NCBI GenBank assembly: GCA_946531495.1
Contig: CAMNAQ010000003.1
Span: 1 to 64,000 of the forward strand
Length of the DNA: 64,000 bases
Origin: an uncultured Lachnospiraceae bacterium
Lineage (GTDB): Bacteria > Bacillota > Clostridia > Lachnospirales > Lachnospiraceae
Reading direction: 5' to 3'
Positions 1-64,000 of this stretch are shown here, piece by piece. Both the position numbers and the translations under genes were made by a program. The notes under the pieces are model-generated. The model saw only the letters and a program-made list of their open reading frames with translations, was not told where the DNA came from and made no database searches. Numbering within the stretch: position 1 is the stretch's first letter; every line of letters starts with the position of its first letter.

Positions 1-43
1 ATTATTATATCCTAGAACTATTACATGTGATTTTTCAGGCGGG

Positions 44-544
44 ATGTACTACTGGCTATTAGTTCTTACACTGATGTTATTTACATATGGATGGTATACA
101 CAGGAAAAGAGAGAATCTCAAATAAGCAAAATAGATAAGAGTCTAGGTGTTGCATCTGTTGTTGTTTTTTGTGGGTCAATCATTATTACAATGGTTATTG
201 TGCTTTTCGTTTCAGATGGAATAACTCCTTTTGGAATGGAATTATCAAAAACAGGTCCTTTTCTGGCAGGATTATTGATGATATCATTCATGCTAAGCAT
301 CGTAATGCTTACCACAGAATTATTGCTGTGGTGGAAAGAAAGATGCAGACTTCATTACGGATTTGTTTTTCAGATCTTAACAGTTTATATTTCCGCCCTT
401 TATGGGGATATGTTACATAACATTTCATCTATGGTTGGTTTTTTAGAAAATTTCACCCTGAGAACTATCATAGTAGTGGCATGTGCATTGGTTGTTATGA
501 TCATTATGAAAACTACTGAGAAAAAGATGACAGGCTTGGAATAA
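44..544 (+). CDS. hypothetical multi-pass membrane protein
   Basis: 166-aa ORF with several hydrophobic segments; no family recognised. Confidence 0.55.
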   Translation: MYYWLLVLTLMLFTYGWYTQEKRESQISKIDKSLGVASVVVFCGSIIITMVIVLFVSDGITPFGMELSKTGPFLAGLLMISFMLSIVMLTTELLLWWKERCRLHYGFVFQILTVYISALYGDMLHNISSMVGFLENFTLRTIIVVACALVVMIIMKTTEKKMTGLE

Positions 545-673
545 ATAATTAGAAAAAAGAGATTACGGGACGGAAAAGTACTCTGAATTGAAAATGAATT
601 GTTGTTGCAGACCGGAATGAGCGATAAGTTCATTCCGGTCTAAAAAAAATTATAAAGAGAAATTGTTAAGTTG

Positions 674-704
674 AAGAGCTCGGCGGCAAAGTCGAGCTCT
701 TTTT
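674..704 (+). terminator. intrinsic terminator
   Basis: aagagctcg...cgagctcttttt stem-loop with T-run. Confidence 0.7.
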
Positions 705-831
705 CAACATTCTTGTACATATAGACGGTATAGTATTATGAGCAGACTAAAATTATTTAGATATCTTTTTGAAAAAAGTGTAAGTTTTACCGATATATGT
801 TGTCTATAATATTGAGGGGAGGTTCCGGAAG

Positions 832-1392
832 ATGAAGGATGAGGAAATAGTAAAGCTATACTGGGTGAGAGATGAGCAGGCAATATCCGAATCATCCGCT
901 AAATATGGTTCCTATTGCATGACCATTGCTTGGAATATATTATCCGATGACGAAGATGCAAAAGAGTGCGTGAATGATACATGGCTTCACGCATGGAATT
1001 CCATGCCTCCGCAAAAGCCTTCTCTTTTGTCTTCATTTTTGGGGAAGATCACAAGGAATCTCTCTATTAACAGATATAAGGAAAAACACCGGGTAAAAAG
1101 AGGTGGAAACAATATTGATCTGATCTTGGAGGAATTGGAAGATGTTGTTTCGGGAAATGAATCTCCAGAAGAAACTATCCTAAAAAGCGAACTGAAAAAA
1201 GAAATGGATAATTTTCTATCGTCACTTCCGGATATTCAAAAATTCATGTTTATCAGAAGATATTGGTATGCAGATTCCATTTCAGATATTGCTAGCCGTT
1301 TTGCTACAACCAATAATAATGTGTCTGTAACGCTTAGCAGGATCCGAAAGGAGCTAAGGTCTCATTTAAGAGGAAGGGGTTATATCATATGA
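832..1392 (+). CDS. ECF-type RNA polymerase sigma-70 family factor
   Basis: 186 aa with region-2-like DDEDAKECVNDTWLHAWNSMPP and region-4-like HTH at C-terminus (ISDIASRFATTNNNVSVTLSRIRKELRSHL). Confidence 0.88.
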   Translation: MKDEEIVKLYWVRDEQAISESSAKYGSYCMTIAWNILSDDEDAKECVNDTWLHAWNSMPPQKPSLLSSFLGKITRNLSINRYKEKHRVKRGGNNIDLILEELEDVVSGNESPEETILKSELKKEMDNFLSSLPDIQKFMFIRRYWYADSISDIASRFATTNNNVSVTLSRIRKELRSHLRGRGYII

Positions 1393-2999
1393 AATCAGAG
1401 GAGCTATTCGAAGTTCTTGGCGATATAAATGAAAATGATATAAAAATAGCGGCAACATTCACTACGAAGAAAAAGCTTTCGAAGGTGAGATTGCTTCCGT
1501 ATGCTTGCGCTGCAGCTGCTCTTCTAATTGTTATTATTAGCATTCCGATGATAATGACATTCAATATTGATGATACAGAACAGACTGGAAATACAACCTC
1601 CGTTATAACCGCTGATCCCGGTATGGTATATGATATCATCCTTGATTCTGGTGATCCATCTGGAAACACTACGGATAATAGCGTTGACACTGATGGTTCG
1701 CCCGTTACGTATGATGATTTTTATCCCAATGATTATACTGTTCCGGAAAACATACGTGTAATAAGAGCTGATATTCCCAATCCATCAGGTACTAATATGA
1801 CCTCCCAGGAATTTTTGAATGGAGAGGCTCATTGGGAATGGTGGTGCGATTATAAAGAATGGTTTTCCGCATCACAGGAGCTGGATCATGATCTTAATGA
1901 TTATTATCTTTCGATGATGGAACAGACTCTTGTGTCAGATGAAAAAAATACCGTATGTTCACCGTTGAATACATTCATTGCCTTTTCTGTGCTCGCAGAG
2001 ATTTCAGATGGGAATACAAGGCAGCAGATACTTGATATGCTCGGAGTCTCTGACATTGAGAATCTCAGGACTATAGTCAGTACCCTGTGGAACAGTAATT
2101 ATATTAATACTCCCGAAATAAAGAGCATATTGGCTAATTCAATATGGCTTAACGAATCCTTGACCTACAATGATGATACATTGAATACTCTAGCAGATAA
2201 ATACTATGCCACATCTTTTATCGGTGATCCCGGAAATACTGATATGAGTGAAGCGCTTCAGAACTGGACAAATCATAATACCGGCGGATTATTGGAGGAA
2301 TCAGTAAAGGAACTTAATCTTGACCCCACAACTGTCATGGCTATTGTTTCGACTATTTATTATAAGGCAATGTGGAGCTTTGAATTTAATGAAGAAGCAA
2401 CTACTCAGGAAATGTTCCATGGAATATGCAGAGATTCCGTTGCGGATATGATGCATACTGACTTGCTTTGCAGCGTATATCGTACAGAAAACTTTACTTC
2501 TCTTGGTCTTCCTTTGACAGACAGCGGATCAATGTATTTTTACCTTCCTAATGATGGTGTAGATATCAATTCCCTGGCTTCTGATCCTTACATCATAAAT
2601 GCAATAGAGCATCATACACTTGAAGAACATTATGATGAACACAGGAAAAACTGTATTGTACATATGTCTGTTCCGAAGTTTAATATTTCCTATAAAACGG
2701 ATCTTCTGGATATGCTGACGGTACTTGGGGTTACGGATTCTCTGGATCCCAAACTCTCGGATTTCACTCCTCTGACCGGGGATGCAGATGAAATATATAT
2801 AAGCAGGGCAGAGCATGCTGCAATGGTAGAAATAGATGAGCATGGAGTGACGGGAGCGGCATACACTGATATTATGCTCGAAGGAGGAGCACCGGAGATA
2901 GAAGATGAAATTGATTTTATTTTGGATCGTCCTTTCATGTTCATCATTACAGGCTATGACGGATCGATACTCTTTTCGGGGATTGTAAGAAATATATGA
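1389..2999 (+). CDS. membrane-anchored serpin with anti-sigma-like N-terminus
   Basis: Overlaps sigma gene by 4 bp; N-terminal cytoplasmic segment plus TM, then serpin motifs (CSPLNTFIAFSVLAEISDGNTRQQIL, NSIWLN, ...DRPFMFIITGYDGSILFSGIVRNI). Confidence 0.87.
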   Translation: MKSEELFEVLGDINENDIKIAATFTTKKKLSKVRLLPYACAAAALLIVIISIPMIMTFNIDDTEQTGNTTSVITADPGMVYDIILDSGDPSGNTTDNSVDTDGSPVTYDDFYPNDYTVPENIRVIRADIPNPSGTNMTSQEFLNGEAHWEWWCDYKEWFSASQELDHDLNDYYLSMMEQTLVSDEKNTVCSPLNTFIAFSVLAEISDGNTRQQILDMLGVSDIENLRTIVSTLWNSNYINTPEIKSILANSIWLNESLTYNDDTLNTLADKYYATSFIGDPGNTDMSEALQNWTNHNTGGLLEESVKELNLDPTTVMAIVSTIYYKAMWSFEFNEEATTQEMFHGICRDSVADMMHTDLLCSVYRTENFTSLGLPLTDSGSMYFYLPNDGVDINSLASDPYIINAIEHHTLEEHYDEHRKNCIVHMSVPKFNISYKTDLLDMLTVLGVTDSLDPKLSDFTPLTGDADEIYISRAEHAAMVEIDEHGVTGAAYTDIMLEGGAPEIEDEIDFILDRPFMFIITGYDGSILFSGIVRNI

Positions 3000-3475
3000 A
3001 TAACTCTGATAACGATGGAATGCATTTTCATACGGATAATCCTCGTAAGATAAGCTGTTTCAAGATAATCTGGCTTATGGTTAAGCTGGTTGTTGTTATT
3101 GCAATCTTTTTGATCAAATTTAAGACATTTTCTGTAGAAAGGTCTTATGAAAGAATCTGGAAGATCAAATTTGCAAATTGTGTTGTGTTGTCAGAAGACC
3201 ATAAATCGGCGCTGTTCAGTGATGATAAGTACAGATGATATACTGTCTTTGAGGGCAATAAGCTCATGAGACGCTTGCAGGTATATAATAACTATCAGAA
3301 TGAATTTGATGATACTTGTGAAGCGGTGATGGCTCATTTCGGAAATGAAATTGCAGAACGTCCGGATTTTGATGGTGAACTGACTTGTTTATCAATGATT
3401 AAAGGTGACAAAGAACTGATCATGCTATACAGTCACAATGAACATCGCTTATATTGTTTTGTTTATCCTGTGTAA
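2996..3475 (+). pseudogene. small membrane protein ORF interrupted by in-frame TGA (3236-3238)
   Basis: ORFs 2996-3238 and 3266-3475 are in the same frame with only one TGA between them; continuous sense reading YTVFEGNKL links them. Confidence 0.5.
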
Positions 3476-3508
3476 GGCAATCTGAAACTACGAAAAGAGG
3501 AGACCCTT

Positions 3509-4630
3509 ATGATGAAAAAGATATTCACAGCAATTTTGCTGATGTGTTTTTTATCTTTGTTTGGATGCACAGCATATTCGAGTGAAAAACCGACTGAATT
3601 ACAGCCTGCTTTGCCGGCCTGCGTATATTATAATGGGAATCTTTATTCTCATGTAGGGGATGTGATTTATTATCTGCCTGAAAAAGCAGAGTTGATTGGA
3701 GAAACCAATAATGTCGGTTCGGATATGAAAAGTGATTTAGATAGCACCGTCAATGGATATGTTTATACTATTCCCGATAACTCAACAGAATTGCTTTTTC
3801 AGTGGAAAGAATGGGACGAACAGGTTGACGGAAAGGAACCTTTTTTGGTTCTTCATAGCTCATCCGAAAATGAAAGCGTCAGTACAGGATTATTTGCTTC
3901 TGCAACACCGAGTAAAAGCGTGATTTCAATGTCTTATTATGATGGAACTGAGGGGGTAAACGGTTTTTTTAGTGATCAGGCAGAGGAAGAGAATGTTGTA
4001 CTTTCATTAAACACAGTTGAAACTTTTTTAGTGATGGATTGGACTCCTGATCTTATTACTTATCCGGCGTATGGATTTATGATCGGATCTGAGGACGGGA
4101 ATGGTTATCGGGCCTTTTGGTCGAATGGTTACCTTGTGATGAGAGACGGCAAAGTATATCTGTTCGATTATGACTTCGGAAAGATTTGGGAAGAACATAC
4201 GTGGCGTGATGAGCACCAATTGGTGGCATTGGCGGATATGCCCTGTGGTTGTTATCTGGCACGGAATGAAAGTGGATGGATTGCTTCTAATATGCATCTA
4301 TCTGATGATGTTGACAGCCCGGAGAATATTTCGATTACTTGTATTGAATGGACCGATGAAAAAATCGTTTATGAACTTGAAAACACCGGTTCGGAGGATT
4401 GGCAGTATGGTTCTTATTATTCATTAGAAGTACTACTGGACGGAAATTGGTACAAGGTTCCTATGAATTGTGATTATAATTATGGGTTTACCGATGAATG
4501 TAGGGTTCTCAAGGCTGGAGAAACAAAGCGGGTAACGGTTTCTTTGACCGGAGCAAGCCCTTATTCAAACTTGCCGGAGGGACATTATAGACTTGTTACA
4601 TACGGAGCCATATTGGAAGTCGATGTATGA
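3509..4630 (+). CDS. lipoprotein with C-terminal Ig-like (Big_14-like) domain
   Basis: Lipobox MKKIFTAILLMCFLSLFGC; C-terminal YSLEVLLDGNWYKVP...LPEGHYRLVTYG pattern. Confidence 0.7.
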   Translation: MMKKIFTAILLMCFLSLFGCTAYSSEKPTELQPALPACVYYNGNLYSHVGDVIYYLPEKAELIGETNNVGSDMKSDLDSTVNGYVYTIPDNSTELLFQWKEWDEQVDGKEPFLVLHSSSENESVSTGLFASATPSKSVISMSYYDGTEGVNGFFSDQAEEENVVLSLNTVETFLVMDWTPDLITYPAYGFMIGSEDGNGYRAFWSNGYLVMRDGKVYLFDYDFGKIWEEHTWRDEHQLVALADMPCGCYLARNESGWIASNMHLSDDVDSPENISITCIEWTDEKIVYELENTGSEDWQYGSYYSLEVLLDGNWYKVPMNCDYNYGFTDECRVLKAGETKRVTVSLTGASPYSNLPEGHYRLVTYGAILEVDV

Positions 4631-4662
4631 TTTCTCAAAACAGAGAAAGGAACACGAAATAT

Positions 4663-6393
4663 ATGAAAAAGATTCTTACAGCAATCATACTTATATGTTT
4701 TTTGTCTCTGTTTGGGTGCGCAAATACTCAGGATGAAGTCGTTTTTGGACCGACATTGCCCGGGGCCGATGAGATATATCCGACCATTCTCGTTGATGGT
4801 GATTGCTATCAATGGAGAAGAGGGCGCGCGGTAATGAATGAAGATGTGGTTAATCATGCTAACTATGATCCGGAAATTTTTCTGAAGGATATGGTTTCGT
4901 ATGGAGAGATAATAAAGGAAAGTGGTGATCATCCGGAACATGATCGAGGATTGGTCTGTGTATTTGATGCATCAGGGACGGTTTATCTTGATCCTTATGA
5001 TGAAAATGTAGTTTATCTATGGCTTACCACGGATTGGTTTGAAGACGGAGTTATAGCATTTGACAAGGTAAATTCATCCGATGAGAACAAGGAAGATGTA
5101 AAAGAAAATGACTTGTATCTGGAAAATGATCCTCCAAGGGTAACAGGCTTAGCTCTTAATGGTTATACAGGGTATATGGATGAATTTTACACGTATACTA
5201 ATGAGTTTTCCGAATGTGATTATGATGGAGACGGTAAAACAGACAGATTATACAGGATAGATGATGTAGCCTATAACATGTCGGAATATCGTATAGATTT
5301 TGGGAACGGCGATAAGCTCTATAGCGGAAATGTATCCGGAACAGCATATCCGCATGTATATCCGGTTGATCTGGATAAAGACGGCGATAACGATATGGTT
5401 CTGACTTATACTGTTGAACCTGCAGACAGGGAGCCTTTTACATGGTGCGAAATATATAGCTGTGACAAACCCCATCACATCTATATGAAAGATGATTCTG
5501 TTTTTCGTTCTATTGGCGGAATATCTCACCTGCCGGTCAAACTTCAAAGGATTTCTTCCCGTGAAGCTTCATTTACTGTTGTTGATACGGATTATTCAGG
5601 TTTTGTGGTTCTGGACAGATATTATGATCGATATGATAATGATATGCTCGATCAGTTTTGGGAGATGGTTGAATCCAATGGTAACGTTATAGATTCAATG
5701 GTTGTTTTTGCGGAAGTTAAATATGGAGATGAGCCCTGTATTCACTGTTACGCGGATATTGTTAATGGCGGATGGCATTATCTTGTGTTTGATATTGTAT
5801 TTGAAGATGGAGAATATCGAATTAAAAATATAAATAAATGTTTTGATCCGTTCAGTATTGAATTTTCAGATTCTTATGTTCCCGGAATAATTCCCACACA
5901 TGTTCCTTCGGATGTGATGCTTGAAAAAGTACAGATTTCTTCTGATAAACCTTATGAAGGAATGATCACAAGCATATGTGATTTTGATGAAGACGGAAGA
6001 AACGAGAAGGTTGTGGTTGATTACAGGGATATCCTGGCAGAAGGGAGTGCGGTTCCGGGAAGAATAGCGGTATATGATACCGATGATAATATCCTTTGGA
6101 CTGATATGTTCGCGTTGGCATATGCGGGATGGTGCAGGTTCTATATTGCCGAGATTGATAATTTACCATGTTTAATAAGGTATTTCCCTCCTGTTGAAAG
6201 GCAGGGGAGCTGGGAATGTGCACTTTGGGTATACACCCTGAATTCCCACAATGAATTTATCGTATCAGAACAGATAAGTTGCGATGGAACCAAAGAAAGT
6301 ACAGAGGAATGTAAAAGCATAGCTGAGCGATACCTTGAACATGCTATAATGCTGGTTTCTACTACAGATTCAGAACTGAAGGTGTATAAATAA
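4663..6393 (+). CDS. lipoprotein with DxDxDG calcium-binding-like/VCBS-like motifs
   Basis: Start chosen at 4663 after RBS agaaagg; lipobox MKKILTAIILICFLSLFGC; motifs DYDGDGKTD, DLDKDGDND, DFDEDGRNE. Confidence 0.68.
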   Translation: MKKILTAIILICFLSLFGCANTQDEVVFGPTLPGADEIYPTILVDGDCYQWRRGRAVMNEDVVNHANYDPEIFLKDMVSYGEIIKESGDHPEHDRGLVCVFDASGTVYLDPYDENVVYLWLTTDWFEDGVIAFDKVNSSDENKEDVKENDLYLENDPPRVTGLALNGYTGYMDEFYTYTNEFSECDYDGDGKTDRLYRIDDVAYNMSEYRIDFGNGDKLYSGNVSGTAYPHVYPVDLDKDGDNDMVLTYTVEPADREPFTWCEIYSCDKPHHIYMKDDSVFRSIGGISHLPVKLQRISSREASFTVVDTDYSGFVVLDRYYDRYDNDMLDQFWEMVESNGNVIDSMVVFAEVKYGDEPCIHCYADIVNGGWHYLVFDIVFEDGEYRIKNINKCFDPFSIEFSDSYVPGIIPTHVPSDVMLEKVQISSDKPYEGMITSICDFDEDGRNEKVVVDYRDILAEGSAVPGRIAVYDTDDNILWTDMFALAYAGWCRFYIAEIDNLPCLIRYFPPVERQGSWECALWVYTLNSHNEFIVSEQISCDGTKESTEECKSIAERYLEHAIMLVSTTDSELKVYK

Positions 6394-6403
6394 AGGGGAG
6401 GAC

Positions 6404-7486
6404 ATGATGAGAAAAATGTATTGGGCAATGTCCGTTATAGCAGCTTTTTTGATGCTTATTATTTCGGGATGCGGAAGTAATGTTTCAAATACCGGAGAGG
6501 AGATTAGCGTTGCCCTTTCTGTAGAGAATAATGATCCGGATGATAAATATTTAAACTACCTTCAAGAGTGTATTGCTGAAGTGATCGTTCAAAGTACCGG
6601 ATGTTCATCTGCTTATTCCGATATTGAGATGGCAGAGGATGGGACGATAGCAAAGGTTGAGATTCATTCCGGTGAATATGCTTTTTCTGAAACGGAAAAA
6701 GATTCTATAGTTCAGTATATAGAAAAACTTGATGGAAACCAGAATGTTGAAGTTATATTTGGCAACGAATCACAAGAGTTTTCTGAGGTTCGATTTATAG
6801 AAGAAAAAACTGATGAAGAAGAGTCTTTTTACAGGGTTGAAGCAGATCTCCCAGGTACAAATTTTTCTGTTATATCGGAATCTCTTTCTGACATGATCGA
6901 ACAGGAATGGAGCAGATGGGATAATATGACTTCTGAACAGCGTATGTTTTCAAGCAGCATACCCGGAATGGTTTCTTTTGGCAGTGAAACCTGGACTGAG
7001 TGTGAGGAGACCATCGGGCTAACGGTATATAATCCTCTTGAAGGATTTGACTGGCTTGAAAAGGTTGGGTACTTTGGTATGGAAGTTCCTGATATATCTC
7101 ATGTTCAGGCAATAGCAAATGCCTCTTCACAGATAAATGGCCGGGAGTTGAATGAAATAACTATCACATCCGGTTATAATAGCGAAGGAATTCGAATTAC
7201 ATTAATGGCAGTGGTTTCATCAAGGGATGATATATATACAACAGGTAGTAGATACAGTGGAATGGCAACGTATGATCACAAAACTGTTTTTACTGGGTCG
7301 GGCATACCTGTACTGGTTGTGATCACTGACGGACAGAATAATCTTGGTTATTATACTGGGGATTATTATTTTCCTATAGCCTATTGGGTAAGAGACAATG
7401 TCTTCTATACACTGCGTGTGACAGGAGATAAATCAGAGGAAAAAGAGATTCAGGAATTATTTGATAGAATTATATCGGAAATCTGA
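6404..7486 (+). CDS. hypothetical lipoprotein
   Basis: Lipobox MRKMYWAMSVIAAFLMLIISGCG; 360 aa. Confidence 0.65.
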   Translation: MMRKMYWAMSVIAAFLMLIISGCGSNVSNTGEEISVALSVENNDPDDKYLNYLQECIAEVIVQSTGCSSAYSDIEMAEDGTIAKVEIHSGEYAFSETEKDSIVQYIEKLDGNQNVEVIFGNESQEFSEVRFIEEKTDEEESFYRVEADLPGTNFSVISESLSDMIEQEWSRWDNMTSEQRMFSSSIPGMVSFGSETWTECEETIGLTVYNPLEGFDWLEKVGYFGMEVPDISHVQAIANASSQINGRELNEITITSGYNSEGIRITLMAVVSSRDDIYTTGSRYSGMATYDHKTVFTGSGIPVLVVITDGQNNLGYYTGDYYFPIAYWVRDNVFYTLRVTGDKSEEKEIQELFDRIISEI

Positions 7487-7677
7487 TAAGGAAGTCTATT
7501 TTTTGATTATAGTAAGTTGCCTGTGGCTATATGATGTCACGGGCAACTTTTTTTATGTATATATCATATGTGATCTTCGTAGCGGGTTTCCATAATTTCA
7601 GAATTTATTTCAGGATTAATACTTTCAAATTACATATACATGTTATTGTCATATCAGAAGATAATTGGAGGTCGTAT

Positions 7678-8361
7678 ATGGTTGAGATTCTGCTTATTGA
7701 AGACGATACTAAGATATCCGAGAGTATCCGGGAATATCTCACAAATATCGAAAATGGTGAATGGAGAATACATATATCTGATAATGGTGAGGATGGCTTG
7801 AACTTAGCTTCACAAGCTCTATTTTCACTTATACTTCTTGATATTGGATTGCCAAAGCGAGACGGATTTGAAATATGCAAACGTCTTAGGAAACGAGGCA
7901 TACAGACTCCTGTGATATTCATCACTGCTAGGTATTCTGAAAGCGATGTGCTTAAGGGATATGAATGCGGTGGAGATGATTATCTTATAAAACCTTTTTC
8001 CTTGGCGCAACTTGCTGCTAAGATACGGGTCTTCTTGAAACGATATGGTGAAAACAGACCTGTTACAGTTTCTTTTATGAATCTTACAGCTGACCGCAGA
8101 GAGAAAAAATTATATCTGAATGATGAGGAAATTGCATTATACCCGAAAGAATTTGATATTCTTGTATATCTTATGGAGCATCCTGAACGTCTTGTCTCCA
8201 AAGATGAGCTTATTACGAGAGTGTGGGGAGATGAAAGCGATGTCATTGCAAGAAACCTGGATAATCCAATAAAAAACATTAGAAAACAGATTGAAAAATC
8301 TGATGTAATGATCGTTACGTATCGTGGATATGGTTATCGAATGGAGTCAAAGAATGATTAG
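7678..8361 (+). CDS. OmpR-family response regulator
   Basis: Receiver (EDDTK, LLDIGLP, KPFS) plus winged-helix (YRGYGYRM); start set at ATG 7678 after ggagg. Confidence 0.92.
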   Translation: MVEILLIEDDTKISESIREYLTNIENGEWRIHISDNGEDGLNLASQALFSLILLDIGLPKRDGFEICKRLRKRGIQTPVIFITARYSESDVLKGYECGGDDYLIKPFSLAQLAAKIRVFLKRYGENRPVTVSFMNLTADRREKKLYLNDEEIALYPKEFDILVYLMEHPERLVSKDELITRVWGDESDVIARNLDNPIKNIRKQIEKSDVMIVTYRGYGYRMESKND

Positions 8362-10015
8362 ACATACTAGACGGGTAATCAACAAAAAAGAAGAACTAAT
8401 GATAATTATATGTATGACGATTATTTCGTTGTTGTTATGCATTCTTTGTTATCTTGTGGCTGATAAATTAATTGTTTCACATATAGACTATTATGCTGGA
8501 CAAGCAATAAATCAACTAGAAATGAGACGTTATTTGGAATACTCAGAAAATTATGAAATGGGGATTTATGAAGAACCAACATTCTTTAATTCTCCCGAAG
8601 AGACAAAAAAAATATTATATAGTGCAATAAACAATGAATCAGCTGGACAAATAAACGTATCCGACTCATTTTTCAGTATAAGTCATAGTGCTTACACCTC
8701 ATGGATTGCTGACCGAGATAGTAAAGAACTTATTATCAGAAGTGATTACTTTGTTTTTCGTATAGGTGAAGATCAGAGGCTTATAGCAGATGTGCGTGCC
8801 TGTTATTCAGATGAAGAATGCAATAGGATATACGATTTTTTTACTGAAAAAACTAACGATAACCCAACACATTCATCTATTCTTCCTTATATGGATCAAT
8901 ATGTATTGAGAAATGGAATTGCCTATCCTTTAATGCTTTCATATAGAGAAGCAGGAGTAGGAACAATAGTTTTTTATCCTGATCTACCTTTTGAATATGC
9001 TGAAGAAGAAATAATTAGCTCAAATGAATGCATTCTTGCCGATGTGATGATTGATCCGTTAGATCCTGACTATCTTGATGCTCTTAATTATGCTCGTGAA
9101 AAATATGGATTCTTCTGTGAAAAACAGCCACTTCCTTCTGAGGATATTATTCATACAAGAGGAAGAATAATCAATATTATAATCACTCCTACGGATCATC
9201 ATGTAGGATGTCAGGTTGAAATATATAATTATACAACTCTTCTTAATAGGACAATATTAATAGGGTGTGTATTGATTATTTTAGTGTGTAGTATCTGTTC
9301 ATTTATTCTATGTAAAAGAGCCAAATTAAAAAGAAATCAGATTGAATATGAACGAAGTGTTACTAATGCTCTGGCCCATAACTACAAGTCATCCCTTATG
9401 ATTATACGAAGTTATGCGGAAAATCTTATTTCAGGTGTTTCTGAGGATAAGAAAGCTTCATACGAACAAATAATTATAGACGAAACGGATCATCTTAATG
9501 AAGGTACAGAAAAAATACTTTCATTTTACATAACAGGAGATGCAGGATATAGGGCCCAAATAGAGCCTATCGATGGATCCAGCATACTCAAGGAACTTAT
9601 AAAGAAGTATGAAAGCGTATCTTCTGATAAAAAACTAAATTGGGTAATAATGGATGAGGAAAAGTTTATTATTGAAGGTGATACAGTCTTGTTTTCAATG
9701 GCTATGGATAATCTGATCAGTAATGCTGCAAAATATGCTGTGAATGGATCGGAAATACGCATTTCTACCAAAAAAGACAAGCTGACCATCGAAAACGAAT
9801 GGACTCCAATTGATAAATTTATAAAAAAACCAAAGCTGTTATTTGAGGCTTTTGTTACCGGAGATGAGACAGCTGGAAGATCCAATTCGGGAATTGGATT
9901 GAGAGTAACCAAAGATCTTCTTGAAAGAATGAATTTACATATCAGAGCATATACAAACCAAAAGAATATTATTTTTGTGATACAGAAAAAATCAAATTTT
10001 AAAATAAAAAAATGA
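8354..10015 (+). CDS. sensor histidine kinase (atypical H-box)
   Basis: TM segments, ALAHNYKSSLMIIRSYAENL phosphoacceptor-like region, N-box DNLISNAAKYA, G2-like SNSGIGLRVTKDLLE; overlaps response regulator. Confidence 0.88.
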   Translation: MIRHTRRVINKKEELMIIICMTIISLLLCILCYLVADKLIVSHIDYYAGQAINQLEMRRYLEYSENYEMGIYEEPTFFNSPEETKKILYSAINNESAGQINVSDSFFSISHSAYTSWIADRDSKELIIRSDYFVFRIGEDQRLIADVRACYSDEECNRIYDFFTEKTNDNPTHSSILPYMDQYVLRNGIAYPLMLSYREAGVGTIVFYPDLPFEYAEEEIISSNECILADVMIDPLDPDYLDALNYAREKYGFFCEKQPLPSEDIIHTRGRIINIIITPTDHHVGCQVEIYNYTTLLNRTILIGCVLIILVCSICSFILCKRAKLKRNQIEYERSVTNALAHNYKSSLMIIRSYAENLISGVSEDKKASYEQIIIDETDHLNEGTEKILSFYITGDAGYRAQIEPIDGSSILKELIKKYESVSSDKKLNWVIMDEEKFIIEGDTVLFSMAMDNLISNAAKYAVNGSEIRISTKKDKLTIENEWTPIDKFIKKPKLLFEAFVTGDETAGRSNSGIGLRVTKDLLERMNLHIRAYTNQKNIIFVIQKKSNFKIKK

Positions 10016-10524
10016 TGATGAAACGACTAAAATATCTACTTATATCCATTTTTATAATGTTCGCAATATATAATGTTATATGGGCTACCTATGTATTTTT
10101 CTTATATTACCCATACATAAATGAATTAGGTGGAACAAAACATTGGGAAAACGATGGATATGCTTATTATGTATATCCACCATCTTACTTATCCTTTGTT
10201 AATGGTAATTTGTATATATCCGAAAGAAAGGAATTAAATGATATACCAAAAGAAGGATGTATTAGTCTTATAATCTGGCCACATATAGATGGCCACTGCG
10301 ACATTTCGGTTTTTGTACAGACACCAGAAACATATGATAGCGAGATAAATGACATATATGTTGCTTCATATGGATTACGTCTAGATGAAAATCTGATGCC
10401 TGACTTATCAGAAGAAATAAATGCATCTATATATTCGGAACATGAGGAATTATTCCTGCAAAATTGGGATGATGTTGAAAATATAATTGCTGCAGCTGAG
10501 ATACGATGGCATATAAATATATAG
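10012..10524 (+). CDS. hypothetical membrane-anchored protein
   Basis: 170-aa ORF overlapping the kinase stop by 4 bp; one N-terminal TM. Confidence 0.6.
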   Translation: MMMKRLKYLLISIFIMFAIYNVIWATYVFFLYYPYINELGGTKHWENDGYAYYVYPPSYLSFVNGNLYISERKELNDIPKEGCISLIIWPHIDGHCDISVFVQTPETYDSEINDIYVASYGLRLDENLMPDLSEEINASIYSEHEELFLQNWDDVENIIAAAEIRWHINI

Positions 10525-10563
10525 AAAACTTGATGTATGAAATAGTTTATAAGTAATTCTGAT

Positions 10564-10602
10564 CAAAAGCTGTCAGAACTGATCTGTTCTGACAGCTTTT
10601 GT
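10564..10602. terminator. bidirectional intrinsic terminator
   Basis: aaaagctgtcagaac...gttctgacagctttt perfect stem between convergent genes. Confidence 0.8.
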
Positions 10603-10604
10603 GG

Positions 10605-11840
10605 TTAGGATAATAGCTCTTTATTCTTTCTGATATATTCTTTCCAGACTCTTTCACGTTCTTTTCTGTGAGTACTCTCGTATTTATCCAAATATTCATC
10701 TCGCAGCTCTTTTAATTGAGCTAACAGAGGTGTGTCTTGCGGGAGTTTGCCACGCCTGATGCGTCCGTAGACCTTGTTGTATGCTTTAGTGTATTCTTGG
10801 TGAACCGGATGTTTGAACAGCTTTTCTTTATAACTTTTCCGGCTTGCATATTCGTTACAAGGTGCCTTTGTGTCGCTGTACAATCTGGTGCAGTATTCCT
10901 GAGAGGTTGTATATTTGGCACGGAATGCTTTTCCGCATAGTTTGCATATTCTTAAAACGGATTCGCTTTCCAGCAGAAAATCAAACCCTTTTTTTGCAAG
11001 ATCTTCGACAGAAATAATCGGAAGAGTGTAGTAATCTTTATCGAGCGTTAAAGCGTTCTTATGGGATTTAAAATATGATTTCCAGGAACCGGGTGTTGGC
11101 TTTCCATATTTTTCTCTGTATGCGATAGTGGGTGAAGAGAAGCTTAAAATAGGACGTTTTGCATAATTAATTGTGCCGGATTCTTCGCAGAATTGATCAT
11201 ATATAAATGATACTGTCTTTGGAGATAGTTTTGCACCGGGTTTGTTTTCTGTCATAAATACGGCATTGCTGTAATTCCGAGTGGTTATATATACTTCTTC
11301 AAAATAGTTAATAGAATCAAATACGTGAGTGACAAGTATAGAGATGAAATCATAATCGGAGTCACTTTTTACTTTGTCATTGTCCAATAACAATAAGCAG
11401 TGGGATAATAATCTGTAGCATGTCGAATAGATAAATGCTAATAACGGGTATTGACTGATCAATGGCTGTAGAATATCAAAAGTCTGCAAGGCCATATTAG
11501 TTATTTTTTCTTTGGTAAGATTATTTACCCATGCAATCAGTTCTTGGTTATCGTCGTCATTATTAATCGACAAAACAGATAGTATATCTTTCAGCTTTGC
11601 ATAGCACTGTTTTACATCTTCTTCGTTATTTGCATATCCAAATAATGATATCCAGGATGATAACGCACTTTCTTCTGAAACAAGTACGTATTTTTTTTCC
11701 GGAGCAGTGAATCCTTCATCATCTGCATATTTATTATTAAATAAAAGATATGCAGATTCTGTTTTTTCTTCGGGTGAAAGATCGTAATAAAAATCACAGT
11801 TAATATATTTATCAAATAGTTTGTCAGAGTAGATGTTCAT
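10605..11840 (-). CDS. hypothetical protein with Cys-rich zinc-finger-like motif (DUF6076-like)
   Basis: 411 aa with CKLCGKAFRAKYTTSQEYCTR...C. Confidence 0.5.
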   Translation of the reverse strand: MNIYSDKLFDKYINCDFYYDLSPEEKTESAYLLFNNKYADDEGFTAPEKKYVLVSEESALSSWISLFGYANNEEDVKQCYAKLKDILSVLSINNDDDNQELIAWVNNLTKEKITNMALQTFDILQPLISQYPLLAFIYSTCYRLLSHCLLLLDNDKVKSDSDYDFISILVTHVFDSINYFEEVYITTRNYSNAVFMTENKPGAKLSPKTVSFIYDQFCEESGTINYAKRPILSFSSPTIAYREKYGKPTPGSWKSYFKSHKNALTLDKDYYTLPIISVEDLAKKGFDFLLESESVLRICKLCGKAFRAKYTTSQEYCTRLYSDTKAPCNEYASRKSYKEKLFKHPVHQEYTKAYNKVYGRIRRGKLPQDTPLLAQLKELRDEYLDKYESTHRKERERVWKEYIRKNKELLS

Positions 11841-11909
11841 GATGATTTCCTCTATATCCTGCTTACCAAAAGGCTAACACAAAACAAAAAAATATTCAAT
11901 CGATTTATC

Positions 11910-11938
11910 TTGACAAACATTCGATGGCACTATATGAT
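11910..11938 (+). promoter_or_regulatory. sigma-A-type promoter of xis-int
   Basis: TTGACA (11910-11915), 17-bp spacer, TATGAT (11933-11938). Confidence 0.75.
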
Positions 11939-11950
11939 ACAAGTGGCGCA

Positions 11951-11967
11951 AGACAAAATATTTGTCT
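11951..11967. promoter_or_regulatory. candidate operator dyad
   Basis: agacaaa-ata-tttgtct, perfect 7-bp inverted repeat just downstream of predicted TSS. Confidence 0.45.
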
Positions 11968-12000
11968 AATAATATATCTTGACAAGAAAGGAGGCAACTA

Positions 12001-12216
12001 TTGGTTGGAAATTTGAATTTGAATACCGAAAACATTGCGGTATTTGCGGATTATCCGGATGTTATATCGGTTGATGAACTGTGCTGTATGCTTCATGTGA
12101 GTTCTGTGACGGCATACAAGATGCTTAAAAACGAAGAAATTGAATGCCTGAGGATAGGACATGTTTACAAAATCCCGAAGGTGAATGTTTTGAAATTTCT
12201 TCATCTGATTTCATAG
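12001..12216 (+). CDS. excisionase-type HTH DNA-binding protein
   Basis: VDELCCMLHVSSVTAYKMLKNEEIECLRIGHVYKIP; TTG start behind aaaggagg. Confidence 0.8.
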   Translation: MVGNLNLNTENIAVFADYPDVISVDELCCMLHVSSVTAYKMLKNEEIECLRIGHVYKIPKVNVLKFLHLIS

Positions 12217-12232
12217 GAAAGGAGTGATTTTA

Positions 12233-13441
12233 TTGGTATCAGGGCATCTTTCTGTAAAGAAGGGGTATTACTACTGTGTTCTCAGTTTTAATGATGAATT
12301 GGGAAAACGAAAAACAAAGTGGATCTCCACCGGTCTTCCTGAAAAGGGCAACAAGAAAAGGGCAGAAGCGATCCTTATTGAAGAACGTCGGAAGTTTATA
12401 CCGCCATCAATAACGGGCGGAGCAGATGATCTGTTCGCAGATTTTATGAAATATCAATGGCTTCCGACTGTTAAGGGGAATATAGAACTTTCTACATTCT
12501 CCAGCTATGAAGGGATGCTTAACAATCCGGTATTTCCGTATTTCAAAGAACTGGGGGTGACGCTTAAAGATCTCAAACCAAAACATATTCAGGATTTCTA
12601 TACTTTACAAAGCGGACGTGTTAAGGGGGCGACAGTAAAACATTATCATGCCATCATTCATGAAGCACTTGAATGGGCAGTCAAGATGGAATTGATCCTT
12701 TTCAACCCTGCGGATAGAGTTGATGTTCCCAAGAGCAGACAGTTCATACCGGAATACTATACGGCAGATGAGATAATAAAACTCTTTGACTGTATCAAAG
12801 GAGATGAAATGGAACTGCTGATTAAGATGGCTTGCTTCTATGGACTTCGTAAAAGCGAGATATTGGGGCTTAAGTGGTCAGCCATAGATTTTGAAGATGA
12901 TACTTTTGTCATTCGTCATACAGTAACAAAGACAAGGGTCGGGGGTAAGAAGATTATCGTAAAAAAGGATAGACCTAAACGTAAAGCGAGCTACAGGACG
13001 ATGCCATTATTCGGATCGTTTCGTAAAGAACTGCTCGAAATGAAGGAACGGCAGGAGGCATATAAGAAACTCTGCGGGAAATCATATAATTATGAGGATG
13101 AAGAATATGTCTTTGTGGATGCTATGGGATCTTTACATGATCCGGAACGTGTGAGCAGACATTTCAAATCGGTTCTTCGGAAAAACGGACTGAAAAAGAT
13201 CCGATTTCATGATACAAGACATTCTTCGGGGAGTGCTTTGTGTCAGGACAGAGTAAGCATGAAAGAGATTCAGGAGTGGCTGGGGCATAGTGATTATTCT
13301 ACCACGGCAAATATCTATTCTCATCTTACCAGCGATACAAAGAGAGGCACCATGGAATCTATGGCCAAGGTCCTCGGATTGTGTGATAAAAAAGAAGAGA
13401 CTGCATCAAAAGAGGCAATCCCTTCTGTAGCAAAGGATTAA
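12233..13441 (+). CDS. tyrosine recombinase/integrase
   Basis: Catalytic motifs ACFYGLRKSEILGLKW, FHDTRHSSGS, LGHSDYSTTANIYSHL; likely TTG start 12233 (GTG 12224 has no RBS spacing). Confidence 0.93.
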   Translation: MVSGHLSVKKGYYYCVLSFNDELGKRKTKWISTGLPEKGNKKRAEAILIEERRKFIPPSITGGADDLFADFMKYQWLPTVKGNIELSTFSSYEGMLNNPVFPYFKELGVTLKDLKPKHIQDFYTLQSGRVKGATVKHYHAIIHEALEWAVKMELILFNPADRVDVPKSRQFIPEYYTADEIIKLFDCIKGDEMELLIKMACFYGLRKSEILGLKWSAIDFEDDTFVIRHTVTKTRVGGKKIIVKKDRPKRKASYRTMPLFGSFRKELLEMKERQEAYKKLCGKSYNYEDEEYVFVDAMGSLHDPERVSRHFKSVLRKNGLKKIRFHDTRHSSGSALCQDRVSMKEIQEWLGHSDYSTTANIYSHLTSDTKRGTMESMAKVLGLCDKKEETASKEAIPSVAKD

Positions 13442-13505
13442 GCATCAACCTACCACAGAATCTGCTTAACCCATGCAAGCAATATTTTTGTTTTTAGAAC
13501 AATTT

Positions 13506-13529
13506 CGGAGGAGCGACCTGGCTCCTCCG
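13506..13529 (-). terminator. stem-loop 3' of tRNA-Ser
   Basis: cggaggag-cgacctgg-ctcctccg 8-bp stem. Confidence 0.45.
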
Positions 13530-13534
13530 GGAAG

Positions 13535-13621
13535 CGCAGAGGGTGGGATTCGAACCCACGCACCGGGAACCGGCCTAAAGCATTTCGAGTGCTCCCTCTT
13601 GGACCACTTGAGTACCTCTGC
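13535..13621 (-). tRNA. tRNA-Ser(CGA)
   Basis: Reverse complement GCAGAGGTACTCAAGTGGTCC...GAGCA CTCGAAA TGCTT...GGGTTCGAATCCC ACCCTCTGC G; class II long variable arm; G73. Confidence 0.93.
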
Positions 13622-13781
13622 ATTTATTGAAATATCGAATCTCTAAAAACCATTCTGAATGACGGATACGAGAATGGAGAGAACTGAAGGAGAGAACTGG
13701 ATATTTTCACAAACTATTAAACCTCAAAAGTTCAGTAATATCAACGGTTTGCGGAATCAGGCAATCCGAAAAGCAATTAGT

Positions 13782-13821
13782 TTTCGAGTGCGCCCCGTTA
13801 TGACCGCTTCGATACGTCTCC
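13782..13821 (-). pseudogene. 5' half of a second tRNA-Ser
   Basis: Reverse complement GGAGACGTATCGAAGCGGTCATAACGGGGCGCACTCGAAA has acceptor 5' strand, D-arm and anticodon loop, but no T-arm follows. Confidence 0.6.
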
Positions 13822-14222
13822 ATAAATATGAGCAGTGCATGGCGCTGCTTTTTTCAACTACCATAATATATATGTTTTTGGGGTGCCCGTCAATCCGTTT
13901 ATGCTCGATACGGCAGATATCTTTCTTTTTCATTTCTTTGCAGCGGGCAGTATCTTTCGATGAAAGGTCCAGTGATCATCGAAATGTAAGCAATTTCATC
14001 GTTTTTCATTCCCATTTTCATACCAAATGTTGTGGGGAAGATCAAAAATGCCTATAAATATAGAATTTTCGGCGTTTTCAGCTTTTTTTCCGCTTTCAGG
14101 ATTCACACGAAAAGTTTATGAAAATTTTATGAAAGAAAATGAAAGAAAAATTTGGGGCAATAGATAACGCAATGCCGTAAAACCGCATAAAAACGGGACT
14201 TTATGTAAAAAATGCACAATAA

Positions 14223-14235
14223 AAGCGCTTACATT
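14223..14235 (+). promoter_or_regulatory. LacI-family-type operator, copy 1
   Basis: aagcgcttacatt, identical to 14284-14296. Confidence 0.55.
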
Positions 14236-14241
14236 TTTGCG

Positions 14242-14270
14242 TTGCATTTGTAAATATGACTTGCTATAAT
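14242..14270 (+). promoter_or_regulatory. promoter of ABC-transporter operon
   Basis: TTGCAT, 17-bp spacer, TATAAT (14265-14270). Confidence 0.65.
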
Positions 14271-14283
14271 CTAATCATCAAGT

Positions 14284-14296
14284 AAGCGCTTACATT
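14284..14296 (+). promoter_or_regulatory. LacI-family-type operator, copy 2
   Basis: aagcgcttacatt just downstream of predicted TSS. Confidence 0.55.
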
Positions 14297-14345
14297 ACTA
14301 TTATCATTGGTAAAACGGCGCGAGGGGACTTGACAGGGTGACTGA

Positions 14346-14939
14346 ATGGACCGGCAGATAAGCTTCGCACAATACAGGGTCATCGATAATATTCTGTTTG
14401 GGATAATACTGGTGATCTCCGAATCGGTCATTATCACCGCTGCGGGAAGATGGTTTCCCGGGCAGCTTTATACAGTATCTGTTGCGGCTGCTGTTACGGC
14501 GATAGTGATGATAAGATGGGGCGTATGGGCGGTATTCCATTCGGCACTTTCCGCATTTGTATATATCCTTCTTCAGGGCGGATCGCCTGAACAGCTTTTG
14601 ATCTATGTGATCGGAAATGAATTTGCACTTGCCGGTCTCTTGATGATCAGGTTAGCGGGCGGGAAGCGGATCAGGGACAATGTACTTTTGACCATCGTCT
14701 ATGCACTTACTGTTCAGCTTCTGATGCAGATAGGACGGGGAGTCGTGGCTGCGGCACTTGGAGCGGGAATCGGAGCTGTACCAAAGTTTATAACGATGGA
14801 TGCTCTTTCCGAACTGTTCACGGTATTGATAGTTTTCACGGCTTCGAGACTTGATGGGGTTTTTGAAGATCAGAAAACCTATCTTTTGGGATTACAGAAA
14901 GAAAAAGAGAACCAAAACGGGGAAAATGAAAATGGCTGA
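14346..14939 (+). CDS. hypothetical multi-pass membrane protein (operon head)
   Basis: 197 aa, several TM segments; overlaps next gene. Confidence 0.65.
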   Translation: MDRQISFAQYRVIDNILFGIILVISESVIITAAGRWFPGQLYTVSVAAAVTAIVMIRWGVWAVFHSALSAFVYILLQGGSPEQLLIYVIGNEFALAGLLMIRLAGGKRIRDNVLLTIVYALTVQLLMQIGRGVVAAALGAGIGAVPKFITMDALSELFTVLIVFTASRLDGVFEDQKTYLLGLQKEKENQNGENENG

Positions 14940-15993
14940 TATTAAAGCAAAAGGCGCGGATTATCTTGTTTATGATAAGGAAAAGGGAACTTATCATATG
15001 GATCCCGAGCAGGCTGTCAGGGATGATGTTGAGAAGCATTACTGGTTGCATGTGGCACGTACTGTCATTAAGGACTGGCGTCTGTATGTGATGCTTGTCC
15101 CGATGCTTCTTGTATTTTTGTTCTGGCGTTATTTCCCCATGTATGAGCTCCTCGGATGCTTCAAGGTTTCCGATAATACTCTTTCCGTATCGGATCAGCT
15201 CTTTTCGGGCTTCTATAATTTTAAGGTTCTTCTTTCCGGAAAGACAACGATCTCGAATGAATTCTGGAGAGCGCTCAGAAATACCTTTATCCTGAGCTTT
15301 TACGGATTGCTTTTCGGATTTCCTTTCCCCATAATCCTTGCATTGTTTTTTAATGAGATACGTTCAAATATCTTACGAAGCGTATTTCAGGTTCTTACAT
15401 ATCTTCCCAAGTTTATGTCCACAGTCGTCATCACCTCACTTTGCGTAATGCTCGTCAAGCAGGGCGGACTTACTTCCAACATGGGTATCGTATCCCAGCT
15501 TCTCGTAAAGCTCGGAATGGTCGATCAGGAAACGGCATACGCCGGACTTTTGAATCTCCCGAGATTCTTCAGACCCATTTATATATTGAGCGGTATCTGG
15601 GAAGGATCGGGATACGGAAGCATAGTATTCTTTGCGGCAATTATATCGATATCACCTACCAGCTATGAAGCGGCTCAGATCGACGGAGCGGGCAAGTGGG
15701 CTCAGATGAGATATGTTGTTCTTCCCAGCATTCTTTCCACCATAGTCATCATGCTCATAACGAGAATAGGAACTCTTCTTTCCATAGGATACGAGAAGGT
15801 ACTCCTTTTGTATAACGCAAATACATTCATTACCGCAGATGTTGTCTCGACGCTTGCAAACCGTTACGGTCTCGAAGGTGCAGCAAAGGGAATTTCGTCC
15901 GCGGCCGAAATGATGAGTAACGTCATAAGCATGCTCCTGGTAATCGGAGCCAACACCATTGCCCGTAAGGCATCGGATACGTCACTTTATTGA
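14932..15993 (+). CDS. carbohydrate ABC transporter permease (LplB-like)
   Basis: EAAQIDGAGKWAQMRYVVLPSI EAA loop; start at 14926 or 14932. Confidence 0.9.
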   Translation: MADIKAKGADYLVYDKEKGTYHMDPEQAVRDDVEKHYWLHVARTVIKDWRLYVMLVPMLLVFLFWRYFPMYELLGCFKVSDNTLSVSDQLFSGFYNFKVLLSGKTTISNEFWRALRNTFILSFYGLLFGFPFPIILALFFNEIRSNILRSVFQVLTYLPKFMSTVVITSLCVMLVKQGGLTSNMGIVSQLLVKLGMVDQETAYAGLLNLPRFFRPIYILSGIWEGSGYGSIVFFAAIISISPTSYEAAQIDGAGKWAQMRYVVLPSILSTIVIMLITRIGTLLSIGYEKVLLLYNANTFITADVVSTLANRYGLEGAAKGISSAAEMMSNVISMLLVIGANTIARKASDTSLY

Positions 15994-16005
15994 TAGGAGC
16001 CGGAG

Positions 16006-16896
16006 ATGAAGAGAAAACTTGAAGTATCAGAATTAATATTCAAGGTATTCAGCTATCTGTTTCTGGCTGTATTCGCCCTGATGTGCCTGTACCCCTTCGT
16101 TTATGCGATCTCTGCATCCATAAGCGGAGCCCATGAGGTTGATTACAACGAGATAGTGCTGCTTCCCAAGAACATACAGTTCGATGCGTTCCGCAAGATG
16201 TTCAATGACAATATGTTCTGGAATGCATATTCCAATACACTGTTCCTTACGGTGTTCGGAACTCTCTGGGCAATGTTTTATTCGATCCTCGGAGCATATG
16301 CACTTTCCAAGAAGAGACTGTTATTCAGAAAGTTCTTCAACTTTTTCCTTGTTTTCACCATGTGGTTCTCGGCCGGCATCGTTCCCCAGTATCTGAATTA
16401 TCTGGCAACGAAATCGATATTCAATAAAGCCGGGATCATGGATGATAAATGGCTGGTAGTCATTGCAATGGGTATGGCGGCCATGAACATCATCCTTCTC
16501 AGAAACGCATTTGAGGGAATTCCTTCCGAGATAGAAGAGGCGGCTATAGTCGACGGGGCAACGGAATTTCAGGTTCTGAAGACGGTATACATACCGATGA
16601 GCAAATCCACCATTGCAACGGTTGCATTGTTCTTCGCCATATCAAGATGGAACGGATACTTCTGGGCCCGTCAGATGATATCCAACGGATTTGAAAAGCC
16701 TTTGCAGGTTTTTATCAGAGAATTGCTTGAGCAGTATCAGGATCCTGAATATACGGCAGGCTGGAACGAAGTATATTCATCGGACTCTATAATATATGCA
16801 CTTATTGTATGTTCGATCATCCCGATACTTGTGATCTATCCCTTTATACAGAAGTATTTTGCAAAGGGAGTCAACATGGGCGGAGTCAAGGAATAA
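16006..16896 (+). CDS. carbohydrate ABC transporter permease (LplC/YtcP-like)
   Basis: IEEAAIVDGATEFQVLKTVYIPMSKS EAA loop. Confidence 0.92.
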   Translation: MKRKLEVSELIFKVFSYLFLAVFALMCLYPFVYAISASISGAHEVDYNEIVLLPKNIQFDAFRKMFNDNMFWNAYSNTLFLTVFGTLWAMFYSILGAYALSKKRLLFRKFFNFFLVFTMWFSAGIVPQYLNYLATKSIFNKAGIMDDKWLVVIAMGMAAMNIILLRNAFEGIPSEIEEAAIVDGATEFQVLKTVYIPMSKSTIATVALFFAISRWNGYFWARQMISNGFEKPLQVFIRELLEQYQDPEYTAGWNEVYSSDSIIYALIVCSIIPILVIYPFIQKYFAKGVNMGGVKE

Positions 16897-16970
16897 AACC
16901 GCCTGAAACAGATTATTCCGGATATAAGTCCGAGATAATAGTTTTTGCTTAATCTTTAAGGAGGATTAGT

Positions 16971-19274
16971 ATGAAAAAGAAGTTAGTATCGATGCTTCTC
17001 GTATCATGCATGAGCATTGCAATGCTCGCCGGATGCGGAAATACGCTTGAAGCACCCGTAACGCCTGAGACCGGAGATCCCACCGCAGTGGCTCAGCCCG
17101 GCGTAGGCGGAGGAGATGGAGAGACAGTTGAGGTCGATCCACTCGCATTTACACCCGGAACCGAGCTTCGTATGGCAACCGGATATAACAGTGCTGCAAC
17201 AGGCCTGGTTTTCGATTCCGAGACCATCGCAAAGGCTAACAAGGTTTCTGTTGATGAGGATGCCATCAGATCACAGATGGAAGCAGACGGCAAGACAGAA
17301 GACGAGATCAAGGCTGCTATCGCAGAGGCTAAGGAAGAAGCTTATTCAGGTCTTACCATTACTCTTGCGGACGGCAACACCTACATGGCAGGCGATCTCA
17401 AGCCTACCTGGGTTGAAGTTCAGAACAGACTCGGAATGTCATTCACCAGCGTTTACCAGGGCAACTCCGCAGCCAAGGAGTTCGATTACTGGAAAGAGCA
17501 GCTTGACCAGGTTGATATGGTTTCCGGAACCGCAGCAAAGCTCAATGAGTTCGGTGAGACCGGATCCATCGTAAACATTGCTGAGTATCTTGATCTTATG
17601 CCGAATTTCAGTGCATATCTCGAGGCTAACCCCATCGTTCGTCTTTCCATCACAGGTAATGTTGATACCGGAGCAATCTATTTCAGCCCTTACTTCGATG
17701 GTGTAAACGATATTGAGAGAATGCCCCTTATGAGAACCGACTGGGTCGTAGCTCTTCTCGACGGAGAAGGTGAATTTACAGCTGATGCCTGCAACAATAC
17801 CAAGCCTGCTGTATATCAGCCTTATATGCCTACATCCGGTAAGGTTGACATTGATGTCGTAACTCTTGACGGAAAATCTGTTGAGACCATTACCAAGGAT
17901 TACGATGCAGCAGGAAATATCGTTCAGCTTATGAACGATGCAGGCGTTATGAGTGGCGTAGATGCAGTTAATATGCTTCGTAACTATATTGATACCGCAT
18001 ATAACGGATATTACGGAACCGCACGTTCCAACCTCTTCGTCGGACAGAATGCAGCATGGGATGCTGATGAGCTTGTAGCACTTCTCAGATGCGTTGTTTC
18101 AAATCCCCAGACTCTTAATGGAACCGATTCTGTACAGGGTATCTTCTCGCGTGAGGATGCAAACAACCAGAGACGTGTTGATATGTTCAGATTCTGCGGA
18201 ACTCTCTTTGGTGTAAGAGGACTTGAGTCTCGTCAGGATTATCTCTATGTCGGAACAGACGGACAGCTTCATGATGCACGTATGGAAGCTGAAACTTATG
18301 AAGCTCTTCTGAGAATGAACGACATGGTTAAGGAAGGACTTATCTCCGAAGCTTTCGTAAAGAGCCAGGATGAGAAGACCCAGAACTACCTTGAGAACGA
18401 TACCGGATTCATGCACTATGACTACAACCAGACCCAGACTCTTTACAACGACTCCAAGCTTGATAACGCAGCAGGTGAGAAGTATATGGCAGTTATGGTG
18501 CCTGTAGCTCACTGGTATGACGGATCCAGCAATGATGGCGTTTATATGAGATTTACCGAGTCCTGGAGATCTGTTAAGACTGATGGTTGGGGAATCTCTG
18601 CAGCAGGCGTTGCAGGCAACCAGGACAAGCTCTATGCAGCTCTTAAGCTTATCGACTACGCATACAGCGCAGAAGGAACCATTCTCATGTCTTACGGACC
18701 CGATGCATTTATCAAGACAAATGCTGACGGAAGCTATGTAACATTTAACTTTAACGGAACCCAGATGCCCGAGATCTCCGATGCAACAAGAGCAGAGCTT
18801 TGGGAGAAGGCAAGCGGAAACTATACCAACTATGCACGTCAGTTCCTTGGATCAACTCTTTCATTCATGAAGAGCCAGGCATTCGAGTATCAGTGCACCA
18901 CAGAAGTAGGACGTGAAGGCGCAGGATACATTTCCAACGCTATCGGCCTCGGAACCATTAAGCATCCTGAACTTGCACTTGCTTCCAACAGCTGGTACAC
19001 CTCAGTTCCTACCACACTTCCTACAACTACTGCTGATAATGATCTCATCAACAGCTACACCGATCTGACCACCAACTTCAGCAGCTCTAAGGGAGATGAC
19101 CAGGTCAACGTTCTTGTTAATATCATTGTAAACGGAAACGGTGGAGCAATCGCCGGATTCGGTTCACCTGCAGAAGCTGCTGCAACAGTATCTGATACCT
19201 ACAGCGGCAAGCAGTATCTGACCATCAAGAATACTGCTTGGGAAGAGGATCAGGACTTCTACGCATCACTTTGA
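16971..19274 (+). CDS. extracellular solute-binding lipoprotein (767 aa)
   Basis: Lipobox MLLVSCMSIAMLAGCG; follows two permeases. Confidence 0.88.
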   Translation: MKKKLVSMLLVSCMSIAMLAGCGNTLEAPVTPETGDPTAVAQPGVGGGDGETVEVDPLAFTPGTELRMATGYNSAATGLVFDSETIAKANKVSVDEDAIRSQMEADGKTEDEIKAAIAEAKEEAYSGLTITLADGNTYMAGDLKPTWVEVQNRLGMSFTSVYQGNSAAKEFDYWKEQLDQVDMVSGTAAKLNEFGETGSIVNIAEYLDLMPNFSAYLEANPIVRLSITGNVDTGAIYFSPYFDGVNDIERMPLMRTDWVVALLDGEGEFTADACNNTKPAVYQPYMPTSGKVDIDVVTLDGKSVETITKDYDAAGNIVQLMNDAGVMSGVDAVNMLRNYIDTAYNGYYGTARSNLFVGQNAAWDADELVALLRCVVSNPQTLNGTDSVQGIFSREDANNQRRVDMFRFCGTLFGVRGLESRQDYLYVGTDGQLHDARMEAETYEALLRMNDMVKEGLISEAFVKSQDEKTQNYLENDTGFMHYDYNQTQTLYNDSKLDNAAGEKYMAVMVPVAHWYDGSSNDGVYMRFTESWRSVKTDGWGISAAGVAGNQDKLYAALKLIDYAYSAEGTILMSYGPDAFIKTNADGSYVTFNFNGTQMPEISDATRAELWEKASGNYTNYARQFLGSTLSFMKSQAFEYQCTTEVGREGAGYISNAIGLGTIKHPELALASNSWYTSVPTTLPTTTADNDLINSYTDLTTNFSSSKGDDQVNVLVNIIVNGNGGAIAGFGSPAEAAATVSDTYSGKQYLTIKNTAWEEDQDFYASL

Positions 19275-19308
19275 TGATATTAATGATCTGAGTTATTAAA
19301 CAAAACTG

Positions 19309-19340
19309 CGGCTTCGGACAGCGGCTGCTGTCCGGAGCCG
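19309..19340 (+). other. intercistronic stem-loop (possible mRNA stabiliser)
   Basis: cggcttcggacagc-ggct-gctgtccggagccg, 14-bp stem with one G-U. Confidence 0.6.
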
Positions 19341-19400
19341 GAAATTATAAGACTTCCGGCATATGCCGGTTTTGAAATCTTTATCCGTGGGGATTTTCAC

Positions 19401-19991
19401 ATGTACAAGAAACAGATGATAATGCAGAAGGTTGTCTGCTTTATAATGCTCGCTTCATCGGTTGTCACTTTTGCCTATTCTCTTGGCATAATGAGTGATC
19501 TGTTCGAGTCGTTTTATTATTCTATCAGAAGTACGGAAAATCCTTCCAGGAATCCGATCGCGGGTTCACTTATATACTATGACATGCAGGACTTCAATAA
19601 GGCCTTTCTTAAGGTGGGCATAGCCCTTATCCTTATAGCGCTTCTTCTTTTTGTGACCAATACACATGTGAGAAGAAGATATTATATCGGAAATGTGATC
19701 GCGGTGCTGGTGAATACGGTAGCCAATATAGGAGCAGCTGTCTGGGCATCATCGCAGATAGCAATATACAAAGACAAGTTTGTTAACGAGGTAGATTTTC
19801 AGGCGTTTCGTGAATATGCCGACCTCATGAATTCTTACTATACGGAATCAACGTTCTGGTTTGACGTTCATATATATGTATTCGGATTTTCAATTGTGGC
19901 ATGCATTCTTCTTATAGGCAACATGATATGGAAGTTCATGCTCATGGATCAGGAAAAGAAATTAATAGACAGCGGAAAGGAGGCAGCCTGA
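19401..19991 (+). CDS. hypothetical membrane protein
   Basis: 196 aa, about 4 hydrophobic segments; same operon. Confidence 0.65.
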   Translation: MYKKQMIMQKVVCFIMLASSVVTFAYSLGIMSDLFESFYYSIRSTENPSRNPIAGSLIYYDMQDFNKAFLKVGIALILIALLLFVTNTHVRRRYYIGNVIAVLVNTVANIGAAVWASSQIAIYKDKFVNEVDFQAFREYADLMNSYYTESTFWFDVHIYVFGFSIVACILLIGNMIWKFMLMDQEKKLIDSGKEAA

Positions 19992-20497
19992 TGGAAGCAG
20001 ACGATAAGTACACGCGGATAGACCGCATGCGCTATACAAAAAACACTCTTTCGGCAAGCCTTGCGTACCTGGCAATCCTCTTTGACGTCATCTACTTTAT
20101 AAATATATATGCCTCGGATATCAATTATGATGTAGGGGCATATTATTATCAGATAAGGATGGGAATATCCATCGTATATAACCTTCTCTTTATGCTCGCC
20201 ACATTCCTTTGTTCCGAAGGTGTTAAGAGCTATAAAAAGAATTACAGCTACTACCTGATCGTAATAGGAGCTGTACAGGTAATAAGGATCTTCCTTCTTC
20301 CTCTTAAGGCATCACAGGCTGAAAATGTGGTTGACGGAGTGGCATCCAAGGTTATGGGCAAAGCACAGTTTACGCTGGTTTCAGCATATCTTCTTGCTTC
20401 CGCCGCCTGCTGTGTGATCTCTGCCGTGGTCGGTCTGGTAAAGTGTGGTGAGCTTCACGCTCATGAAAAGGCATTAAAGGAGCAGTCAAATGGCTGA
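19991..20497 (+). CDS. hypothetical membrane protein
   Basis: MEADDKYTRIDRMRYTKNTL...; start overlaps previous stop; about 4 TM. Confidence 0.68.
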   Translation: MEADDKYTRIDRMRYTKNTLSASLAYLAILFDVIYFINIYASDINYDVGAYYYQIRMGISIVYNLLFMLATFLCSEGVKSYKKNYSYYLIVIGAVQVIRIFLLPLKASQAENVVDGVASKVMGKAQFTLVSAYLLASAACCVISAVVGLVKCGELHAHEKALKEQSNG

Positions 20498-21563
20498 ATT
20501 ATCCCTGCAGCATCTCGACAAAATATATGATAACAAGGTTCAGGCGGTATATGATTTTAACCTTGATGTAAAAGACGGAGAACTGATCGTTCTCGTCGGT
20601 CCTTCAGGATGTGGAAAGTCCACAACTCTTCGTATGGTTGCCGGACTTGAAGATATTTCCAGGGGCCATCTTATAATGGATGGTAAGGACATTACACAGA
20701 CTCCGCCCAAGGACCGTGATATGGCCATGGTATTTCAGAACTATGCTCTTTACGGACACATGACCGTATATGAGAACATGGCTTTTTCCCTTACTCTTCG
20801 CAAGGAAAATCCCAATTACATTCATAAGAAGGTTCTTGCAGCCGCAGAGATACTCGGACTTACCGAGCAGCTCAATAAAAAGCCCGCTCAGCTTTCCGGA
20901 GGACAGAGACAGAGAGTTGCGATGGGACGTTCGATCGTAAGAAGTCCCAAGCTGTTTCTCTTTGACGAGCCTTTATCCAATCTTGATGCCAAGCTCCGCG
21001 GATCGACAAGAAGGGAGATCCTTCTCCTTCATAAGAGACTTGGTGCAACGATGATGTATGTTACTCATGATCAGACGGAAGCACTTACTCTTGCTGACAG
21101 GATCGTATGTATGTCAATGGGACATGTTCAGCAGATAGGAACGCCTCTTGAGCTTTATGATAATCCTGCCAATCTCTTTGTTGCCGGATTTATCGGACTT
21201 CCTCCGATGAACTTTTTTGATATTAATATCGTGGACGGCTATGCTGTTTGCGATCAGTTCAGGATGGAACTTCTTCCCGAAGAAAAGAAGATGCTTGCCT
21301 CGTACAACGGCAAGAGCGTTACACTTGGTGTAAGGCCTGAGGATGTTAAGCCCGGAGGAAATATAAAGGTGAAGGTAGCATCCAACGAAAATCTCGGAAT
21401 GAACACTCTTGTTCACGGACATCTCGGAGATTCGAACATAAAGATCACAGGCAAATTCAAGGGCTGGTGTGATTATAAAGACGGAGACCTTGTCGATGTA
21501 GGCTTTACAAAGTGCCACTTCTTTGATAAAGAAACGACCAATGCTATTCGTTTGGAGGCATGA
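20490..21563 (+). CDS. ABC transporter ATP-binding protein (UgpC/MsmK/MsmX-like), copy 1
   Basis: Walker A GPSGCGKST, LSGGQRQRVAMGRS, Walker B LFLFDEPLSNLD. Confidence 0.95.
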   Translation: MAELSLQHLDKIYDNKVQAVYDFNLDVKDGELIVLVGPSGCGKSTTLRMVAGLEDISRGHLIMDGKDITQTPPKDRDMAMVFQNYALYGHMTVYENMAFSLTLRKENPNYIHKKVLAAAEILGLTEQLNKKPAQLSGGQRQRVAMGRSIVRSPKLFLFDEPLSNLDAKLRGSTRREILLLHKRLGATMMYVTHDQTEALTLADRIVCMSMGHVQQIGTPLELYDNPANLFVAGFIGLPPMNFFDINIVDGYAVCDQFRMELLPEEKKMLASYNGKSVTLGVRPEDVKPGGNIKVKVASNENLGMNTLVHGHLGDSNIKITGKFKGWCDYKDGDLVDVGFTKCHFFDKETTNAIRLEA

Positions 21564-22147
21564 AAATGGGTAAGACCCCCGAAAAAAACAAAAAGAGCGG
21601 AAACGGAATATTCAAGGGACCTGAGTTTATACGTAAATTCATCGTTTCATTAAAGCGTCGTCCCCAGAATGTCCCGCTGCTGATCTATATAATCGCATTT
21701 TGCATTTATTCGCTTAATCTTACGAATATTTCGCATACAACGGCAAGGATACTCGGAAAGAATATGGGATTGTACGGATTTATCACCATGCTGTTTTCGA
21801 TCCTTCTCATAGTCTGCTTCATGAATTCCTTCCCCAGAAGAAAGAAGCCCAATTATCCGATGCTCATACTGATGTTTGCAATGGTCGGTGCGGTTGTTTT
21901 CTGCGACATCAAATATCAGAACATTGTCTTTACAGCACTCAACAGATCCGAGAACCCGGTAAAGATAGAGGTATATATCGCAAAGGCATATAATGTGCTC
22001 AATACGCATGAGATCTTCCTGATCGTCGCATCGGTACTTACGGTTCTGATGCCCCTGTATAAGAGGCTTCTCGGAAAGATCCCGACCGGAGTTGTTATTG
22101 AGGGTAACGATCAGATGGGCGAGATCGAACTTTCGGATGATCAATGA
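21560..22147 (+). CDS. hypothetical membrane protein
   Basis: 195 aa, about 4 TM; 4-bp overlaps with both neighbours. Confidence 0.66.
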   Translation: MKMGKTPEKNKKSGNGIFKGPEFIRKFIVSLKRRPQNVPLLIYIIAFCIYSLNLTNISHTTARILGKNMGLYGFITMLFSILLIVCFMNSFPRRKKPNYPMLILMFAMVGAVVFCDIKYQNIVFTALNRSENPVKIEVYIAKAYNVLNTHEIFLIVASVLTVLMPLYKRLLGKIPTGVVIEGNDQMGEIELSDDQ

Positions 22148-22791
22148 GTAAAAAAAGACCCGATATCCAAAAAGAGAAAAAGGATAAGAGTGAAGTGCCT
22201 TCAGATTATTATGATCTGCACAAAGAGGCGATCGATGATCTTGTAAATGCCACGGAAGAAAACTCCCCTGAAGTTTCGGAGGAGGAGATAGCAAAATATA
22301 CCGGAAAAAAGCTGAAGTTTAAGGCCGGTCCGCTGGTGAAGGCTCTTCTGGTGAAATGGTGGTTTGCAGGCTGCGTATGCTTCCTTTTTCTGTGGGGACT
22401 TGGCCTGTACATAACCGATATGCTCGATCAGCTCTTTATCCTGGGGCTTGCGGGAGGAGTGTTCACGGATCTTCTCGTCAATAATGTCCTCAGGTTCATC
22501 GAGGGAACAAAAGGTGCTAATGACAAGTACATGATGTTTCCCGATAAGAGATACAGGAATTTCCTTTTTAACATCATTTATTCTTTCGTGATCCTGTTTT
22601 TCGTTATGACCGTGTATGCTGCGGTAAATGCCGCGTATGCCGGGATAAGCGGGGCACCTGACATGCTGGCGCTGGGGGTTGAACCAATATTGTACGGCGC
22701 ACTGTATACGCTTTTTGATATGTTGTTCATCAAAATGAAGCACGTTTTTGCAAGCATCCTGAAGGATGCAAGGCGGGTTAACAATAAATAA
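22144..22791 (+). CDS. hypothetical membrane protein
   Basis: 215 aa, TM segments; 4-bp overlap with previous gene. Confidence 0.66.
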   Translation: MSKKRPDIQKEKKDKSEVPSDYYDLHKEAIDDLVNATEENSPEVSEEEIAKYTGKKLKFKAGPLVKALLVKWWFAGCVCFLFLWGLGLYITDMLDQLFILGLAGGVFTDLLVNNVLRFIEGTKGANDKYMMFPDKRYRNFLFNIIYSFVILFFVMTVYAAVNAAYAGISGAPDMLALGVEPILYGALYTLFDMLFIKMKHVFASILKDARRVNNK

Positions 22792-22805
22792 CCGGAGAAT
22801 GACAA

Positions 22806-23882
22806 ATGGCATATCTTGAACTGAAAGACATCAACAAAATATATCCCAACGGATTCCATGCGGTTCATGATTTCAATCTTTCGATAGAAAAAGGTGAATT
22901 CATAGTATTCGTAGGTCCCTCCGGCTGCGGTAAATCCACAACGCTCAGAATGATCGCCGGACTTGAGGATATCAGCAAGGGTGAATTCCTTATAAACGGA
23001 AAACGTGCCAATGAGCTCGGACCCAGACAGCGTGAGGTAGCAATGGTATTCCAGAGCTATGCACTTTATCCTCAGCTCACCGTATACGATAATCTCGGAT
23101 ACGGCCTGACTCTTCAGGGAGTGGATGAGGATGAGATAGAGGAGAAGGTTACCAAGGTAGCTTCCATCCTCGGACTTACGGACTATCTCGACAGATTCCC
23201 AAGAGCTCTCTCCGGAGGACAGAGACAGCGTGTGGCGGTCGGACGTGCGATCATCCGCAAGGTTGGAGTGTTCCTTATGGATGAGCCCTTGTCCAATCTC
23301 GATGCCAAGCAGAGAGTGACGATGCGTTCGGAGATCACCAATATCCATAAGGAGACCGGTGCGACTACCATCTATGTAACCCACGACCAGACCGAAGCTA
23401 TGACAATGGCTGACAGGATCGTTGTAATGAAGGAGGGCGTTGTACAGCAGATCGGAACTCCCAAGGATCTGTATTTTGAACCGGTGAACATGTTCGTAGC
23501 AGGATTCATCGGAGAGCCTCCAATGAACTTCATCAAAACCTCCGTAAAGGATGGCGCAGTCCTTATAGGTGAAAACAAGCTGGATCTTAAAGCGGTATTT
23601 GCCGAAAAGATTGCTCCGTATGAGGGAAAGGATATAGTCATCGGATTCAGACCGGAATCCATAATCCCCATGGCTACGGATGGTGCGTTCTCCATGAAGT
23701 GTATTGTGGAACTTACCGAGATGCTCGGCGATAACACTAATGTATATGTAAACATCGGCGATGATAAGGCAATCCTCAAGGTTAATCCTCATAACACACC
23801 TGTCATGGACTCACAGATGGAATTCTCAGTTCCTTACGAGAGCGTATATCTCTTCGATCCGGAAACCGAAAACAGGATCTGA
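22806..23882 (+). CDS. ABC transporter ATP-binding protein (UgpC/MsmK/MsmX-like), copy 2
   Basis: Walker A GPSGCGKST, LSGGQRQRVAVGRA, Walker B VFLMDEPLSNLD. Confidence 0.95.
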   Translation: MAYLELKDINKIYPNGFHAVHDFNLSIEKGEFIVFVGPSGCGKSTTLRMIAGLEDISKGEFLINGKRANELGPRQREVAMVFQSYALYPQLTVYDNLGYGLTLQGVDEDEIEEKVTKVASILGLTDYLDRFPRALSGGQRQRVAVGRAIIRKVGVFLMDEPLSNLDAKQRVTMRSEITNIHKETGATTIYVTHDQTEAMTMADRIVVMKEGVVQQIGTPKDLYFEPVNMFVAGFIGEPPMNFIKTSVKDGAVLIGENKLDLKAVFAEKIAPYEGKDIVIGFRPESIIPMATDGAFSMKCIVELTEMLGDNTNVYVNIGDDKAILKVNPHNTPVMDSQMEFSVPYESVYLFDPETENRI

Positions 23883-23893
23883 TAATGATAATA

Positions 23894-23928
23894 AAAATGT
23901 TCCCTGCATTTGCAGGGAACATTTTTTT
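23894..23928 (+). terminator. intrinsic terminator
   Basis: aatgttccctgca-ttt-gcagggaacattttttt. Confidence 0.9.
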
Positions 23929-23969
23929 GTCCGGAAAAAGCGGGTGCATATATCATTTTACGCGGCTCT

Positions 23970-24515
23970 TCAGCTGCCTAGACCTAGATCATCGTGATGA
24001 GCTCTGAGCTTTCCGACAGCAAGCCTGATGGGATGATAAAGGGTCAGCATAAGCGTAAAATTTCCGATGCAATGAGCCACATCGAACGGGATCCCGGCAA
24101 CCCACCATGTAAATCCGGCCTTTAAGGCTTTTTCCAGGGTCTGCGGCTTTGTGAAAAAGATCACCTGGGCGGGTGTGCACATCAGTCCGAAAGCAAGCCC
24201 GAAGAAGCCCGATAAAAGCGCCCAGAAAAGAGCAGAGCGGTTTTTTCTGAAGATCATAGCCATTATCACGAGCAGGGGCCATATGTACAGATACATTATT
24301 ATCCATACATGAGGTCCGTAAATGCCGGCTTCCACCGAGATGAAGATCGGTACGATTATCAGTGCTTTCCATCCCATTAACAGTGTAAACATGATCAGCC
24401 AGAAGGAAGTCAGTTCGATGTTTGGCAAAAAGGACAGCGCTATCTTACAGCTTTCTATAAGAGCTACTGCCATTCCGATATATGCGATGTCCTTAATGCT
24501 GAATCCTTTTTTCAT
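23970..24515 (-). CDS. ECF-type transporter S component-like membrane protein
   Basis: MKKGFSIKDIAYIGMAVALIESCKIALSFLPNIELTSFWLIMFTLLMG pattern; about 5-6 TM. Confidence 0.72.
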   Translation of the reverse strand: MKKGFSIKDIAYIGMAVALIESCKIALSFLPNIELTSFWLIMFTLLMGWKALIIVPIFISVEAGIYGPHVWIIMYLYIWPLLVIMAMIFRKNRSALFWALLSGFFGLAFGLMCTPAQVIFFTKPQTLEKALKAGFTWWVAGIPFDVAHCIGNFTLMLTLYHPIRLAVGKLRAHHDDLGLGS

Positions 24516-24547
24516 CCCTTGTCAGATCCTGTGAAAATATAAATGCC

Positions 24548-24577
24548 TGCGGATCATCCGGCCGCAGGCATTTTTTA
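24548..24577. terminator. stem-loop between DUF4430 gene and S-component gene
   Basis: aatgcctgcgg-atcatccgg-ccgcaggcatttttt. Confidence 0.65.
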
Positions 24578-24605
24578 CGGTATGGGTACAGCTTCCGTAA
24601 ATGTA

Positions 24606-25442
24606 TTACGCTGCTTCGTATACTATTGAATAAGTAACACCGTCTTCAACGGGCTGTGAATCGATGCCGTACTGTCCGTATTCTCCGTCTACATAGAATG
24701 CCCAGTAAGCGTTGTCCTCTGCATATACAGCCTTCTCGCCGTTTACGGTCTCGACCATCATTCCGTATTCGCTCTCGGTGCCGTCATAGGTAAGGCCTTC
24801 TGCCTCATCCATGGCCTGCCTGAGGAATTCTGCATCGGTAGCGACTTCGTATGTAACGGTGTTTCCGTCGGAACCGGTAACCTCGATGATGATATGCTTG
24901 CTTCCTGCCTCATTTGCAGAAGCATCGGCGGATTCATATACGATGGAATAAGTATCTCCGTCGTTAACGGGCTGTGAATCGATGCCATACTGTCCGTACT
25001 CTCCGTTTACATAGAATGCCCAGTACGCATTGTCCTCTGCATATACAGCCTTCTCGCCGTTTACGGTCTCGACCATCATTCCGTATTCGCTCTCGGTGCC
25101 GTCATAGGTAAGGCCTTCTGCTTCGTCCATAGCCTGTCTGAGGAAGTCTGCATTCGTGGACACTTCATAGGTCACAATGCTTCCGTCTGCGCTCTTTACT
25201 TCGATGATGATATTCTTGCTTCCTGCTGCATCTGAATTGTTTTCTTCAGAGCCTGCATCATTACTGTCTGCATCGGTTACACTGCTGTCATCTGTCTGAG
25301 CTGTCTGCTGCTCTGATGCAGCGCTTCCGGATGAGGGCTTCGGCTTTGCAATATTGTAGATAACGATAAATGCTGCGATGAGTACGACAAGTGCGCATAC
25401 TCCGATGATAAGACCTTTTTTGTTTTTCATTTTTTCATTCAC
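24606..25442 (-). CDS. membrane-anchored protein with two tandem DUF4430-like domains
   Basis: N-terminal TM, Ser/Asp-rich linker, then two copies of IIIEV..DG..VTYEV..(DGTESEYGMMVETVNGEKAVYAEDNAYWAFYV.GEYGQYGIDSQPV.DG..YSIVYE). Confidence 0.8.
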   Translation of the reverse strand: MNEKMKNKKGLIIGVCALVVLIAAFIVIYNIAKPKPSSGSAASEQQTAQTDDSSVTDADSNDAGSEENNSDAAGSKNIIIEVKSADGSIVTYEVSTNADFLRQAMDEAEGLTYDGTESEYGMMVETVNGEKAVYAEDNAYWAFYVNGEYGQYGIDSQPVNDGDTYSIVYESADASANEAGSKHIIIEVTGSDGNTVTYEVATDAEFLRQAMDEAEGLTYDGTESEYGMMVETVNGEKAVYAEDNAYWAFYVDGEYGQYGIDSQPVEDGVTYSIVYEAA

Positions 25443-25476
25443 TCCTTTTTCGTGAAGAGCTTTTCATCTCTGCATG

Positions 25477-25501
25477 AAAAAAACTCCGGGTGTCCCGGAG
25501 T
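25477..25501 (-). terminator. riboswitch expression-platform terminator
   Basis: On minus strand ACTCCGGG-ACA-CCCGGAGT TTTTTT, between aptamer and ORF. Confidence 0.8.
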
Positions 25502-25621
25502 AATGAAAGATCTGCCCATAGCAAACACAAACACACAGGATGTATTGCCGTAAAAAACAATACACTCTGTGACAGGTGTAAAAAAAGGGTTTCACTACCC
25601 ATTACGCGGGGTCTCGAAATA

Positions 25622-25880
25622 ATGCAGACAGGCAGGTCTTTCGGCTGGGGTTTTTAAAGCGGCATATCACCACCTTCTCGAAGAAAAGGAAAAGCCTTGA
25701 TTCTTCAATGGGCTTGTCTGCCGGACAATTGGTGAATGTCATAAACCGACACGGCGACGCGTTCGTGCGGGAATCACACCCGCTTCCCTATTCTCCCGTA
25801 TCCTTATCACGAAGTGATCATGCTTTCCGGATGAGAAAACAAAAACGTGATTCGGCACGGATACAGGCACCTGTAAGCTC
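25622..25880 (-). ncRNA. cobalamin (B12) riboswitch
   Basis: Minus strand has AGGGAAGCGGGTGTGATTCCCGCACGA core and B12-box AGCCGAAAGACCTGCC; 5' AGGTGCCTGTATCCG. Confidence 0.9.
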
Positions 25881-25902
25881 TTCAATATTTAATTGCAAAA
25901 GG

Positions 25903-25931
25903 ATGTTACCACAAGGCCCTGATATATGCAA
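25903..25931 (-). promoter_or_regulatory. candidate promoter for riboswitch transcript
   Basis: Minus strand TTGCAT, 17 bp, TAACAT. Confidence 0.45.
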
Positions 25932-26026
25932 ATATAAGCACAAATGTTATAATATAGCAGTCTGTAAGGTTCATCATAGCCGTCTGTTGTAACGGCAGAT
26001 AACAGTTTTCACCGGAGGATTTTTTC

Positions 26027-28318
26027 ATGGCAGAAAAGACCGTAAAGAAGACCTCGTCAAAAATACAAAATTCCGGCGCACCTTCCGCGTCAGGAAAAAA
26101 AGGATCGCCGGAAAAGAAAAAGTCATCTTCATCAAAAACCATATCCCCATCCGCTGCTGAAAGCATTGCGCTGGAGACCCGGAATGCGGTGAAGAAATTT
26201 GCGACCATTTCCGATGTGAGAGCAGCCATAACGAATCTCGGAGAGATCCATATGGAGCCCTACGACGTTATAGAAGGATATGGCGTAAGACCGGGCATAT
26301 ATGAACTGAACGGGGCTACGGCGATCCCTACCGGTGTCAATTTCACTATCTCATCCAATCAGGCATATTCATGCGAACTGCTTCTTTTTAAAAGAGAAAG
26401 CAACACTCCCTATGCCGTACTTCCTTTCCCGGACAGCTACCGCATAGGTAATGTCTGGTCCATGATCGTGTTTGATATCGATATCGAGGATTTTGAATAC
26501 GCATACCGGTTTGACGGCCCTTATGATAAGGATAAAGGACTGATCTTTGACAAGAACAGGATAGTGCTCGATCCGTATGCAAAGGCTGTGACCGGCCAGA
26601 GTAAATGGGGAACTCATAATTCATCCATATACAAGGCGCGTGTGGTCAAGAACAATTTTGACTGGGGCAGACATACGAGAAAGCATAAATCCATGGAGGA
26701 TCTCATAATCTATGAGATGCATGTCAGGGGCTTTACCAAGGATCCGTCCTCGGGAGCCGGGGAAAAATGCGGTACATTTGCCGGGATCATGGAAAAGATC
26801 CCTTATCTTAAGGAACTTGGCGTGAATGCTCTCGAACTCATGCCCATCTTTGAATTTGATGAAACTCTCGACCACAGGGACTTTTACGGAAGAGAGCTGA
26901 TGGATTACTGGGGATATAATACGATATCCTTTTTTGCACCGAATACCAGCTATACATCGGCGATAGAATATAACCGTGAAGGAACCGAACTCAGGGAGCT
27001 GATCAAGGCCTGCCACGAAAATGACATTGATGTTCTGCTGGATGTGGTATTCAATCATACCGCGGAAGGAAATGAAAACGGACCGGCTTTTTCCTTCAAG
27101 GGGATCGATAATAATATCTATTACATGCTGACTCCGGACGGGCATTATTTTAATTTTTCCGGATGCGGCAATACCCTTAACTGCAACCACCCGATCGTTC
27201 AAAGGATGATCCTTGACTGTCTCAGATACTGGGTGACGACATATCATGTGGATGGCTTCAGGTTCGATCTTGCAACGATCCTCGGAAGAAATGAGGACGG
27301 GTCTCCGATGAGCAAACCGCCGCTCCTTCAGTCCCTTGCATATGATCCAATACTCGGAAGATCAAAGCTGATCGCCGAGGCCTGGGATGCCGGCGGATTG
27401 TACCAGGTGGGCACATTCCCTTCCTGGAACAGATGGGCTGAATGGAACGGAAGATACCGTGACGATATCAGATCCTTTTTAAAGGGTGATCCGGGCAAGG
27501 CCTGTGATGCTGCAAAGAGGATATGCGGTTCTCCGGATCTGTATATCCCTGAGGTAAGGGGCCACAACGCATCGGTCAATTTCATAAATTGTCATGACGG
27601 CTTTACGCTTCATGATATGTATGTTTACAACGATAAGCATAATGATGAAAATAACTGGAACAATACCGACGGCGCCAATGATAACAGGAGCTGGAATTGC
27701 GGTACCGAAGGTGAGACCAGCGATCCGGGTATCAATGCACTCAGAAGAAGGATGGTAAGAAATGCCGCTGCGGTTCTTATGATGAGCAGGGGAACTCCGA
27801 TGTTCTTCATGGGCGATGAATTCGGTAATTCCCAGGGCGGAAATAATAATGCTTACTGTCAGGATAATTACATTTCCTGGCTCAACTGGAAGGACCTTGA
27901 ATCCAACAGCGGACTCTTCGATTTTTTCAGGCAGCTGATAAGGTTCAGAAAAGAGCATGACTGTATCAGGAAAAAGTGTGGGAATGATGCACTCGGCCTT
28001 CCGGGAATGTCGGTACATGACACCACTCCATGGAACAGTGATTTCTGCGATTATTCCCACTATGTGGGTGTGTGCTTTGCCGGATATCCGGGGAAGAAGG
28101 ATTATGAGCATCCCCAGGCGGTGTTCCTTGCGATAAATACCTATTGGGAGGACCTGGATGCTTCACTTCCCGCGCTTCCCGAGGAAAGCGGATACAGCTG
28201 GGTGCTGGCGGCAGATACATTCCTTGAGACGCCCTTTGATGCGGGCGGAGAAATATGCACCGGCTCCTTCAGGATAAGTGCAAGAAGCGTCAGGATCTAT
28301 GAGGCTCTCAAACAGTAG
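26027..28318 (+). CDS. glgX: glycogen debranching enzyme / isoamylase-type GH13
   Basis: DVVFNHTAEGNENGP, VDGFRFDLATILGR, IAEAWDAGGLYQVG, FINCHDGFTLHDMYVYNDKHN. Confidence 0.93.
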   Translation: MAEKTVKKTSSKIQNSGAPSASGKKGSPEKKKSSSSKTISPSAAESIALETRNAVKKFATISDVRAAITNLGEIHMEPYDVIEGYGVRPGIYELNGATAIPTGVNFTISSNQAYSCELLLFKRESNTPYAVLPFPDSYRIGNVWSMIVFDIDIEDFEYAYRFDGPYDKDKGLIFDKNRIVLDPYAKAVTGQSKWGTHNSSIYKARVVKNNFDWGRHTRKHKSMEDLIIYEMHVRGFTKDPSSGAGEKCGTFAGIMEKIPYLKELGVNALELMPIFEFDETLDHRDFYGRELMDYWGYNTISFFAPNTSYTSAIEYNREGTELRELIKACHENDIDVLLDVVFNHTAEGNENGPAFSFKGIDNNIYYMLTPDGHYFNFSGCGNTLNCNHPIVQRMILDCLRYWVTTYHVDGFRFDLATILGRNEDGSPMSKPPLLQSLAYDPILGRSKLIAEAWDAGGLYQVGTFPSWNRWAEWNGRYRDDIRSFLKGDPGKACDAAKRICGSPDLYIPEVRGHNASVNFINCHDGFTLHDMYVYNDKHNDENNWNNTDGANDNRSWNCGTEGETSDPGINALRRRMVRNAAAVLMMSRGTPMFFMGDEFGNSQGGNNNAYCQDNYISWLNWKDLESNSGLFDFFRQLIRFRKEHDCIRKKCGNDALGLPGMSVHDTTPWNSDFCDYSHYVGVCFAGYPGKKDYEHPQAVFLAINTYWEDLDASLPALPEESGYSWVLAADTFLETPFDAGGEICTGSFRISARSVRIYEALKQ

Positions 28319-28411
28319 AAAATGCGCGCTTTTAATTGAAATAATCGGGCCAAACGAGTAAGATATGTACGTTAAAGATTTATAAAAATCCTAATTCAAA
28401 GGAGAAAGATT

Positions 28412-29983
28412 ATGTCAATCAAATGGATTAATTACGATCAGCTCGATGCATCCGCAAAGCTTGCATCGGATACCCCGGCAGACCTTACCAAGGTCTTGAC
28501 TGCAGACAGGGTGAAGGCTTATTCCGCAAAGATGGCAGCAGGCATGGATTATAACTATGCTGCAAAAAATGTTGATGACACCATTTTAAAGGATCTTCAG
28601 AAGCTTGCAGACGAGGCCGGACTTATCGAGAAGTTCGAAGCACTCTATAACGGAGAGGTCATCAATACCGGAGAAAAGAGACTTGTTCTTCACCATCTGA
28701 CCAGAGGCCAGCTCGGCAATAAGGTTGAGTGTGAGGGCACCGATAAGAGAGCCTTCTATGTAAAGCAGCAGGAGAGGATCGCCGAGTTTGCAGGTAAGGT
28801 TCACTCCGGAGAGATAGTAAACGAAAAGGGTGAGAAGTTCACCACAGCCGTTCAGATAGGTATCGGCGGCTCAGACCTTGGTCCCAGGGCAATGTATCTT
28901 GCACTTGAGAACTGGGCTAAGGTAAACGGCTGCTTCAAGATGCAGGCACAGTTCATTTCCAACGTAGATCCCGATGATGCAGCAGGCGTTCTTGCAAATG
29001 TTGATGTTGCGCATTCGATCTTTATCCTGGTATCAAAGTCCGGAACCACCCTTGAGACCCTTACCAACGAAGCATTCGTTAAGGATGCTCTTAAGAAGGC
29101 CGGTCTTGATCCCGCAAAGCATATGATCGCTGTTACTTCTGAGACATCACCTCTTGCGGGAAACAGTGATTATCTCGATGCTTTCTTTATGGACGATTAC
29201 ATCGGCGGAAGATATTCATCCACATCTGCCGTAGGCGGAGCGGTTCTTTCGCTTGCATTCGGTCCCGATATCTTTGCCAGATTCTTAAACGGTGCTGCTG
29301 AGGAAGATAAGCTTGCTACCGAAAAGGATGTGCTTAAAAATCCCGATCTTCTCGATGCACTTATCGGAGTATATGAGAGAAATGTTCTCGGATACGGTTC
29401 AACGGCTGTTCTTCCTTATTCACAGGCAATGAGCAGATTCCCTGCTCACCTCCAGCAGCTTGATATGGAATCTAACGGAAAGAGCGTCAACCGTTTTGGA
29501 GAGCCCGTTTCATACGTTACCGGTCCTGTTATCTTCGGTGAGCCCGGAACCAACGGCCAGCACTCCTTCTATCAGCTCCTTCATCAGGGAACGGACATCA
29601 TCCCTCTCCAGTTCATCGGATTTAAGGAGAGCCAGCAGGGTATTGATGTGGACATTCAGGGAAGCACCAGCCAGAAGAAGCTCTGCGCTAACGTAGTTGC
29701 ACAGATCATGGCATTTGCCGGCGGAAAGGCTGACGAAAATAAGAACAAGAACTTTGCGGGAAACAGACCTTCAAGCATTATCGTCGGAGAAAAGCTCACT
29801 CCCGAAGCTCTCGGTGCACTTCTTGCACATTTCGAGAATAAGGTAATGTTCCAGGGCTTTGTATGGAACCTCAACAGCTTCGATCAGGAGGGCGTACAGC
29901 TCGGTAAGGTTCTTGCCAAGAAGGTACTTGCTCATGAAACCGACGGAGCACTCAAGGCATACAGTGAGCTTTTTGAGATCTGA
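28412..29983 (+). CDS. pgi: glucose-6-phosphate isomerase
   Basis: QIGIGGSDLGPRAMYLAL, SKSGTTLETLTNE, GGRYSSTSAVG. Confidence 0.95.
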   Translation: MSIKWINYDQLDASAKLASDTPADLTKVLTADRVKAYSAKMAAGMDYNYAAKNVDDTILKDLQKLADEAGLIEKFEALYNGEVINTGEKRLVLHHLTRGQLGNKVECEGTDKRAFYVKQQERIAEFAGKVHSGEIVNEKGEKFTTAVQIGIGGSDLGPRAMYLALENWAKVNGCFKMQAQFISNVDPDDAAGVLANVDVAHSIFILVSKSGTTLETLTNEAFVKDALKKAGLDPAKHMIAVTSETSPLAGNSDYLDAFFMDDYIGGRYSSTSAVGGAVLSLAFGPDIFARFLNGAAEEDKLATEKDVLKNPDLLDALIGVYERNVLGYGSTAVLPYSQAMSRFPAHLQQLDMESNGKSVNRFGEPVSYVTGPVIFGEPGTNGQHSFYQLLHQGTDIIPLQFIGFKESQQGIDVDIQGSTSQKKLCANVVAQIMAFAGGKADENKNKNFAGNRPSSIIVGEKLTPEALGALLAHFENKVMFQGFVWNLNSFDQEGVQLGKVLAKKVLAHETDGALKAYSELFEI

Positions 29984-30014
29984 TAAAGCTTAAGCTCCGG
30001 TTATTGTTAAGGAA

Positions 30015-30052
30015 ACAACTGCCGCGCACAGGATGCGCGGCAGTTGTTTTAT
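30015..30052 (+). terminator. intrinsic terminator
   Basis: caactgccgcgca-cagga-tgcgcggcagttgtttt. Confidence 0.88.
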
Positions 30053-30139
30053 GCTGCAAGCTGCATGGAGTTTTGCTGCATGTTTTGTGCTATACGGATA
30101 TTATTTGCCGATGTCTGCACTATATGGAAATTGCTTGCG

Positions 30140-31234
30140 TTACTCGGGATCGATCACTACCTTGAGTACCACAGGGTTATGGTCGGTGTATTTAAATCCG
30201 TGGTTTACTGTTTCGACTGAGATGACCGTAAGATTGTCCGATATGATGAATCCGTCGATTATATAGAACTGGAAGGAATCCGTATCCTGTACTCCTTCAA
30301 GAGGTCTGTCAAGGGATCTGCCGGAAGGGACGGACGGCTGCAGGAAGGTCAGGGAGCTGTCGAAATTGCTTTCATCAAGTATCCCGCTGTGCCAGCAGCC
30401 TTCCAATTCAGGATATCCGGATGTATCCGTGCTTGAAAATGACTGGTTAAAATCGCCTCCCGCTATGATATAGTTTCCTGCCTCAAGTTCATTTTTTAGG
30501 AAGTCTGCAAGCATCTTTGTCTGGGCAGCTTTGCCTTCACCGTCGTCAAATGCCTCGAGATGCAGATTTATGATGACAAGCTCCTTGTCCGAGCCTTCAA
30601 TGGGAATCCTGTTTACGGAGAGGCATCTTTTCAGATTGGCAACACGGACAGGCCATTTAAAAGGGCAGGGCAGGCTTATCCTTTCCGATCTTTCGATATC
30701 GTATGCGGAAAGGGTTACAAGACCGCTTCCCACTTCTCCGATGGGAGGAAGGGGGAAGGGTACGAAACGCGCATTGTAGTTATATGCGAATGTTCCGTCA
30801 AAAGAGGGGAACATATCCATAAAATACCTGAATTCGTCGGTATGATATGATCTTGCCGAATCGATATCGGTTTCCTGGAGAAGTATGATATCAGGCCCAA
30901 GATCCGACAGTATGGTGCCTATTCCGCTGAGATTCTCCGAAAGCCTTTCCTTATCGGCGGTATATACGTGACTTCCTCCGTCCATGAAAAAGTCGGCATT
31001 GTCTCCAAGTGCGCCGTATCCTACATTCCAGGAAACAATAGTCAGGGCATCACCTGTAAGCAGCCCGGTATCGCTTTCTGCGGCACCGCTTTCCACCGTA
31101 AGGCTTTCAACGGGATCTGGCTTGTATTCGGTGATCGTAAGATAAATGATGAGCATGACGAATACCAGGACAAGCGCACATATAAGTATAAGGAGTGTCT
31201 TGATTATTTTTTTGAAGATTTTCATGATCTGCAA
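30140..31234 (-). CDS. endonuclease/exonuclease/phosphatase family protein
   Basis: TIVSWNVGYG, DIILLQETDID, YIIAGGDFNQSF, YTDHNPVVLKV; N-terminal TM. Confidence 0.88.
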   Translation of the reverse strand: MQIMKIFKKIIKTLLILICALVLVFVMLIIYLTITEYKPDPVESLTVESGAAESDTGLLTGDALTIVSWNVGYGALGDNADFFMDGGSHVYTADKERLSENLSGIGTILSDLGPDIILLQETDIDSARSYHTDEFRYFMDMFPSFDGTFAYNYNARFVPFPLPPIGEVGSGLVTLSAYDIERSERISLPCPFKWPVRVANLKRCLSVNRIPIEGSDKELVIINLHLEAFDDGEGKAAQTKMLADFLKNELEAGNYIIAGGDFNQSFSSTDTSGYPELEGCWHSGILDESNFDSSLTFLQPSVPSGRSLDRPLEGVQDTDSFQFYIIDGFIISDNLTVISVETVNHGFKYTDHNPVVLKVVIDPE

Positions 31235-31294
31235 TTCCTCCGTTAAAGGACCTTAAGCTGCATTATATCATTTTTCACACCTTTTTCATCTTAA

Positions 31295-31366
31295 ATCCGG
31301 TCATCGTTTATCCCGCAGATCCGGTCCTTGGTTTTTCTGCAGATCCTGTTATCGTTTATCCTTATG
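31295..31366. repeat. three imperfect 24-bp tandem repeats
   Basis: ATCCGGTCATCGTTTATCCCGCAG / ATCCGGTCCTTGGTTTTTCTGCAG / ATCCTGTTATCGTTTATCCTTATG. Confidence 0.6.
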
Positions 31367-31503
31367 CGACCCCGCGGGGCGCGGGACTGCCGGGAGCTGC
31401 CTGATGACGATCGTTTCCCTGCGATATGATCACGATAAAGATACGTGTTCTGCGGATTTGTGGTATACTTAAATGTATTATTTTTTCAGAGAGGAAGTGC
31501 GTT

Positions 31504-32721
31504 ATGTCACTTAGCTTTACCGACAGAGAATTCATTCCCGTTATGCTCGGAGGGGATATCAATACCTACAGCGTATCAAGGGCATTCTATGAAAAATATA
31601 ATGTAAAATGTTATGTATTCGGAAAGTTTCCCACAGGTCCGAGCTACGGAAGCAGGATCATTGAGTATGAAGCTGATCCCCGCATCGAGACGGATGAGTA
31701 TTTTGTTAAAAGGATCAATGACTTTGCCACGGAGCATAAGGATAAGACCATCATCCTTGTGGGGTGCGGCGATTCCTATGTGGCCCTTTGCTCAAAGCAT
31801 AAGAACGAGCTTGCAGATAATATAATCACACCCTATATAGATTATGATCTCATGCATTCACTTCAGATGAAGGAGACCTTCTACGGCCTGTGCGACAAGT
31901 GGGGGATCGATTATCCCGGAACTGTCATCTATGATCGCAGCATGGGTGAAGAATTTGAGATGAATTTCCCCTATCCCGTGATCATGAAGCCTTCAAACGG
32001 GATCCAGTACTGGGAGCATCCCTTTGATACCCAGAAGAAAGTATATACCATACATGACAGAAAAGAACTGATAAAGGTTCTTGATGATATCTACTCTGCC
32101 GGATATACGGATAAGATGATCATTCAGGATATGATCCCCGGAAATGACGAATATATGAGGGTCCTCACATCCTATTCCGACCGAAACGGAAAGGTTAAGA
32201 TGATGTGCCTCGGACATGTCCTTCTTGAGGAGCATACCCCTCACGGACTGGGAAATCATGCACTTATCATCACGGAGCCCAATAAAGAGCTCATGGAGAG
32301 AGTAAAGAATCTCCTTGAATCGATGAATTATGTGGGCTATTCCAATTTCGATATAAAATATGACACCCGTGACGGAAAATTTAAATTTTTCGAGATCAAT
32401 ACAAGACAGGGAAGAAGCAATTTCTATGTGACGGGATCCGGCTTCAATGTGGCCGAATATATAACGGAGGATTTCTTCTACGGAAAAGAACTTGAGCTTA
32501 AGTATGCCGAGGAAGAGCATCTCTGGACTGTGGTCCCAAGGGGCGTTGCTCTTAAGTATGTGAAGGATCCCGGTCTGAAGGCCAGGATGAAGAAGCTTTG
32601 GAGCTCCGGAGAGGTCGTGAATCCTGTTTTTCTCAAGGGCGATTCGAAGCCTGACAGAATGTACAGGATGATCAGAACCTATTTCAGCCATTATGTGAAG
32701 TTTAAGAGATACTATAAATGA
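31504..32721 (+). CDS. ATP-grasp carboxylate-amine ligase (D-aspartate ligase-like)
   Basis: EFIPVMLGGDINTYSVSRAFYEKY..., IMKPSNG, FKFFEINTRQGRSNFYVTGSG; start at ATG 31504. Confidence 0.8.
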   Translation: MSLSFTDREFIPVMLGGDINTYSVSRAFYEKYNVKCYVFGKFPTGPSYGSRIIEYEADPRIETDEYFVKRINDFATEHKDKTIILVGCGDSYVALCSKHKNELADNIITPYIDYDLMHSLQMKETFYGLCDKWGIDYPGTVIYDRSMGEEFEMNFPYPVIMKPSNGIQYWEHPFDTQKKVYTIHDRKELIKVLDDIYSAGYTDKMIIQDMIPGNDEYMRVLTSYSDRNGKVKMMCLGHVLLEEHTPHGLGNHALIITEPNKELMERVKNLLESMNYVGYSNFDIKYDTRDGKFKFFEINTRQGRSNFYVTGSGFNVAEYITEDFFYGKELELKYAEEEHLWTVVPRGVALKYVKDPGLKARMKKLWSSGEVVNPVFLKGDSKPDRMYRMIRTYFSHYVKFKRYYK

Positions 32722-32849
32722 TGGCTGTGATGCTGACATTTGCATGTTTCTCCGAATAAAGAATAATGTGGGATGGATACCTGAAAATATACTGAAATAA
32801 TGTGGGACAAATGTCAGTAAATACGTGAAAAAATGATACGGGGAATTAT

Positions 32850-33557
32850 ATGAAAAAGATACTTGGAGTTATCGGCGGTATGGGGCCGGAAGCAACTGCA
32901 TATTTTTACGAAGAAGTCATAGCTCATACCAGAGCTCTCAGAGACCAGGATCATATCGATATGGTCATATTGAGCCACGCTTCGATGCCCGACAGAACCG
33001 AAGCTATCAATACCGGGGAATATGATGCGCTTCTTGCTTCCATGAAGGGCGAGGTCGAAAAGCTTGAAAAATGCGGAGCAGGAAATATAGCTATCCCGTG
33101 CAATACGTCCCACTTTTTTATAGACAGGATACAGGCTATGACCAGAGTGCCCGTGATAAACATGATCGATGAGACCGCGAAGGCTATAGCCGAAGGTGAG
33201 ATCAGAGTAAAGAAGGTTGGGATACTTGCAACCGACGGCGCGGTAAGGACAGGTCTTTATCAGAGCGCATGCAAAAAATACGGACTTGATTCCGAGATAC
33301 CGGATCCTGAATACCAGAAGAAGGTCATGTCCCTTATCTATGATGATATAAAAGCCGGAAAGCTTGGGGATGAGGATAAATTCCACGATGCGGTATCCAA
33401 TCTTCAGGAAAAGGGATGTAATGTGATAATACTCGCATGCACGGAACTGAGCGTGTACAAGAAGCATCATAAGGTTCCCATGCACTGCGTTGATGCACTC
33501 GATGTACTTGTTAAGGAATCCATAATACGTAGCGGCGCACAGTACGAGGAATTGTGA
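32850..33557 (+). CDS. aspartate/glutamate racemase family protein
   Basis: GVIGGMGPEATAYFYE, IPCNTSHFF, IILACTELS. Confidence 0.9.
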   Translation: MKKILGVIGGMGPEATAYFYEEVIAHTRALRDQDHIDMVILSHASMPDRTEAINTGEYDALLASMKGEVEKLEKCGAGNIAIPCNTSHFFIDRIQAMTRVPVINMIDETAKAIAEGEIRVKKVGILATDGAVRTGLYQSACKKYGLDSEIPDPEYQKKVMSLIYDDIKAGKLGDEDKFHDAVSNLQEKGCNVIILACTELSVYKKHHKVPMHCVDALDVLVKESIIRSGAQYEEL

Positions 33558-33569
33558 CTTTCGGATTGA

Positions 33570-35168
33570 ATGATCGATATGAGCAGAGAATTAACTTTAA
33601 ACGAATATAAAAAGGCTGTTGAAGAAAGAGGGCTTCTTAAGGGCTGCGCAGCGGAAGAGGATTTTTCCCGCAGGGTAGACTTTGTGACATACGATTCGAG
33701 GCAGGTCAGGCCGGGTACGCTTTTTGTATGCAAGGGAGCATCCTTTAAAGCAGACTATCTAAAGAGCGCGGTTTCGGACGGTGCCGTGGCTTATATCTCG
33801 GAGACAGAATATCCCGAAGGGGCAGGCATTCCGGCCATCATTGTTACGGATATAAGAAAGGCGATGCCGGTGCTTGGGGATCTGTTCTATGATTATCCCC
33901 AGAAAAAACTGAAGATCACCGCGTTTGGCGGAACGAAGGGAAAATCGACCTCGACATATTACATGAAGTATGTTGTGGACGAATATCTTGGACGACTGGG
34001 AAAGCACGAAAGTGCCGTGCTTTCGTCCATAGATAATTATGACGGAGTTATCAGGGAAGAATCCCACATCACCACTGCGGAATCCCTTGAGCTTCATATG
34101 CATTTCGATAATGCCGTATCCAGTGGTATAGAGTTTCTGGAGATGGAGGTATCGAGCCAGGCTCTGAAGTATGACAGGGTTATGGGAGTCGGATTTGATG
34201 TCGGAGTCTTCATGAATATTTCCGAGGACCATATCAGTCCCAATGAGCATGCGGATTTTGAAGATTATCTTTCATCCAAGATGAAGATGTTCTCGCTTAC
34301 AAAGACTGCGGTCGTTAATCTCGATTCCGACTGCATAGACAGAGTTTTGGATGAAGCACATGCATCGAAGGAGATAATAACCTTCAGCCGGAAGGATCCC
34401 TCGGCTGATTATTTTGCCCATGACGTAAGAAAAGAGGGAGACAGTATCTTTTTTGAGGTCAGCATAAGTCCCCGTATTAAATCGGCAGCGCTGTCTTTTG
34501 AGGGTGAGGCCGGATCCGGTGCGGAAATGCCTTGGAAAGGCGAATTTGAACTTACAATGCCCGGACTTTTCAATGTTGAGAATGCTCTTGGTGTGATAGC
34601 TGCAGCAATCAGCTACGGAATACCCGAAGATTGTATCAGGGAAGGCCTCAGAAAGGCAAAATCCCCCGGAAGAATGGAGCATTTTAAGAGCAAAGACGGT
34701 CTTATAAATGCATTCGTGGACTATGCTCATAACAAGCTGAGCTTCGAAGCTTTGTATTCATCTGCCAAAAAGGAATATCCGGGTTCGAGGATCGTCGGGA
34801 TATTCGGATGCCCCGGCGGGAAGGCATATCAGAGAAGATATGAGCTTCCTCAGACCGCCGCAAAATATGCGGATAAGCTGTATATATGTGCGGAAGATCC
34901 GGGCCCCGATCCTGCGGAGGAGATTTCGAGGGAGGTTGCCGGTTATGCCGGAGAAGCGGGAATAGAATATGAGGAGATAGAAGACAGGGGAGCGGCTATC
35001 CATAAGGCAATCATGGAAGTCAGAAAACCCACGGTCCTTCTGATCACGGGAAAGGGCGAGGAAACGAGACAAAAATACGGCACCGTATATGCTCCGTGCA
35101 GATCCGATGCCGACTATACACAGGAATTTATCAAAGAGTATGATGAATCACCTCATCATTTTTTTTGA
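33570..35168 (+). CDS. Mur ligase family protein (MurE-like)
   Basis: TAFGGTKGKSTSTYYMK, MEVSSQALKYDRVMGV, GIFGCPGGKAYQRRYELP, LLITGKGEETRQK; atypical EDPGPDPAEE where MurE-DAP has DNPR. Confidence 0.85.
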   Translation: MIDMSRELTLNEYKKAVEERGLLKGCAAEEDFSRRVDFVTYDSRQVRPGTLFVCKGASFKADYLKSAVSDGAVAYISETEYPEGAGIPAIIVTDIRKAMPVLGDLFYDYPQKKLKITAFGGTKGKSTSTYYMKYVVDEYLGRLGKHESAVLSSIDNYDGVIREESHITTAESLELHMHFDNAVSSGIEFLEMEVSSQALKYDRVMGVGFDVGVFMNISEDHISPNEHADFEDYLSSKMKMFSLTKTAVVNLDSDCIDRVLDEAHASKEIITFSRKDPSADYFAHDVRKEGDSIFFEVSISPRIKSAALSFEGEAGSGAEMPWKGEFELTMPGLFNVENALGVIAAAISYGIPEDCIREGLRKAKSPGRMEHFKSKDGLINAFVDYAHNKLSFEALYSSAKKEYPGSRIVGIFGCPGGKAYQRRYELPQTAAKYADKLYICAEDPGPDPAEEISREVAGYAGEAGIEYEEIEDRGAAIHKAIMEVRKPTVLLITGKGEETRQKYGTVYAPCRSDADYTQEFIKEYDESPHHFF

Positions 35169-35204
35169 TAAATGATCAAAGGGAAAGATGCTATCCGCAA
35201 AAAA

Positions 35205-36395
35205 TCAGATCCATCCGATTGATATTGCGAAGTATTCCCCAAGGTCGAACAAACCTTTTAACCAGATGATGATAAATCCAAGATAAAGAGGCAGAGATGC
35301 CTCTTTTTTCTGCATAATGATGAGGGATGAACGAGATATGATGACACTTATCATAAGGCACATGGTGCCAAAAGTTGCTCTGTCGGGATAATGAGGAGAA
35401 AGGAACATTGCTCCCCAGGAAAGAAGGGCTGCAAGAAGGAGCAGTTTTTCCGGTATTTTAAGCTTTATCCCGCAAAAAACCGTACTTATGATCAGTACGG
35501 CGGCAAGCACTAGAACGGTAAGTATCTGGAATCTGAACGCGGCCTCGCATTCGGAGTAGCATCTAAGAAACAGTGTCCAGAGGGTTCCTTTTTTCGGAAT
35601 CTGTGAGCTTCTTACGAAATTTCCGGGAGCGATTATGCACATAACGGAACCTGCGAGTGAGAAAATGCTTCCTTCGATCATCCAAAATGCAGGCTTTTTC
35701 CCGCTTTTCAGAAGCAGTCCCACGACAATGAGGGAGATGATAAAGCATGTCGGGCCCATGTTTTCATTGCTCCATCCCGTAATCACAGCAAGGGGGATGA
35801 TCCATAGCGTTATGCCGGGAAGAGCGGGGATGTTGCTTTTGGCGGCCGTTTTTTTATCCGATGCGCCTGCTGCGGCCTCGCCGGACAGGTTATCATCGTC
35901 AAGCTCTCTGAGATAACTGAAAAGGAAGAGCATGATAAATACCGTGATGAACAGGTAGTTGGCAGCCCCTGCTTCCCAGAACATGCTCATTTTCCAATTG
36001 GCGTTCAGCCCAAGGATCATTCCGGATGCCGCTGCGAGACTTACGGTAAAGCGGCGGTTTTTAGCGGATGAGATTCCGGAAACCAGGATAACAGACATGG
36101 AGAGTATGAATACAAAGACGGTATTCAGTATATCGGCCGTCTTTTCTCCGCTCATAAGGATAAGCTGAAGCAGTCCGTGCGTGATGCTGCGTCCGCCCCA
36201 GTTGTGCCAGTGCCATACCTGGGCCGAGATCACATCGGAAAGGGAACTTACAGGCTTATCCGAATAAAGGCAGGTGGAATACCACAGATCGTCCATCATA
36301 AAGGGGATCTGCGCATTCAGCACATATACCATTACAGCAGTTATTGCAAGTATTATCAGGCTAAAACAGCATATTTTATCGAATTTCTTTTCCAT
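35205..36395 (-). CDS. multi-pass membrane protein (DUF6056-like)
   Basis: MEKKFDKICCFSLIILAITAVMVYVLNAQIPFMMDDLWYS, about 11 TM; start reassigned from 36455. Confidence 0.65.
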   Translation of the reverse strand: MEKKFDKICCFSLIILAITAVMVYVLNAQIPFMMDDLWYSTCLYSDKPVSSLSDVISAQVWHWHNWGGRSITHGLLQLILMSGEKTADILNTVFVFILSMSVILVSGISSAKNRRFTVSLAAASGMILGLNANWKMSMFWEAGAANYLFITVFIMLFLFSYLRELDDDNLSGEAAAGASDKKTAAKSNIPALPGITLWIIPLAVITGWSNENMGPTCFIISLIVVGLLLKSGKKPAFWMIEGSIFSLAGSVMCIIAPGNFVRSSQIPKKGTLWTLFLRCYSECEAAFRFQILTVLVLAAVLIISTVFCGIKLKIPEKLLLLAALLSWGAMFLSPHYPDRATFGTMCLMISVIISRSSLIIMQKKEASLPLYLGFIIIWLKGLFDLGEYFAISIGWI

Positions 36396-36519
36396 GCTTA
36401 AAATAATATGATGAAGGCAAAAAAAGGTCAATGAAATTTGAATTGTCAAAGGCACCGCAAGATGCCGTCCGATTTCCGTGAAACGTGCATAAAAACTGCA
36501 GATTTTGAATGTTAATCAT

Positions 36520-36549
36520 TTGACGTACACCATATAAAAAGCATATAAT
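36520..36549 (+). promoter_or_regulatory. promoter of cps-like operon
   Basis: TTGACG, 18-bp spacer, TATAAT. Confidence 0.6.
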
Positions 36550-36632
36550 TGACACATCAGTCGGATCGGTAAAAACGTCCGGTTGTGTTTTGCTGTACCA
36601 GTATATTCTCGGGGGCGGGAGTTCTTTTCGAT

Positions 36633-36854
36633 ATGAATATATCGTTTTTTCACAATACCGTATTTTATATTATTCTCGGAGTGCTTATATTGATCGCCGG
36701 GATTGATGTTGCGTATTTTATCTTCCTGAAGAAAGGAAAGAGTGGGAAGCGGGGCGGCTGTGAAGGCTTTGAGCCTGACAGAACAACGGAAGAGAGTGAA
36801 TTAAAGTTTGCGAGCATAGACGAGGACGAAGATTTAGAGTATGTCGAAAAATGA
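36633..36854 (+). CDS. small single-TM protein
   Basis: N-terminal TM plus acidic tail; start at ATG 36633. Confidence 0.55.
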   Translation: MNISFFHNTVFYIILGVLILIAGIDVAYFIFLKKGKSGKRGGCEGFEPDRTTEESELKFASIDEDEDLEYVEK

Positions 36855-37596
36855 TCTTTGCATGACGGATATGCACTGCCATATTCTTCCGGGTGTGGAT
36901 GACGGTTCACACGATATGGAAGAGTCATTGGACATGCTCAGGATTGCCCGAAAAAGCGGGATCGACAGAATGATCCTCACTCCGCATTATAAAGCGTCTC
37001 ACCACAATGCTTCACCGGATACCCTGAGAAAGCGTCTTGCGCTTTTAAGGGCGGAGGCAAAAAAAGTCGGGATAAATGTGGAGCTTGCTCTCGGAAACGA
37101 AGTTTTGTATTTTTCGGATTTTCTTGAAGCCTATTATGCCGGCAGGATCCTTACTCTTAACGGAACAGACAGACTGCTGACGGAGTTCCATCCGACTGCT
37201 GACTATATGTATGTGAGAAATGCCATGGATGAACTTATAGGAGCGGGATTTATCCCTGTTTTGGCACATCTTGAGAGAGTCGAATGTCTGGTAAGCGTTC
37301 CGGAAAGGGTATTTGAACTGCGGGATATCGGATGTGAGATGCAGATGAATGCTGCGGACTATATGGGGGCGATGGGCCGAAGGGTTCGAAGATTCCTTCA
37401 GGAACTGCTTGATAAAGAAGCGGTTGACTATCTGGGGACCGATGCTCATGACAGGAAGACCAGAACGCCTGATGTCAGGAAATGTCTTGGTGACCTGTAT
37501 GAAAGATATGACGATGAATATGTAAGAAGCATCGCATATATGAATGCTGACTTAATATTTGAACATGTAAGTGCAGAGGAATCAAATGCAGATTAA
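36841..37596 (+). CDS. CpsB/CapC-type tyrosine-protein phosphatase (PHP)
   Basis: MTDMHCHILPGVDDGSHDMEESLDMLRIA, LTPHY, LGTDAHD. Confidence 0.92.
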   Translation: MSKNDLCMTDMHCHILPGVDDGSHDMEESLDMLRIARKSGIDRMILTPHYKASHHNASPDTLRKRLALLRAEAKKVGINVELALGNEVLYFSDFLEAYYAGRILTLNGTDRLLTEFHPTADYMYVRNAMDELIGAGFIPVLAHLERVECLVSVPERVFELRDIGCEMQMNAADYMGAMGRRVRRFLQELLDKEAVDYLGTDAHDRKTRTPDVRKCLGDLYERYDDEYVRSIAYMNADLIFEHVSAEESNAD

Positions 37597-38311
37597 TAAT
37601 CAGAATGATGAGATTGAAATAGATCTTCGGGAGCTGTTTGAACTGCTCCTGCACAGGATCTGGATCATAATTCCCGCAGGAATGCTGGCTTTTGTTCTTG
37701 GCTTTTCTTACGTGACATTCTTCATTACCCCGATGTTTAAATCAACCACGGGAATTTATGTAATGTCCAGACAAAGCTCAGATGGGCTTACTCTCAGCGA
37801 TACACAGCTTTCCAGCCAGCTTACCAAGGATTATGAGGAACTCATCCAGTCCAGAACGGTACTGGAGTCTGTGATTGAGCAGACGGGTATCTCCGAAACC
37901 TACGAGGGGCTCAAATCCAGAATATCCATAAGCAATGTCGGCGGAACACATATCATATATATTACCGTTACGGACTCCAATCCTGACACGGCGATGCTTC
38001 TGGCAAACAGCATCAGGGAGATTGCGGCTGTTCATATTAAGGATGTTACGGCAGTTGAAGCGGTCAATGTTGTGGACGAGGCTAACTATCCAACCCACCC
38101 TTCAGGCCCTCCGGTAATGAAATGGGCACTGATCTGTGCCTTTGCAGGTGTGGTTCTGAGCAGCATGATCATTGTGATCAGGTATCTTTTTGACGATACC
38201 ATCAAGTATTCGGAGGATGTGGAGAAGTATCTCGGCTGGAGCACACTGGCCATAATTCCGTTGATGGCCGGTGACACCGGAAAAAAGCAGCATGGAAAAG
38301 AAAAAAAGTAA
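37571..38311 (+). CDS. Wzz/CpsC-type chain-length regulator
   Basis: Two terminal TMs flanking Wzz domain; between CpsB and CpsD genes. Confidence 0.88.
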   Translation: MQRNQMQINNQNDEIEIDLRELFELLLHRIWIIIPAGMLAFVLGFSYVTFFITPMFKSTTGIYVMSRQSSDGLTLSDTQLSSQLTKDYEELIQSRTVLESVIEQTGISETYEGLKSRISISNVGGTHIIYITVTDSNPDTAMLLANSIREIAAVHIKDVTAVEAVNVVDEANYPTHPSGPPVMKWALICAFAGVVLSSMIIVIRYLFDDTIKYSEDVEKYLGWSTLAIIPLMAGDTGKKQHGKEKK

Positions 38312-38355
38312 AGTGCCTGTGACCGGATACCCTGTTATACGTTGAGAGGATTACA

Positions 38356-39093
38356 ATGCAGGAATTTGAGATAAAAAAGAAAGAGCTGGATTTCAGGACT
38401 AAAGAGGCGTTTAAGACCCTCAGGACCAATATAGAGTTTTCCGGTGAAAATACCAAGGTTATCTGTATAACCTCTGCCATGCCAAACGAGGGAAAAAGCT
38501 CCATATCCTTCGAACTCGCCCAGTCATTTGCTATTGCGGGCAAGAAGACGATCCTGATAGATGCTGACCTTAGAAAATCTGTTATGCGTACGCATTATCG
38601 CAGGGGAAATGTAAAGTACGGCTTTACTCATTATCTCGTTGGAAAAAAGTCTTTTGAAGAAGTGCTTTGCAGGACGGATACCCCTAATTTTTTCATGGTA
38701 TTTGCGGGGCCCACTCCCCCGAATCCGTCGGAGCTTCTGGGTGCGGAAAGATTTTCGAAGCTTATTGCCGAGCTTCGTGAGGAATATGATTTTGTGATAA
38801 TAGACACACCTCCCGTGGGAAGCGTCATAGATGCTTCAATAGTGAGCAAGAGTACCGATGGAGTTGTGGTTGTTTTGTCCAGCGGAGCGGTTTCGTACCA
38901 GTTTGCAAGGAAGATCAAGGAGCAGCTTGATACTGCCGGTGCAAGGGTGCTGGGCGTTGTTCTCAATAAATTCGATCTGTCCGGAAAGAGCTACTACGGA
39001 AAATATTACGGTAAGTACTACGGAAAGTATTACGGAAATTACGAGAACCAGGAAGGCACCGAAAAAACGGCTGCAGGTTCGGCCGAGAAATAA
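38356..39093 (+). CDS. CpsD/CapB-type BY-kinase
   Basis: EAFKTLRTNIEFS, ITSAMPNEGKSSIS, LIDADLRKSVM, FVIIDTPPVG; Tyr-rich tail YYGKYYGKYYGKYYG. Confidence 0.93.
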   Translation: MQEFEIKKKELDFRTKEAFKTLRTNIEFSGENTKVICITSAMPNEGKSSISFELAQSFAIAGKKTILIDADLRKSVMRTHYRRGNVKYGFTHYLVGKKSFEEVLCRTDTPNFFMVFAGPTPPNPSELLGAERFSKLIAELREEYDFVIIDTPPVGSVIDASIVSKSTDGVVVVLSSGAVSYQFARKIKEQLDTAGARVLGVVLNKFDLSGKSYYGKYYGKYYGKYYGNYENQEGTEKTAAGSAEK

Positions 39094-39144
39094 ATACGAT
39101 CATCTTTTTTATTAGATCACCATATTTGTGCCGGAGGAAATGAC

Positions 39145-42100
39145 ATGGGTGGATCACCTCGCGACAACGGAAATGTAGGAAATGAATTCCTGATGAATCT
39201 TTTTGGAGGAGCATGTATTTGGCGTGCGGATCCTCCCAATGATTTTCTGTTCATCGGAAGACACCTTGTTGAACTGTATGATTGCAGCGATGAAGACGAA
39301 TTTGTTGAATTTACGGGCGGTACTTTTTCCGGTGCCATCGGAGAGGACTATCAGCATATCCGCAGGGAGATTGATCTTCAGCTGAATGAATCCCCTTCAA
39401 GATCCGGCTATGTATTTTTCAATATCATTACAAAAAAAGAAAAGGTAAAGCGAATTGTCTGTCACTGGGCACTGGTTGAGGATCCTGATGAAGGGATAGT
39501 ATTTTATGCTAATCTTTTCCTTCACAAGGAAGACCTTGTGGGAAGCGATTTTGACTCCATCACTGGTCTCTACGGAAAGCTTCGCCTTGCAAAATATTAC
39601 AGCATTACCCAGGATAAGGCAGAGCTTCCGAATGCTGCGGACTATGCTCTTGTCTATCTCAACATAGCCAACTTCAGACTGCTTAATATTGAAAAAGGAG
39701 TTGCCGAGGGAGACAGATGTCTTGTTAAGATCTCGGATCTGCTCCGTGATGTGTTTAAAAACGGTTTTATTGCACGTATTTCGGACGACCATTTTGCCAT
39801 CCTTGATGAATATGACAGCATAATCGATAAAGTGGCATATACCGAGAAGTCATTTGATCACAGCTACGGAAGCCATTTTGATGTCAAGTGTAAATTCGGT
39901 ATATATAAGATCGATTTTATCGCCGGGGATACTCTTGATTCTTCTCTGAATTTTGCAAAGCTGGCGAGCGATTACATAAAGAATAATGACAATCTTAACA
40001 TTGTCGAATATTCCAGCGATATCGCAAAGCAGATGCAGACAAGGACATATGTTGTCGATAACCTTGACGAGGCTCTTGATTCGGGGTGGATAAAGGTATA
40101 TTTCCAGCCAGTGGTAAGAACCCTTACCGGAAGTCTGTGCGGAATGGAGTCCCTGGTGCGCTGGATAGATCCTGTGATGGGATTTCTTCGTCCGGATCAG
40201 TTTATCTCGGCGCTTGAGGACGCACGTCTGATCCATAAGGTTGATTCCTATATGGTCGAGCAGGTATGCCGGATATTGCACGAAAGACAGGTTGCCGGAG
40301 AACCCATCGTTCCGGTTTCCATTAACTTTTCGAGGATAGACTTTATACTTTGCGATATGCTCAGCATTGTGGAAAAAGCTGTTAAAAAGTATGAGATCCC
40401 GAGGGACTTTTTGCATATAGAAATAACGGAAAGCATGATCGCATCGGATGAGGAGCTGATGAAAAAGATCATCAGCGGTTTCCGCGGTGCGGGCTATGAA
40501 GTCTGGATGGATGATTTCGGAAGCGGCTATTCATCACTGACCCTTTTGAAGGACTACGATTTCGACATGCTGAAGCTTGACATGAAGTTTTTGTCGGATC
40601 TTAGCGAGAAATCAAGGAGCATAGTCAGCTCTACGATTTCGATGGCTAAGGATATAGGCGTGATGACGCTTGCAGAGGGTGTCGAGACCGATGAGCAGCT
40701 AGGCTTTCTGAGCAGTGTCGGATGCGGAATGATCCAGGGCTATTACTATGGAAAGCCCGAACCGGTTGATGAAGTATTTGCCCATCTGACCGGAAAGGGA
40801 ATACCTGTGGAATCCAGAAAATGGCGTAAGTTCTATGAGTCGGCTGCCGGCGAAGCCAGATTGAGCAATTATCCTTTAGAGATCATAGAGTTTGACGGTG
40901 ATACCTTCCATACCCTGTTTATGAACAATGAGTACAGGGAACAGATCGGACACATGGATCTTAGTCTGGAAGAAATCGATAAGAAGACTTATGACCTGTC
41001 ATCTCCTCTTTATCATGTGTACCAGGAGGTGGCGGAAAAGCTGATCACCACCGGGGAGGAAGAGACATTCTTTTTCCCTGTTAATAGTTCGTATTTCTGC
41101 TTTACGGGAAAACTGATCGCGCAAAATGACGGTCATTTTCTTTTCCGCGCTACGATAACAAATATAAGCAACGATTCCCAGAGCGAGGATGAGGTCGATC
41201 TTGATGGCAAGCTCCGTGAACTTGCGCTGCTTTTTGAGGAAGTGCAGCTGATCAATATTAAAAAGAATACCATTACTTCGATACTCGGTGTTAACAGGTT
41301 TATCAAGGCAGGGACCGGAGATGAGGTCTTACTTGGAGATGAAAATGTTGAGCGCATAGTGCGTGATCTTATCCATCCTGATGATTTCAGAAGATGCGCT
41401 GCTTTCATGCGGTATGACACCTTGAAAAAGAGGATCCAGAAGTCCGAGAAGGGATATCTTGAGGATGTCTTCAGACTTAAACAGGATGACGGAAGCTATA
41501 TGTGGGCAGAGCATTATATGATGCAGATCCCCGGAACGGATGGAACGGAATATCTGTTCTGCGTAAAGCGCTTCACTGAAAGAAAAATCGACAGGCTTGA
41601 GGAAGCGACCGAGTTTATCGATAAGAAGAAATTCCTTGAAGACCTTGAAGCACTTACGATAGAGCATGCTGATGTTCTTGAAAACATCCTTCGCAATTCC
41701 GACTTCAAGATCTTCTGGAAGGATGAAAAACTCAAATTCCGCGGCGCAAGCAAGGCGTTTTATGAATATTTCTCGGTTGCCGATGAGCATAAGGTCATCG
41801 GAAAGACCGCAAGGCAGATGAAGTGGCTTATCGGAACCGATGAGCTGGTAAAGATAGAAAAGGATGTAATAAAAAAAGGAAACAGGTATTTTTCGCAATA
41901 CGGAAAGGTTCTTGCAGACGGTAAGGTAAGGACAGTTCTGACAAATCAGATTCCCATGTACCGTAACGGACAGATCGTCGGACTCATAGGATGCTTTGAC
42001 GATCTTGAAGAAGCTATGAGCAAGATGAATAGTGTCGACAGGCAGCTTAAGACCGATTTCGAAACGGGCCTCCCGAACGCGCATGCCTTCATTGATGGTC

Positions 42101-42492
42101 TGATCGATTTTGCACATGATTACAGCAAGGAGTCAGTCGATTATGCGCTTATGTCATTCCGTAATATCCGTACCGAGCGTCTTATCTCGACCTATAGTGA
42201 GGATTTTGCCGTCAGCGTTATCCGGAAAATGGGTGAGACAGCGAAGGATATCATTGGAAATGAGGGAATCGTTGCCAGAACAAAATCCGAAATACTTTCC
42301 GTTCTTGTACGAACTGATTCGGAAAAGGGCCTTGAGAAGATACGCAAGAAGATCGTTAAGAGCCTTGAAGGAATAACTGAAGTTGACAATAAGCCTGTTA
42401 CCATCAGAATATCATCCTTTGCGGCATTAAGATCCGCCACCGATAATTCGGACGAAGAGCTTTATGAGAAGTCGCTGAAAGCGGTTAAGTAA
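39145..42492 (+). CDS. PAS / degenerate GGDEF / EAL / PAS / degenerate GGDEF multidomain protein
   Basis: EAL residues present (GMESLVRW, SINFSRIDF, IEITES, MDDFGSGYSSL, LKLDMKF, AEGVET); GGDEF sites read SDDHF and TKSEI. Confidence 0.88.
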   Translation: MGGSPRDNGNVGNEFLMNLFGGACIWRADPPNDFLFIGRHLVELYDCSDEDEFVEFTGGTFSGAIGEDYQHIRREIDLQLNESPSRSGYVFFNIITKKEKVKRIVCHWALVEDPDEGIVFYANLFLHKEDLVGSDFDSITGLYGKLRLAKYYSITQDKAELPNAADYALVYLNIANFRLLNIEKGVAEGDRCLVKISDLLRDVFKNGFIARISDDHFAILDEYDSIIDKVAYTEKSFDHSYGSHFDVKCKFGIYKIDFIAGDTLDSSLNFAKLASDYIKNNDNLNIVEYSSDIAKQMQTRTYVVDNLDEALDSGWIKVYFQPVVRTLTGSLCGMESLVRWIDPVMGFLRPDQFISALEDARLIHKVDSYMVEQVCRILHERQVAGEPIVPVSINFSRIDFILCDMLSIVEKAVKKYEIPRDFLHIEITESMIASDEELMKKIISGFRGAGYEVWMDDFGSGYSSLTLLKDYDFDMLKLDMKFLSDLSEKSRSIVSSTISMAKDIGVMTLAEGVETDEQLGFLSSVGCGMIQGYYYGKPEPVDEVFAHLTGKGIPVESRKWRKFYESAAGEARLSNYPLEIIEFDGDTFHTLFMNNEYREQIGHMDLSLEEIDKKTYDLSSPLYHVYQEVAEKLITTGEEETFFFPVNSSYFCFTGKLIAQNDGHFLFRATITNISNDSQSEDEVDLDGKLRELALLFEEVQLINIKKNTITSILGVNRFIKAGTGDEVLLGDENVERIVRDLIHPDDFRRCAAFMRYDTLKKRIQKSEKGYLEDVFRLKQDDGSYMWAEHYMMQIPGTDGTEYLFCVKRFTERKIDRLEEATEFIDKKKFLEDLEALTIEHADVLENILRNSDFKIFWKDEKLKFRGASKAFYEYFSVADEHKVIGKTARQMKWLIGTDELVKIEKDVIKKGNRYFSQYGKVLADGKVRTVLTNQIPMYRNGQIVGLIGCFDDLEEAMSKMNSVDRQLKTDFETGLPNAHAFIDGLIDFAHDYSKESVDYALMSFRNIRTERLISTYSEDFAVSVIRKMGETAKDIIGNEGIVARTKSEILSVLVRTDSEKGLEKIRKKIVKSLEGITEVDNKPVTIRISSFAALRSATDNSDEELYEKSLKAVK

Positions 42493-42556
42493 AACGGACA
42501 TTAAAAAATTTGGCGGCCCGAATTAATTACGATATTGCAGCCGCCACGGAGGAACT

Positions 42557-43912
42557 ATGAATATCGTTATAGTCGGATGCGGCAAGGTTGGTGCGGTCAT
42601 TACCGAGCAGCTTTCAAGCGAGGACCACAACATAACCCTTGTTGACGAAGACAGCGAAGCTATCGCTTCCGTCACAAATCATTATGACGCTATGGGTGTC
42701 GTCGGGAACGGCGTGAGTTATCAGACACTTGTCGAGGCGGGGATCTCTGATTGCGACCTTTTTATCGCTGTTACCGATTCGGACGAAAAGAATCTGCTTG
42801 CCTGCCTTATCGCCGGAAGAGCCGGCAGGTGCAAGACCATTGCCAGAGTAAGAAATCCCATATATTCCAACGAGATAGAGTTTTTGAAAAGAGAATTCAA
42901 TCTCGCAATGGTCATTAATCCCGAGGATACCGCTGCACTTGAGATATCCCGCGTATTTTTGTTCCCTTCGGCATTTAAGATAGACACCTTCTCCGGCGGC
43001 AGGATAGAGCTTTTCCATTTCCATGTCACAGCGGAGATGCCCATTTGCGGACAGACGCTTTCCGTGCTTCGTGAAGATATCATGAAGGGCGTGATCGCAT
43101 GTACCATAAGACGCGGCAAGGAGGTCATAATACCCAAGGGAGATTCTTCGTTTCAGGCAGATGATGATGTCAGCATCGCAGCCATAAGAAAGGATGCGCT
43201 TGCATTTTTCAGAAAGCTGGGTGAGGTCAAGGGAAGAGTGCGGAATGCCATGATAGTCGGCGGAGGCACAATGTCTTATTATCTTGCGGACAGACTCTTA
43301 AAGTACGGAATTGATACTACCATAGTTGAGATAGATTATAAGAGGTGCGAGGAGCTTTCAAGCAAGCTTCCGAATGCAAGGATAATCCACGGAGACGGAA
43401 CTAACAGGGATCTTCTCGATCAGGAGGAGATATCATCTTTTCAGGGATTTGCCGCACTTACAGGGCTTGATGAAGAGAACATCCTTCTGTCGCTGTATGC
43501 CAGAAAGCATTCCTCAGCCAAGGTTATCACAAAGATTGGACGCCTTAATTTCGGTTCCGTTATAGATACGCTTAATCTTGATACCATAATCAATCCGCAG
43601 AAGATAACTGCCGACTATATCGTTAAGTTCGCCCGCACTATGAGCGCGGATGATTCGGATGATGTTGAATCCTTCTATAAGCTTGAGAATGGCAAGGCGG
43701 AGGCGATAGAGTTCAAGATCAAGGAAGAATCCGCCGTCACCGGAGTAAAGCTTAAGGATCTTAAGCTTCGCAAGGATTCTCTTGTTTGTAATATCTTCAG
43801 AAACGGTAAAAACATTATCCCCACCGGTCAGGATGAGCTTATGGTGGGAGATTCGGTTATTATCATCATGAAGGATGCACATATTGTGAATATCAAGGAG
43901 ATCATCGAATAA
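42557..43912 (+). CDS. trkA: Trk potassium uptake regulator TrkA
   Basis: MNIVIVGCGKVGAVITEQL and second RCK GGGTMSYYLADRLL. Confidence 0.95.
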   Translation: MNIVIVGCGKVGAVITEQLSSEDHNITLVDEDSEAIASVTNHYDAMGVVGNGVSYQTLVEAGISDCDLFIAVTDSDEKNLLACLIAGRAGRCKTIARVRNPIYSNEIEFLKREFNLAMVINPEDTAALEISRVFLFPSAFKIDTFSGGRIELFHFHVTAEMPICGQTLSVLREDIMKGVIACTIRRGKEVIIPKGDSSFQADDDVSIAAIRKDALAFFRKLGEVKGRVRNAMIVGGGTMSYYLADRLLKYGIDTTIVEIDYKRCEELSSKLPNARIIHGDGTNRDLLDQEEISSFQGFAALTGLDEENILLSLYARKHSSAKVITKIGRLNFGSVIDTLNLDTIINPQKITADYIVKFARTMSADDSDDVESFYKLENGKAEAIEFKIKEESAVTGVKLKDLKLRKDSLVCNIFRNGKNIIPTGQDELMVGDSVIIIMKDAHIVNIKEIIE

Positions 43913-43914
43913 TC

Positions 43915-45378
43915 ATGAAAAAGAATTCGATAATACTCTATATCGTCGGTATACTCCTTCTGTTTGAGAGCGCATTTCTTCTTCTTCCCATGCTGGTATC
44001 ATTTATATATTCAGACGGAAACTGGATGTGGTATCTTATCACGGCAGTTATATGCGTTGTGCTCGGATTTCCCCTCACAAGGATCAGCCCCGGAAAGAAC
44101 CTGTCGCTTAAAGAGGGCTATATTATCGTTGCCCTTTGCTGGCTTGTGCTTTCCCTTGTCGGAGCTCTTCCGTTTGTGATGAGCGGGGATATTCCGGACT
44201 ATATAGATGCGCTTTTTGAGACAGTGTCCGGATTTACAACTACCGGTGCATCGATCCTGTCGGATGTTGAAGTTTTGAGCAGATCCGGAATGTTCTGGCG
44301 AAGCTTCATGCACTGGGTTGGAGGAATGGGCGTCTTCATGTTCATGATGGCTGTTCTCCCCATGCTTGGCACATCCGATATGAACCTTATGAAGGCGGAG
44401 TCAACCGGACCGTCTGTGGAGAGGATAGTTCCACATGTTCGTGATACGGCCAGACTCATGTATGGAATGTATTTCGGTATAACCCTGGCCGAGATCGTGG
44501 CGCTTCTTATATCGGGAATGGATCTTTATTCATCGCTGCTCCTTACCTTCGGAAGTGTCGGAACGGGAGGCTTCGGTATTCTTAATTCATCCTGCGGAGC
44601 TTATACCTCTGCCCAGCAGACGATAATAGCATTCTTTATGGCTGCCAGCGGTATCAACTACACATTTTACTTCTTTATCATATCCGGCAAGATAAAAGAA
44701 GCTTTCCACATTGAGGAAGTAAAATACTATATTGGGATCATTATTGCTTCGACACTAATCATAGCCTTTAACATCGGAAAATTGTTTGATACCCCGGCTG
44801 ATGCGATCAGACATTCATTTTTCCAGGTGGCGTCCATAATCACGACCACAGGTTATTCGACGGTTGACTTTGATGCATGGCCTGAGCTTTCAAGGATGAT
44901 CCTGCTCATACTGATGATGATTGGAGGATGCTCCGGTTCCACTGCGGGAGGAATCAAGGTATATCGTATAGTCCTTCTTATGAAGCAGTTTAAAAAGGAG
45001 CTTTCGGTTCTGCGTCATCCCAGGGAGGTAAAGGTTCTCAGGATGGACGGAGGAACCGTAAAGGAGTCGGTCATACGCTCCACGAATGTTTTTATTTCGA
45101 TCTACTTTGTGATCTTTTTCATATCGCTGATACTTATCAGCGTTGAAAATTATGATTTCACTACCGGATTTACGGCCGTATCCGCAACCATAAATAATAT
45201 CGGTCCCGGTCTGTCACTGGTCGGACCTACATGTAATTACGGATTTTTCTCTGTCTATTCCAAGGTGATACTTATTTTCGATATGCTGACGGGAAGACTT
45301 GAACTGTTCCCGGTACTGCTTTTGCTCAGCATGATGAAGCCCCGGATATCGCATGGAAAGTTCGGAAAAAGAATATAA
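43915..45378 (+). CDS. trkH: TrkH-family potassium transporter
   Basis: FTTTGASIL, GTGGFG, ITTTGYSTVDFD, CSGSTAGGIK pore motifs. Confidence 0.95.
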   Translation: MKKNSIILYIVGILLLFESAFLLLPMLVSFIYSDGNWMWYLITAVICVVLGFPLTRISPGKNLSLKEGYIIVALCWLVLSLVGALPFVMSGDIPDYIDALFETVSGFTTTGASILSDVEVLSRSGMFWRSFMHWVGGMGVFMFMMAVLPMLGTSDMNLMKAESTGPSVERIVPHVRDTARLMYGMYFGITLAEIVALLISGMDLYSSLLLTFGSVGTGGFGILNSSCGAYTSAQQTIIAFFMAASGINYTFYFFIISGKIKEAFHIEEVKYYIGIIIASTLIIAFNIGKLFDTPADAIRHSFFQVASIITTTGYSTVDFDAWPELSRMILLILMMIGGCSGSTAGGIKVYRIVLLMKQFKKELSVLRHPREVKVLRMDGGTVKESVIRSTNVFISIYFVIFFISLILISVENYDFTTGFTAVSATINNIGPGLSLVGPTCNYGFFSVYSKVILIFDMLTGRLELFPVLLLLSMMKPRISHGKFGKRI

Positions 45379-45413
45379 AGCCTTTAAAGCTTTTGATACA
45401 AGGAGATAAACAA

Positions 45414-46349
45414 ATGGTCTACACGCTTACACTTAACCCTTCGCTGGATTATGTAATGTATCCTGCATCATTTCCCAAAAGGGGAGGAACCAACAGGTCT
45501 CAGAGAGAGGAACTCCGTGCCGGAGGAAAAGGTATCAATGTTTCGGTAGTGCTCAAGAATCTCGATGTTCCCACAAGAGCTCTTGGATTTATCGCCGGAA
45601 ATACAGGTGATGAGATAGAGGGAACCCTCAGGAGCATCGGTATCCGTACCGGATTTATAATGCTTCCTTTTAAAAACGGCATGAGCCGTATCAATGTCAA
45701 AATAAGAGTTCCCTATGAGGATTCCGCAGAGCGTGGCTATGAGGAGACCGAGCTTAATGCTGCGGGGCCTGTGGTTGATGACGGAGCGGTTAACGATCTG
45801 TGCGACAGACTCGAAAGATTTACGGACGGTGATGTGATGGTGCTGGCCGGAAGCATGCCCGTGCAGGCTCCTGAGGATATGCTGGACAGGATCCTTTCAT
45901 CCGTTCCGGAGGGCGTCAGGACTGTTGTTGATATGACAGGTGACAGACTTAAGACAGCCCTTAAATACAAGCCGTTTCTTATAAAGCCTAATCTTGAGGA
46001 GCTTTCACAGGCGGCCGGAAGAGAATTAAAGGATATTGATGAAATAGTGGAGGAAGCAAGAAAGCTCCAGAATGCCGGAGCTGAAAATGTGATCGTTTCC
46101 ATGGGACCCGACGGTGCGATCCTGCTCGACAAAACAGGTGAGATCCACAGGGCAAAAGCACCTGAAGGCAAGGCACTCGGCGCTTTCGGAGCAGGAGACT
46201 CCATGACTGCGGGATTTATAAAGGGATTTTTGGATGAACGTGATTACGATTACGCCCTGAAGCTCGGAGTGGCTGCGGGAAGCGCTGCAGTGTTTGTCGG
46301 AAAACTCCCTGAGTATGAAGAGATAATGAAGGTATTCGATGAAGTATAA
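45414..46349 (+). CDS. fruK: 1-phosphofructokinase (PfkB family)
   Basis: LTLNPSLDYVMY, GGKGINVSVVLKNL, GAFGAGDSMTAGFI; start at ATG 45414. Confidence 0.85.
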   Translation: MVYTLTLNPSLDYVMYPASFPKRGGTNRSQREELRAGGKGINVSVVLKNLDVPTRALGFIAGNTGDEIEGTLRSIGIRTGFIMLPFKNGMSRINVKIRVPYEDSAERGYEETELNAAGPVVDDGAVNDLCDRLERFTDGDVMVLAGSMPVQAPEDMLDRILSSVPEGVRTVVDMTGDRLKTALKYKPFLIKPNLEELSQAAGRELKDIDEIVEEARKLQNAGAENVIVSMGPDGAILLDKTGEIHRAKAPEGKALGAFGAGDSMTAGFIKGFLDERDYDYALKLGVAAGSAAVFVGKLPEYEEIMKVFDEV

Positions 46350-48021
46350 CGGTCTGCCTGTAAATGAAGGAATAATCATCGGACGCATTCGAAAAATTTC
46401 ATCTGCACCACTGATTCCGGAGAATGATCTCCGGCCCGGTGCAGATGATGAGAGAATGCGTTTTTTTGATGCGCTTTTGGAATTTGAGAGCAGTATGAAG
46501 GCTGTGGCATCTTCAGCCTCGACAGATGAGGGAAGAGATATCATATCCGGTCAGATCATGATAGCAAGAGATCCGATGTTGTCCGATGAGGTTCTTGCTC
46601 TTATTGATTCGGGAATGACGGCTGATGCGGCATTGTCTTCTGCGTGCAGGAAATATGAGGCCATGCTTGATTCTCTTGAAGATGATCTGATATCCGAAAG
46701 GCTGGAGGATCTTCTCGAAGTAAAGAACGGTATCCTGACACTTATGGGTGGAAAACCCGAAGAAGCAGAAGGCTGAAACAGTGGCGGTGATGTCATTTTT
46801 GCAGAAAGGCTTTCTGCGGCGGAGCTGGTCGGACTCGGAAAAGCCGGTGTCAAGGCAGTTGTGATGGAGGGCGGAACAGCAACATCCCATGCTGCTGTCA
46901 TTCTGAGATCTCTCGGGATCCCTGCAGTTTTTGGAATAAGCCCGGAAAAGGATAGTATTGAAGAAGGGACATGTATCATAGTTGACGGTGCATCCGGCAT
47001 AGTGATCACAGACCCATCCGAAGAACAGATCGTTGAATACAGCCGAAAGGCAACAGCTGAAAGCGGAAGAGATCAGGATATAAATGATCATACCGGAAGA
47101 TGTATCACTCTTGATGGGACGGAGGTAAAGGTACTCAGTAACATAGGGTCTGAAAAAATACCCGAAGGGGCAAAGTATTCAGACGGTGCCGGACTTGTAA
47201 GAACGGAATTCCTGTTTTTATCCGAAGGGAAGATGCCTTCAGAAGAAGAGCAGGAGAAGGTATATAGCAGGATCGCAGATTCTTTTCCCTACAAGGAAAC
47301 GGTGATAAGAACCCTTGACATAGGCGGAGACAAAAATCTCGGGAATGACGGCGAAAATGAAAACTGTGACAATCCCGCACTCGGAATAAGGGGAGTGAGA
47401 CTTTCGCTTGATAACAGCGAAGAGTTTTCCCATCAGATAAGCGCAATACTCAGAGCTTCACATAACAGGAAGATCAGTATAATGGTTCCGATGGTGACAT
47501 GCGTAAACGAAGTGATCCGTGTAAAGAGGATCATTGAAGGCTGCAGATCTGCTCTCAGGGGAAAGGGTATTCCATGTTCCGATGAGGTCAGGCTTGGATG
47601 TATGATAGAGACTCCGGCTGCTGTTTTTAGTGCAGGAGAGCTGGCACATGAGGTCGATTTCTTTTCAATAGGTACCAATGATCTGGCCCAGTATGTAATG
47701 TGTGCGGACAGAGGCAATCCGCATATGGCAGGGTTGTGCAGCATGTATCAGCCTGCGGTCATAAGGGCCGTGAGGATGGTATGCGATAAAGCTGACGGTG
47801 CAGATATTCCCGTCACGGTATGCGGTGAGGCTGCTGCTGATGAGAAGCTTCTTCCGGTTTTTATAGGCCTTGGTGTAAGAAGTCTGAGCGTGGATGCCTC
47901 CAGAGTATCCTCCGTAAAAAACTCGATTGTTTCGCTTAAGCTCGATGATTGTAAAAAGATTGCTCTAAAGACACTGAATGCCGGAACCGCCGATGAAGTA
48001 AGAAATGTACTCGGATGCTGA
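46339..48021 (+). pseudogene. ptsI: PTS enzyme I interrupted by in-frame TGA at 46774-46776
   Basis: 46339-46776 (N-terminal/HPr-binding part) and the 46861-48021 ORF are in the same frame; sense codons NSGGDVIFAERLSAAELVGLGKAGVKAVV join them; GGTATSHAAVILRSLG phospho-His and GTNDLAQYVMCADRG motifs intact. Confidence 0.85.
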
Positions 48022-48092
48022 ATTTTCGATGCATACCGAAAGAATCTTCAAAACAGAGCTTTTGATGTCCGGAAGATAAAAGGAATCATAGT

Positions 48093-49175
48093 ATGAAAAG
48101 TATTTATGTCTGTCACACATATTATCATGTGTTTGTGACGATGCTGAAGGAACTTAATAAACCTGAAGATCAGCGCGGCATGGCTACCCTTGTTCTCAGT
48201 AAGATGTCCAATGATTTTGAGGATCTTAAAGGCAGAGCCGAAAAAAGCGGCGTGTTCGAAAGCGTTATTGAGTTTGATGAAAAGAGAGATACGTTTTTCC
48301 CTGAACTTGCAAAGTACAGGACCGATAAGGGAAATATCGTCCTCAATATGATAAACAGGATCATCTTCACAAAGAAATTTGCCAGACTCGAGGCTCCTTT
48401 TGTTCCCGTTGATTTCAGGGAATACGACGATATATATGTATACTGTGATATAGACCCCATAGGACTGTATCTGAATCAGAACAGGATCAGATATCATGCG
48501 ATGGAGGACGGACTGGATACACTTAAACCATGCGTGCAGGCAATTTATGACAACAGAAGTCATTTTGCACTGAAAAAATTTTTCAGTATGAATCTTAATC
48601 TGATATTCATACGTGACGGTTACAGCAAGTATTGCATCGACATGGAAGTAAACGATAAGAGCGTCATCGATGATGACTTTTATAAATACAAGGAAGTCAG
48701 CAGAAGAGCTCTTAAGGATGCACTCGGTGATAAAGAAAGAGATATCCTTGTATCAACTTTTATAAAGGATATGGACAGCTTCCGAAGATTTATGGAGGGC
48801 AGCGGAGACGACGGAATCCTTATTCTTACGGAGCCTCTCTGCACTCTTGATATAAGAGAGAAGATATTCAGGGAAATCATAGATATGTATAAGAATGAGG
48901 GAACTATATTTATCAAGCCACATCCCAGAGATACTCTTGATTATAATGAAAAGTTCGGTGATTACTGGGTCTTCGACAGAACCCTGCCGATGGAAATGTT
49001 CGGGCTGTTCAACGGGATAAAGTTTAAAAAAGTGGTCGGAGTATATACCCAGATGGGAATGATAGATTTTGCAGAGGAGAAGGTTATGCTCGGGGATGAT
49101 TTCATGGATAATTATGAAGCGCCCGAGATTCACAGAAAGGCTGAAACAGTAAAAGCCGAATTCAGGAAAGTATAA
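48093..49175 (+). CDS. GT52-like (sialyltransferase-like) glycosyltransferase
   Basis: MKSIYVCHTYYHVFVTM..., IFIKPHPRDTLDY, LPMEMF pattern. Confidence 0.65.
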   Translation: MKSIYVCHTYYHVFVTMLKELNKPEDQRGMATLVLSKMSNDFEDLKGRAEKSGVFESVIEFDEKRDTFFPELAKYRTDKGNIVLNMINRIIFTKKFARLEAPFVPVDFREYDDIYVYCDIDPIGLYLNQNRIRYHAMEDGLDTLKPCVQAIYDNRSHFALKKFFSMNLNLIFIRDGYSKYCIDMEVNDKSVIDDDFYKYKEVSRRALKDALGDKERDILVSTFIKDMDSFRRFMEGSGDDGILILTEPLCTLDIREKIFREIIDMYKNEGTIFIKPHPRDTLDYNEKFGDYWVFDRTLPMEMFGLFNGIKFKKVVGVYTQMGMIDFAEEKVMLGDDFMDNYEAPEIHRKAETVKAEFRKV

Positions 49176-49177
49176 GG

Positions 49178-50236
49178 ATGGATCTTTCTGTCATTGTTCC
49201 GGTATATAACATGGCCGGAGATGGAAAACTTAGATATTGTCTGGATTCCCTTGTGGCCCAGGATTACGACGGAGAATATGAGATCATCTGTGTTGATGAC
49301 AGGTCCTCCGATGATTCAGTCTGCATTCTGCGTGAATATGAACGCAGATATCCCGGACTTTTTGTGATAGTTGAAAATGACCGGAACAGGCATCAGGGCG
49401 GCGCAAGGAATGAGGGGATAAAGATTGCAAGAGGCAGATGGATAGGCTTCATTGATTCGGACGACTGGGTATCTCCTGACTTTTACAGTTCACTGATAAA
49501 ACTTGCCGAAAGCAGAGGCGCCGATGTTGCCGGATGCTGTTATCAGATGGTCTCGGAGCATACATTTGAAACCGGCAGGATCGCAAGGGATCACCTTGAA
49601 GGCGCATCCGGTGAAATGACTCAGGAAAGAAGACGGGTATTTCTTGAGAACATGTCGAGTATGGTTACCAAGGTATACAGCGCGTCTCTTATCAGGGATA
49701 ATGATCTTTCGTTTCCTGAGGATATCTTTTATGAGGATAATGCTGCCGGACCTGTGTGGGCTATGCATTACAGACATTTCGAATATCTTGATGAGCCATT
49801 GTATTACTACTATCAGCATGACAATTCTACGGTTCATACAATAACGGAAGCAAGATGCAGAGACAGAATGGCAGCGGGAGAATTCATGCTGTCCGAAATG
49901 AAAAAGAGAGGATTTTTGAACGAGTACCAAGATGAGATCGAAAGCATCTTTACCACCATATATTTTGTGAATACCCTTTTTTCATACATGAGGATGAAAA
50001 AGGGGCGCAGGCTCTCCATGGTCCGCGAGATGAAAAAAAGGATGCTTGAAGAATTTCCCGATTTTCGGAAAAACAAAAACTATGGACGGTTCATGGATGA
50101 AGAACAGAAGAAATACGTTGATCTTCTCATGAAAAATTCGGCCATGTTCTTTATCAAATACAGTTTGCTCTGGTTTTACAGAGATTTGAGGAGCAAAGTG
50201 CAATGCAAAAGGAAAATGATAACAGATATATTATAA
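49178..50236 (+). CDS. family 2 glycosyltransferase
   Basis: LSVIVPVYNMAGDGKLRYCLDSLVAQDY, CVDDRSSDDS, GARNEGIKIARGRWIGFIDSDDW. Confidence 0.93.
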   Translation: MDLSVIVPVYNMAGDGKLRYCLDSLVAQDYDGEYEIICVDDRSSDDSVCILREYERRYPGLFVIVENDRNRHQGGARNEGIKIARGRWIGFIDSDDWVSPDFYSSLIKLAESRGADVAGCCYQMVSEHTFETGRIARDHLEGASGEMTQERRRVFLENMSSMVTKVYSASLIRDNDLSFPEDIFYEDNAAGPVWAMHYRHFEYLDEPLYYYYQHDNSTVHTITEARCRDRMAAGEFMLSEMKKRGFLNEYQDEIESIFTTIYFVNTLFSYMRMKKGRRLSMVREMKKRMLEEFPDFRKNKNYGRFMDEEQKKYVDLLMKNSAMFFIKYSLLWFYRDLRSKVQCKRKMITDIL

Positions 50237-52764
50237 CGGGAATGAGCTGTGCAGCCTGCCAGGCTCACGTGGAAAAAGCGGTTGGAAGCCTTCCGGGGAT
50301 ACGTTCCTGCTCGGTATCGCTGCTTACGAATTCCATGACCGTGGATGGAGATGTGGATCCGCCTGATATCATAAGAGCGGTTGAGAAGGCCGGATACGGT
50401 GCAAAGCTTGCTTCATCCGAAAAAGATAAGCTCTTCGGAAGCGGTAAGGCATCAGCTGCAGATGAACTTAAGGACACCGAGTCCCCCAGGCTTATAAGGC
50501 GGCTGATATCATCTGCGGCCATGCTGCTCATACTGATGTATTTCAGCATGGGTGTTATGATGCTTGGCTGGCCTGCGCCTTTCAGGGCAAGTCATCAGGC
50601 GATAGCATATATCGAGGCGGTACTCTCGGGCATCATACTTATCATAAACAGGAGATTTTTTGTAAGCGGAGTCAGGTCTTTGATGCATAAGGCCCCCAAC
50701 ATGGATACGCTTGTATCTATGGGGGCGGGCGTTTCATATATTTACAGTCTTGTCACTCTTTTAAGAATGCACGGAGCGGATGAAGAGACGGCGATGCGTC
50801 TGATGGACGGCGAGCTCTATTTTGAGTCTGCTGCGATGATAGTAACGCTTATTACTGTCGGAAAGCTTCTCGAATCGATAAGCAAGGGAAGGACCACCGA
50901 TGCATTAAAGAGTCTTATAAAGCTTGCTCCGGATACCGCTGTCGTGATAAGGGACGGAGCGGAGACTCAGATCCCCGCATCAGAGGTGAAGGTGGGAGAT
51001 GTTTTTGTAGTGCGTGCGGGAAGCGCCATTCCGGTTGACGGTGTTGTGATAAGCGGGAATGCTGCGGTAAATGAATCAGCCCTGACCGGTGAATCCGTTC
51101 CTGTCGATAAAAATCCGGGTGATAAGGTTTCTGCGGCATGCATAAGCACCACCGGATTTTTGAAGTGCAGGGCGGAGCGCGTGGGTGAAGATACCACCTT
51201 GTCGCAGATAATCGGGATGGTCAGGGATGCCTCTTCAACAAAAGCTCCCATTGCAAAGATAGCCGATAAGGTTTCGGGAATATTTGTTCCCTCGGTCATA
51301 ACCATAGCTTTTATCGTATTTTTTATATGGATCCTTACAGGAAGCCCTGTTCCGTATGCATTTACAAGAGCAGTCGCTGTTCTGGTAGTCAGCTGTCCGT
51401 GCGCGTTGGGGCTTGCAACACCTGTTGCAATCATGGTTTCAAGCGGAGTCGGGGCGAGATGCGGTATACTTTTTAAGACATCCGAAGCGATAGAAGAAAC
51501 CGGCCGCTCTGTGACAGCGGTACTTGATAAAACGGGCACACTTACAAAGGGGGAGCCTGTGGTGACGAATGTCATCCCGTGCAGCGGTACATCCGAAAAT
51601 GAGCTTCTCCGTATGGCGGCTTCGCTTGAAAAAAAGAGTGAGCATCCTCTCGGAAGGGCAGTTACCGTTTATGCTGAAAAAATGAATGCGGCTTTGGAAG
51701 AAGCAGAGGATTTTTCAACTTTTCCGGGTAACGGTCTTAAAGGCGTTATCGGCGGAGCAGTGGTACAAGGCGGGAAGGCTGCATTTATCGAAGAGGAAAG
51801 TGTGATCCCAGCGGACATGAAGGAACGCGCGGGCAGGCTTTCAGGTGAAGGAAAAACACCTCTTTTCTTTTCCGCAGACGGCAGGCTCCTTGGGATCATT
51901 GCAGTAAGCGATGTGCTGAAAGAGGATTCGAAGGAAGCGGTATCCGAACTGAAGAAACTCGGGCTGAAGGTTATAATGGTCACGGGGGATAACGAGATCA
52001 CCGCATCTGCGCTCGCCTCGGAATCTGGGATAGATGAAGTCAGATCCGGAGTTCTTCCCGGAGGAAAGGGAGACATCATTAATTCTTTGAAGAGCTCGGG
52101 CAAGGTTCTTATGATAGGCGACGGTATAAATGATGCACCTGCACTTACCGCAGCCGATACGGGAATGGCAATCGGGACCGGGACGGATGTTGCGATAGAC
52201 TCCGCGGATGTGGTCCTTATGAGATCCTCACTTATGGATGCATGCTCGGCGATCAGGCTTTCGAAAAAGACGCTTGCCGTGATACATGAAAATCTTTTTT
52301 GGGCATTTATTTACAATATCCTTCTTATCCCGATAGCCGCGGGAGCGCTTTCGAAATTCGGGATTGAGATGAGTCCAATGCTTGGCGCGGCGGCCATGAG
52401 CATATCAAGCTTTACGGTGTGTATGAATGCTCTCAGGCTTAATCTTTTTAAGCCATACAAAACTGGATATGAAGGCAGACCGTACTCGGATGATAAAACC
52501 GAATGCAGCCGGCACTCGGATGATAATTATAGTGATCTGACAAAGGAGGATGCTATGACAAAAACAATGATGATAGAGGGAATGATGTGCGGACATTGCG
52601 AGGCAACCGTTAAAAAGGCACTTGAAGCCATAGACGGTGTTGCGTCCGCAGATGTATCCCATGAGAAAGGAACAGCTGTCGTGAGCCTTGCATCGGATGT
52701 TCCGGATGATGTTTTGAAAAAAGCGGTTGAGGATCGTGACTATAAGGTTTTATCCATAGTATAA
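50203..52764 (+). CDS. copA: copper-translocating P-type ATPase with extra C-terminal HMA domain
   Basis: N-terminal GMSCAACQAHVEKAV, VSCPCALGLATP, LDKTGTLTKG, MIGDGINDAPAL; C-terminal GMMCGHCEATVKKAL. Confidence 0.95.
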   Translation: MQKENDNRYIITGMSCAACQAHVEKAVGSLPGIRSCSVSLLTNSMTVDGDVDPPDIIRAVEKAGYGAKLASSEKDKLFGSGKASAADELKDTESPRLIRRLISSAAMLLILMYFSMGVMMLGWPAPFRASHQAIAYIEAVLSGIILIINRRFFVSGVRSLMHKAPNMDTLVSMGAGVSYIYSLVTLLRMHGADEETAMRLMDGELYFESAAMIVTLITVGKLLESISKGRTTDALKSLIKLAPDTAVVIRDGAETQIPASEVKVGDVFVVRAGSAIPVDGVVISGNAAVNESALTGESVPVDKNPGDKVSAACISTTGFLKCRAERVGEDTTLSQIIGMVRDASSTKAPIAKIADKVSGIFVPSVITIAFIVFFIWILTGSPVPYAFTRAVAVLVVSCPCALGLATPVAIMVSSGVGARCGILFKTSEAIEETGRSVTAVLDKTGTLTKGEPVVTNVIPCSGTSENELLRMAASLEKKSEHPLGRAVTVYAEKMNAALEEAEDFSTFPGNGLKGVIGGAVVQGGKAAFIEEESVIPADMKERAGRLSGEGKTPLFFSADGRLLGIIAVSDVLKEDSKEAVSELKKLGLKVIMVTGDNEITASALASESGIDEVRSGVLPGGKGDIINSLKSSGKVLMIGDGINDAPALTAADTGMAIGTGTDVAIDSADVVLMRSSLMDACSAIRLSKKTLAVIHENLFWAFIYNILLIPIAAGALSKFGIEMSPMLGAAAMSISSFTVCMNALRLNLFKPYKTGYEGRPYSDDKTECSRHSDDNYSDLTKEDAMTKTMMIEGMMCGHCEATVKKALEAIDGVASADVSHEKGTAVVSLASDVPDDVLKKAVEDRDYKVLSIV
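52555..52764 (+). CDS. nested in-frame copZ-like copper chaperone (69 aa) within copA
   Basis: aaaggagg at 52542-52549 followed by tgct-ATG at 52555; in frame with copA; encodes complete HMA domain MTKTMMIEGMMCGHCEATVKKAL... Confidence 0.6.
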   Translation: MTKTMMIEGMMCGHCEATVKKALEAIDGVASADVSHEKGTAVVSLASDVPDDVLKKAVEDRDYKVLSIV

Positions 52765-52811
52765 GTATTTTATGCGATAAGACTGTTTGAGTATTTCCTC
52801 CGGAGAAGGAC

Positions 52812-54185
52812 ATGAGCGGAAAAAGATCGGCCAAGAGGGCCAGAAAACAAAGGAATAATCCTGCAGGGAGAACCGATGCTTTTTCAAAACCGGTCAGAAA
52901 ATCGGTAGTTTATCAGGGCGAGGAGAAGATATCCTCATTTGCCGGCAGAAGGATGAAGATCGGTTCTTTAAATATATCAGTGATCACGTTTATAGCTTTT
53001 TTGGCACTTATGGGATCGTATACGATCCTTATGTTTGTGCTCTTCAAAAATCAGGCCTTCCATACCGAATATCTCGTGTACGGATCTGATGTGGACGCAT
53101 ATCTTCTTGAGATGCAGGGTATCGACAGTGGCTTTGATTATCCTTATCCCGTGTATTTTTTGCTCGGAAAGTTCTTCGCTTTGTTTTCCGATGTCAGGAT
53201 GGGAGCGGCGCTTTCCGCGACAATACTGAATTCTCTGTCGCCTGCTTTTCTGTCATTTTTTATGCTTAAGTCTCTTTCAGGACTGGTTAGGGTCAATGAC
53301 AAAAACAGATCGGCATTTGAGGGCTTTATCCTGCTTATCACCTATTCGGTATTTTTTGTATCGATGCTGTATCCGCCCGAAGGAAAGTATCTGCCCGGAG
53401 TTCCGCTGAAAAATCTTGGAGTTTATTCACCGAATCCTTTTTATAATCAGACATATCTGGCCGCAAGAGGATTTTCGATAGTGGCATTTTTCCTTTTTGC
53501 GCATATTCTGACTTATTATGAGGACCGTGCCGATAAAAAAGAATATATTGCTTTCTCGGTATTCCTCTTACTTGCAACCCTGACCAAACCCAGCTTTACC
53601 TTGGTCCTTGTATCTGCGGCGGCTGTGCATATGATAGTAAAGCTTATCATTTCACGCGGAAAAAAGTGGATGGGTTTTGTATGGCTTCTTTTGACCGCTG
53701 TGCCGACTTTTATTGCTCTTCTGATCCAGTTCGGAGGGGTGTTCGGTTCCGGGTCTCATGCCGGAGAAGACGGCGGAATAGGAATCTCGATAGGAAAAGC
53801 CTGGGGAGTTTATACCGACAATATTGTTTTTGCCATAATGCTTGCCTGTGCTTTCCCCGGGGTTGTTATGCTTCTTAATCTGAAGCATCTGATGGATGAT
53901 CCCGTGTTCAGGCTGTCATGGGAAGTGATGATGGCAGGCTTCCTTGAATTCCTTCTTCTGTACGAGAAGGGTGACAGACAGGTCCATAACAATTTTGCAT
54001 GGGGATATATGTATGGAATATTCTTTGTATTTATCTCTGCGCTTATTGTTCTGATAAGAAATACGATAAAGAAAAAACAGCCTGTTCCTGTGCTTGTATT
54101 TGAGTGGGCGGTCTACATATGGCATCTGTGCTGCGGACTCGGATTTTTTAAGATGATCTACCTTGGAGGGTATTTTTATGTCTAA
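52812..54185 (+). CDS. multi-pass membrane protein (GT-C-like?)
   Basis: 457 aa, many TMs; resembles next gene. Confidence 0.65.
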   Translation: MSGKRSAKRARKQRNNPAGRTDAFSKPVRKSVVYQGEEKISSFAGRRMKIGSLNISVITFIAFLALMGSYTILMFVLFKNQAFHTEYLVYGSDVDAYLLEMQGIDSGFDYPYPVYFLLGKFFALFSDVRMGAALSATILNSLSPAFLSFFMLKSLSGLVRVNDKNRSAFEGFILLITYSVFFVSMLYPPEGKYLPGVPLKNLGVYSPNPFYNQTYLAARGFSIVAFFLFAHILTYYEDRADKKEYIAFSVFLLLATLTKPSFTLVLVSAAAVHMIVKLIISRGKKWMGFVWLLLTAVPTFIALLIQFGGVFGSGSHAGEDGGIGISIGKAWGVYTDNIVFAIMLACAFPGVVMLLNLKHLMDDPVFRLSWEVMMAGFLEFLLLYEKGDRQVHNNFAWGYMYGIFFVFISALIVLIRNTIKKKQPVPVLVFEWAVYIWHLCCGLGFFKMIYLGGYFYV

Positions 54186-55356
54186 GAATGACAATTCGCT
54201 GACACTTAAATACTTCTCGGCTGTTCTTGTTCTCATATACACGGGATTATGTATTTATCTGTATTACAGATTTCTGGTATGGGAGTCGGGATCTGTTTAT
54301 GAATCGGATCTTCCTGCGCATATCAGTCTTGCTGTAGATGACGGACTTATATATTCTCTTATCTCACTTTTGATAATCGGATTAAATAAAGCGGGAGCTC
54401 TTAATGCACTTCCCGTGATACTTGGCGGATTTGCCGCTCTTTCCGTTTTCTTTTCCGATAAGCTCCTTGCCGAGATCACATCCCATAAATGGAATGAAGG
54501 CATTACGCTTATCGCGGCACTTTTTTTGAATATATTCATGCCATGCTATATCAGGGGACTTTCGGACGGAAGATATATGGGAATGCATACATCCTCCATA
54601 TGGCATAATTCCACATATCTTTTGATGAAGTGGATGGGGCTGTGGACACTTCTTGTCTATCTTAAGATTGAGAAGGATATTTCCGAAAAGCTTACATTAA
54701 AATCATTTGTTTATTTTACCGTGATCCTTATGCTCACGACGGCTGCAAAGCCCAATTTCTTTCTTGCCGTAGCTCCGGTAATGTTTATTTTCCTTGTGAT
54801 CGATCTTGTGAGAAAGGCAGCTCCGGTCAAAAGACTGATATTATTTGCGTCTTCTGTAATACCAAGCTTTGTGATCATGATCCTTCAGAATAATTCACTT
54901 TTTGACGGTGACGGTAAAAGCAGCGGGATAATATTTGCTCCCGGAAGAGCGATGACGGCACATACAGGATATCTTTTGCCGGTCAGTGTTTTATCCATAG
55001 CTTTTCCGCTTATGATCCTTGTACTTCATATAAAAGATCTTTTGAAGAACAGATATATGCTCTTTGCGTGGCTGTGTGCTGCTGTCGGTTATCTTCAGTA
55101 TTTTCTGTTTGCGGAAGAGGGAGCGAGAGCACTTGATGCCAATCTCAGCTGGGGCTATGCATTTACCATAATACTTATATTCGGCGTTTCACTCTCCCTT
55201 TGGGCCTGTGACCTTAAAAGCGGATTTAAGAATATGCATGTCATAAAGCGCATCTGGCTTGTGGCAAGCGGCTGTTTTTTACTATGGCATACATGGTGCG
55301 GATTGCTGTTTTTCGGAAAGCTTGTTTCCGGAGTCTCATATATGATGTGGGGATGA
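54178..55356 (+). CDS. multi-pass membrane protein, paralog of preceding
   Basis: Start at ATG 54178 after ggaggg; shared patterns (NNFAWGYMYGI / ANLSWGYAFTI; WHLCCGLGFFK / WHTWCGLLFFGK). Confidence 0.65.
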   Translation: MSKNDNSLTLKYFSAVLVLIYTGLCIYLYYRFLVWESGSVYESDLPAHISLAVDDGLIYSLISLLIIGLNKAGALNALPVILGGFAALSVFFSDKLLAEITSHKWNEGITLIAALFLNIFMPCYIRGLSDGRYMGMHTSSIWHNSTYLLMKWMGLWTLLVYLKIEKDISEKLTLKSFVYFTVILMLTTAAKPNFFLAVAPVMFIFLVIDLVRKAAPVKRLILFASSVIPSFVIMILQNNSLFDGDGKSSGIIFAPGRAMTAHTGYLLPVSVLSIAFPLMILVLHIKDLLKNRYMLFAWLCAAVGYLQYFLFAEEGARALDANLSWGYAFTIILIFGVSLSLWACDLKSGFKNMHVIKRIWLVASGCFLLWHTWCGLLFFGKLVSGVSYMMWG

Positions 55357-55360
55357 TCTG

Positions 55361-57178
55361 GTGGATAAGATAAGTGACAATAAAAAAGAATGCAGGAAAG
55401 GCCTGTGGTTTATCCTCTCCTCACTGCTTGCGGGATTTGCCCTGACATACAGGATGACCGAAGCATACCCGTTCTGGGCATACGGAGAAGTGAATCAGGA
55501 TTTCCTGATCGCAAGGATATATTCAACCCTTGGCGAGTATCAGTTTGATATGGTGGCAGCGGCAGTTTTGAGCGGCTGTGCAATACATATCGTACAGAGA
55601 AAATATCCGGAATATTTAAGAGGATTCATCATGCCTCTTATACTCGGTATCATCGTTGTATTCGGAAGATCGGCTCACACATTCGGGAATCTTTCCGGTG
55701 TATTTGGAACCCTGCCTTACATAATAAGGTCCGTACTTGCATGTGCGGGATTCGGAGTTATCTTCAGAGTGCTTTTTGCCCTTGTTGAGGTTTTTCTTGA
55801 TAAGGTGGCAAGCTGCGAGAAAGGTCCGGGATTATTTGAAAAGATCTTTGACGCTCACGCATTCAGGAATGTTTTCCTGATACTTATGCTTTTATGGCTT
55901 CCTATCGCGATATTGAATTATCCGGGAAATTATAATGCGGATTTCATCGGACAGATGATGCAAAATACCGGAGATATGCCATGGTCCACGCACCATCCGA
56001 TCATACTGACCGCTCTTATCGGTGTATGGTTCAAAGTATTTAAGGCAATAACAGGCAGCTGCGATCTCGGATTATTTGTATGGATCATACTGCAGTCTGC
56101 AGCACTTGCTGCCGCTCTTTCTCTTACGATCATGGCTTTGAAAAAAAGAGGGGCCAGAACACCGGTCCTGACCATGCTCCTTTTGATATATGTCCTTACG
56201 CCCATATACTCGAATATAGCAACGACGGCTATCAAGGACGTTCCGTTTGCCGCATCATGTATATGGTATTGCATTCTTACTGTCTGCTTCTATGAGGATG
56301 AAAAGAGCTTTCTTGCGAGCAGGTCCAATATTATCAGGATCTGCCTTGCAGCTTTCCTGATATGCATGTGCAGAAATAACGGAAGCATCATCGTTTTTGT
56401 TAACGGTCTTGTCATGTGCGTTTACAGCATAAATGCGGGAAGCAGAGCCATAATAAAAAAAGCTCTGTGTTTTATCCTGATCCCGCTTTGCATAAGCACT
56501 GCTTTATCATCCGGAATAGAAGCTGCAACACACGCCCAGTCAGATGGTCTTAAGGAAATGCTCTCTGTTCCGATGCAGCAGACAGCGCTTTATCTTACAA
56601 GATACGAGGACGAGCTTACAGGCGATGAGATCGAAGCAATTAATGCACTTTTTGGTGATTACAGGAAGATGATAGAAAGCTATGATCCCACGATATCCGA
56701 CCCTGTGAAGCAGTATTATGATATTCATGCGGGTAGCGATGCCGTATCAGGATATCTTAAAACCTGGTTTAAGATGTTCTTTAAGCATCCGGGGACATAT
56801 TTTGAATCCTTTTTCCTGAGCGCATACGGATGGTTTGATCCGGAAACCGACACATCTGTCAGATATGAGGAGGACAGCGATTTCTTTTCGAGGACGGGAT
56901 TGTTCGAGGGGGCTGATGAGCTCATAATCTTTTTTTACCGTTATATCGACAGGATATCGGTGCTTGGTATGCTGCAGAGCCCCGGGCTGTGGACATGGAT
57001 AATGCTTATCCTCATCAGAAGAAGGAAGGGAAGCCTTCATCTTTATCCGATGCAACTGATAACCCTGCTTGTGTGCATGGCAGGCCCCTGCTTTATGAAG
57101 CATGCAAGATATGCCTTTCCGATAATGTTCACCATTCCGTTTATGATGGGATATGATCTGGTAAAACACGAGGAATAA
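55361..57178 (+). CDS. multi-pass membrane protein (DUF6020-like)
   Basis: GTG start; NYPGNYNADFIGQMMQNTGDMPWSTHHPIILTALIG; about 12 TMs. Confidence 0.65.
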   Translation: MDKISDNKKECRKGLWFILSSLLAGFALTYRMTEAYPFWAYGEVNQDFLIARIYSTLGEYQFDMVAAAVLSGCAIHIVQRKYPEYLRGFIMPLILGIIVVFGRSAHTFGNLSGVFGTLPYIIRSVLACAGFGVIFRVLFALVEVFLDKVASCEKGPGLFEKIFDAHAFRNVFLILMLLWLPIAILNYPGNYNADFIGQMMQNTGDMPWSTHHPIILTALIGVWFKVFKAITGSCDLGLFVWIILQSAALAAALSLTIMALKKRGARTPVLTMLLLIYVLTPIYSNIATTAIKDVPFAASCIWYCILTVCFYEDEKSFLASRSNIIRICLAAFLICMCRNNGSIIVFVNGLVMCVYSINAGSRAIIKKALCFILIPLCISTALSSGIEAATHAQSDGLKEMLSVPMQQTALYLTRYEDELTGDEIEAINALFGDYRKMIESYDPTISDPVKQYYDIHAGSDAVSGYLKTWFKMFFKHPGTYFESFFLSAYGWFDPETDTSVRYEEDSDFFSRTGLFEGADELIIFFYRYIDRISVLGMLQSPGLWTWIMLILIRRRKGSLHLYPMQLITLLVCMAGPCFMKHARYAFPIMFTIPFMMGYDLVKHEE

Positions 57179-57183
57179 AATTA

Positions 57184-57966
57184 ATGAATCTTATTTTTCT
57201 TGATATAGACATGACCATATGGGATGAAAGGCTTCACATCCCCGAAAGCACAAAAGATGCCATAAGACTGGCGAAAGTCATGGGAAACAAGGTGTTTATC
57301 AATACCGGAAGGTCAAGATCCAACACCAGATATGAAGCTCTTGATGAACTTGGCATGGATGGCATTGTCGCTGCATGCGGATGCCACATAGAGATAGGTT
57401 CCAATATCATCGGGCAGACGCTTCTTACACCTGAGCAGGTAAGGCTGTCCCTTGAAGTGCTTCGACGTGAGCACATGCCTGTTGTTCTTGAAGGGCCTGA
57501 ATATTGTTTTTTTGATCCTGAGGATTTTCCGGATGATCCCTTTGCCGCAACCCTTTGGGAATCACTCGGAGAAAGAGCGAGAAGACTTGATACGCTCAGT
57601 GAGACGGATCCGGTTAACAAGTTCAGTGCAGATATAACGGCTCAGACTGATTTTGATGCGGTGTGTGAGAGCCTTGGAGGATTCCTCGATACAATTAATC
57701 ATAACGGAGTGGTTGTGGAATTTGTTCCGAAAGGACATTCCAAAGCAACGGGAATGGAAATAGTAAGAAAATATTATGATGTTCCCGCAGAAAACATTTA
57801 TGCCGTCGGTGACGGGATGAATGATATGGCCATGATAAAGGCTGCAGCCCACAGTATCGCCATGGGGCAGGGAAATCCCGAACTTCTTATGGCGGCGGAA
57901 TATGTCACCGATTCTGTCTATGAAGACGGGATCTACAGGGCTTTTAAGCATTATAAGCTGATCTGA
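57184..57966 (+). CDS. Cof-type HAD-IIB hydrolase
   Basis: FLDIDMTIWDERL, NTGRSRSNT, AVGDGMNDMAMIKAAAHSIAMGQG. Confidence 0.92.
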   Translation: MNLIFLDIDMTIWDERLHIPESTKDAIRLAKVMGNKVFINTGRSRSNTRYEALDELGMDGIVAACGCHIEIGSNIIGQTLLTPEQVRLSLEVLRREHMPVVLEGPEYCFFDPEDFPDDPFAATLWESLGERARRLDTLSETDPVNKFSADITAQTDFDAVCESLGGFLDTINHNGVVVEFVPKGHSKATGMEIVRKYYDVPAENIYAVGDGMNDMAMIKAAAHSIAMGQGNPELLMAAEYVTDSVYEDGIYRAFKHYKLI

Positions 57967-58068
57967 TTCGTTTTTGCGGGATCATCCCGCGGTTGCCATA
58001 ATAATCCCGGAATAGTATATTTTTATTATCCGGTTTATATATGCTTTTCGTAATTTTGGGAGGAAGGT

Positions 58069-58734
58069 ATGAACTTTAATATTCATGCATCTATGATGTG
58101 CGCCAACTTCGGAAATCTTGAGAAAGAGGTCCGTGATCTTGAGGAGGCGGGAGTTGATTATTTCCATATAGATATCATGGATGGAAGATATGTGCCTAAT
58201 TTTGCCATGAGTCTGTATGACATGAAGTTTATAGCTGAGGCTACAAAAAAGCCTCTTGACGTACATCTCATGCTGGAACATCCCAATAACAATATAGAAA
58301 TGTTCCTGTCACATCTTCGCCCCGGTGATATCGTATATATTCATCCCGAAGCAGAATATCATCCCTCGACAACACTTCAGAAGATCATCAATGCGGGTAT
58401 AACCCCGGGTATCGCGATCAATCCCGGAACCAGCGTTGAGAGCGTTCTGGAGCTTCTGAGGATAGTCGATAAGGTTCTTGTTATGAGCGTCAATCCCGGA
58501 AATGCGGGTCAGATGTTTCTTCCTTACGTAGGCACCAAGATAAGCACTCTCCTTGATCTTCAGAAATCAATGCATTTTGATCTCATCTGGGACGGAGCAT
58601 GCAGTGCCGAGAGGATAGAAAAATATGCTCCCATGGGAATGAGCGGATTTGTACTCGGAACCACACTTTTATTTGGCAAGGAAAAAGGATATGCCGAGAC
58701 CATAAGGGATATCCGGAATATGGAGTTTAAATGA
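58069..58734 (+). CDS. ribulose-phosphate 3-epimerase family protein (divergent, AlsE-like)
   Basis: YFHIDIMDGRYVPNFAMS, DVHLM, MSVNPGNAGQMF, WDGACS. Confidence 0.88.
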   Translation: MNFNIHASMMCANFGNLEKEVRDLEEAGVDYFHIDIMDGRYVPNFAMSLYDMKFIAEATKKPLDVHLMLEHPNNNIEMFLSHLRPGDIVYIHPEAEYHPSTTLQKIINAGITPGIAINPGTSVESVLELLRIVDKVLVMSVNPGNAGQMFLPYVGTKISTLLDLQKSMHFDLIWDGACSAERIEKYAPMGMSGFVLGTTLLFGKEKGYAETIRDIRNMEFK

Positions 58735-59408
58735 CAGCAGCTGTTCTATTGTCCGGAGGAACCGGCAACCGAATGGGAAGCGATATCCCCAAGCAGTATC
58801 TGGATGCGGGCGGAAAGCCCGTCATCTCATACTGTATTGAGGCTTTTGAGGCTTCGCCCGTAATTGACCGCATCGTGGTAGTGGCGGCGGAGCAATACAG
58901 AGACCTTATACGGTCTCTTTTTTCTGATGAGGATAAGTTTGCAGGATTTGCCGATCCTGGTAAAAACAGACAATTATCAATATTGTCCGGACTTAATTTA
59001 CTTAAAGACATTCTGAAAGATGACGATGGTGTCATAGTTCATGACGCTGCAAGACCTCTTGTTTCCGGAGAGCTTATAAGTGGGATCGCAGAGGCACTGA
59101 AAAGAAGCGACGCTGTTTTACCTGTTCTTCCGCTTAAGGATACCATTTATGAAGTTAAGAACGGCAAGGTGACCGCAAATCTTGATCGTGACACTCTTGG
59201 CGCAGGACAGGCTCCCGAGGGCTTCAGATTCGGACCGTATCTTAAGGTAAATGAAGCGCTCCTGCCTGACAGGATAATGGATATAAGCGGGTCAATGCAG
59301 CCTGCGGTGATGGCCGGGATGGATATTGCCTGTATCCCGGGTGATGAAAGAAACTTTAAGATAACGACTCCCGCAGACCTTGAAAGATTCAGGGAGATCA
59401 TAGGATAA
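58731..59408 (+). CDS. IspD/TarI-family cytidylyltransferase
   Basis: LLSGGTGNRMGSDIPKQYL, VHDAARPLVS, GDERNFKITTPADL. Confidence 0.88.
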   Translation: MTAAVLLSGGTGNRMGSDIPKQYLDAGGKPVISYCIEAFEASPVIDRIVVVAAEQYRDLIRSLFSDEDKFAGFADPGKNRQLSILSGLNLLKDILKDDDGVIVHDAARPLVSGELISGIAEALKRSDAVLPVLPLKDTIYEVKNGKVTANLDRDTLGAGQAPEGFRFGPYLKVNEALLPDRIMDISGSMQPAVMAGMDIACIPGDERNFKITTPADLERFREIIG

Positions 59409-59412
59409 AGCT

Positions 59413-60525
59413 ATGAAAGCATATGTATTGAACGGAATAGGTGATATAGCTCTCAGAGATGCCAAAACCCCTGAACTTGACGGGAGTGGCATAAAGGGAC
59501 ATAACGGGCAGACATCCGTAGCTGATGATGACTGCGTAATAGTAAGGGTAAAAGCTGCAGGTATATGCGGGTCCGATATCCCAAGGATATATAAAACAGG
59601 CGCATATCATCATCCGCTGATACCCGGACATGAATTCAGCGGAGAGGTCGCGGATGCCGGGAGGAATGTTAAGGATTTCGGCGCAGGTGCAAGAGTCGGA
59701 ATTTTCCCTCTGATACCCTGCCAAAAATGCAGGCCCTGCATTTCGGGTCATTATGAGATGTGCAGGAATTACAATTATCTTGGATCAAGGTGCGACGGAG
59801 GCTTTGCCGAATATGTAAAGGTTCCGGCTGGCAGCCTTATCGCACTTCCGGATAATGTTTCCTTTGAGCAGGCTGCAATGCTTGAACCGATGTCTGTTGC
59901 AATGCATGCCATAAGGCAGTGCGGTATGGACACCTGTCCTTCGGATGAAAAGAAAAATATCCCGATAGCGATATGCGGAATGGGAACTATAGGACTTCTG
60001 ACGCTCATGCATTTGAAGGGTATGGGATATGAGAATATCTTCTGTATAGGAAATAAACCCTTTCAGCGTGAAACAGTATCGAACCTTGGTATAGATGATC
60101 TTCATTATCTTGATTCAAAAGAAAGCGACGTGCCGGAAAAGATAAAGGAACTGACAGACGGTGAAGGCGCAGCATATTTTTTTGAATGTGTCGGAAGGAA
60201 TGAATCCGTATCGCTTGCGCTTAACTGCCTTGGGCCTTCTGGAAGGCTTCAGCTTGTGGGGAATCCGGCTTCCGATATGAGTTTTGCCAAGGATCTTTAC
60301 TGGAAGATACTAAGGCAGCAGTTTATTGTGACCGGTACATGGAACTCTTCATACAGGCATTCGAAGGATGATGACTGGCACATGGTGGTATCTGCTCTTG
60401 AAAACGGAAGGATCGTTCCTCAAAGCTTCATCACGCATCTGCTCGGATTTGAAGATCTGGGAAAAGGATTTGAGATGATGCGGGATAAAACAGAGAATTA
60501 CATTAAGGTAATGTGCCATATATAA
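59413..60525 (+). CDS. zinc-dependent polyol(-phosphate) dehydrogenase (GatD/TarJ-like)
   Basis: GICGSDIPRIYKTGAYHHPLIPGHEFSGEV, CQKCRPCISGHYEMC, GSRCDGGFAEYV. Confidence 0.88.
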   Translation: MKAYVLNGIGDIALRDAKTPELDGSGIKGHNGQTSVADDDCVIVRVKAAGICGSDIPRIYKTGAYHHPLIPGHEFSGEVADAGRNVKDFGAGARVGIFPLIPCQKCRPCISGHYEMCRNYNYLGSRCDGGFAEYVKVPAGSLIALPDNVSFEQAAMLEPMSVAMHAIRQCGMDTCPSDEKKNIPIAICGMGTIGLLTLMHLKGMGYENIFCIGNKPFQRETVSNLGIDDLHYLDSKESDVPEKIKELTDGEGAAYFFECVGRNESVSLALNCLGPSGRLQLVGNPASDMSFAKDLYWKILRQQFIVTGTWNSSYRHSKDDDWHMVVSALENGRIVPQSFITHLLGFEDLGKGFEMMRDKTENYIKVMCHI

Positions 60526-60560
60526 AGCTGCCGGTCTGCTGATGGTTTGCGATAAAGATC

Positions 60561-61952
60561 ATGATAAACGGATATGAAGCATCAAAAGGAATAGGGATAG
60601 GAATTGCCGTGATACTCCAAAGCAGTGATGTATCAGGCTCTGACAGTATGCCCGGGATCACTTCGGATATCTTATCGGGCGTAAAACCCGGATCGGTCAT
60701 CGTTGCCCGCGTTCTTACTCCGGCTGCCATTTCCATGCTGAGAGATATAAAGCCTGCGGCCATAGTCTGCGAGACCGGCGGTCTTACCTCTCATTCGGCG
60801 CTTGTTGCCAAATCCTTTGGAATACCTGCGGTATACGGTGCCATCGGAGCAACGGACATCATACATGAAGGCGATACCGTGATAGTTGACGGTATACGGG
60901 GATTTGTATACGAAAGACCCGATAATTCGCTCGTTGAGGAATTCACCGCCAGAAAAAGAGAATTTATAAAGGAACGTACTGACCTTGAACGCTTTCGCGG
61001 GATGAAGACGAAGATGGCTGACGGAAGTTCGGCTGAGATCCTGTGTAATGTGGGTGATGTGGTCGGAGTGATGAATGCCATTGATAACGGTGCGGAAGGG
61101 ATAGGGCTTTACAGGACCGAGAACTATTTTTCGGGAATGAAAAATGCTCCCACCGAAGATGAACAGACCGCCAATTATTCCAGGGTTGCAAGGGCAATGG
61201 AAGGATTTGAAGTGGTCATCAGGACACTTGATATCGGTGGCGACAAAAGGCTCCCGTTCATGCCTCAGGAGCATGAGGAGAATCCTTTTCTGGGCTTTAG
61301 AGCCATAAGATACAGCCTTGGAAATAAGCCGTTTTTTTCGACACAGTTAAGAGCAATCCTCAGATCCGCTGCTTCCGGAAATGTGTCCGTACTGATCCCC
61401 ATGGTCACATGCGTTGAGGAGATCCGTGAGCTTAGGGCTCTTATTCAGGAGCTCTGCTCGGATATGAGGGATGAGGGTGCGGTCTTTAATGATGATATGA
61501 AGATCGGAGTGATGGTCGAGACTCCCGCTGCTGCGGAGATTTCCGACCTTTTGGCGGGAGAGTGCGATTTTTTCTCGATCGGTACCAATGACCTTGTACA
61601 GTATACGATGTGTGCAGACAGGGGTGACGGCAGGCTTTCCTACCTTCAGTCCGTGACACAGCCGCCTGTGCTCAGGCTGATAGAGCGTACGATCAAAAAC
61701 GGCCTGTCTGCGGGTATTCCGGTTTCCGTCTGCGGAGAAGCCGCTTCAGATCCGGAGATCATACCGGTCCTTGCAGGCTTCGGATGCAGGCGTTTCAGCG
61801 TCGATCCTCTTTCTGTCCCCGAGGTCAGGAGAACTCTTTCGGAATGGACTTTGAAGGAGGCAGAGGAGCTTGCCATGGAAATAATGAAGATGCCCTCGGA
61901 TCATGAGATAAGACAGCGCTTAAAAAGTGCTTTGAAACATGGAAAGGCATAA
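60561..61952 (+). CDS. PTS enzyme I-like PEP-utilizing protein lacking the HPr-binding domain
   Basis: GGLTSHSALVAKS phospho-His, GIGLYRTENYF, RTLDIGGDK, GTNDLVQYTMCADRG, VCGEAASD; only about 30 aa separate the N-terminal strand from the phospho-His domain. Confidence 0.88.
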   Translation: MINGYEASKGIGIGIAVILQSSDVSGSDSMPGITSDILSGVKPGSVIVARVLTPAAISMLRDIKPAAIVCETGGLTSHSALVAKSFGIPAVYGAIGATDIIHEGDTVIVDGIRGFVYERPDNSLVEEFTARKREFIKERTDLERFRGMKTKMADGSSAEILCNVGDVVGVMNAIDNGAEGIGLYRTENYFSGMKNAPTEDEQTANYSRVARAMEGFEVVIRTLDIGGDKRLPFMPQEHEENPFLGFRAIRYSLGNKPFFSTQLRAILRSAASGNVSVLIPMVTCVEEIRELRALIQELCSDMRDEGAVFNDDMKIGVMVETPAAAEISDLLAGECDFFSIGTNDLVQYTMCADRGDGRLSYLQSVTQPPVLRLIERTIKNGLSAGIPVSVCGEAASDPEIIPVLAGFGCRRFSVDPLSVPEVRRTLSEWTLKEAEELAMEIMKMPSDHEIRQRLKSALKHGKA

Positions 61953-61955
61953 GAA

Positions 61956-61985
61956 AAGCGGGATCGGATGATCCCGCTCTTTATT
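61956..61985. terminator. bidirectional terminator
   Basis: agcgggatc-ggat-gatcccgctctttatta between convergent genes. Confidence 0.75.
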
Positions 61986-62008
61986 ATATTATTCAGTTTT
62001 TTCATTAT

Positions 62009-63571
62009 TCAGGTATATGAATCCCCGGAAAAACTGATGCCTTCTCCGGAAATGCCTTCGCTGCTTCCGTCTTTTTCTTCATCTGCTGCGCCGCTCAGTA
62101 TCTTTTCAAGCTCTTCTGCAGAGAGGTTTTCAAAATGACTTTCTCCGTCCTCATCAGGTCCTGCGTGGTGCTCTTTTGCACCTTCGGAGATCGTTTGCAG
62201 CAGCTTGTCGATTTCCGTGATCTCGCTGTCTTCTGCTTCGCCTTCAGAGTCTAAAGTGCTTACAACCCTGTTCCTTCCGTTGTTTTTCGCATAATACAGC
62301 TTGTCATCCGCGCTCTTTATAAGGGAGTCGACGCTTTCTTCCTTGTCCCATTCGCTGACGCCGAAGCTCATGGTCACCTTGATGATGTAATTATCGTATC
62401 TGATCTCCATGGCGCGGATCTTGTCGAGCAGTCCCCAGAGGGAATTTTCGGCCATTATGAGGCTGGTCCTGTCGAATACCATCAGGAATTCCTCGCCGCC
62501 CCATCTTGCGACAAAACCGCAGTTTTTCATGTGTTCCCTTATGGTATCCGCAACCCTGACAAGGACATCGTCACCTGCATCATGACCGTATGTATCATTG
62601 ACGTGCTTGAAGAAATCGATATCGCCGATACTGATGCAGAAGGATTCGCTTGAATTCTTTGCTTTTCCGATTATCGGTCCAAGCTTTCTCTGTGCGGAGC
62701 GCCTGTTAAAAAGCCCTGTCAGAGGATCGGATTCCATCATATTTCTCATTGAACGCTGGAGAGTCAGGACGTTCTGACCCATCTCACCGAGCTCGTCATG
62801 GCGTCTCAGGACGCTCTCTTCAAGCATTGCTGTCTCATTTCCGGAGGAGGACTCCTTTATGAACCGGAAAATACTCTCTATGGAGTGGGCCATTGGCTTG
62901 GAAATCCTTATTACAATAAATACCATGAGGATCGTCAGGACAACGGCGGTAACGGCAAGCATGATGATGTAGTTCAGGATTATCCTGTTTACATCGGATG
63001 CGGGACGCGCTGCTGCGATGACTCCCTGGATATTGCCGTGGCTCGAAACCAGAGGCATATAGTATGTGAAATACGGCTTTCCGAAGATGATCGTATTGTG
63101 ATAGAAGGCTTCGTTCCCTTCCTCGTACACATTTTTGTAAATCTGGGATGCGATACCTGTTCCGACCATACGCGCACCGTTTTCATCCGTAAGGGTGGTG
63201 AGGATACGGGTATCCTTGTAAAAAACTGATATTTCAAGACCGGTGGCATCCTTTATCATGTCGGGTACGGAATAATCCATCGTTATATCCGAATTTCCCT
63301 TATAAAGAAATAAAGAATCGCTTCCGGTAAGTCTGTAGTCGCCGGAATAGTTGGCATCCATCAGAAGAACCGTGCTGCGGCAGGCATCACGGAGCTCTTT
63401 TTCGGACGATTCATACATCAGATTGGTAAGAAAGGGAATCCCGATAAATGTGATCATCAGGGCAAAAAGCACCACGGGTATTATCGCAAGGGCATACATA
63501 TGCCCGGAAATAGTACCTTTTCTCGTCCGTTTTACCATTTTTTCTTTTTTCTTGGGAGTTTTTTTGGCCAC
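62009..63571 (-). CDS. diguanylate cyclase (Cache-like sensor, HAMP-like, GGDEF)
   Basis: DPLTGLFNRRSAQRKL, IGDIDFFKHVNDTYGHDAGDDVL, RWGGEEFLMVF. Confidence 0.92.
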   Translation of the reverse strand: MAKKTPKKKEKMVKRTRKGTISGHMYALAIIPVVLFALMITFIGIPFLTNLMYESSEKELRDACRSTVLLMDANYSGDYRLTGSDSLFLYKGNSDITMDYSVPDMIKDATGLEISVFYKDTRILTTLTDENGARMVGTGIASQIYKNVYEEGNEAFYHNTIIFGKPYFTYYMPLVSSHGNIQGVIAAARPASDVNRIILNYIIMLAVTAVVLTILMVFIVIRISKPMAHSIESIFRFIKESSSGNETAMLEESVLRRHDELGEMGQNVLTLQRSMRNMMESDPLTGLFNRRSAQRKLGPIIGKAKNSSESFCISIGDIDFFKHVNDTYGHDAGDDVLVRVADTIREHMKNCGFVARWGGEEFLMVFDRTSLIMAENSLWGLLDKIRAMEIRYDNYIIKVTMSFGVSEWDKEESVDSLIKSADDKLYYAKNNGRNRVVSTLDSEGEAEDSEITEIDKLLQTISEGAKEHHAGPDEDGESHFENLSAEELEKILSGAADEEKDGSSEGISGEGISFSGDSYT

Positions 63572-63648
63572 GCCTCAGACCTCCACACTGAAATCATTTA
63601 TATTATATATTTTGGCGTCTCAAAAAACAATCCAAAGCCCCGTTAATA

Positions 63649-63677
63649 TTGACATTACGGCGGTTTTCAACTAAAAT
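63649..63677 (+). promoter_or_regulatory. ileS promoter
   Basis: TTGACA, 17-bp spacer, TAAAAT. Confidence 0.65.
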
Positions 63678-63711
63678 CACGTGAGATGACGTTTATATCG
63701 AAAATGAAGCG

Positions 63712-63746
63712 AGACCTCGCTCTTTCCAGGGTGAGGTTTGTTTTTT
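63712..63746 (+). terminator. leader terminator/attenuator upstream of ileS
   Basis: agacctcgctc...gggtgaggttt stem then TTTTTT, between promoter and start codon. Confidence 0.55.
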
Positions 63747-63764
63747 CATTACTTAGGAGGAATT

Positions 63765-64000
63765 ATGTACAAGCAGGTTAGTTCTGACCTTTCCTTTACA
63801 CAGAGGGAAGCTGAAGTCGAAAAGTTCTGGAATGATAATGATATCTTCCAAAAGAGCATAGATTCCCGCAAGGAAGGACCGGTATATACATTCTACGACG
63901 GACCGCCTACCGCAAACGGTAAGCCTCATATCGGCCATGTGGAGACCAGGACTATCAAGGACATGATTCCCAGATACCGTACGATGAAGGGATATCAGGT
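63765..64000 (+). CDS. ileS: isoleucyl-tRNA synthetase (5' part, truncated by window)
   Basis: MYKQVSSDLSFTQREAEVEKFWNDNDIFQKS...FYDGPPTANGKPHIGH; ATG after taggagg. Confidence 0.88.
   Translation, partial: MYKQVSSDLSFTQREAEVEKFWNDNDIFQKSIDSRKEGPVYTFYDGPPTANGKPHIGHVETRTIKDMIPRYRTMKGYQ

What the first reader, a model, noticed from the sequence alone, without database searches (positions are those of the whole stretch)
60561..61952. Enzyme I paralog missing the HPr-binding domain, at the end of a polyol-phosphate gene cluster
The 463-aa protein keeps the phospho-His loop (GGLTSHSALVAKS), PEP-site and Cys motifs but has only ~30 aa where canonical EI has the ~120-aa HPr-binding helical insert. 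It should be able to autophosphorylate from PEP yet not dock HPr in the usual way. It sits directly after the GatD/TarJ-like gene. Inference: a PEP-dependent phosphotransfer protein with a different partner or small-molecule acceptor. The other EI in the window is interrupted, making the relationship intriguing.
Basis: partly seen in the sequence, partly recalled or inferred. Interest (0 to 1): 0.66.

Follow-up and report, generated by a model that had tools for sequence, protein, structure and literature searches.

The report
Enzyme I naturally lacking HPr-docking domain
A group of rumen-type bacteria keeps, under strong selection, a shortened copy of the first enzyme of the sugar phosphotransferase system that can in principle still charge itself with phosphate from PEP but has cleanly lost the domain used to pass that phosphate to its normal partner HPr, so it probably serves a different, unknown partner.

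Summary
Window 60561-61952 encodes a 463-aa Enzyme I (EI) paralogue ("EIs"). It keeps EI strand β1, the phospho-His domain and the PEP-binding/dimer domain, with every catalytic residue invariant. E. coli residues ~22-145 (EINα, the HPr-docking domain) are replaced by a ~14-aa disordered linker. No HPr-binding domain is hidden nearby.

It is not an artefact. Fourteen of 31 genomes held for this Lachnospiraceae genus carry it (13 complete, 459-465 aa), including the isolate Lachnospiraceae bacterium AC2028. Its dN/dS is ~0.05, lower than its full-length paralogue's in five of six pairs. One further short EI appeared, in another genus.

The polyol link is not supported: the RPE-IspD-ADH cassette is absent beside EIs in 7 genomes and present without EIs in one. 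Stable neighbours are a HAD phosphatase upstream and, in 12 of 14, an EamA transporter downstream. The window's other EI (46339-48021) is interrupted by one in-frame TGA but intact in relatives. Tested EIIC and EIIA families are absent from the genus; HPr and HPr kinase remain.

An engineered E. coli EI of this architecture binds PEP ~12-fold tighter. Best reading: a tight PEP-binding, autophosphorylating, HPr-independent regulatory EI with unknown partner. New variant of a known kind.

The parts
60561..61952 (+). EIs: HPr-docking-domain-less Enzyme I paralogue, 463 aa
   Evidence: ORF; Pfam PF00391 + PF02896 without PF05524; AF2 model pLDDT 90.3, pTM 0.87; orthologues in 14 of 31 genus genomes
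60561..60620 (+). residues 1-20: beta-hairpin equivalent to EI strand beta1 of the phospho-His domain; SKGIGIG invariant
   Evidence: alignment A1, model strands E5-8, E11-19
60621..60662 (+). residues 21-34: short disordered linker where EI has the ~124-residue HPr-docking helical domain (E. coli 22-145)
   Evidence: pLDDT < 50 at residues 22-32; alignment
60684..60902 (+). phospho-His (mobile) domain, residues 42-114; active His78 codon at 60792-60794
   Evidence: Pfam PF00391 E 6e-20; His invariant
60984..61844 (+). PEP-binding/dimerisation domain, residues 142-428
   Evidence: Pfam PF02896 E 5e-95; Foldseek to EIC crystal structures, TMt 0.96-0.97
61957..61978 (+). terminator-like stem-loop just after EIs (9 pairs, T-rich tail)
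   Evidence: 8 found against 4.6 expected in shuffles
57184..57966 (+). Cof-type HAD hydrolase; in 7 relatives it is the gene directly upstream of EIs (overlap of 4 nt to 29 nt gap)
   Evidence: Pfam PF08282; synteny
58069..58734 (+). ribulose-phosphate 3-epimerase-like gene; member of the dissociable cassette
   Evidence: PF00834; presence/absence
58731..59408 (+). IspD/TarI-like cytidylyltransferase; member of the dissociable cassette
   Evidence: PF01128; ispD and ribitol-5-P models hit below their cut-offs
59413..60525 (+). GatD/TarJ-like zinc alcohol dehydrogenase; member of the dissociable cassette
   Evidence: PF08240 + PF00107; best NCBIfam galactitol-1-P dehydrogenase, 206 bits, below cut-off 550
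46339..48021 (+). EI2: the other EI, with an HPr-docking domain (46405-46758); interrupted here by an in-frame TGA at 46774-46776
   Evidence: sequence; PF05524 69.7 bits on residues 1-145; intact 559-573 aa in 14 relatives
45393..46349 (+). PfkB-family kinase directly upstream of EI2; a PfkB gene precedes EI in the EI2 genomes and in most of the other genus genomes whose EI contig was read
   Evidence: synteny

Best explanation
EIs is a natural Enzyme I without its HPr-docking subdomain (EINalpha). Likely working: it homodimerises through the PEP-binding domain, binds Mg-PEP, swings its His78 domain onto the PEP site and becomes His-phosphorylated, releasing pyruvate. Without EINalpha it pays no hinge penalty and so should bind PEP more tightly and favour the closed state. 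It cannot hold HPr on EINalpha, so its phosphoryl group (or its PEP-dependent closed state) is read by another protein; it acts as a PEP/pyruvate-responsive regulatory branch beside the ordinary EI2-HPr pair. Shown here: architecture, intact active site, purifying selection, separation from the polyol cassette, absence of the tested PTS permease families in the genus. Inferred: autophosphorylation, tight PEP binding, a non-HPr partner. The most economical partner candidates are the products of the coupled genes (HAD phosphatase, EamA transporter), but nothing here identifies the acceptor.
For: Catalytic residues invariant in 13 complete orthologues and in 44 EIs overall. EIs dN/dS 0.044-0.071, against 0.056-0.160 for EI2 in the same genome pairs. 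One origin (100/100 support) and 14 of 31 genus genomes, including isolate AC2028. AF2 model pLDDT 90, best fit to the closed, phosphorylated E. coli EI 2hwg (rmsd 2.2 over 424 columns, TMq 0.86), poorer to open forms (rmsd 9-12); a full-length genus EI modelled as control fits no single state well (rmsd 6.6 or more). Engineered E. coli EI(1-21,146-575), which has this architecture, binds PEP with KD 0.037 against 0.43 for full-length (both H189A; micromolar per the main text, PMC5537066). The genus has HPr with its active His and HPr kinase but no detected PTS_EIIC, EIIA_2 or EIIA-man. Stable HAD-EIs neighbourhood, EamA downstream in 12 of 14.
Against: No biochemical data were found for any of these proteins; acceptor unknown. 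AF2 conformation may reflect training data. EIs occurs only in genomes that also have EI2, which fits a role through EI2 just as well. Thr168, conserved in 90% of canonical EIs sampled, is replaced in EIs (and in EI2), so rates may differ. Other EII families (for example PF02302, PF00358, PF03609) were not searched.
Confidence: 0.55

Rival explanations
1. EIs works through EI2: mixed EIs-EI2 dimers form via the PEP-binding domains, and EIs either supplies a better PEP-charging half or damps HPr phosphorylation.
For: EIs is found only in genomes of the EI2 lineage (14 of 16). EI dimerises through loops 333-366 and 453-477 (PMC5537066), present in both proteins.
Against: EI2's dimer loop 333-366 has drifted from the canonical sequence (identity to canonical EIs 0.46, against 0.65 for EIs), which looks more like separation than partnership. 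EI2 occurs without EIs in G010. In the window's own genome EI2 is interrupted.
Confidence: 0.2
2. EIs still phosphorylates HPr, by direct contact with the phospho-His domain or with a separately supplied docking domain (in the window, the 145-aa EI2 N-terminal fragment).
For: An HPr with an intact His15 region is present. The TGA in EI2 falls just after the docking domain, leaving it as a possible free-standing piece.
Against: HPr docking is assigned to the missing EINalpha subdomain (PMC5537066). Relatives have an intact EI2 and would not need this. The fragment arrangement exists in one assembly only.
Confidence: 0.1
3. EIs phosphorylates a small molecule or enzyme of the adjacent polyol-phosphate (RPE-IspD-ADH) cassette.
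For: Adjacent and co-directional in the window and in six other genomes.
Against: Seven genomes carry EIs without the cassette next to it, one carries the cassette without EIs, and the sister pair G026/G028 differs in cassette but not in EIs. EIs has no recognisable acceptor-substrate domain for small molecules.
Confidence: 0.05
4. A decaying, non-functional remnant of a duplicated ptsI.
For: One domain is missing; the genus lacks the tested PTS permease families.
Against: dN/dS about 0.05 over deep divergence, all catalytic residues invariant, clean domain excision with an open frame in all 13 complete orthologues.
Confidence: 0.03

Closest known systems
Enzyme I of the PTS (PtsI; TIGR01417; PF05524+PF00391+PF02896)
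   Same: Phospho-His domain, PEP-binding/dimer domain, all catalytic residues; E. coli EI aligns over about 415 residues without gaps, 38% identity in the structural match
   Different: The HPr-docking EINalpha subdomain (E. coli 22-145) is absent, replaced by a ~14-aa linker; no PF05524 match
Engineered E. coli EI with EINalpha removed, EI(1-21,146-575) (PMC5537066)
   Same: Essentially the same domain architecture and nearly the same excision points
   Different: That is a laboratory construct in an active-site-mutant (H189A) background used for thermodynamics; this is natural and conserved
EI-Ntr (PtsP) and the permease-less PTS, e.g. Brucella (PMC2937029)
   Same: PTS chain without detected permeases, presumably regulatory
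   Different: EI-Ntr keeps an HPr/NPr-docking domain and adds a GAF domain; EIs has no GAF and no docking domain
PEP synthase and pyruvate phosphate dikinase
   Same: Homologous mobile His domain and PEP-binding domain
   Different: No nucleotide-binding domain is present here
Short EI of G269 (another Lachnospiraceae genus; L086:7508-8875, 455 aa)
   Same: Same loss of EINalpha with intact catalytic residues
   Different: About 36% identical, placed among canonical EIs in a quick tree (long branch), sits between cdaR and tig; that genome has a full PTS (12 EIIC, 8 HPr hits), so probably an independent loss

Membership tests
PTS Enzyme I (PtsI) | PEP-binding C-terminal domain PF02896 | tested here: met
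   E 5e-95
PTS Enzyme I (PtsI) | Mobile phospho-His domain PF00391 with active His (TSH) | tested here: met
   E 6e-20, H78 = E. coli H189, invariant
PTS Enzyme I (PtsI) | PEP-site residues R296, R332, R358, E431, N454, D455, R465, C502 | tested here: met
   all present and invariant in EIs, EI2, canonical EIs and the G269 protein
PTS Enzyme I (PtsI) | HPr-docking helical subdomain (PF05524/EINalpha) | tested here: not met
   no PF05524 hit; none encoded nearby in any frame; present in EI2
PTS Enzyme I (PtsI) | Score over the TIGR01417 curated cut-off | tested here: met
   414.6 bits against 341.7, but only profile positions 148-562 of 565 matched; an automatic name would therefore mislead
PTS Enzyme I (PtsI) | Phosphoryl transfer from PEP to HPr | not testable with these tools
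   needs a 32P assay
EI-Ntr (PtsP) | N-terminal GAF domain | tested here: not met
   no further domain; the protein starts at EI strand beta1
PEP synthase / PPDK | Nucleotide-binding (ATP-grasp) domain | tested here: not met
   only PF00391 and PF02896 over threshold; 463 aa
Component of the polyol-phosphate cassette | Consistent co-occurrence with RPE-IspD-ADH | tested here: not met
   7 genomes with EIs and no cassette beside it, 1 with the cassette and no EIs

The most novel reading that the evidence does not exclude
EIs heads a PEP-driven histidine phosphorelay that does not use HPr and feeds a new class of acceptor or sensor, that is, a second, HPr-independent output for Enzyme I in bacteria that appear to have lost PTS sugar uptake.
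Probability: 0.35. Interest if true: 0.82.

Novelty: new variant of a known kind. Interest (0 to 1): 0.57.

Why it matters
Enzyme I is generally described as acting through HPr. A conserved natural EI without the HPr dock, under strong selection in genomes where the tested PTS permease families were not found, implies another use of PEP-dependent His phosphorylation. Because the same architecture was made artificially in E. coli and shown to bind PEP much more tightly, the natural protein offers a direct, testable case of an EI turned into a PEP sensor or an alternative phosphodonor. Standard annotation would call it plain 'ptsI' and hide this.

Tried and rejected
Upstream start restoring the HPr domain: rejected (six extra codons only). 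HPr domain hidden in another frame or nearby gene: rejected. Fusion partner suggested by 784-aa open frames in G018 and G004: they contain no start codon before the normal ATG, so no fusion. Interrupted EI2 as a conserved split gene: rejected, intact in 14 relatives. EIs as a recent duplicate of EI2: not favoured; a careful tree puts EIs outside (lineage-B EIs + EI2), 98/89, while a quick tree left this unresolved. G272 as a third short EI: rejected, a frameshifted full EI. First genome-contig scan gave nothing. The phage- and plasmid-record hits listed do not align to the first ~20 residues of EIs and look like ordinary EIs; several 'phage' records look like bacterial DNA. Literature searches found no description of a natural EI lacking the docking domain; the library is open-access only.

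Full report
WHAT IS THERE. The ORF at 60561-61952 (+) encodes 463 aa. Pfam finds the mobile phospho-His domain (42-114) and the PEP-binding domain (142-428) but no PEP-utilisers_N. NCBIfam TIGR01417 scores above its cut-off but matches only from profile position 148. The best solved relatives are full-length Enzymes I (EI), aligned without gaps from about residue 37. In those alignments window residue r equals E. coli EI r+111. The active His (78 = 189) and the PEP-site residues (R296, R332, R358, E431, N454, D455, R465, C502 in E. coli numbering) are all present and invariant in the orthologues and in a broad EI alignment. Residues 1-20 match the first EI strand; residues 21-34 stand in for about 124 residues that form EINalpha, the HPr-docking subdomain. 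A profile of that subdomain finds no copy near this gene in any frame. The open frame extends only six codons upstream.

IT IS REAL AND CONSERVED. The window lies in a 2.13-Mb, 75%-complete draft genome. Of 31 genomes held for its genus, 14 carry the short EI ('EIs'); 13 have it complete, 459-465 aa, orthologues 55-70% identical to the window protein. G027 matches the public isolate Lachnospiraceae bacterium AC2028, so this is not a binning artefact. EIs dN/dS is 0.044-0.071; in the same genome pairs the full-length paralogue EI2 gives 0.056-0.160, higher in five of six pairs and about equal in the sixth. EIs is monophyletic with full support; a careful tree places it outside (most other genus EIs + EI2), 98/89, so it is probably not a recent copy of EI2.

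HOW RARE. N-terminal profiles of EIs were run on 397 family, 392 order and 399 phylum genomes (overlapping samples, match lists cut at roughly 150 rows, so absence is not exhaustive). Beyond the genus one clear further case appeared: G269, another genus, 455 aa, catalytic residues intact, between cdaR and tig. Another family member, G272, has cdaA-cdaR-HPr-EI in the corresponding place. G269 has a full PTS (12 EIIC hits, 8 HPr hits) and groups with other EIs in the quick tree on a long branch, so an independent loss is likely but not proven. Among 80 EI loci from named genomes only AC2028 was a genuine short form (L147, the other one under 520 aa, starts at the usual place and keeps about 139 aa before the His domain).

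CONTEXT. Gene order is TrkA-TrkH-PfkB-EI2-...-DUF6020-HAD-[RPE-IspD-ADH]-EIs-[EamA], then a GGDEF gene on the other strand and a gene whose start matches the one at the window's right end. The bracketed polyol cassette is absent beside EIs in seven genomes (EIs then follows the HAD gene with an overlap of 4 nt to a gap of 29 nt), and in G010 it is present while EIs is absent. The sister pair G026/G028 differs in the cassette but not in EIs. An EamA-family transporter follows EIs in 12 of 14; the window and G023 lack it. So the polyol association in the window is not a stable property of the gene.

THE OTHER EI. EI2 (46339-48021) holds the only HPr-docking domain in the window (46405-46758). 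An in-frame TGA at 46774-46776 interrupts it; the frame downstream is otherwise open, and 14 relatives have it intact, with purifying selection on all three of its domains. A PfkB gene precedes EI in the EI2 genomes and in most of the other genus genomes whose EI contig was read. Whether the TGA is a true mutation or an assembly error cannot be told here.

THE PTS OF THE GENUS. Thirteen genus genomes give no hit to PTS_EIIC or EIIA_2, and nine give none to EIIA-man; controls and G269 do. HPr with its His motif, a Crh-like HPr without it, and HPr kinase are present. The chain therefore looks regulatory rather than for sugar uptake, as described for Brucella (abstract of PMC2937029). Other EII families were not searched.

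MECHANISM. AlphaFold2 gives a confident model (pLDDT 90.3, pTM 0.87) with residues 22-32 disordered. Among the EI states it fits the closed, phosphorylated E. coli EI best by rmsd (2hwg, 2.2) and open forms poorly; a full-length genus EI modelled as control fits no single state well. This is suggestive only. In E. coli, an EI made without EINalpha (residues 1-21 and 146-575, H189A) bound PEP with KD 0.037 against 0.43 for the full H189A protein (micromolar per the main text, the unit in the table header being garbled); the authors attribute the difference to the hinge penalty (PMC5537066). The natural protein has essentially that architecture. I infer tight PEP binding, autophosphorylation at His78 and no ordinary HPr docking, with a partner still to be found. 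The rival that it acts by pairing with EI2 remains open: EIs occurs only in the EI2 lineage, though EI2's main dimer loop has drifted from the canonical sequence.

VERDICT. Observation confirmed; interpretation partly supported; a new variant of a known kind. Activity, acceptor and physiological role are untested.

Noticed in passing
46774-46776: Single in-frame TGA splits EI2 just after its HPr-docking domain; the rest of the frame is intact and all relatives have no stop there. Real nonsense change or assembly error unresolved.
   Followed up: partly
L086:7508-8875 (G269): A second, probably independent, short EI in another Lachnospiraceae genus, between cdaR and tig; in G272 the corresponding place holds cdaA-cdaR-HPr-EI.
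   Followed up: partly
genus-wide: Thirteen genus genomes lack PTS_EIIC and EIIA_2 (nine of nine tested lack EIIA-man) yet mostly keep HPr, a Crh-like HPr, HPr kinase and an EI; G006 has no detectable EI at all.
   Followed up: partly
58069-60525: RPE-IspD-ADH cassette (possible CDP-polyol synthesis) comes and goes between HAD and EIs in close relatives.
   Followed up: partly
EIs residue 57 (E. coli Thr168): Thr168, conserved in 90% of canonical EIs sampled, is replaced in EIs, EI2 and the G269 short EI.
   Followed up: no
1389-2999: Product looks like a bacterial serpin (read by eye, not searched).
   Followed up: no
48093-49175: Glycosyltransferase-52/polysialyltransferase-like gene in a likely surface-polymer region with DUF6020 and other membrane proteins.
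   Followed up: no
phage collection: Several records labelled as phage carry ordinary EI genes and look like bacterial DNA.
   Followed up: no
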